Below, one piece after another: positions 1 through 23,886 of a stretch of 23,886 nt of DNA; positions within the stretch are counted from its first letter, which is position 1, and the number at the start of each line of letters is the position of its first letter. The translations under genes were made by a program, and so were the position numbers. The stretch spans positions 1-23,886 of the IMG/VR virus record IMGVR_UViG_3300037488_000572; one strand, written 5' to 3'. Under the pieces are notes generated by a model. That model had not been told where the DNA came from. It saw nothing but the letters and a program-made list of their open reading frames with translations, and ran no database searches. This DNA comes from a virus.

Positions 1-45
1 TTTTCCTGTTTTTTCTTCTTTGATATAAGCTGATACTTTTTCCAT
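1..45 (-). CDS. Start of a truncated downstream gene, unknown
   Basis: An ATG at 45 opens a frame that stays open to the window edge and gives 15 residues (MEKVSAYIKEEKTGK). It begins one base after the stop of the preceding gene (47-1036), a spacing typical of genes in this operon. It continues the head operon leftwards. Nothing can be said about function from 15 residues. Confidence 0.5.
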   Translation of the reverse strand, partial: MEKVSAYIKEEKTGK

Positions 46-46
46 T

Positions 47-1036
47 TTATTTAGTTTTTTTTGGTGATGCACATTTTGGTGCAGTTGATGTACCCCCTAC
101 TTTTCCTTTAGGAGAAGTAGACTTAACTGCACCTTTAGAAATTGCTTTACTAATTCCACCTACACTACCTGTTGCAGCTTTAGCAGCAGTAAGTTTAGCA
201 TTAGAATTTACCATACCACCAGTTTTGTATGTTTTTGAACCTCTTTCTTTTTTAATTTCAGCAGCTCTGTTTACTTTTGATTTAAGAGAAGCAAGCATTT
301 CAGGATTCATATCTTGAATCTGACCTCTTTTTGTTCTATAATTAATTAGGTCTTGAGCTACTTCTGCTCTTTTTAAAAATTGATCTTGCCCAGTTTTTTT
401 CATAGCTTGACCTTGGATTTTCATAGCCTGACCTTTAGCTTTCATTGCTGCTCCTTCTTTTTTAAGTTGAGTACCAGTCTTGCCACCGTCTTTGTACATT
501 TTAGTAGCACCCCCTTTTTTAAGAATACGCCCTTGTTCAGATCTTGGGTTATTAGAATATCTTGGCATACCAACTAATCCAGTTGATCCACCAGTAGCAT
601 ATTTTTTAATTTTTTTAGTAGGAGGGTCGGATGGGTTTAAAGGTATTAAGTTGTTATTATAACCTTTAGGTTTAGGTTCAGTACTTTTACCTACTGGTTT
701 AAAAACAGTTTTAGGATCACCAACACTTGTACCATATTTTGCTTTAGATGTTATTCCACCACTAAAACCTATTCTATTTGGCTTAGGATACTTAGGTAAA
801 TCTTTTTTGGTTACTTTAACAGGATTTTTGCTTACTTCTGTTTTTGCTATTTTTTTCTTTTCTCTGTTTTCTTTCCTTTTATCCATACCAGCTTTAATTG
901 CTACTGCTGCAGCTCCAATAGAAGGACCTACTATACCAAGTACTCTTCCAATTTTAGAACCTTTACCTTGTTCTGAACCAGGAACCTTATCACCAGGTCC
1001 AGCCTTTGCATAATTTTTCATTTTTGTTGTTGCCAT
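47..1036 (-). CDS. Lys/Gly-rich basic protein, probable virion protein
   Basis: A 329-aa, very basic, low-complexity protein. Residues 32-48 form a short Gly/Ala-rich hydrophobic stretch (GIVGPSIGAAAVAIKAG). The rest is dominated by Lys, Gly, Ala, Thr and Ser. Three short motifs of the form K-Y/K-x-G-G recur (KYATGGSTG, MYKDGGKTG, TYKTGGMVN), and about residues 190-220 carry a repeat built on KGQAMK / QGQAMK. It has 12 nt separating it from the 338-aa gene upstream and lies in the head operon. Lys/Gly-rich proteins of this kind are common in head and ejection modules of Bacteroidota and marine phages, where they may be packaged internal proteins. That role is inferred; no enzymatic domain is visible. 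Confidence 0.8.
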   Translation of the reverse strand: MATTKMKNYAKAGPGDKVPGSEQGKGSKIGRVLGIVGPSIGAAAVAIKAGMDKRKENREKKKIAKTEVSKNPVKVTKKDLPKYPKPNRIGFSGGITSKAKYGTSVGDPKTVFKPVGKSTEPKPKGYNNNLIPLNPSDPPTKKIKKYATGGSTGLVGMPRYSNNPRSEQGRILKKGGATKMYKDGGKTGTQLKKEGAAMKAKGQAMKIQGQAMKKTGQDQFLKRAEVAQDLINYRTKRGQIQDMNPEMLASLKSKVNRAAEIKKERGSKTYKTGGMVNSNAKLTAAKAATGSVGGISKAISKGAVKSTSPKGKVGGTSTAPKCASPKKTK

Positions 1037-1048
1037 TTTATTTTAAAT

Positions 1049-2065
1049 TTAAGAGTTCCACAATTTTTCAATCTTTGTATTAAGATCCTTTAAAACATCT
1101 TCATTTAATGGGTTCTTTAAATACTCAATTACATCTGATGTGTTTCTACCTAACATTGCACTTGATTGTGTATGATAGATATGACCATCTGACTTATTTA
1201 TAATATACTTAAAAAATATGGAATCTTTTACAATTGCTTTAATTTTTAATGATTCCATGTCTAAAGCTGCAGCAGTTAAGAAACCTTGTGCCGCTCTTTC
1301 TTTGTTACCTTCTGACCCTTCACCATTTATATGCTTATCCATATTATCATAAATAACATCATTTGGTGTATGTTTTTTATATTGTACACTAGCTGTATCT
1401 ACTGCTTTTGCAATGTAGAATAATTTAGTGCTATTTTTATCAAATAATTTTTGAAGTTCAGCAAGTGCTCTGTTACGTAATTTTTTAATCTCAGTTTTAG
1501 CTCCTGCTGTTTCTTGAGCTTTATCAAGATAAAATTTTGGTGGCACTGCTTTAGATCTTGCTTCATCATAGCTACGTGCTACTAATGAAAATCCTCCAGC
1601 TTCAATTGCATATAATTTAATTCTATCAAATGGATCTTGTGCATTTAAATATAAAGGCTCATTACCACATGATAAATATATCTTATTCCAGAAGTCAGCG
1701 TTATCAGGTCTTAGTAATTTTACATTATTCCAAAATAACGGATCTGTAATTTCAAGTACATTAGCTGCTAATTCTCTTTCTAATTCTGCAACTGCTGTTC
1801 TTATTTCTTTGACTTTTGCCTCTCTTTGTTCAATAGTCATAAGTCTAATCTCCGGTGCAAATTCATTTAATCCTGTGACATATTGTATTACACCATTTTT
1901 TTCTAAACATGCTAATTGTTCTGTATGAGTTACTCCATCAAAAAGAGATAGTCCATAAGATTCTAATCCCATGTTAGATACTGAATTGTCAAAATATGGT
2001 TTGATAGATACTGCAGTTTTACGTGTTTCTCTTGTTTCAACCATTGTAAAATTTGTTGCTTCCAT
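1049..2065 (-). CDS. Head-module protein of unknown function
   Basis: A 338-aa protein encoded right after the capsid gene and its terminator. It is mixed alpha/beta with a clearly helical stretch around residues 80-105 (rich in E, R, A and L) and further charged helices near 185-215. There is no signal peptide, membrane segment or recognisable catalytic motif. Its position between the capsid gene and the Lys/Gly-rich gene suggests a head completion, connector or auxiliary virion protein, but the family was not recognised. The leader carries two copies of the AAACCAA motif (complement at 2073-2079 and 2086-2092). The terminator at 2101-2131 lies just upstream, so expression depends on readthrough or on an unseen promoter in the 82-nt gap. 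Confidence 0.8.
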   Translation of the reverse strand: MEATNFTMVETRETRKTAVSIKPYFDNSVSNMGLESYGLSLFDGVTHTEQLACLEKNGVIQYVTGLNEFAPEIRLMTIEQREAKVKEIRTAVAELERELAANVLEITDPLFWNNVKLLRPDNADFWNKIYLSCGNEPLYLNAQDPFDRIKLYAIEAGGFSLVARSYDEARSKAVPPKFYLDKAQETAGAKTEIKKLRNRALAELQKLFDKNSTKLFYIAKAVDTASVQYKKHTPNDVIYDNMDKHINGEGSEGNKERAAQGFLTAAALDMESLKIKAIVKDSIFFKYIINKSDGHIYHTQSSAMLGRNTSDVIEYLKNPLNEDVLKDLNTKIEKLWNS

Positions 2066-2100
2066 TTTGTTGTTGGTTTTTAATATTGGTTTTTAAAAAT

Positions 2101-2131
2101 AAAAAAATGAGAAGGACAATAAGTCCCTCTC
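2101..2131 (-). terminator. Intrinsic terminator after the capsid gene
   Basis: Read on the minus strand, GAGAGGGAC and GTCCTTCTC pair over 9 bp (one G-U) around a 5-nt loop (TTATT), followed by A and seven T, then more T-rich sequence. It starts 17 nt after the stop codon of the capsid gene. It would cap the very abundant capsid transcript and lower expression of the two genes beyond it. Confidence 0.85.
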
Positions 2132-2147
2132 ACTTGTTTTTGATATA

Positions 2148-3764
2148 TTAGAATGATCCACCAGTGATTGGATTTCTCATAACAATCTTAAGAACCTTAG
2201 TTGGATCTTTAACCCAAATAGCAGGCATTGTTTGAGACATCATTACACGGTATCCATTGAATTGTCCAGAAGACTGGAATCCTTGAGTACGTCCCATGTA
2301 GTCCATAGTACCATTTTGGTACCACCACTTCAATTGGTTATCCCAAGAAAGTTTCAATAAGTAGATATTATCATTTGTGTTATCAGTGATATCAAAGATA
2401 ATGAATGAATAAGAAGATAATGGGAAACCATCAATGATTGGGTTTTCAATATCATTTGTATGAACATTATCAAATGCTGGATTCAATACAAATTTCACGT
2501 TAGCCAAGAATGGAATAACATAAGAAGTGTAAGCAAATCCAAAATTCAAGTCCATTCCTTTACCAGTGATTGCACCTATGTCAGCTGCTTGAATCAAAAG
2601 ACCAGAAGAAACTGCTTCTCTACGGATAGCTTCATTCACTAAACGCATTCCACCCATACCTGTTTGTACTACTAGAGAACGCTTAGGATCTGGACCTTGG
2701 AATTCAACTTTACCATTGAAGAAGTTGTAGATCTCTCCACGGAATAAATCAAGTGTAAAGTTATTCTTATTGTAAATACGTTTGAAAGAGTTATCTAACT
2801 GTTTCCAAAGACCCACTGATAATCTAATATCATCTGGACCATCTTGACGTACTCTACCTCCTTGACCCCACATTAAGTAAGTCTCAATATCAGATGCTAC
2901 CTTAGAAAGGTGAGCAGCTTCCATATTTGTCAAGAAAGTTCTTGAAAGATCTCCGTTATCAAAAGCTTTCTTTACAGAATCTTTACCCATAACTTTAACC
3001 ATATCCTCTAATGAGGTAATTGATGGATCAATAGTTTTGTTAAATGATCTCCAGATTTCAGTTACAGGAACTGTTCCATCTGCATTCATTCCACCTTTGA
3101 TCATCAAATCTGCACGTGATGAAATAGAATAATGTACGTGAGCCTCAGCACCTCCAACATAGTTGTAGAATTCACGGAATCCTGCATTAGTGATGATGTC
3201 AGAGAATCTTTCACCATATTCACCTCTTGCTGAACCTTTACGGAATATCTTAGTACCATTAGACAAGTACTTATTATCTAAGTATTTGTAGTTATCATTG
3301 TTAACTAACTGAACAGTATAGATAAATCCATCACCAATTGGAAGAATATCCTCTTGTGTAACATACATCTCTACACCATTATATTTGTCATATGTTAAGA
3401 TATCACCATGACCAAACTCACGTCTGTTAATCTTGATTTTAAATGTAGAACCATCTACACCTTTGAAATCATTAGCTGGTTCAATATCTTCAATGATGTA
3501 TGGTAAATCAATAGAGACTGGAGTCTGCCATTTGTACTCACCACGAGCATTGTCAACCATGATTACATTTTTTCCTCCAAAAGAGGACATTTGATAAAGA
3601 GGCATTTCTACTTTCTGTGCCATAGCCCAAAGGTCTACTGGGCCCAGATCCATAGGTTCTGCATTCTTCAACATGTTTGTTAAGTGGTATGAGTCTACGT
3701 GGGACGATGCATTGTATGCTGTGTCACGGAGGAATATACCATTGTTTAAAACTGGAGTTGCCAT
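2148..3764 (-). CDS. Major capsid protein (candidate)
   Basis: A 538-aa protein that follows portal and scaffold-like genes, the usual place of the major capsid gene, and is followed by a strong terminator as expected for a very highly expressed gene. It has no signal peptide or membrane segment. The composition is that of a mixed alpha/beta structural protein, rich in Asn, Asp, Tyr and Gly. The length fits a HK97-fold capsid protein of crAss-like or related phages (about 500 aa). The fold itself cannot be proved by reading. The N-terminus (MATPVLNNGIFLRDTAYN) is preceded by an A/T-rich leader with no Shine-Dalgarno site; 30 nt separate it from the scaffold-like gene. Codons are more uniform than in neighbours and use several C-ending forms, which suits high expression. 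Confidence 0.75.
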   Translation of the reverse strand: MATPVLNNGIFLRDTAYNASSHVDSYHLTNMLKNAEPMDLGPVDLWAMAQKVEMPLYQMSSFGGKNVIMVDNARGEYKWQTPVSIDLPYIIEDIEPANDFKGVDGSTFKIKINRREFGHGDILTYDKYNGVEMYVTQEDILPIGDGFIYTVQLVNNDNYKYLDNKYLSNGTKIFRKGSARGEYGERFSDIITNAGFREFYNYVGGAEAHVHYSISSRADLMIKGGMNADGTVPVTEIWRSFNKTIDPSITSLEDMVKVMGKDSVKKAFDNGDLSRTFLTNMEAAHLSKVASDIETYLMWGQGGRVRQDGPDDIRLSVGLWKQLDNSFKRIYNKNNFTLDLFRGEIYNFFNGKVEFQGPDPKRSLVVQTGMGGMRLVNEAIRREAVSSGLLIQAADIGAITGKGMDLNFGFAYTSYVIPFLANVKFVLNPAFDNVHTNDIENPIIDGFPLSSYSFIIFDITDNTNDNIYLLKLSWDNQLKWWYQNGTMDYMGRTQGFQSSGQFNGYRVMMSQTMPAIWVKDPTKVLKIVMRNPITGGSF

Positions 3765-3794
3765 TTGTATTTATTTGTTAATTGTTACTATTTA

Positions 3795-5027
3795 TTAAAA
3801 CCTTCTAAATATATTTCCAGGGTTTTTCTGGAGTGTTCTTTGTGAAGTTCTTCTAGTTGCTGGTTCATCATCACTAGGTGAAGATGATGTCAGTTTTTTA
3901 GACTCTTCTGTTTTTAATTGTCTTACAGTTTTTTCATTAGCTGCTCTGGAACCTTGCTCTCTTATCTTAGATTCAAATCCTTCTGGATCTGCAAGTAACC
4001 ATAATGCTTTAGCAATAAGATCATGTCTTGGTTCTACAAATTGATATTTTTCAAGTAAATGACCAAGTAAGTTTGTAGGTTTACCAGAAATTGAAGGGTA
4101 GTTTGGTTGAACTAATCCTGAATAAAGTGAGCTTTGAGTTTTCTTATCAAGTTTAATTCCTCCTAATTCACCTACAGAAAGTGTGTTATATACATTATCC
4201 ATGTATGCTCTTGAAGCTCTTTCTTGTTGATCTTTCTTTTGCTCTTGTTCTGCTAGTTGTCTTGCAATAATTTCTTCATGCATTCTATCTAACTTAGGTT
4301 TGAATTGATTAGCTTTTTGTTCTAGCTTATCCATATCTCTCCAATCTTCAATCTCAGATTCTATTTCTTCTGCTGTCCCGAATCTTGTAGCGTGTAGATA
4401 TTGGCGTGCAATTTCTCCTTGATCTCTTTCATCTGTAGGATCAAGTTGTCTCATTTCTTCTACTTGTGCAAGTGTTTTAAATAATCCTTTTAAATCTTGT
4501 CCACCGTCTGCAACATATTTAGCTGCATATTGTAGTTCTTCTGGAAGAGCATTAAAGAATTCTCTTGGAGTATTCTCTTTAACTTTGTTTTCTCTATCTT
4601 GAAAATTAGCTTCAAACAATTCTCTAAAATCTTTAGTAGTATACTCTTCTAAAGGTTTGTCATCTTCAAATGCAGCTAAAGCTCCATCTTCAATCATTTT
4701 TTGTGCTAATTCATAAAGACCTGACTTATCAAGTTTAGGACGGCCTTTGTTACCAGAGTCCTCTTCTTGACTAATCATATCATCAAGTTGAGCTATTACT
4801 TCTTCAACTTCTTTCTTTTCTTCTGGTGTTGATACACTAGAAGGTTTGTCAATGAACGTTACATCTACAGTGTTGGTATTACTCAACATTGTTTTTTTTT
4901 CTTCTTCATTATCAGGTAGCATAATGTTTTCTGCGCCTGGCATTCCAAAGATTTCATCTAGGTTGACATCTACTTGTGCTACCGCTGTAGCATCAGATGT
5001 CTGACCTTCATCAAATAGGTTTGACAT
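3795..5027 (-). CDS. Scaffolding-like acidic coiled-coil protein
   Basis: A 410-aa acidic, strongly helical protein between portal and capsid genes. The first 100 residues are acidic and likely disordered (runs of E and D). Residues about 200-280 are charged heptad-like helix rich in E, Q, R and K. The C-terminus ends in a basic tail (about 380-410: TRRTSQRTLQKNPGNIFRRF). An acidic, helical body with a basic C-terminal tail encoded immediately before the capsid gene is the classic pattern of a phage scaffolding protein, whose C-terminus contacts the inner capsid surface. No serine-protease motif was seen, so a protease-scaffold fusion is not supported. The leader has an AAACCAA motif (complement 5032-5038). 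Function is inferred from position and composition. Confidence 0.65.
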   Translation of the reverse strand: MSNLFDEGQTSDATAVAQVDVNLDEIFGMPGAENIMLPDNEEEKKTMLSNTNTVDVTFIDKPSSVSTPEEKKEVEEVIAQLDDMISQEEDSGNKGRPKLDKSGLYELAQKMIEDGALAAFEDDKPLEEYTTKDFRELFEANFQDRENKVKENTPREFFNALPEELQYAAKYVADGGQDLKGLFKTLAQVEEMRQLDPTDERDQGEIARQYLHATRFGTAEEIESEIEDWRDMDKLEQKANQFKPKLDRMHEEIIARQLAEQEQKKDQQERASRAYMDNVYNTLSVGELGGIKLDKKTQSSLYSGLVQPNYPSISGKPTNLLGHLLEKYQFVEPRHDLIAKALWLLADPEGFESKIREQGSRAANEKTVRQLKTEESKKLTSSSPSDDEPATRRTSQRTLQKNPGNIFRRF

Positions 5028-5130
5028 ATTGTTGGTTTTTTATTTGTTACTTAATTTAATATACACAAAATTGTAGAAATAAACTTGTAAAATTTAAAAG
5101 TTAAATTTCTTTTTAAGCATTATATAGCTA

Positions 5131-7872
5131 CTAGTCATTCTTTGATTTATTATCAAATCTATTTTTATTCTCTCTTGCTATCTGTAATTGACTATCAGCT
5201 ATTTCTTTTTGTGCTTGTATCTTCTCACGTTCTATTTGAGTTTTCTGCATTGCTAAGCTATTTCTGTTAGTCTCTTTCATCCTTTCCATATCAGTTTGAT
5301 CTTGATATTGTTCTGATTCTCTTATATCTTTCATCTGATCCATAAAGTCAGACTGTTGATTTTCATTAAGGTCAGCAGTTGCACCATAACCTGATGCACG
5401 GATCTCAGCAACAAGTAAATCACGTTGTCTATTCTTTTCAGCTTCAGTTGCTTCATAATCTCTTTTAAGTCTTTCTTCTTCTGATTTAGCTTGAATCATT
5501 TGTTCTTGCATTTGCTGTTGCTGTTGTTGCTCTTGTTGTTTAATTTGATTAGTCTTCTCTTCTGAAGCTTTAAGAACTGAATTAAGCTCTGCAACAGAAT
5601 CAGACTGAACAACTCTTCCTAAATCATATATAGAAGCTCCAGTAGTATTATTTTGTAATGCCATAGATTTTAATTGCTCAAGTATTGCTCTATGATTAGC
5701 AGTAGTGGAAGCATAAATATTAAGATCTCTCATTAATAAATCTGTACCATTAATTTCAAAATTAACTTTTTCATCTGCAGTAGTCATGTATTGTAATCTT
5801 ACTGAAGGTTTAGTAGAATGATAATACTGCGCTAAGTCTGTACGCATCTGGTGTACTCTTGGCATTAAATAATCACAGTGTTGTATAAAGAAAATTTCTG
5901 TTTGTGCATATGATGCAGATACTGCTTGCTCAACTCCAGTAGCTGTAGTTTGAGATAACTGTTGTCCCATACGTTGTGGATTTACACCAATTACTTCATA
6001 AGCCTGTTGTTTAAAGTAATTAGCTAACTGTATTCTTGACATAAGTCTGTTAGTCTGTTCTAGATCTAATTTTTGAAAATGCTGAAAGTTTAATGCATTT
6101 TCTGTATTAGTAATAGAGGTATCTAATGGAAGCATTTGGAAATTTTTCATTGCTACATAAGCTTTAGCAAGATTGTTCTTACCCCAGTCTTCACCCATTG
6201 AGTGTCTTGGTAATGCATTCTGATCTAATAAGATAACTGTACCTAATTCATCTACTAGTATATCTGCTATTTGATTATTAACAATATTATATCCAATTTG
6301 ATAGGGTTTCATTAAATCTAATAATGCAGTTGATTTAGTATTTCTATCAGAAAAAACTGAACCTTCTACTGGTAACTTACATCCATAAAGTGTACTATCT
6401 CCTTTGAATTGGAATTTTAATGGTCCTAATTGATTCTTATCTGCACCAATATAAATAGGTGTAAAGCCTCCAGGATTATTCATACCCCAGAATGATGGGA
6501 TGTTTGGTCCAATTTTAATTCCACCCCAAGTTTCATTAATCCAAATCCAATCTATATGTTCTCCATATACTATGTTATCTTTTGTTTTATTCTTAAAGAG
6601 TCTAGTATCATAAATAGGTTTATCACTGACTTTATAATCTTCTGTTATAATTTCTACTAGTACTTCACCATTATCTAATACTTTAGTAAGATGTCCAACT
6701 TTACGTTGTGACTTCCAATATCCGGTAGTTACTCTTAATAAGTATGCAGTACCTGCCACATTATAATCTTCTCCTTCTGCTAAAATTTGTGATACAACAT
6801 CTCCACCTTGCATAACTGATCCTGCCATCATTGATGTATATTGACGGTATGCTAATGAAGGCATGTTAGTATTCCATTCATGAGTTTTAGTTGCATCATA
6901 GTAGGATCCGTCATTTTGCTGTCCACCAATATTATATCCAGCAGATCTAATTGGGTATATAGCTTCTAATGCTTCAAGTTGTTCTTCAGTCATCAGATAT
7001 CCATACTTATCAATAACATCTGCTACTGTAAACATATCTGTTTTTCCTACCCAGTTTGCTTGAGAAATATATCTTACATCCGGTGATTTATGATAGAATG
7101 TAAGAACAGGGTTCCATAATTCTACTTCATAATCATCTTCTGCCATTCTAAAATGCCAGTACTCACGGTCAGTAATAAGCATATCTCTAAATGCTCTTTC
7201 CTCAAGTTCATCTATTCTAAATCTTTCTACATCTACTTTATGTTGATGTGTAGCCCATTGCTCAACTAATGATCTGTAATCTTTTTTAAAGTACATTTCA
7301 ATTTCTGGTAATGTCTTAAGTTTTTCTGGACTTAACTGTTGTTGTGCTTCTTCAGAATTTGGATCTAAACCTTGTTCAAGCATTGCTGCAGTAATTTTCA
7401 TTTGTGCATCAGACATAAGAACTTCTTCTACTGCTGCACGTTTTTGTTCCATCATCTCATTATATGAGAACTCATCAACTGCTCTATATGTAAGTTTAGT
7501 AGATCTTTTAGCAAACTCTGCTACAAGAACATTAATTACATTAGGTATAATAGGATAGAATTTAAGTTCTAGTGCTGAGTTATCTTCTTTTGTAAGTACT
7601 TCTACTATATCCCGGTACTCATTATCCTCTTCAATGATATAATCTGATTTATCAATAATACCTTTAGCAAGTTTATAGTTTTTCATTAACCTGCGCGCAT
7701 TCATCCTAATCTGTTTTAGACCATTCCATTCTAACCAGTCTAGATTCCAGGCTGCCCATTCTTGGTCCTTTTCACTTTTTGGAATAAATTGAAGAGGTTG
7801 GGTGATACTACCCATCCTATTGTGTTTTACTTTAGCTCCTTTCTTGAGCTGCATAGCATTATATACCTGCAT
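5131..7872 (-). CDS. Portal protein
   Basis: A 913-aa protein directly downstream of the large terminase, where phage portals lie (5-nt gap to its stop codon). The N-terminal 700 residues are a mixed alpha/beta body. Residues about 590-680 carry the long helical segment rich in Q and N (including NPQRMGQQLSQTTATGVEQA), resembling the crown/stem region of large portals. From residue 768 to the end is a long, charged coiled coil with a nine-residue Q-rich run near 779-787. A portal of this size is far above the 500-600 aa of many siphophages and fits crAss-like and other large Bacteroidota podophages. It forms the dodecameric ring at the capsid vertex that binds terminase and the tail. The assignment rests on position, length and helical content. 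Confidence 0.8.
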   Translation of the reverse strand: MQVYNAMQLKKGAKVKHNRMGSITQPLQFIPKSEKDQEWAAWNLDWLEWNGLKQIRMNARRLMKNYKLAKGIIDKSDYIIEEDNEYRDIVEVLTKEDNSALELKFYPIIPNVINVLVAEFAKRSTKLTYRAVDEFSYNEMMEQKRAAVEEVLMSDAQMKITAAMLEQGLDPNSEEAQQQLSPEKLKTLPEIEMYFKKDYRSLVEQWATHQHKVDVERFRIDELEERAFRDMLITDREYWHFRMAEDDYEVELWNPVLTFYHKSPDVRYISQANWVGKTDMFTVADVIDKYGYLMTEEQLEALEAIYPIRSAGYNIGGQQNDGSYYDATKTHEWNTNMPSLAYRQYTSMMAGSVMQGGDVVSQILAEGEDYNVAGTAYLLRVTTGYWKSQRKVGHLTKVLDNGEVLVEIITEDYKVSDKPIYDTRLFKNKTKDNIVYGEHIDWIWINETWGGIKIGPNIPSFWGMNNPGGFTPIYIGADKNQLGPLKFQFKGDSTLYGCKLPVEGSVFSDRNTKSTALLDLMKPYQIGYNIVNNQIADILVDELGTVILLDQNALPRHSMGEDWGKNNLAKAYVAMKNFQMLPLDTSITNTENALNFQHFQKLDLEQTNRLMSRIQLANYFKQQAYEVIGVNPQRMGQQLSQTTATGVEQAVSASYAQTEIFFIQHCDYLMPRVHQMRTDLAQYYHSTKPSVRLQYMTTADEKVNFEINGTDLLMRDLNIYASTTANHRAILEQLKSMALQNNTTGASIYDLGRVVQSDSVAELNSVLKASEEKTNQIKQQEQQQQQQMQEQMIQAKSEEERLKRDYEATEAEKNRQRDLLVAEIRASGYGATADLNENQQSDFMDQMKDIRESEQYQDQTDMERMKETNRNSLAMQKTQIEREKIQAQKEIADSQLQIARENKNRFDNKSKND

Positions 7873-7877
7873 AATTT

Positions 7878-10082
7878 TTATTTAAAGTTTTTAAATGCTG
7901 ATCTCCTAATTCCTTGACCAAGTGAAGTTGAACCTTTTCCCATATGCCTGAAAGGGCTACTACTTAATTTATACAAATTTTCTGACTTTTGCAAGTTTTT
8001 AGCTGCATCATCCATGATTCTTCTTTTTAAAAACCCTCTATTTGATAATTGAATTTTCATAAAAGCAACCAATGCAGAGAATGCAACAAGTCTATCTACG
8101 TTAAGTCCTTCATGATATGCTTGCATTTCTTTAAGCAACATGACATCCGGAATTCTTTCTATACCATATGTTGTTTTAACTATAGTACCATCTTCTTTTG
8201 TTATTGTATCTAATTCTTCTCTAGTATATTCTATAACATAACTAAGAAGATGTGACTTAAATAGTATGCCCGTATTCTTCCAACCATATTCTTGGAATAC
8301 ATTTGCATTAGCACCTAAGTCTTTTAAGAACATAATTTGCGTTCTTGGCACAAGATATCTTTGTTTTTTTCTAGATATCATATATTGGATAAATAAAGAA
8401 ATATTATTTTCTATTACTGTCCAAGCATTGTACCATTCAATAATCATCTCTAATCTTTCATGTGTCTTTTTAATATCATCAAATCTACCACACCAAGCTG
8501 CTACTATTTTATCTTGTTCTATTGAATTTTCAATTTCAACACCAGTAATTTTAGTTATTTCAACTGGAGCTTTCATTACATATATTGAACATAGTGAATC
8601 TGAAGTAGTTGTTTTTCCTTCAGATACCGGGTCAATAGATGCATAGTACATTCCAAATGTTGGATCTTTAACTGGTCTTTCCCATACTACTAATGTTCCA
8701 GTTTTATCTTCTGTCTTTTTAGATATTGGAAATTCAGATATAGGAAGTTTATTTGTTTCTCTAACTGAAGGTGTACCATTTTCATTTCTATAGATTTCTA
8801 AAAATTCATATGAGTATTCTTTTTCTTCTATTCTTCTAAGTTGCGCAGCTACCAGGTTTTGGGGAAAGATAGAAGCCTTTCTATATGCAAAAGCTTCTTC
8901 AATATTTCTTGGATGCTGAGAAATTCTAAGTTGATATTGTTCAGGACTTAAATCTTTTTTCCATTTATCAAACTGTTCATCTAATGCAACCAAAGCTACT
9001 TCAACTAATGAATTACCAAAGTCATCAATATAAGGAGGCATAGACCATTGTTCTGGTATAAATAACCCTGATGTACCTTGTGTATTGTTTTTATCTAATA
9101 AGTTTGTATCTACAGCATATATATCATTTACTTCAGGATGAAGTATCATTTCTTTTAAAGGTTCACATTGATCCAGATCTCCTACTGATCCTGCTGCAAT
9201 AAACATCCCTGTAGTCATAAATCCAGATTTCATAGCTGGACGGATATATTCAAAAGTCTTGTCCATCTTAGGAGCAATGCCGGCCTCTTCATGGAAGAAG
9301 TATTTAACTGGTCCACCTACACCATTAGTTGGATCTTTCTCAAATGACATACCTTGTATAGTACCTTTAAGACCTACTTCATTTTTTCTATCACCTTTTC
9401 TAACTTCAATCTTTTGTTGCCACATCATCACCTTGTCTGGAGACATTGGTCTGTACCATGCAGTATGTTCATTTAAAAATGCTGCATATTCTGATAAGAA
9501 TTTCCATGTACCTTTCTCATTAATGTAATCTTTAAGACTGGCTCCCATCTTTAATGTAACCCCGGCCTCAAACCATTGTTGATTTAAAAGTTTACCTGCG
9601 TGGTAATAGGATGAGGCAATTTGCCGTTTCTTTAATATGGCCACATGTTTATAATGTAACTCAGCTAAGAGTTCATATAAAGCCATATGATATTGTGCAT
9701 CCCGTATATCAGCAAAGCCAAAAGCTTGAATCTCTTTGTTAAAAATAGGTAAGAAGTTTAACCACATATAATACTCTCTGGCTAAAAACCATATCTCATT
9801 ACCAGATTTTACTATAACACCTTTACGGCATTTTTCTTTTTGGTCATTCCAATATTTAATAAAATCTTTTGATTTATATGGAGCTGTACAATATACTTTG
9901 TTTTGATTAAATAGTCTAGACTGTTCAGTAAAGATATCAGCAGTATCTTTATTAAAATTGTATTGACCTGGTTCTTTAAATATACTAACTATAAAAAGTT
10001 TAAATTCATCTCTAGTATCAAAGTTAGTAACAGTCCAAGTACCATTATCCCAAGTAGGTATGTTATTCCAAAAGTCTTCCAT
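7878..10082 (-). CDS. terL: Terminase large subunit
   Basis: A 734-aa DNA-packaging motor: N-terminal ATPase and C-terminal RNase H-like nuclease. A degenerate Walker A is seen at residues 150-158 (LKKRQIASS, compare K-x-R-Q-x-G-K-S/T in T4-type TerL). Walker B is at 261-266 (YFFHEE), with hydrophobic strand and acidic pair. The nuclease triad is visible as D484 (YYASIDPVSEGK), E558 (WTVIENN) and D663 (LNVDRLVAFSA). The ATPase coupling segment follows Walker B (TGMFIAAGSVGD, about 291-302, the usual motif III position). The stop codon is 5 nt before portal, and its start overlaps the stop of the 171-aa gene. The family assignment is firm; the missing Lys/Thr in Walker A is odd but known in T4-like terminases, where variant P-loops occur. 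Confidence 0.93.
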   Translation of the reverse strand: MEDFWNNIPTWDNGTWTVTNFDTRDEFKLFIVSIFKEPGQYNFNKDTADIFTEQSRLFNQNKVYCTAPYKSKDFIKYWNDQKEKCRKGVIVKSGNEIWFLAREYYMWLNFLPIFNKEIQAFGFADIRDAQYHMALYELLAELHYKHVAILKKRQIASSYYHAGKLLNQQWFEAGVTLKMGASLKDYINEKGTWKFLSEYAAFLNEHTAWYRPMSPDKVMMWQQKIEVRKGDRKNEVGLKGTIQGMSFEKDPTNGVGGPVKYFFHEEAGIAPKMDKTFEYIRPAMKSGFMTTGMFIAAGSVGDLDQCEPLKEMILHPEVNDIYAVDTNLLDKNNTQGTSGLFIPEQWSMPPYIDDFGNSLVEVALVALDEQFDKWKKDLSPEQYQLRISQHPRNIEEAFAYRKASIFPQNLVAAQLRRIEEKEYSYEFLEIYRNENGTPSVRETNKLPISEFPISKKTEDKTGTLVVWERPVKDPTFGMYYASIDPVSEGKTTTSDSLCSIYVMKAPVEITKITGVEIENSIEQDKIVAAWCGRFDDIKKTHERLEMIIEWYNAWTVIENNISLFIQYMISRKKQRYLVPRTQIMFLKDLGANANVFQEYGWKNTGILFKSHLLSYVIEYTREELDTITKEDGTIVKTTYGIERIPDVMLLKEMQAYHEGLNVDRLVAFSALVAFMKIQLSNRGFLKRRIMDDAAKNLQKSENLYKLSSSPFRHMGKGSTSLGQGIRRSAFKNFK

Positions 10083-10597
10083 TATATATCATATGCTAAA
10101 CCTTGACCACCTCTAACTTTACTTTGCTGTTCTTCTAAAAGATCTTTATATGCACCTTTAAAAGAAGCTCTTACTGCCTCATAGTTTTTAGCAGCATTGA
10201 TCATAGCTGTTAAGTTTCCATCTCTACCATCAGTAATTTGTCTTGTTTCCATATAACGGCCAAGTCTATCAAGCATTGTTGCTATACCCTTGTATGCGCG
10301 TGATGTTGGCGTTTCAAACATTTGCATACAAAACTCTAAACCTATTTGTATAGTTTTATCTTCTGGTGAAAATTCTGCTTCTATTTCCCTAAGTATGATA
10401 TCTAATTTATCTATGTCTGGTGTAAAGAAAAATGGATTTGTATCAGGGTTTGGACATGTCATATAAAAAATATATAAATAAATTTTAAGATGATCTTCCG
10501 GATACTCATCCATTATATCTTTTAAAGCTTTTAATGTATAACAATGTTCAGTAGGAATTACTACGCCATTCTGTATATCAAATAATTTTGCTATCAT
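10082..10597 (-). CDS. Conserved-looking protein before TerL; small-terminase candidate
   Basis: A 171-aa soluble, mostly helical protein. Its stop overlaps the TerL start by one base (TAATG), indicating translational coupling. Helical segments are evident around 20-50 and 65-100, and the C-terminal third (about 120-165) has the motif TDGRDGNLTAMINAAKNYEA followed by a charged helix. No helix-turn-helix or nuclease motif is obvious. Position immediately before terL is where small terminase subunits lie, so this is a candidate TerS or terminase accessory factor; the sequence alone does not prove it. Its start overlaps the stop of the PD-(D/E)XK gene by 4 bases. Confidence 0.75.
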   Translation of the reverse strand: MIAKLFDIQNGVVIPTEHCYTLKALKDIMDEYPEDHLKIYLYIFYMTCPNPDTNPFFFTPDIDKLDIILREIEAEFSPEDKTIQIGLEFCMQMFETPTSRAYKGIATMLDRLGRYMETRQITDGRDGNLTAMINAAKNYEAVRASFKGAYKDLLEEQQSKVRGGQGLAYDI

Positions 10598-11427
10598 TTT
10601 TTTTCAAGGTTATGTTTGTTTTCATGTAACCAATTAATAATACTAATTACTTCTTCTTTTAAATAAGGTACTTTAAGTGGAATAACTTCTAATACTATAG
10701 GATCTCCGTTGTCATTATATTTAGTAACTGGATAACCCCATTTATCAATATCAGATGATTCAAATAATATATGATGTAAATACATTGTACCTGCTATTAG
10801 TTTAGGATTATGTTTTAATATAATATACATATAAATACTCAACTGTAAAGCATAATGTGAGAAGTTACAATCATCTAAATGATCCACAGGGACAAGCATT
10901 TTTTTAGTCATACCTTCCCAATTCTTAAATCCTTCTAACTTGATTTCTTTATTAGTTTTATAATCTATTATATGTACTCTATTATTCACTATCTCAACTA
11001 AATCTGATTGGCCACATATACTTGCTGACTTTAAATATACCATATGTTCTGGATATATACCATCAGTTAACTTTTGATTAGGTGCTTGTTTAATACCATT
11101 AGTTTCTTGAGGTACATATATTGGAAGTGGTATACCTTCTTTTTCTATAGAGGCAAGATTACATAAGTCACTCTCTCTTTGGTTATGATAAAAAGTACCA
11201 AGATTCATTGCCCGTTCAGACTCAGATTTCCATAAGTCTTGTATAACTTCAGGTGTTAATCCAAACCATTTAGACTTTAAATTTTTTGCACATTTTTTAG
11301 CCACACTTGCAGAATCAAATGGTTCTTTAAAATGTGATACTAAACTAGTAACACTTGTCCAAGATATATTTTCAGAATCATCTATACTTGTGTAACTATG
11401 ATCTGATGCTTTAAATACTATACTCAT
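10594..11427 (-). CDS. PD-(D/E)XK nuclease, RecB/Cas4-like
   Basis: A 277-aa predicted nuclease. The RecB-type signature is visible in order: GT-x2-H (G77-H81, LGTFYHNQRE), E127 region (YPEHMVYL), D142 (GQSDLVEI), D155-Y-K157 (HIIDYKTNKEI) and Q195 with Y199 (YALQLSIYMY). The spacing D142 to DYK of 13 residues is typical of this superfamily; the metal is bound by H81, D142 and D155. It probably cuts or resects DNA during replication, recombination or packaging. It sits between a Cys-rich protein and the terminase pair, separated by one base from the former. Lengths of 250-300 aa are usual for such phage exonucleases. An alternative role in trimming DNA before packaging is possible. Confidence 0.85.
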   Translation of the reverse strand: MSIVFKASDHSYTSIDDSENISWTSVTSLVSHFKEPFDSASVAKKCAKNLKSKWFGLTPEVIQDLWKSESERAMNLGTFYHNQRESDLCNLASIEKEGIPLPIYVPQETNGIKQAPNQKLTDGIYPEHMVYLKSASICGQSDLVEIVNNRVHIIDYKTNKEIKLEGFKNWEGMTKKMLVPVDHLDDCNFSHYALQLSIYMYIILKHNPKLIAGTMYLHHILFESSDIDKWGYPVTKYNDNGDPIVLEVIPLKVPYLKEEVISIINWLHENKHNLEKK

Positions 11428-11428
11428 T

Positions 11429-11737
11429 TTAGTCTATAAGGTTATTTAATTTGTCTTCATCTTTTTCTGTAATAACTGCTTTCCATTTATGTGCCGGGCA
11501 ATCTGAAGATAAAGCTCTTACTTTAAAACTAAGTGAACATCCACATAATAAACAACAAGGTTGAGTACCAGGCATTACACATGATGAACCTTCTATATCT
11601 TTTTTAGGACATGCATGACATATTACCATTCTTTGTTCTGCAATTTCTTCTACAAACTTATCCCGGATAATAGTATTCTTAACTCCTTCAAGTATTTGCT
11701 TTCTATTCTTCCAGATTGCTGTTAGTTTTCCTTCCAT
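11429..11737 (-). CDS. Cys-rich, probable zinc-binding protein
   Basis: A 102-aa protein whose second half carries eight cysteines and one histidine in a metal-binding pattern: C40-x2-C43, C53, C61-C62-x2-C65-x-C67, C80-x2-H83. This would suit two zinc sites. The N-terminal 36 residues are a basic, amphipathic helix. The family was not identified by name. Genes of this type, next to HU-like and winged-helix genes, occur in crAss-like phages, which supports a nucleic-acid-binding or transcription-related role. The start overlaps the end of the HU/IHF-like gene by 35 nt. The internal alternative start (M37) would leave the Cys motif without its helix, so M1 is preferred. Confidence 0.75.
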   Translation of the reverse strand: MEGKLTAIWKNRKQILEGVKNTIIRDKFVEEIAEQRMVICHACPKKDIEGSSCVMPGTQPCCLLCGCSLSFKVRALSSDCPAHKWKAVITEKDEDKLNNLID

Positions 11738-12083
11738 CTCTAAATGCTTTTTTATAAATTATAAATTCATTTATTTTTTCTCTTGCATGATATAACTTTT
11801 CTAATTTTAGTTGTGCTTGTTTTTTATTATGATAATTAATAAATGTTTGTGAGTCATATTTATTAATCATGTTTTCATACTTTTTTACAAGCTTTTCTAC
11901 TGAAAGTCTTTTTATTACAAAATGACCTAAACCAGATATATTAATTCTTATATCTTCAAGACTTGATAATTTTTTACTTACTTCCTTGTAATAAAAACTT
12001 ATTATATCATCTATTGTGGATATAGGCATATCATTGCGTTCAGCAATTTCTTTAATTAGTATCTCCGGTTTCTTGGGTATCAT
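11703..12083 (-). CDS. HU/IHF-like DNA-binding protein
   Basis: A 126-aa protein. Residues 1-60 match the HU/IHF plan: two N-terminal helices with ILIKEIAERNDMP and a helix ending KEVSKKLSSLEDIR, then strands INISGLGHFVIKR (about 46-58), the conserved G-x-G-x-F strand of the family. The region after this is a helical, Lys-rich extension (60-126) instead of the usual short C-terminal helix, and the long DNA-intercalating beta arm is not evident. HU/IHF homologues act as dimers that bend DNA. IHF-like genes are a known feature of crAss-like phage genomes. Overlaps of 32 nt with the gene before and 35 nt with the gene after indicate tight coupling. Confidence 0.75.
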   Translation of the reverse strand: MIPKKPEILIKEIAERNDMPISTIDDIISFYYKEVSKKLSSLEDIRINISGLGHFVIKRLSVEKLVKKYENMINKYDSQTFINYHNKKQAQLKLEKLYHAREKINEFIIYKKAFRDGRKTNSNLEE

Positions 12084-12441
12084 TTGCTAAAAATTTATAG
12101 TCAAGGTATATTGTACCTTCAGTTTGAATCTTTAATAAGGGATTAAGCATTATAATTTTTTTATTATTTTGATCTTTAACTATTAATCCATTTTTCTCAG
12201 CTTTATTAATACAATTCCGCACTGTTTGAGAAGATTTGAATATCCATTCTTCTTCAGTTGAAGCATCATAACAAAAATGAGTAAGTTCAACAGGCTCATT
12301 AAAACTTAATAAAGTAAGACAATTTAAATCAGATTCACTCATTGTTATACGGTTAATATAACAATGAGTCAATATCTGAAACTTTACAACCTCCCACTTA
12401 GGCATTTTTACACGCTTTTGTACTTGATTTACTAAAGCCAT
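12052..12441 (-). CDS. Winged-helix-like protein
   Basis: A 129-aa protein with the look of a winged helix-turn-helix domain: helices in residues 14-50 (WEVVKFQILTHCYIN, then ESDLNCLTLL), a recognition-helix candidate at about 70-85 (SSQTVRNCINKAEKNGLI), and a wing-like KDQNNKKIIML hairpin. The phrase S-x-x-T-V-R-N-x-I-x-K-A-x-x-x-G-L-I is what is expected of a wHTH recognition helix and following wing. It probably binds DNA, perhaps as a late regulator or packaging factor. The 32-nt overlap with the HU-like gene and 2-nt gap from the gene before place it in the operon driven by the promoter at 12738-12768. Confidence 0.7.
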   Translation of the reverse strand: MALVNQVQKRVKMPKWEVVKFQILTHCYINRITMSESDLNCLTLLSFNEPVELTHFCYDASTEEEWIFKSSQTVRNCINKAEKNGLIVKDQNNKKIIMLNPLLKIQTEGTIYLDYKFLANDTQETGDTN

Positions 12442-12443
12442 GA

Positions 12444-12716
12444 TTAGTTCTTTTTAAGTTTTCTACTTGATTCTGGTACTGAGTTTTCCATAGCAGGATC
12501 AGAATCTTCTTTTTGTGGTCCTTGCATCATCATAGCATATTTAATCTGAGCTTCTGCTCTTTTAAATCTTGCCTCATCAATTCTTGCAAGCAACTCTTCA
12601 TACTCACATTGTGCTTGTATGTAAGGTAATGAATCCTTATAAAAGTTAAGCATTTCTTCTTTTCTTGCCATTAACTCTTCTTGAGTCATTTCTCTTTCTT
12701 CTGCACCTTTTTCCAT
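12444..12716 (-). CDS. Small coiled-coil protein, first gene of packaging operon
   Basis: A 90-aa acidic helical protein (MEKGAEEREMTQEELMARKE...). Heptad-like charged helix runs from about 8 to 65; the C-terminal 25 residues are polar and likely disordered, ending KLKKN. The frame stays open upstream to 12767, but the earlier ATG lies inside the promoter's -33 box and ahead of the expected transcription start, so the start at 12716 is chosen. It follows the -7 box by 21 nt. Function is unknown; it is the leading gene of the DNA-binding/packaging operon. Confidence 0.75.
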   Translation of the reverse strand: MEKGAEEREMTQEELMARKEEMLNFYKDSLPYIQAQCEYEELLARIDEARFKRAEAQIKYAMMMQGPQKEDSDPAMENSVPESSRKLKKN

Positions 12717-12737
12717 TTTTAATATTTTAAGTTTACA

Positions 12738-12768
12738 CAAATATATAAAAATAAGTTTAAACTTCAAA
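12738..12768 (-). promoter_or_regulatory. Bacteroidota-type promoter of packaging/head operon
   Basis: On the minus strand, TTTG (12765-12768) is followed after 19 nt by TATATTTG (12738-12745). This matches the established Bacteroidota housekeeping promoter (TTTG near -33, TAnnTTTG near -7) in both boxes and spacing. It lies between the terminator at 12780-12808 and the start codon at 12716. Its presence argues that the host RNA polymerase transcribes this operon and that the host is a member of Bacteroidota. Confidence 0.8.
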
Positions 12769-12779
12769 CATTTAAATGC

Positions 12780-12808
12780 AAAAAACCCAGATACTTAAGA
12801 TACCTGGG
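12780..12808 (-). terminator. Intrinsic terminator of fibre/lysis operon
   Basis: On the minus strand, CCCAGGTAT and GTATCTGGG pair over 9 bp with two G-U pairs around a CTTAA loop, followed by six T. It lies 20 nt past the stop of the 52-aa gene and just before the promoter for the next operon. Confidence 0.85.
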
Positions 12809-12828
12809 TTAAATTATTAGTAGAAGTG

Positions 12829-12987
12829 TTAACGGTTTTTAAATGTAATATTTAGAATAGTTAACATGTAGAACTCTCTAGATATATCTATTTCTATTGT
12901 AAGAAAGTCAATCTTACCTATTCTGATCCTGATAGCAAGTTTATCCCATTGCTTATTACGTGTTCTCCAACTGTTTCTTAATTTCAT
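12829..12987 (-). CDS. Small basic protein after the hydrolase
   Basis: A 52-aa frame, MKLRNSWRTRNKQWDKLAIR and onward to ITFKNR, starting in a TGATG overlap with the stop of the hydrolase gene and ending 20 nt before the operon terminator. It is basic in its first half and beta-like in the second half (alternating I/D/F/T). Translational coupling and exact fit between hydrolase and terminator support it as a real gene. Function is unknown; a lysis accessory role is possible from position only. Confidence 0.65.
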   Translation of the reverse strand: MKLRNSWRTRNKQWDKLAIRIRIGKIDFLTIEIDISREFYMLTILNITFKNR

Positions 12988-13505
12988 CATGCTTCATTTT
13001 GACTGATTGCACCTTTAGCTGTAAGGATTACTTTACGGACATTAGCTGGTTGTGCTATTTTCCATGCTGTTCTTCTAGCTTGATACAATCTTGATTTAAG
13101 AATTCTTGTTACTGATACTGCATTTCCCTGGTTTCCTCCAAGCACATGGTAACAATTTTTATCTTCTCCTACATAGATTCCAACATGTCCACCACCATCT
13201 CTTTTAAATGTAAGTATGTCACCTAACATAGGTTCAGTAACTTTAGTTCCATAGTTAGACCAGGATAGAGCCCATAATGGTTTATCTACTACTTGTACAC
13301 CTGCTACATGCGCGCAGTAAGCTATAAATAATCCACACCATGGAATCTCATCAGCTGTATAAACTTTGTCAAGTTTAAGATCTTTAGCCCAAGCCATAAT
13401 AACCGGATTATGTACTTTGCCAACAATCTCCTTCACCCCTATAAGCTTAACAGCTTCAACAAGAAGTTTAGGAGAACGCTCTTCTTTTAAAAAGTCATAG
13501 CTCAT
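12987..13505 (-). CDS. Peptidoglycan hydrolase, TIGR02594/NlpC-CHAP-like endolysin
   Basis: A 172-aa cysteine peptidase-like protein. It has W56-C57-G (IPWCGLFIAYC) with catalytic Cys57, GDIL at 95-98, catalytic His107 in GGGHVGIYVG, and a third polar position in H120/N125 (YHVLGGNQGNAVSV), ending with R-R near 144-145. This order (PWC, GDI, GGHVGIY, LGGNQ) is the signature of the TIGR02594 family of papain-like NlpC/P60 or CHAP hydrolases found as phage endolysins. It would cleave peptide bonds in peptidoglycan. No signal peptide is present, so a holin is needed; candidates are encoded just upstream at 13806-14341. Start and stop overlap both neighbours by one base. Confidence 0.88.
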   Translation of the reverse strand: MSYDFLKEERSPKLLVEAVKLIGVKEIVGKVHNPVIMAWAKDLKLDKVYTADEIPWCGLFIAYCAHVAGVQVVDKPLWALSWSNYGTKVTEPMLGDILTFKRDGGGHVGIYVGEDKNCYHVLGGNQGNAVSVTRILKSRLYQARRTAWKIAQPANVRKVILTAKGAISQNEA

Positions 13506-13798
13506 TACTTATTGAATTTTTTAACAAAAATCTTTGAGATCCAGTTACCAACTTTCTTTAAGAATGAGTTTTGTGCATCTACAGTAACAACAGTTCCTGT
13601 TTCAGTTTTCTCTACATGGATGTCTAACTTCTGTCCATCTAATGTAAACTCTTTTTTGTCTCCTTCTTTTTTAAGGTTAACATCTACTTTAGGAGTATCA
13701 ATGTTTACTTTTACAGTGTCTCCTTTTTTTTCAACCTTTACATCTACTTTTTCAGTATCTACTAAAATGTTAATGTCTTTGATCTTCTTCTTTGCCAT
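13505..13798 (-). CDS. Three-repeat beta protein in lysis cassette
   Basis: A 97-aa protein with no recognised family. Residues 15-75 are three tandem beta-hairpin-like repeats of about 20 residues: KVDVKVEKKGDTVKVNID, KVDVNLKKEGDKKEFTLD and KLDIHVEKTETGTVVTVD. Residues 80-97 form a basic amphipathic helix (FLKKVGNWISKIFVKKFNK) that could touch a membrane. The stop overlaps the hydrolase start by one base (TAATG). The leader holds an AAACCAA motif (complement 13813-13819). The repeat structure and amphipathic tail suggest a membrane- or cell-wall-associated accessory, but this is inference. Confidence 0.75.
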   Translation of the reverse strand: MAKKKIKDINILVDTEKVDVKVEKKGDTVKVNIDTPKVDVNLKKEGDKKEFTLDGQKLDIHVEKTETGTVVTVDAQNSFLKKVGNWISKIFVKKFNK

Positions 13799-13805
13799 AT
13801 TATAT

Positions 13806-14039
13806 TTATTTATTGGTTTCTTTTAATTGGTTGCTATCTTCAACTGTTAATTGAGATAAGGTAGCTGCTACTGTTCCTGCTGTAGCTAAATAACCGGCTG
13901 CTGTAATTACTGCTGCTGGTAATGAAACTGGGGCTGTTAAAATTACTCCTGCAATAGCACCTAATGTAATTGCAATGTTTCTTACTCTCTTCCAAAACTT
14001 TGGAGTTTTAGCATTCCATCTGTCTTTTAAATTTTTCAT
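13806..14039 (-). CDS. Small membrane protein, holin candidate
   Basis: A 77-aa protein with a basic N-terminus (KNLKDRWNAKTPKFWKRVR) and one long or two short hydrophobic segments at about 20-65 (ITLGAIAGVILTAPVSLPAAVITAAGY and onward), Gly/Ala-rich, followed by a polar C-terminus. Size, charge pattern and location just before the endolysin suit a holin, which would form pores in the inner membrane to release the hydrolase. It overlaps the upstream 101-aa gene by 4 bases (ATGA). Many phage small membrane proteins look alike, so the call is by context. Confidence 0.7.
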   Translation of the reverse strand: MKNLKDRWNAKTPKFWKRVRNIAITLGAIAGVILTAPVSLPAAVITAAGYLATAGTVAATLSQLTVEDSNQLKETNK

Positions 14040-14341
14040 GGTTTAATATTTAAGATGTATTGTTTAACTGCATCTGACAACTCACTTACATTCTTAGCTA
14101 AATTTTTAATCTCAAGCTGTGTAAGTTCTTGAATTGCCTGATACTTTAACTGATTTTCTTGTTGTACTAAGTCTAGTTTTCCTTTTAACTTTCCTAACTC
14201 TTCAGTCATCCTCTGGTCATTTCCCATAAGAACTTCAATATCCTTTCTTGAATCTATATATGCGGTTCTTAAAAAGAATCCAAATATTGTTAAGATTGTT
14301 CCTGCTATAAACAAGATGATTGTTAGTACCCAATTTTCCAT
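14036..14341 (-). CDS. Membrane-anchored coiled-coil protein, lysis-associated
   Basis: A 101-aa protein with an N-terminal transmembrane segment (residues 5-26, VLTIILFIAGTILTIFGFFL) and a long charged helix with heptad pattern at about 35-95. This topology resembles XhlA/hemolysin-like phage membrane proteins that act with holins, or an inner-membrane spanin component. No lipoprotein box is seen, so a classical two-component spanin is not supported. It is the first of three consecutive small genes leading to the endolysin. Confidence 0.7.
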   Translation of the reverse strand: MENWVLTIILFIAGTILTIFGFFLRTAYIDSRKDIEVLMGNDQRMTEELGKLKGKLDLVQQENQLKYQAIQELTQLEIKNLAKNVSELSDAVKQYILNIKP

Positions 14342-14355
14342 TATATTTTAATTAT

Positions 14356-14508
14356 TTATTGTCCTTTTAAAATTTGCAATTCTTCATACATTTTTAAAAG
14401 TTGTAATTCTTTTTGAGCAATTAATTCTTCTTGAGTTGGTACAATAACATCAACAAGTTCTTCTATATAAACTCCTTGTTCATTATAATAAGCTATTGGT
14501 GTTTGCAT
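14356..14508 (-). CDS. Small acidic protein between fibres and lysis genes
   Basis: A 50-aa frame, MQTPIAYYNEQGVYIEELVD then VIVPTQEELIAQKE and a C-terminal helix ending KGQ. It fills the gap between the lectin-like tail protein and the lysis genes and has gene-like spacing on both sides (14 and 20 nt). The first half resembles a short beta segment, and the second half is a charged helix. Function is unknown. Confidence 0.65.
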   Translation of the reverse strand: MQTPIAYYNEQGVYIEELVDVIVPTQEELIAQKELQLLKMYEELQILKGQ

Positions 14509-14528
14509 AATATTTAGTTTTGTAATTA

Positions 14529-15062
14529 TTAAAAAGTATGTGTTCTTACTGCACGAACAAAAGGCACAGAAGATTTAAAAAGAGCACTAGGACCATTATT
14601 GTTAAAATATAGACCCCATGTAAAACTAGCACCGCTTTCAGTAGAACTCCAATAGAAGTTACCAGTAAAACCATTTACTCCTAAAACTTTATTGACAACT
14701 GCTGCTGAAGCATAACACATATCTAATTCCCAAGAAGCAGGTAAATACCAATCAGTATATCCACCACCTAAATATAATTTTGCAATACCTGCCGCATAAG
14801 CAGTTGTGGCAGGAACACCTGTTTGTGCTATAATAGCTGAAGTATTTGTACTACCATCATAAAAACTTTGTGCTGCTGCACCAACTGCTGTATTTTGAAA
14901 TGCAAGTGTTGTCCAAGGTAAAGCAGTTGATAAATTTGTTAAACTTGCAATTAATCCTTTTTTAACTCCAGACTCATTCCATATGGACACTAATATTCCA
15001 CCACCTACTAATGTTCCCATTAGTGGATTACCAACACTAGCTATTTGTATTTGTGTACTCAT
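14529..15062 (-). CDS. DUF1566/Lcl-like lectin-fold tail protein
   Basis: A 177-aa protein. The C-terminal half has the DUF1566 (Lcl C-terminal) pattern: GGYTDWYLPASWEL (100-113), then YWSSTESG (137-144), and the ending FVRAVRTHTF. This C-type-lectin-like fold is used in adhesins and phage receptor-binding proteins, including targets of diversity-generating retroelements. The N-terminal MSTQIQIASVG resembles the MSTHIDISP start of the upstream gene. It likely sits at the distal tail and binds a host surface ligand. The start overlaps the upstream stop by one base. The region 137-172 would be the variable region if a retroelement acts here; none is in this window. Confidence 0.8.
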   Translation of the reverse strand: MSTQIQIASVGNPLMGTLVGGGILVSIWNESGVKKGLIASLTNLSTALPWTTLAFQNTAVGAAAQSFYDGSTNTSAIIAQTGVPATTAYAAGIAKLYLGGGYTDWYLPASWELDMCYASAAVVNKVLGVNGFTGNFYWSSTESGASFTWGLYFNNNGPSALFKSSVPFVRAVRTHTF

Positions 15063-15616
15063 TAGTATGTTTTATTTAATGTAAAGATTTCTGAGTAAAT
15101 AGAATTTCCTGCATTATTAGTGTTCCATTGAGCAGTTATGACAAGTGTGTTTAATACAGTAGTATCAAAAGTTGTGTTGTTTACAATGCTAAAATTTACT
15201 CCTTCAAAGTTAAGACCTGAATTTTTAGTATATGCAAACAATCCTCCTGATGCTATAGAAGCTACAGTAGGTGCTCCTAAAGTTCTTACAGTAAAATTAA
15301 CATCTAGCTTCCAATGTTTATCAGTAGCAGCATTCATTGCCATTACACCTGTATCTGCTAGTAATATTCCTGAAGCAGTTTTAACTCTAATATGCAAAGT
15401 AGCTGTACCTACACAAGATAAGTGACCTATCAATACACCATTAAAGCTATCTCCTACTTGAAATCCATTTGCAGGAATAGTAAGACTACCTAATCCACCA
15501 TCTAATAAACTGCCCTCAACAGCAGTAGCTGCTACAGGAGTACTAGAATTTGTCTGAGTATATAATCTACTTGTATAGCCAACTAAATTAGGAGATATGT
15601 CTATATGTGTAGACAC
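15062..15616 (-). CDS. Beta-rich tail/fibre protein
   Basis: A 184-aa beta-rich protein with a jelly-roll-like composition (Thr, Asn, Ser, Val, Gly). No signal peptide or helix is evident. It lies between two tail proteins, with TAATG overlap to the DUF1566-like gene and 2 nt from the gene before. Its first residues, MSTHIDISPNLVG, resemble those of the downstream protein and could mark a shared attachment segment. It is probably a tail-fibre or baseplate-like surface protein; the family was not recognised. Confidence 0.7.
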   Translation of the reverse strand: MSTHIDISPNLVGYTSRLYTQTNSSTPVAATAVEGSLLDGGLGSLTIPANGFQVGDSFNGVLIGHLSCVGTATLHIRVKTASGILLADTGVMAMNAATDKHWKLDVNFTVRTLGAPTVASIASGGLFAYTKNSGLNFEGVNFSIVNNTTFDTTVLNTLVITAQWNTNNAGNSIYSEIFTLNKTY

Positions 15617-15618
15617 TA

Positions 15619-16269
15619 TTATGTAAGTGTAATAATTATTAACTCACCTGTTGGAGTAGTACTATAAACTACTGCTCCTAAAGTATTATTTAATGCACCA
15701 GCATCAAAATTTATTGTTTCTCCAGGCTTAAGAGTTATTCCTCCTACTGTAGCATTACCTGTTCCTACACTAGCAAAAGACATAGAAAATGTTCCTGCTG
15801 CAATTGTACCTGATGAAGCTCCTGTAGGTCTTAAGAAATTAGTAGTTCTTATTGCTGCTGTAAGTTTAGTATCTACTGAACCTAATGTAGTTTCTGTAGC
15901 TAAACCTGTTGTATTACTTACAATTTGAGCTAAGTAAGTATTAGGATTAATGTATGTAATTGGAGCTAATGGAATACCTGATGTGTTTGATCCTGCTAGA
16001 TAATAAACTGGTGGATCAAATGTAACTCCATTCCAGATTCTTATTTCTAACCATGTAACATCATTAGCATCTACTACTAATGCTGCTTCATAATCTGTTC
16101 CTTGTTGAATAGCAGTAAGAATTTGAGTTAGTAATGGTTCTACAGTATCTGTGTTATCTGCTATTTCCGTTAATGCATCACAGGCGCATTGTTGCCCTAT
16201 TAGCATTTTTAACTGCCAAGGAAAGTTATTTCCTTTATTACCTTCTGTTTTTAAATTTCCTATTGACAT
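15619..16269 (-). CDS. Beta-rich tail/baseplate-type protein
   Basis: A 216-aa protein. The N-terminus, MSIGNLKTEGNKGNNFPWQL, is followed by a short helical segment with two close Cys residues (QQCACDAL, about 27-34). The rest is beta-rich, with Thr/Gly-rich strands; the last 70 residues resemble a small beta domain (GTFSMSFASVGTGNATVGGI). It belongs to the fibre gene cluster and is likely a virion surface protein linking fibres to the tail. The exact family is not recognised. There is a 17-nt gap to the second fibre gene. Confidence 0.7.
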   Translation of the reverse strand: MSIGNLKTEGNKGNNFPWQLKMLIGQQCACDALTEIADNTDTVEPLLTQILTAIQQGTDYEAALVVDANDVTWLEIRIWNGVTFDPPVYYLAGSNTSGIPLAPITYINPNTYLAQIVSNTTGLATETTLGSVDTKLTAAIRTTNFLRPTGASSGTIAAGTFSMSFASVGTGNATVGGITLKPGETINFDAGALNNTLGAVVYSTTPTGELIIITLT

Positions 16270-16286
16270 GATTATTTATTTAGTAT

Positions 16287-17099
16287 TTATCCTATTAACC
16301 AGTTTAGACCATCAGAAAATACAGGAACTGTATTTACACCTCCACCAACAGCAATAGCTCCAAAGTTACCTGATGCTGCTACTGTAGAATCATTAATCAT
16401 TGCTCTTTCTCCATTAATAAAAGGTACTCCTAAAGTACTTAAAGATATTGCAGTAAAAGTTAATGTGCTTAAATTAGAATTAAATGTAAATGTATTACTA
16501 CTTCCAATAATTACATTTCCTTCAATATTACTTGCACTAGATCCTCCTTGAATAGCTACTGAACCACCAGCTGTTAAAAGTACTGAGGTATTTCCTCCAC
16601 GTATTGCTACTTCACCACCGTATCCCTGATTTCCTCCAACACTATTACCAGCATCTCCAGCATAAACTCTTACATTACCACCATCACCAGCATCAGTAAT
16701 GCCATCACTATCAGAACCAGTTCCAGCAAGAAGATAGACACGTCCACCATTGTTGTTTGCATTTAATAGTTTATCACCACCTCTTACTTCAACTCTGTCT
16801 GTAGCAAGAATAAAGATATCATCTCCAAGAAGAGGATCTGTTTGAATAGTTAAATCGCCTACATTTAAAGTAAGATCTCCATTATTATCTAATACAAGTT
16901 CTCTAGTTCCTGCTGTTAATCTATCTAAATCTAAATTATTTGCAAAATCTTGTACAGTCATTCCATAAGATTGGTAACCATCACCTCTTTTTGTTAAAGG
17001 TACTTCAGTTCCTAACACCAACAAGTCTGTTGTTGGATTGTTAACAGTAGTTTTAATTAATTGCTCTTTGCGTAAGTAGAGCCAGTTTAAAATATCCAT
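16287..17099 (-). CDS. Second fibre protein sharing the MDILN anchor
   Basis: A 270-aa beta-helix-like protein. Residues 1-55 (MDILNWLYLRKEQLIKTTVN... TKRGDGYQSYGMTVQDFANN) align with the N-terminus of the 353-aa fibre: MDILN, I/V-x3-VN, a Leu/Val-Gly stretch, RGD-x-Y and V-x-D-A/F. From about 70 to 215 are repeated Gly/Asn-rich strands (GDLTLNVGDLTIQ; GGNVRVYAGDAG; GGEVAIRGGN; GGSVAIQGGS) typical of a triple-stranded beta helix. The end is NTVPVFSDGLNWLIG. It probably forms a homotrimeric tail fibre or spike using the same docking site as its paralogue. Confidence 0.75.
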   Translation of the reverse strand: MDILNWLYLRKEQLIKTTVNNPTTDLLVLGTEVPLTKRGDGYQSYGMTVQDFANNLDLDRLTAGTRELVLDNNGDLTLNVGDLTIQTDPLLGDDIFILATDRVEVRGGDKLLNANNNGGRVYLLAGTGSDSDGITDAGDGGNVRVYAGDAGNSVGGNQGYGGEVAIRGGNTSVLLTAGGSVAIQGGSSASNIEGNVIIGSSNTFTFNSNLSTLTFTAISLSTLGVPFINGERAMINDSTVAASGNFGAIAVGGGVNTVPVFSDGLNWLIG

Positions 17100-17102
17100 A
17101 AT

Positions 17103-17222
17103 TTATTTTATTATTGTTAATGCTTCAACTATTAATTTCATATCTTCAAGACTATAAATGCCTTTTAATGTTGCGGCATTTATAGCTTGTTCTATTATTT
17201 TTGTTGCTTCTTCTTTATTCAT
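17103..17222 (-). CDS. Tiny helical protein between two fibre genes
   Basis: A 39-aa frame, MNKEEATKIIEQAINAATLK then GIYSLEDMKLIVEALTIIK. The start overlaps the upstream fibre stop by one base (TAATG), and it ends 3 nt before the next start codon. Two amphipathic helices are predicted by composition. The fit between genes and coupling supports it as real. It could be a fibre chaperone or assembly factor, but that is only by position. Confidence 0.6.
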   Translation of the reverse strand: MNKEEATKIIEQAINAATLKGIYSLEDMKLIVEALTIIK

Positions 17223-18283
17223 TATACAAGTAAGATCTTTTGTGCAACACCATTGATAACAACATCCCATACTTTACTACTTGTATTTACTGCAGATCCT
17301 ACTGTTCCAGCATTTGCACCAACGGAACCTACTACAAATTGATTGTTAGCAGTTGCTGCTGCAAGATATCCTATAACAACTGAAGCATCAAAGTTACCTG
17401 TTTGAGTTGAATTACCTATAACAGTATTAAAACTACCCGTTATATTGTCACTTCCTGCACTTCCACCAATAGCTATATTATTTATTCCAGTTGTATTACT
17501 AATTAAACTATATGTTCCAATACCTGTATTAGTATTGCCTATAGAAGTATTACTTAATGCTAAGTAACCTACTGCAGTATTATCGTTACCTAGTTGTATA
17601 ACATTTCCTGCTGCATATCCAACTGTTGTATTATGGTTTCCTGTTACATTATTACTTAATGCAAAAGTTCCCATTGCTGTATTAGTAGTATCAGTTGTTT
17701 TTCCTGAATGATTAAAATAACTCAGTGTTTCATCATATATAAATCTTGGATCACCTTCAACAGTAACACCATTACTATATAATACTTGAATAGCAGAACC
17801 AAGATTTGCTAATGTTACACCTGTAGTAACTAAATTAGGACCAGCTATACCTTGAGGTCCTGTACCACCATTAACACCTGGAGAACCTTGTGAAGCAAGT
17901 AATGCCCAATTAGTTGGATCTAAATCTGGAGTAGTTACTGATGGTCCTACTGCATTAATACAAAACCAAGAAGCTCCTCCAAAACCTACAGCATCATCTA
18001 TTACATATGTACCTAGAGCTGACCAAGCACCTTGCCAGTTTAAACCTGCTGGACCTACTGGACCTGCAACACCTTGTAAACCTGTAGCTCCTGTTGGACC
18101 TTGTGGGCCTTGAGGACCTGCTGGCATTTGTGCTGCCAAGTCATCTACTGATATAGCACCTGCTAAATAATCATCTCCTCTGCGGTTATCTTTTAAACCT
18201 ACTGGGATTAATGTTTGTGAAGGGTTAACTGAAGTAACTACACGTCCTCCTTTAATCCAACTTATGAAATTTAAAATATCCAT
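17222..18283 (-). CDS. Collagen/YadA-like tail fibre
   Basis: A 353-aa modular fibre. Residues 1-54 are the shared anchor (MDILNFISWI... RRGDDYLAGAISVDDLA). Residues 56-80 are collagen-like G-P-Q/G-x-x triplets; 83-130 resemble a CBM5/12 carbohydrate-binding module (WQGAWSALGTYVIDDAV ... WFCINAV ... PTNWALLA); 132-149 hold a second short collagen-like stretch. Residues about 200-310 are YadA-head-like repeats (NTAMGTFAL, NTAVGYLAL, NTGIGTYSL, NIAIGGSAG, NTVIGNST), a trimeric left-handed beta-roll. The frame is open up to 18373, but the earlier ATG lies over the upstream terminator and the paralogue starts at MDILN, so 18283 is chosen. It likely binds host glycans. Confidence 0.85.
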   Translation of the reverse strand: MDILNFISWIKGGRVVTSVNPSQTLIPVGLKDNRRGDDYLAGAISVDDLAAQMPAGPQGPQGPTGATGLQGVAGPVGPAGLNWQGAWSALGTYVIDDAVGFGGASWFCINAVGPSVTTPDLDPTNWALLASQGSPGVNGGTGPQGIAGPNLVTTGVTLANLGSAIQVLYSNGVTVEGDPRFIYDETLSYFNHSGKTTDTTNTAMGTFALSNNVTGNHNTTVGYAAGNVIQLGNDNTAVGYLALSNTSIGNTNTGIGTYSLISNTTGINNIAIGGSAGSDNITGSFNTVIGNSTQTGNFDASVVIGYLAAATANNQFVVGSVGANAGTVGSAVNTSSKVWDVVINGVAQKILLV

Positions 18284-18330
18284 GATTGTTACATAATTAG
18301 TTATATCATTAATATACAAAATATTTATGT

Positions 18331-18368
18331 AAAAACAAAATTCCTGATAAATTAATACCAGGAATTTT
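18331..18368 (-). terminator. Terminator after the accessory operon
   Basis: On the minus strand, AAAATTCCTG pairs with CAGGAATTTT (10 bp) and continues inward by GTA/TAT (one G-U) to a 6-nt TTAATT loop, then GTTTTT. It lies 50 nt past the co-chaperonin stop codon. The 47 nt left before the fibre start at 18283 must hold any promoter for the fibre operon; only a poor TAnTTTTG-type match was seen there. Confidence 0.8.
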
Positions 18369-18417
18369 CTCACCTAAGTTATAACAAAAATATTAACGTA
18401 ATGTAAATATAATAATA

Positions 18418-18714
18418 TTACCAAATGATAGCTACATCACCTTCATTCAATATCAATCTTACTGTTCCATCAATATCTATTTTTTCAGAATGCTCTAATG
18501 ATGAATAAGGAATATAAACCATATCTCCTTCTTTTACTTCTTCACATTTATCTCCTATTGCAAATACTCTTAATTTCAACCAAGCTTTCATTGCTTCATA
18601 CATGATAGCATCTTCATCTTTTTCTGTTAATTTAATTGCTGATTCTTTTTTTACAGGAACTTCAATAATAATTCTTCTTCCTCTTAATACTTTAAACGGG
18701 TGATTCATCTTCAT
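18418..18714 (-). CDS. GroES-like co-chaperonin
   Basis: A 98-aa protein with a GroES/gp31-like plan. It opens FKVLRGRRIIIEVPVKKES (strand before the mobile loop), then a long charged insert with AMKAWLKL, followed by VFAIGDKCEEVKEGDMVYIP (the V-x-A-I-G ... V-K-x-G-D-x-V core of the family) and the ending RLILNEGDVAIIW, matching the I/L-x-E-x-D-I/V-L/A-A-I C-terminal strand. It would cap host GroEL and help fold phage proteins such as the capsid protein, as T4 gp31 does. It overlaps the Acb2-like gene by 23 nt. The mobile-loop segment is unusual in length and charge, which is common in phage versions. Confidence 0.72.
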   Translation of the reverse strand: MKMNHPFKVLRGRRIIIEVPVKKESAIKLTEKDEDAIMYEAMKAWLKLRVFAIGDKCEEVKEGDMVYIPYSSLEHSEKIDIDGTVRLILNEGDVAIIW

Positions 18715-18973
18715 AATGTTTTAGTGTTAATACTTTTACTACTGCCATTTGTGCATTTACTATCTCGCCTACTGCGTGATCAAATAAAAGACTTTTAAGT
18801 GGATGCTTAGATTCACTTGTATAATTTTTTTTCATTATCTCTGCAACTTCAGCAAACAATAGCTTTACTTTAATTACATCTGTATCAGGTTCTACTCTAT
18901 TGTCAATCCCGATTAATTGTTCTCCAAAACAAGGTACTCTTGTTTCTTTAATTATCATTTGTTCTTCTTCCAT
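18692..18973 (-). CDS. Acb2/Tad1-like hairpin protein, candidate anti-defence sponge
   Basis: A 93-aa helical protein. After a short N-terminal segment with EQLIGIDNRVEPDTD, residues 31-50 form one helix (VIKVKLLFAEVAEIMKKN) and 57-83 a second (PLKSLLFDHAVGEIVNAQMA, then VVKVLTLKH). The order N-P/D-x-x-V-x-x-I-K, a long helical hairpin, and the ending I-x-N/D-A-x-M-x-V-V-K-x-L-T is what I know from Acb2/Tad1 hairpin-domain proteins, which sequester cyclic nucleotides made by CBASS or Thoeris defence. The leader ends AAACCAA directly before ATG, supporting the first Met. The call is by pattern; binding residues cannot be checked here. Confidence 0.6.
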   Translation of the reverse strand: MEEEQMIIKETRVPCFGEQLIGIDNRVEPDTDVIKVKLLFAEVAEIMKKNYTSESKHPLKSLLFDHAVGEIVNAQMAVVKVLTLKHYEDESPV

Positions 18974-18978
18974 TTGGT

Positions 18979-19233
18979 TTAATTTATTTGGTCATACGTA
19001 AGTAAAAAGATATCAGGTTTACACGGATAAAACTCATCTTTAATACCTTTAATAATATAGTCTCCTATTGTTGCTGTCATGGGACCTTCTAGAGTACTTA
19101 CTGCAAGTACTACCATTTTGTTTCTTTCATAACTAAAACAGCTTGGGGAAAATGCTAAGATTTCATTTAGATTAGTACCTACCCATTGTAAGGCTTCAAT
19201 CTCAATGGGTTTTTTTACATATCTATGTATCAT
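18979..19233 (-). CDS. Widespread small phage protein (GDYIIKG...EFYPCKPDIF)
   Basis: An 84-aa protein of a type found in many phages. It starts with R-Y-V-K-K-P-I-E-I-E-A-L-Q-W and ends with GDYIIKGIKDEFYPCKPDIF followed by LLTYDQIN. These two hallmarks (KKPxxxEAxQW and GD-W/Y-I-I-K/R-G-x-x-x-E-F-Y-P-C-K-P-D-I-F) define a common hypothetical family whose function is unknown. It shares an ATGA overlap with the gene before and is 5 nt from the Acb2-like gene, in an operon of small accessory genes. Confidence 0.85.
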   Translation of the reverse strand: MIHRYVKKPIEIEALQWVGTNLNEILAFSPSCFSYERNKMVVLAVSTLEGPMTATIGDYIIKGIKDEFYPCKPDIFLLTYDQIN

Positions 19234-19412
19234 GCGTCATACTTTTTAACATCAAGATTTTCTACTTCATTATCTGAGTTAAGTAGATTATACTTGATTT
19301 GTTCTAAGATTCCAATGACGGCCATCTTACCAGTCTCACCTGAATTTATTTCTACTTCTAATCCACCACTATCATGTAGGGATACTTTAATAAGTACTTT
19401 TGATTTTATCAT
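19230..19412 (-). CDS. Small hypothetical protein, first gene of accessory operon
   Basis: A 60-aa protein, MIKSKVLIKVSLHDSGGLEV then EINSGETGKMAVIGILEQIK and an acidic tail. Beta strands in the first half and a helix (AVIGILEQIKYNLL) in the second are suggested. The frame is open upstream to 19514, but that extension runs through the terminator and an A/T-rich leader, so 19412 is chosen. The leader has the AAACCAA motif (complement 19419-19425) and a TATATTTG box at 19429-19436. Function unknown. Confidence 0.7.
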   Translation of the reverse strand: MIKSKVLIKVSLHDSGGLEVEINSGETGKMAVIGILEQIKYNLLNSDNEVENLDVKKYDA

Positions 19413-19428
19413 ATTAATTTGGTTTTTA

Positions 19429-19436
19429 CAAATATA
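19429..19436 (-). promoter_or_regulatory. Possible -7 box of accessory operon promoter
   Basis: TATATTTG on the minus strand is identical to the -7 box at 12738-12745 and lies 16 nt before the start codon at 19412 and after a terminator. The -33 TTTG box is not found at the right distance (AGGT is there instead), so this is only a partial match. Confidence 0.4.
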
Positions 19437-19472
19437 ATAAATTATTTTTTCCTGAACCTTATACAGAGACTT

Positions 19473-19511
19473 TAAATAAAAAAAGGTCCTCAGTTTCCTA
19501 AAGACCTTTTT
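19473..19511 (-). terminator. Intrinsic terminator after the 46-aa gene
   Basis: AAAAAGGTC (19480-19488) and GACCTTTTT (19503-19511) are perfect 9-bp arms around a 14-nt loop, with T-rich sequence on the minus-strand exit side. The symmetric A/T tails would allow action in both directions. The 106 nt between it and the 46-aa gene hold a repeated ACATGTC/GACATGT pair (about 19538-19571) and a GGAGA/TCTCC pair, but no gene. Confidence 0.75.
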
Positions 19512-19617
19512 CAAAACAAATCAAAATAATGTAAAACATGTCAACCCAAAAGCAGAAAGAGGAGACATGTCAAATATATGTATAATTTTTATATCTCCTA
19601 ATTATTTTTAAAATAAT

Positions 19618-19758
19618 TTATCTACCCTGTCCCTTATAAGCTTTTTTATAATTTTTACTTGACTTCATTTTACTTGATTTTGTTTTACTGTGTACCCCAG
19701 GGCGAGATACTGTGTGAGAATTATAAGCTCTCAATACACTGTCTTTAACTTTTGCCAT
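19618..19758 (-). CDS. Tiny basic Ser/Lys-rich protein
   Basis: A 46-aa frame: MAKVKDSVLRAYNSHTVSRP, GVHSKTKSSKMKSSKNYKKA, YKGQGR. The core RPGVH-x-K-T-K-S-S-K-x-K-S-S-K-N-Y-x-K-x-Y-x-G-Q-G-R is a strongly patterned, basic, low-complexity sequence; I believe similar tiny proteins occur in Bacteroidota phages and mobile elements. It overlaps the upstream gene by 14 nt. It may bind nucleic acid; no proof. Confidence 0.7.
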   Translation of the reverse strand: MAKVKDSVLRAYNSHTVSRPGVHSKTKSSKMKSSKNYKKAYKGQGR

Positions 19759-19936
19759 TTCTTTTAATTTTAATTTCCGCGGCCCACTCTAGAATATAAT
19801 CCTCTATCTTCCTCTCTGAAAATCCTGATCTCATTACTGCAACTTCAATAGCATACATAAAGTTATCTGTATCAGGTTCAGGTATAGGAACATTAACTAC
19901 ATATGTTTCTTTAACAAGCTCAACTGTTATCTTCAT
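19745..19936 (-). CDS. Small hypothetical protein next to the divergent junction
   Basis: A 63-aa protein: a beta-like start (MKITVELVKETYVVNVPIPE) followed by acidic DTDNFMYAIEVAVMRSG and a helix (ERKIEDYILEWAAEIKIK). It is the first minus-strand gene left of the divergent junction; the leader is A/T-only for about 35 nt. There is no recognised family. A short ribbon-helix-like protein is possible from composition but unsupported. Confidence 0.65.
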   Translation of the reverse strand: MKITVELVKETYVVNVPIPEPDTDNFMYAIEVAVMRSGFSERKIEDYILEWAAEIKIKRNGKS

Positions 19937-20180
19937 ATACTAATATAATAAAAAAATTTAAATTTTGGAGGGAGGTTTTATAATATATTAGAGAGGGTGA
20001 TTACCCCCTAGTTAAAAACCCCCCGGCTACTGCCGCGTAGTGGGTACCCCCCTATGCTCCGCAGGGCTTTTATCTGTGCACAGCATGGATAACTACTAAA
20101 AATTTCCCAGAGGAAATGTTTTCTTGCTACCATGCAAGTGCAAGAGCTACAACACAGCAGAGCTGAGTCATAGCTATTTA
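19937..20180. other. Divergent junction with C-runs and palindromes
   Basis: A 244-nt gene-free stretch between minus- and plus-strand transcription. It holds three runs of 5-6 C (20004-20008, 20019-20024, 20047-20052) in otherwise AT-rich DNA, a GGGT-gatt-ACCC pair, CTAC-tgccgc-GTAG (20027-20040), the 10-nt palindrome CTGTGCACAG (20074-20083), and ATTTCC-caga-GGAAAT (20102-20117) followed by TTTT. The switch of strand and clustered symmetry suit divergent promoters, an operator region or a replication origin. None can be proven here. Confidence 0.5.
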
Positions 20181-20219
20181 CTAGCCTTGACTGACAGATG
20201 AACTCATAAAATCATTCAT
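20181..20219 (+). promoter_or_regulatory. CTAGCC element, copy 1
   Basis: CTAGCC (20181-20186) followed by TTGACT, then a short inverted repeat ATGAA/TTCAT (20198-20202 and 20215-20219, 12-nt loop) that ends at the start codon of the 86-aa gene. This is the most diverged of four copies and has the shortest stem. Confidence 0.55.
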
Positions 20220-20480
20220 ATGTCTACATTCATTACAAAGGTTATAAATAACCCTCGCAATTCAAGTACTGTCCTATTGATTCCAACAGACTCAGCTAAA
20301 GCAAAGTCCATTGTCCTTAATAAGACACGTGCCAAATCCCTTGGCCTATCTGTCAACAAGTGCTACTTGATTGACACATGGTCCAAGCCAATGGCAAACG
20401 GCAAACAAATGCACATAATAAAAGTGCATTCATGCCTTAGCACTGCGGCTACACCTAGTGCAAGGAAAAAGAAGTCTTAA
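20220..20480 (+). CDS. Small basic protein, first plus-strand gene
   Basis: An 86-aa protein: MSTFITKVINNPRNSSTVLL, then IPTDSAKAKSIVLNKTRAKS and LGLSVNKCYLIDTWSKPM, ending in a basic tail (ARKKKS). Composition is Ser/Lys/Asn-rich with short beta-like stretches; no known motif is seen. It uses many C-ending codons (GTC, GCC, TCC, TGC), unlike the minus-strand genes. It stands alone between its own CTAGCC element and its own terminator, whose stem includes the stop codon. Function is unknown. Confidence 0.8.
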   Translation: MSTFITKVINNPRNSSTVLLIPTDSAKAKSIVLNKTRAKSLGLSVNKCYLIDTWSKPMANGKQMHIIKVHSCLSTAATPSARKKKS

Positions 20481-20508
20481 CCCAAAAGGTTAAGGCTTTT
20501 TCTTTTTC
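20476..20508 (+). terminator. Terminator of the 86-aa gene
   Basis: CTTAACC and GGTTAAG pair over 7 bp around CAAAA, followed by GCTTTTTCTTTTT. The stop codon (20478-20480) lies in the left arm. Confidence 0.8.
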
Positions 20509-20510
20509 AT

Positions 20511-20560
20511 TCCTTCTCTTGCTAGCCTTTACTTGCAATAAATTAATTAATCTATTGCAA
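20511..20560 (+). promoter_or_regulatory. CTAGCC element, copy 2, with hairpin
   Basis: TCCTTCTCTTGCTAGCC and TTTACT (CTAGCC at 20522-20527), then a perfect 8-bp inverted repeat TTGCAATA/TATTGCAA (20533-20540 and 20553-20560, 12-nt loop). The repeat ends 2 nt before the ATG of the 47-aa gene at 20563. Confidence 0.65.
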
Positions 20561-20562
20561 TT

Positions 20563-20706
20563 ATGATTTCATCAGGACTGATTACATCAATGTTCAATGG
20601 CACGTTGTGCCTCATTGAATACATTACTTACAGTAATGGGGATAAGGTAAAACGGATCATAGATCCTTATTCACTTATTCCAATGTTAGTTATTAAACTG
20701 AATTAG
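20563..20706 (+). CDS. 47-aa hypothetical protein, second cassette
   Basis: A 47-aa frame: MISSGLITSMFNGTLCLIEY, ITYSNGDKVKRIIDPYSLIP, MLVIKLN. It is beta-rich with a hairpin-like YSNGDKV turn. Too short for most gene callers, it is supported by its frame between a CTAGCC element and a strong terminator, exactly as the neighbouring genes are arranged. Function unknown. Confidence 0.65.
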   Translation: MISSGLITSMFNGTLCLIEYITYSNGDKVKRIIDPYSLIPMLVIKLN

Positions 20707-20725
20707 TTTAATACTCACATTTATC

Positions 20726-20749
20726 AAAACAGGCTAACACCTGTTTTTT
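20726..20749 (+). terminator. Terminator of the 47-aa gene
   Basis: AAAACAGG (20726-20733) and CCTGTTTT (20740-20747) pair over 8 bp around CTAACA, followed by more T. Confidence 0.8.
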
Positions 20750-20752
20750 ATT

Positions 20753-20805
20753 TATCCTTTTTATGCTAGCCTTTACTAAATTGGATAATTTCATTAACCA
20801 ATTTA
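20753..20805 (+). promoter_or_regulatory. CTAGCC element, copy 3, with hairpin
   Basis: ATCCTTTTTATGCTAGCC and TTTACT (CTAGCC at 20766-20771), then TAAATTGG/CCAATTTA (20777-20784 and 20798-20805), a perfect 8-bp inverted repeat with a 13-nt loop. The ATG of the 139-aa gene follows 13 nt later. Confidence 0.65.
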
Positions 20806-20817
20806 ATATTTTAAATT

Positions 20818-21237
20818 ATGCTTAAAGCACAATTCAAAAACGTCACCAAAGGTGGCGTATGTTACAAAGTAACAGGTTCACCTGAAGAACTTCAGGCTTA
20901 CATGCTAACTATTCCTGCGGAATATTCAGCAAGTCACATTACAGAAGATGGAAACCCTCTTCTTTATGCAGGTTTTGCCATGCCTGGCAAAAAAGATGCA
21001 AAGCATCCGTTGCACTTAGTGCAAACAGGTCCTAACGCAGGGCGTTATTGCCTAGATACCTCTGAACTCCGCTACGCAGAGATGCAGATGAAAGCCTTCA
21101 AGAATGAAGTCTTAGCTGACAAAATGGCTAACACCATTGTGGCAGATTTGCGTGGCACTATCAGTACTTCAGTGCTATCACGCGTGCAAGTTGCTGTTAC
21201 ATCTGAAGATGAAACAGACTTGAACAAAGTTGATTAA
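20818..21237 (+). CDS. 139-aa hypothetical protein, third cassette
   Basis: A 139-aa soluble protein: MLKAQFKNVTKGGVCYKVTG followed by SPEELQAYMLTIPAEYSASH, an alpha/beta start; a central segment GNPLLYAGFAMPGKKDAKHP; YCLDTSELRYAEMQMKAFKN as a charged helix; and an acidic end. No known motif was recognised. Like the 86-aa gene it shows more GC and C-ending codons than the structural genes. It is monocistronic, with its own element and a strong terminator. A DNA- or protein-binding early function is plausible but unproven. Confidence 0.8.
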   Translation: MLKAQFKNVTKGGVCYKVTGSPEELQAYMLTIPAEYSASHITEDGNPLLYAGFAMPGKKDAKHPLHLVQTGPNAGRYCLDTSELRYAEMQMKAFKNEVLADKMANTIVADLRGTISTSVLSRVQVAVTSEDETDLNKVD

Positions 21238-21260
21238 GTGAACTTAATAAACATTGTGAG

Positions 21261-21289
21261 AACAAGAGAGAAATCTCTTGTTTTTTTTT
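21261..21289 (+). terminator. Terminator of the 139-aa gene
   Basis: AACAAGAGA (21261-21269) and TCTCTTGTT (21274-21282) form a perfect 9-bp stem with a GAAA tetraloop, followed by seven more T. It is the strongest of the plus-strand terminators. Confidence 0.9.
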
Positions 21290-21290
21290 A

Positions 21291-21349
21291 AATCCTTTTA
21301 TTGCTAGCCCGTCACTTAAAGTGCCGGTTACACTACACAGATGTAGTGT
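21291..21349 (+). promoter_or_regulatory. CTAGCC element, copy 4, upstream of noncoding region
   Basis: AATCCTTTTATTGCTAGCC (CTAGCC at 21304-21309) shares 15 or more positions with copies 2 and 3, then CGTCACT instead of TTTACT. It is followed by a small CACTT/AAGTG palindrome and an 8-bp hairpin ACACTACA-caga-TGTAGTGT (21330-21337 and 21342-21349). No start codon of a sizable frame follows. Confidence 0.6.
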
Positions 21350-22010
21350 GGATAATACATAATATGTTATGTTAATTAACACATAGAAGATATACTACTC
21401 GTATTAAGTATTAATCTGAATAGCATTGTGTATTATGTATAAAATATAACTACCTGATTATCAAGTAGTGAGTCTACTTGTTACACAGGGTGGAGACAAG
21501 TAATCGTACTAAGTATAACTTAATGTGTATTATGTAGGTATTATATCCTACTTTATTCATAGAAAGTATAGTAAGTATAATAAGAGTATTTAATAATCAC
21601 TACATGGTACAAGGTTATGGGAGTTAATACAGCTACTATACCTATGTCAGAGTGATTAAGATATTATATACTCTACTTATGCTGAGTTAGGAGCATTAAG
21701 ATTACATATAGTGTAGATTTACTTTAAGTAACCTTAGTTAACTAGTTTATACTCAACGCGTTAAGGTGTGAGAATGAGTGTAGGTGACAAACACTCAATC
21801 ATTCTATGGTAATACTCATTACTCATAATTTAGCCACATATTAAATACTATTAATATATATAGCTAAACAAGTATAATCACACACATCTCTTACCTTACA
21901 CATACATTACTTGTATATATCTTATACTTGTTCTTTATTACTTATTATTACTATTACCTGATATACAATAATAAACTCCGGAAATTTTAAAACAACTTAA
22001 ATATATAATT
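21304..22010 (+). ncRNA. Candidate structured noncoding RNA or leader, about 0.7 kb
   Basis: About 700 nt with no frame worth calling on either strand, dense in stop codons and inverted repeats. Perfect stems include ATACATAATA/TATTATGTAT (21355-21364, 21431-21440), CAAGTAG/CTACTTG (21462-21468, 21474-21480), TACTTGT/ACAAGTA (21475-21481, 21496-21502), TACTTT/AAAGTA (21549-21554, 21563-21568), TGAGTGT/ACACTCA (21775-21781, 21791-21797) and AACAAGTATAA/TTATACTTGTT (21867-21877, 21922-21932). The upstream CTAGCC element suggests plus-strand transcription. It could instead be a replication origin or a long 5' leader for the 67-aa gene. Confidence 0.45.
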
Positions 22011-22214
22011 ATGAAAGTAGATACAACAGATGTAGTTAAAACTATACAGAATCAAATTGATGAATTAAATGCATATGATATGAAGTATCTATTAGATGAT
22101 TCACAATATTATATGATACAAGGGCAGATATATGCTCTTACAGCATTACAAGCTCATTATGAAATAGCTAATGAAGCTGAGTTAAATGCATTAGAAAATC
22201 AAACACCTAATTAA
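22011..22214 (+). CDS. 67-aa acidic helical protein
   Basis: MKVDTTDVVKTIQNQIDELN, AYDMKYLLDDSQYYMIQGQI, YALTALQAHYEIANEAELNA, LENQTPN. Two amphipathic helices joined by an acidic loop are likely (DVVKTIQNQIDELN and QGQIYALTALQAHYEIA). The leader is A/T-rich with no Shine-Dalgarno site. It is followed after 9 nt by the 44-aa gene, so the two probably share a transcript. Function unknown. Confidence 0.7.
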   Translation: MKVDTTDVVKTIQNQIDELNAYDMKYLLDDSQYYMIQGQIYALTALQAHYEIANEAELNALENQTPN

Positions 22215-22223
22215 TTAATAATT

Positions 22224-22358
22224 ATGAATGAATATATAGTAGGTTATTATACTCCTCAAGGTAGGATGATAATTACAGTTCATGCTGAATCAAGAGAAGA
22301 AGCAAGAACTATTGCATTATCACAAGGGTATCAAGTACTTGATGTTTCTCTTGATTAA
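22224..22358 (+). CDS. 44-aa small protein
   Basis: MNEYIVGYYTPQGRMIITVH, AESREEARTIALSQGYQVLD, VSLD. A beta-beta-alpha-beta arrangement is suggested: strand YIVGYYT, strand MIITVHA, helix SREEARTIALSQG, strand QVLDVSL. The phrase V-x-A-E-S-x-E-E-A-R-x-I-A resembles small phage proteins with a V-x-A-x-S-x-E-E-A segment. It lies 9 nt after the 67-aa gene. Function unknown. Confidence 0.65.
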   Translation: MNEYIVGYYTPQGRMIITVHAESREEARTIALSQGYQVLDVSLD

Positions 22359-22368
22359 ATAATTATCC

Positions 22369-22396
22369 TAAGCATGATATAAAAACTGCTTAATTT
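22369..22396 (+). terminator. Weak terminator-like hairpin
   Basis: TAAGCA (22369-22374) and TGCTTA (22387-22392) pair over 6 bp around a 12-nt A-rich loop, then ATTTT. It is 10 nt past the stop of the 44-aa gene. The stem is short and the loop long, so the call is tentative. Confidence 0.4.
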
Positions 22397-22499
22397 TACT
22401 AACCAAATCTGGACATAAACAAGTTTTCACCAGTATAAAAAAGAACCAGTGCATTGGGTAGAGAAGCACGTTAATCTAAACTGCCATAACTAAATTATT

Positions 22500-22587
22500 A
22501 ATGAAATTAAAAGGCTACGTGTCAAGGTGGGAGGTCCGTGTGACTATACTTGAGATGGGACAACTCATTGGGCTTTTTAATTTCATT
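22500..22587 (+). ncRNA. Long-stem hairpin overlapping a small ORF start
   Basis: AATGAAATTAAAAGGC (22500-22515) pairs with GCTTTTTAATTTCATT (22572-22587) over 16 bp with one G-U, enclosing 56 nt that can form inner stems (TCAAG/CTTGA, TGAG/CTCA). T-rich sequence follows. This could be the core of a small RNA, or an mRNA fold that buries the ATG at 22501. Confidence 0.5.
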
Positions 22588-22644
22588 TTTACTCTCATCC
22601 AAGCAGGATATGGTCTAATCAACCAGAATATAAGCAACATGTGA
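22501..22644 (+). CDS. Possible 47-aa membrane peptide
   Basis: A frame of 47 codons: MKLKGYVSRWEVRVTILEMG, QLIGLFNFIFTLIQAGYGLI, NQNISNM. It has a basic start and a central hydrophobic stretch (LIGLFNFIFTLIQAGYGLI) that could span a membrane. The leader resembles those of the neighbouring tiny genes (AATTATTA before ATG). The same bases form the 16-bp stem described for 22500-22587, so either coding or RNA structure may be what is selected. Confidence 0.4.
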   Translation: MKLKGYVSRWEVRVTILEMGQLIGLFNFIFTLIQAGYGLINQNISNM

Positions 22645-22757
22645 ATGATTCGTTATAAGTGTGATAACTTATAAGCAGAAAAAAACTGACACTTATTACC
22701 AAGGGTTGCAACCTTGTGAGAGTACAATAATTATTAACCAACTAAACTAAACTAAAC
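22645..22757 (+). other. Hairpins with competing pairings before the 60-aa gene
   Basis: TTATAAGT (22653-22660) pairs perfectly with ACTTATAA (22667-22674). The overlapping ATAAGTGT (22655-22662) pairs equally with ACACTTAT (22689-22696), and GTTAT/ATAAC is a third option. A CAAGG/CCTTG hairpin follows near 22700-22716. The end is a short CTAAA repeat (ACTAAACTAAACTAAAC) right before the ATG at 22758. Confidence 0.45.
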
Positions 22758-22940
22758 ATGGTCTCAATTGAAAGAATTACTATTACAGAGGATTATGCTT
22801 TACAGCTTAATATCTCTATTGACTCTCTTATACAAGATAAAGAGAAAGAGGGTTTCCGGGAAGTTAATAGGTACACTCATCCTGCAGTAGGATTAGTAGT
22901 GGTTCTAACTAATGCACCTATGCCTGATTGTTGCAAATAA
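22758..22940 (+). CDS. 60-aa hypothetical protein
   Basis: MVSIERITITEDYALQLNIS, IDSLIQDKEKEGFREVNRYT, HPAVGLVVVLTNAPMPDCCK. Beta strand, charged helix, beta strand order is suggested; it ends with PDCCK, a vicinal Cys pair. It lies between two hairpin-dense noncoding stretches and is preceded by the CTAAA repeat. Coding is plausible from codon pattern and a clean start; function unknown. Confidence 0.6.
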   Translation: MVSIERITITEDYALQLNISIDSLIQDKEKEGFREVNRYTHPAVGLVVVLTNAPMPDCCK

Positions 22941-22944
22941 TTAT

Positions 22945-23681
22945 GCTTATACCTTGTTAACAAAGGTATAAGCCCTCAGATTTACCATCTGTTGATGAAG
23001 TCTGTTTGTTTGGTAAACAAGATAGTATATTATAAGACGTAATAACAATAAGCCCTTGTGGTGAACACTATAACAAGCAGTCTGAACAAAGTCTTGTAAT
23101 CCTAATAATATACTATTAGGTAGTAATGCACCACAACTCACGTGGATATAAAGACTTCTTAGCAATCATTTAACGCAATAAAAGCGTAGGTGTGTAAGGT
23201 CTCACTGAAATAATTTGAGACATCGTCTAATGACTAAGATGTGAAACCACAATGATTAAGCTACGTAACAACAGCAAGCATAGCTACTGAAAAGCGCAAG
23301 CATATTAATCATTCTCCCAAGGGTGAGCAGTTGTAATCACACAGAGCGTCTCCTCACTACCCATAGGTTATGGGTGCTGCATAAAAAGCAGGTAGTAAAG
23401 TGGGTAATGCCACAGGATGTCCTGATAGGTAAGATGTGATGAATATTGGTATTGAGTACAACCAATAACAACTGAGTGCAGAGGGGATTGCAGAACCTAC
23501 GGTGTTACTACCGTGGTTAAATGGAAGAAGTAACTGGGTGTATAGAGTATCCAAAAGAGAATGCATCTCAATCTTAGTAGAAAAATATTTCTAACCTATG
23601 ACTTATAGGGACAGCTTAAAAACAGTTTTAATAACTGTATTTGTTGAAATACAATCTATGCATTAAACTTAAAAACAATTT
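22945..23681 (+). ncRNA. Candidate large ornate structured RNA, about 0.74 kb
   Basis: About 740 nt without a believable gene but packed with stems: GCTTATACCTT/AAGGTATAAGC (22945-22955, 22963-22973); CAGAT/ATCTG (22977-22991); GAAGTCT/AGACTTC (22997-23003, 23152-23158) closing a domain that holds ATAGTAT/ATACTAT (23022-23028, 23110-23116) and ATTATAAGAC/GTCTTGTAAT (23029-23038, 23091-23100); GTCTCA/TGAGAC (23199-23221); AATGATTAA/TTAATCATT (23251-23259, 23305-23313); ACTAC/GTAGT (23356-23360, 23392-23396) around ACCCATA/TATGGGT and CTGC/GCAG; TATTGGT/ACCAATA (23444-23467); AACC-T-ACGGT/ACCGTGGTT (23494-23518); ACAGTT/AACTGT (23622-23638). Nested long-range helices and a three-way junction suggest a folded RNA like GOLLD or ROOL classes in kind. 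Confidence 0.55.
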
Positions 23682-23886
23682 ATGAAAACACTAATTATGA
23701 TTTTTACAATCTTAGGCTTAAAGTCAGAAGTATCTGACCCAAGTAAATTAACAAAAAATGAATTACGTTTTGTAAAAAATGTAATTAAAGTTCAAGGTAC
23801 ACCTGATGAAGTATACAAACTTCCTAATGGTAAAGTACAAGTAAATTATACAACACAACGCCTTACATTAGGACAAGATGGTTATA
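23682..23886 (+). CDS. Start of a gene truncated by the window edge
   Basis: ATG at 23682 opens a frame of 68 codons that runs off the window. It begins MKTLIMIFTILGLKSEVSDP, continues SKLTKNELRFVKNVIKVQGT and includes PDEVYKLPNGKVQVNYTTQR. The first 12 residues are hydrophobic but short for a signal peptide. The rest is soluble alpha/beta. The A-rich leader (TTAAAAACAATTT) is like that of other genes here. No family recognised. Confidence 0.65.
   Translation, partial: MKTLIMIFTILGLKSEVSDPSKLTKNELRFVKNVIKVQGTPDEVYKLPNGKVQVNYTTQRLTLGQDGY

Follow-up and report, generated by a model that had tools for sequence, protein, structure and literature searches.

A divergent, expanded twister-like ribozyme candidate in a modular noncoding RNA region of crAss-like phages

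RESULTS AND DISCUSSION

A conserved RNA at positions 23124-23485 of a crAss-like phage record, referred to here as element C, is probably a divergent, expanded, P5-bearing twister ribozyme, and from the analysis below it would cleave an early transcript at U23124/A23125. The window, by which we mean the whole stretch of DNA that was analyzed, is a 23,886-base virus record in which end repeats are absent.

Genomic context of the noncoding stretch

The window is from a crAss-like phage. The portal protein, the large terminase, and the major head protein are encoded on its minus strand, and the terminase is about 23 to 26% identical to its counterparts in Crassvirales and in phages of Flavobacterium and Cellulophaga. 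Closer terminases were found in at least 600 IMG/VR stretches, the best 80 of which showed 76 to 89% identity. The stretch of interest, 22945-23681, lies on the plus-strand side, past the divergent turn, between two ORFs.

22758-22940, plus strand: 60-aa ORF between elements A and C; no match in PHROG and Pfam searches
23682-23885, plus strand: ORF downstream of the RNA modules, from its start; extends beyond the window; no Pfam match

Protein searches with two neighboring ORFs gave no relatives; the TerL search did. In named phages, no DNA similar to the stretch was found, except for one 30-base match at chance level.

Additional features were observed upstream in the window. The 770-nt gap at 21238-22010 contains two further conserved noncoding stretches (21441-21502 and 21842-21877), the first of which is common to more than 15 other contigs. 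A GCTAGCC motif recurs between plus-strand ORFs near positions 20519, 20766, and 21301 (approximate), with TTTACT after it in two of the three places, and is possibly a phage promoter. The ORF at 20220-20480 is overlapped at its end by an intrinsic-terminator-like hairpin (20470-20508; AAGTCTTAACC ... GGTTAAGGCTTTTT), which gave a weak match to Thr_leader (E = 0.04).

The initial annotation had described 22945-23681 as one large, ornate noncoding RNA of the GOLLD/ROOL kind. The inverted repeats that it listed were present, and no ORF of 40 aa or more was found on the plus strand inside the stretch, in agreement with its noncoding assignment. The proposed excess of fold stability was also observed, with -186.8 kcal/mol for the plus strand compared with -161.2 ± 6.4 kcal/mol for 20 dinucleotide shuffles (z = -4.0); the minus strand was likewise over-stable relative to its shuffles (z = -3.4). 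A search of the stretch against Rfam 15 gave nothing at the gathering thresholds and chance-level matches only at relaxed thresholds. The expected covariation was strong among relatives of the stretch. The description as a structured noncoding phage RNA outside Rfam was thus upheld, but that as a single large GOLLD/ROOL-type RNA was not, and the annotated interval resolved into three modules, namely G (22943-23122), C (23124-23485), and H (23488-23678).

We consider it extremely improbable that the stretch is a large ornate RNA of the GOLLD/ROOL type that builds an RNA-only assembly. Its length, its AT-rich phage context, its many helices, and the z score of -4.0 fit such an RNA, but its modules exchange independently and its core matches twister. 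The Rfam models of GOLLD and ROOL had no match in the window at gathering or relaxed thresholds. GOLLD and ROOL are often located near tRNA islands (PMC12286853); no tRNA was found in the window or in 14 stretches of relatives, and some other relatives carry one or two. The stretch resembles GOLLD, ROOL, and OLE in being large and highly structured, and GOLLD and ROOL are phage RNAs too. Unlike these three RNAs, it is modular and exchangeable, has a twister-like core, and lacks both a tRNA island and a sequence or model match to them.

Relatives and distribution of element C

Relatives were obtained by searching the whole records of the terminase relatives with the region, and short strong matches were found in three. 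The three matched places carried recurring motifs, designated A (ACTCTCATCCAAGCAGG ... CAAGGGTTGCAACCTTGTGAGAGT), B (ACCACAAGGTTTCAGGCATAACC ...), and C (TAATGCACC, a hairpin, and CAGTTGT ... ACAACTGAGTGCAGAGGGG). Pattern scans of viral contigs showed that the C family is present in well over 100 environmental contigs. A crAss-like terminase was encoded in 26 of 27 long contigs bearing C or A, and C occurred once or twice each in records of 88 to 129 kb (22 of the 27 searched). In the records in which both positions were compared, C was on the strand opposite the terminase and roughly 10 to 31 kb away from it. C and the next ORF had the same orientation in 150 of 165 cases, with a median distance of 130 nt to the ORF, and the adjacent ORFs belonged to many unrelated families. 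Because the IMG/VR contigs are partial and related, these counts do not represent independent events, and relatedness among the sequences inflates some pair counts.

The model of element C (model R1) had no match in FPSV-S29, cr1_1, or Dulem virus 42, and its match in cr130_1 was marginal (19.6 bits). A host-encoded origin of C was rejected, as the 29 pattern matches in 84,980 bacterial and archaeal genomes were no commoner than chance. The only bacterial-genome contig with strong matches to the C model was L436, an 8-kb MAG contig labeled Neisseriaceae, which probably comes from a phage and was binned with the MAG. An enriched word, ATGTCCCAAGCACAA, was discarded after it proved to be coding. 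The open-access literature yielded no report of these RNAs.

Conserved core of element C

A core was common to at least 91 distinct short-form copies and at least 60 long-form copies, and model R1 matched the window at 23290-23491 (32.6 bits, E = 9.9e-6). Comparison of the copies shows a C fold made up of P1 (at the level of the family), an L1 containing UAA and GAGGG, P2, P4, T1, a long P5 arm, and an inserted domain; a putative T2 (CC/GG) is consistent with the copies. The core features of the window copy, with invariance referring to an alignment of 38 C copies (A1), are as follows.

23124-23485, plus strand: element C, long form, twister-like ribozyme candidate (UAA ... GAGGG), from the shared core and covariation
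23124-23126, plus strand: L1 5' side, UAA, invariant in A1; putative cleavage at U23124/A23125
23127-23130, plus strand: P2 5' strand, UGCA, pairing with 23477-23480
23131-23132, plus strand: 5' half of the putative T2 pseudoknot, CC, complementary to GG 23321-23322
23137-23141, plus strand: P4 5' strand, CUCAC, pairing with GUGAG 23323-23327
23315-23322, plus strand: L4, UCCCAAGG, in which CCC 23316-23318 forms T1 with GGG 23483-23485
23328-23474, plus strand: P5, CAGUUGU 23328-23334 with ACAACUG 23468-23474, and a 133-nt variable arm that includes the three-way junction of the initial annotation
23477-23485, plus strand: P2 3' strand, UGCA, and L1 3' side, GAGGG; G23481 aligned to the candidate catalytic guanine of twister

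In A1, 94.5% of the cells in the structure were paired compared with 86.9% after shuffling, and double-change cells numbered 98 compared with 31.8; slid registers were at most 46.4% paired. In addition, the individual helices and contacts were examined. P1 directly flanks UAA and GAGGG in the C family in a single sharp register (z = 6.3), and two-sided changes were observed at all four of its pairs in A1, yet only 69.7% of the P1 cells were paired. A perfect 6-bp P1 is present in L417 and L110, and P1 of the window copy (AGGUAG with GAUUGC) is unpaired in the family register. For this reason, the case for the family is stronger than the case for cleavage by the window copy. Among 91 copies, P2 was UGCA/UGCA in 82, UGUA/UACA, a compensatory change, in 5, and UGUA/UGCA in 3. 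T2 was CC/GG in 90 of the 91 copies and UC/GG in the remaining one; its halves are complementary and nearly invariant, so T2 shows no covariation of its own. P4 had changes on both sides at all five pairs in the short form and was 94 to 100% paired with two-sided changes in the long form, and the hairpin loop that it closes in the short form is UUCCCAAGG.

The L4 loop was CCCAAG or CACAAG in nearly all copies. GAG-G was invariant in A1, and GAGUG occurred solely alongside the matching change in T1, which turned from CCC/GGG to CAC/GUG in four copies as a compensatory change. P5 was 96.8% paired in A1, its arm ranged from roughly 30 to 185 nt across the short-form copies, and the two nucleotides AG separate it from the P2 3' strand. 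Within the P5 arm of the window copy, 23356-23396 (ACTACCC...GGGT GCTGC...GCAGGTAGT) is able to form the three-way junction that had been annotated there. The candidate catalytic guanine was placed at the first G of GAGGG by our own alignment, with the roles taken from PMC5408937. An energy-based fold of the C region alone gave a z score of -3.2, and the pseudoknotted core was not recovered by energy alone.

Comparison with twister and hatchet ribozymes

Twister cleaves a U-A step beside P1, within L1 (PMC5408937). The twister model contains T1 between L4 and L1, T2 between L4 and L2, and a 4-bp P2, with P3 and P5 being optional (PMC5408937, PMC6154101). Canonical T2 involves a conserved GC in L2 (PMC5408937), and P5 is found in approximately 1% of annotated twisters (PMC6154101). 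The Rfam twister consensus runs UAA, P2, GCC, P3, P4 with UCCCAAG, UAAA, P2, and GAGGG. Element C shares with twister type P1 (RF03160) the P1 helix, UAA, P2, the P4 loop UCCCAAG, T1, a putative T2, GAGGG, and the strand order, and its UAA, CCAAG, and GAGGG correspond to the twister-conserved positions in L1 and L4. In contrast to RF03160, C has a long P5 arm without P3, AG instead of UAAA on the 3' side of L2, CC/GG instead of GC in T2, and either one extra U (short form) or a whole domain (long form) in L4. The Rfam twister models matched no C copy in either cmscan or the family search, and C is therefore not filed as an Rfam twister. We regard C as a divergent twister-like ribozyme candidate.

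Known ribozymes were found near C in related phages. In L313, a C copy is preceded by a genuine twister-P1 (48.5 bits, E = 4.8e-9) at a distance of about 110 nt, and model R1 cross-matched this twister in the exact register with 17.8 bits. In four contigs, a canonical twister or above-threshold hatchets were located within about 0.1 to 1.4 kb of C, and the hatchets were about 0.7 to 1.4 kb upstream of C in three contigs. Hatchets over the Rfam threshold were present in 5 of 40 related contigs compared with 0 of 14 controls. The hatchet (RF02678) thus occurs at the same locus in related phages, but its fold differs from that of C. The window had no RF02678 match at gathering or relaxed thresholds, and neither C nor A matches hatchet. 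Pistol, hatchet, and twister-sister came to light through association with ribozyme-linked genes and with ribozymes (PMC10085705), and elements A, B, and C were likewise noticed partly from their position beside known self-cleaving ribozymes of phages; unlike the ribozyme-associated RNAs of that study, the three elements had no match to any Rfam 15 family searched.

It is also conceivable, although rather unlikely in our estimation, that the twister fold persists as a stable, pseudoknotted leader at the 5' end, for mRNA protection or translation insulation, and that some or all copies no longer cleave. The unpaired P1 of the window, the failure of P1 in approximately 30% of cells, and an L2 without the twister UAAA are in line with such a relic or adaptor, as is the strong conservation of the fold just upstream of ORFs. 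However, the active-site side (UAA, CCAAG, and GAGG) is retained even where P1 varies, and P1 covaries in the family, which a pure roadblock would not need.

Domain inserted in L4 of the long form

In the long form, which includes the window copy, the catalytic loop is expanded. The alignment of the copies shows that the insertion is a conserved three-way-junction domain placed after the P4 5' strand and ahead of the UCCCAAG loop, and all conserved parts except a paired P1 are present in the window.

23142-23314, plus strand: L4-inserted domain with S1, an internal loop, S2, S3, and two variable arms
23142-23145/23247-23250, plus strand: S1, GUGG/CCAC, covarying stem
23146-23157/23239-23246, plus strand: internal loop, AUAUAAAGACUU/AUGUGAAA, nearly invariant over 60 copies
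23158-23162/23234-23238, plus strand: S2, CUUAG/CUAAG, covarying and carrying an arm
23251-23259/23305-23313, plus strand: S3, AAUGAUUAA/UUAAUCAUU, covarying and carrying the second arm

Among 31 deduplicated long-form copies, 97.7% of pairing was observed compared with 88.7% after shuffling, and double-change cells numbered 37 compared with 9.7. Across at least 60 long-form copies, the internal loop of the family was AUAURAAGACUU/AUGURAAA and S3 was formed around CUGAUUAA/UUAAUCAG. Chance or coding matches aside, the pattern of the inserted domain was found only inside C, and it was absent from the short forms. As a separate observation, the S3 arm of a long-form C in L169 (near 9654, minus strand) holds a canonical-twister-like fragment (TAATGCAGCC ... 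GCCAAAATGCAG).

GAAGTCT and AGACTTC, which the initial annotation had taken to close a domain, are present at 22997-23003 and 23152-23158, but the closing stem is not conserved and was rejected: the upstream GAAGTCT partner was found in 1 of 48 long forms, namely the window, and in all 60 relatives of the long form AGACTTC belongs to the internal loop, which hardly varies. The complementarity annotated as a 17-bp bulged helix (23022-23038 with 23091-23116) also exists in the DNA; a rival hairpin (23101-23107/23114-23120) competes with it, and compensatory changes in relatives back the hairpin. Both annotated helices are probably not native structure.

The long-form domain might sense a small molecule or a protein and thereby switch cleavage as a natural allosteric twister, a reading that we hold to be improbable. 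Such control would suit the internal loop, which is near-invariant over 60 copies while the surrounding helices covary, which lies beside the catalytic loop, and whose domain the short forms lack. However, the downstream genes of many unrelated families do not suggest one ligand, and docking of an arm could by itself explain a conserved internal loop.

Exchange of modules and the neighboring elements A and B

Modules G and H flank element C in the window, and a second covarying RNA, element A, lies upstream of the 60-aa ORF.

22943-23122, plus strand: module G, conserved RNA module immediately preceding C; 76 to 81% identical in L151, L170, and L137
23488-23678, plus strand: module H, 3' module reaching the next ORF; 98% identical in L155 and L216
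22590-22725, plus strand: element A, second covarying RNA, with P1 (UACUCUCA/UGAGAGUA), upstream of the 60-aa ORF

In other phages, the modules are found apart from one another or combined differently. L214 and L205 carry part of module G, whose hairpin at 23101-23107/23114-23120 has three two-sided pairs. In L155 and L216, module H follows a different C copy, and 23465-23678 is shared at 98%. The P5 arm of the window (23313-23486) is 97 to 99% identical in L119 and L127, which have no other DNA detectably in common with the window over the 5.7 to 7.7 kb compared. In L302, 22394-22610 of the window is found at 91% identity. The boundaries of exchange lie near the conserved motifs of the core. 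A long-range stem, AAATTAAAAGGCTA / GGGCTTTTTAATTT, was also seen at 22501-22590, around the module common to L302.

A pattern scan for element A gave at least 119 stretches. In 26 copies, 99.4% of cells were paired, and two-sided changes were observed at 8 pairs compared with 1.4 after shuffling. In the mini-hairpin CC[AAGCA]GG (22599-22607), GCA kisses UGC in the loop of the hairpin at 22700-22716, and the kissing pair changed from C-G to U-A in 3 copies. To our knowledge, from comparison by eye, motif A has no match among known small ribozymes. From its company, it is plausible that element A is a ribozyme.

RAGATH-18, a ribozyme-associated RNA motif, proved to be a guide RNA with TnpB (PMC11061315), and this history is a warning for reading element A as a ribozyme. 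As an alternative, the RNA of the noncoding stretch could be a partner of a phage protein (Y-RNA-like, Ro60/TROVE) or a guide RNA of a TnpB-like nuclease, which appears highly improbable. The early genes of crAss001 include a TROVE protein (PMC10136315), and in L089 a DUF2828/DUF7788 ORF (L089:5681-7144) directly follows C. However, DUF2828 was found in 1 of 29 genomes and TROVE in none of the 29, and a TROVE/Ro60 partner was rejected as a general rule. The TnpB guide RNA was likewise rejected, given that the TnpB-like zinc domain PF07282 was found in 0 of 27 genomes and in 6 of 14 controls.

Two further observations concern this region. A third conserved hairpin RNA, element B (ACCACAAGGTTTCAGGCATAACC ... 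GACTTGTGGT), is present just upstream of A in about ten relatives, including L088, L089, L128, L146, L205, and L244, and is missing from the window. Inside the 60-aa ORF, TAATGCACCTATGCCTGATTG (window 22910-22930) resembles a decayed 5' half of short-form C.

Proposed function of element C

Crassvirales transcribe their gene modules early, middle, and late (PMC10136315). If element C is a twister, its RNA would fold co-transcriptionally and self-cleave between U23124 and A23125, and the active site would hold G23481 and A23125 by analogy with twister. Cutting the early transcript would leave each downstream mRNA with a compact, pseudoknotted leader bearing a 5'-hydroxyl. Early-transcript cutting is proposed because C copies sit in the leaders of many unrelated small early genes. 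Element A, together with hatchet, twister, and element B in related phages, may serve as alternatives or additions within the same processing locus, and arms may be swapped between phages through recombination at the conserved core.

A broader reading, which we offer tentatively and think doubtful, is that of a dedicated, mosaic ribozyme locus in crAss-like phages. C would then be a new L4-expanded twister class, possibly controlled by a ligand or protein, and A, with its kissing hairpins closed by P1, a second new self-cleaving class; with interchangeable hatchets and twisters they would jointly process early transcripts and exchange arms between phages through recombination at their cores.

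At this locus, ribozymes of several classes and ribozyme-like RNAs are found at a single conserved position in crAss-like phages, in the leaders of small genes on the plus-strand side of the divergent turn, on the strand opposite the terminase. Ribozyme cores here mark the borders of exchanged RNA arms. If C is a twister, as we think probable, the tolerated anatomy of this ribozyme would be widened to include a long P5 and a domain in the catalytic loop. Twister and hatchet ribozymes of bacteria and phages have as yet no settled natural role; the cutting of early transcripts would be a concrete and directly testable one.
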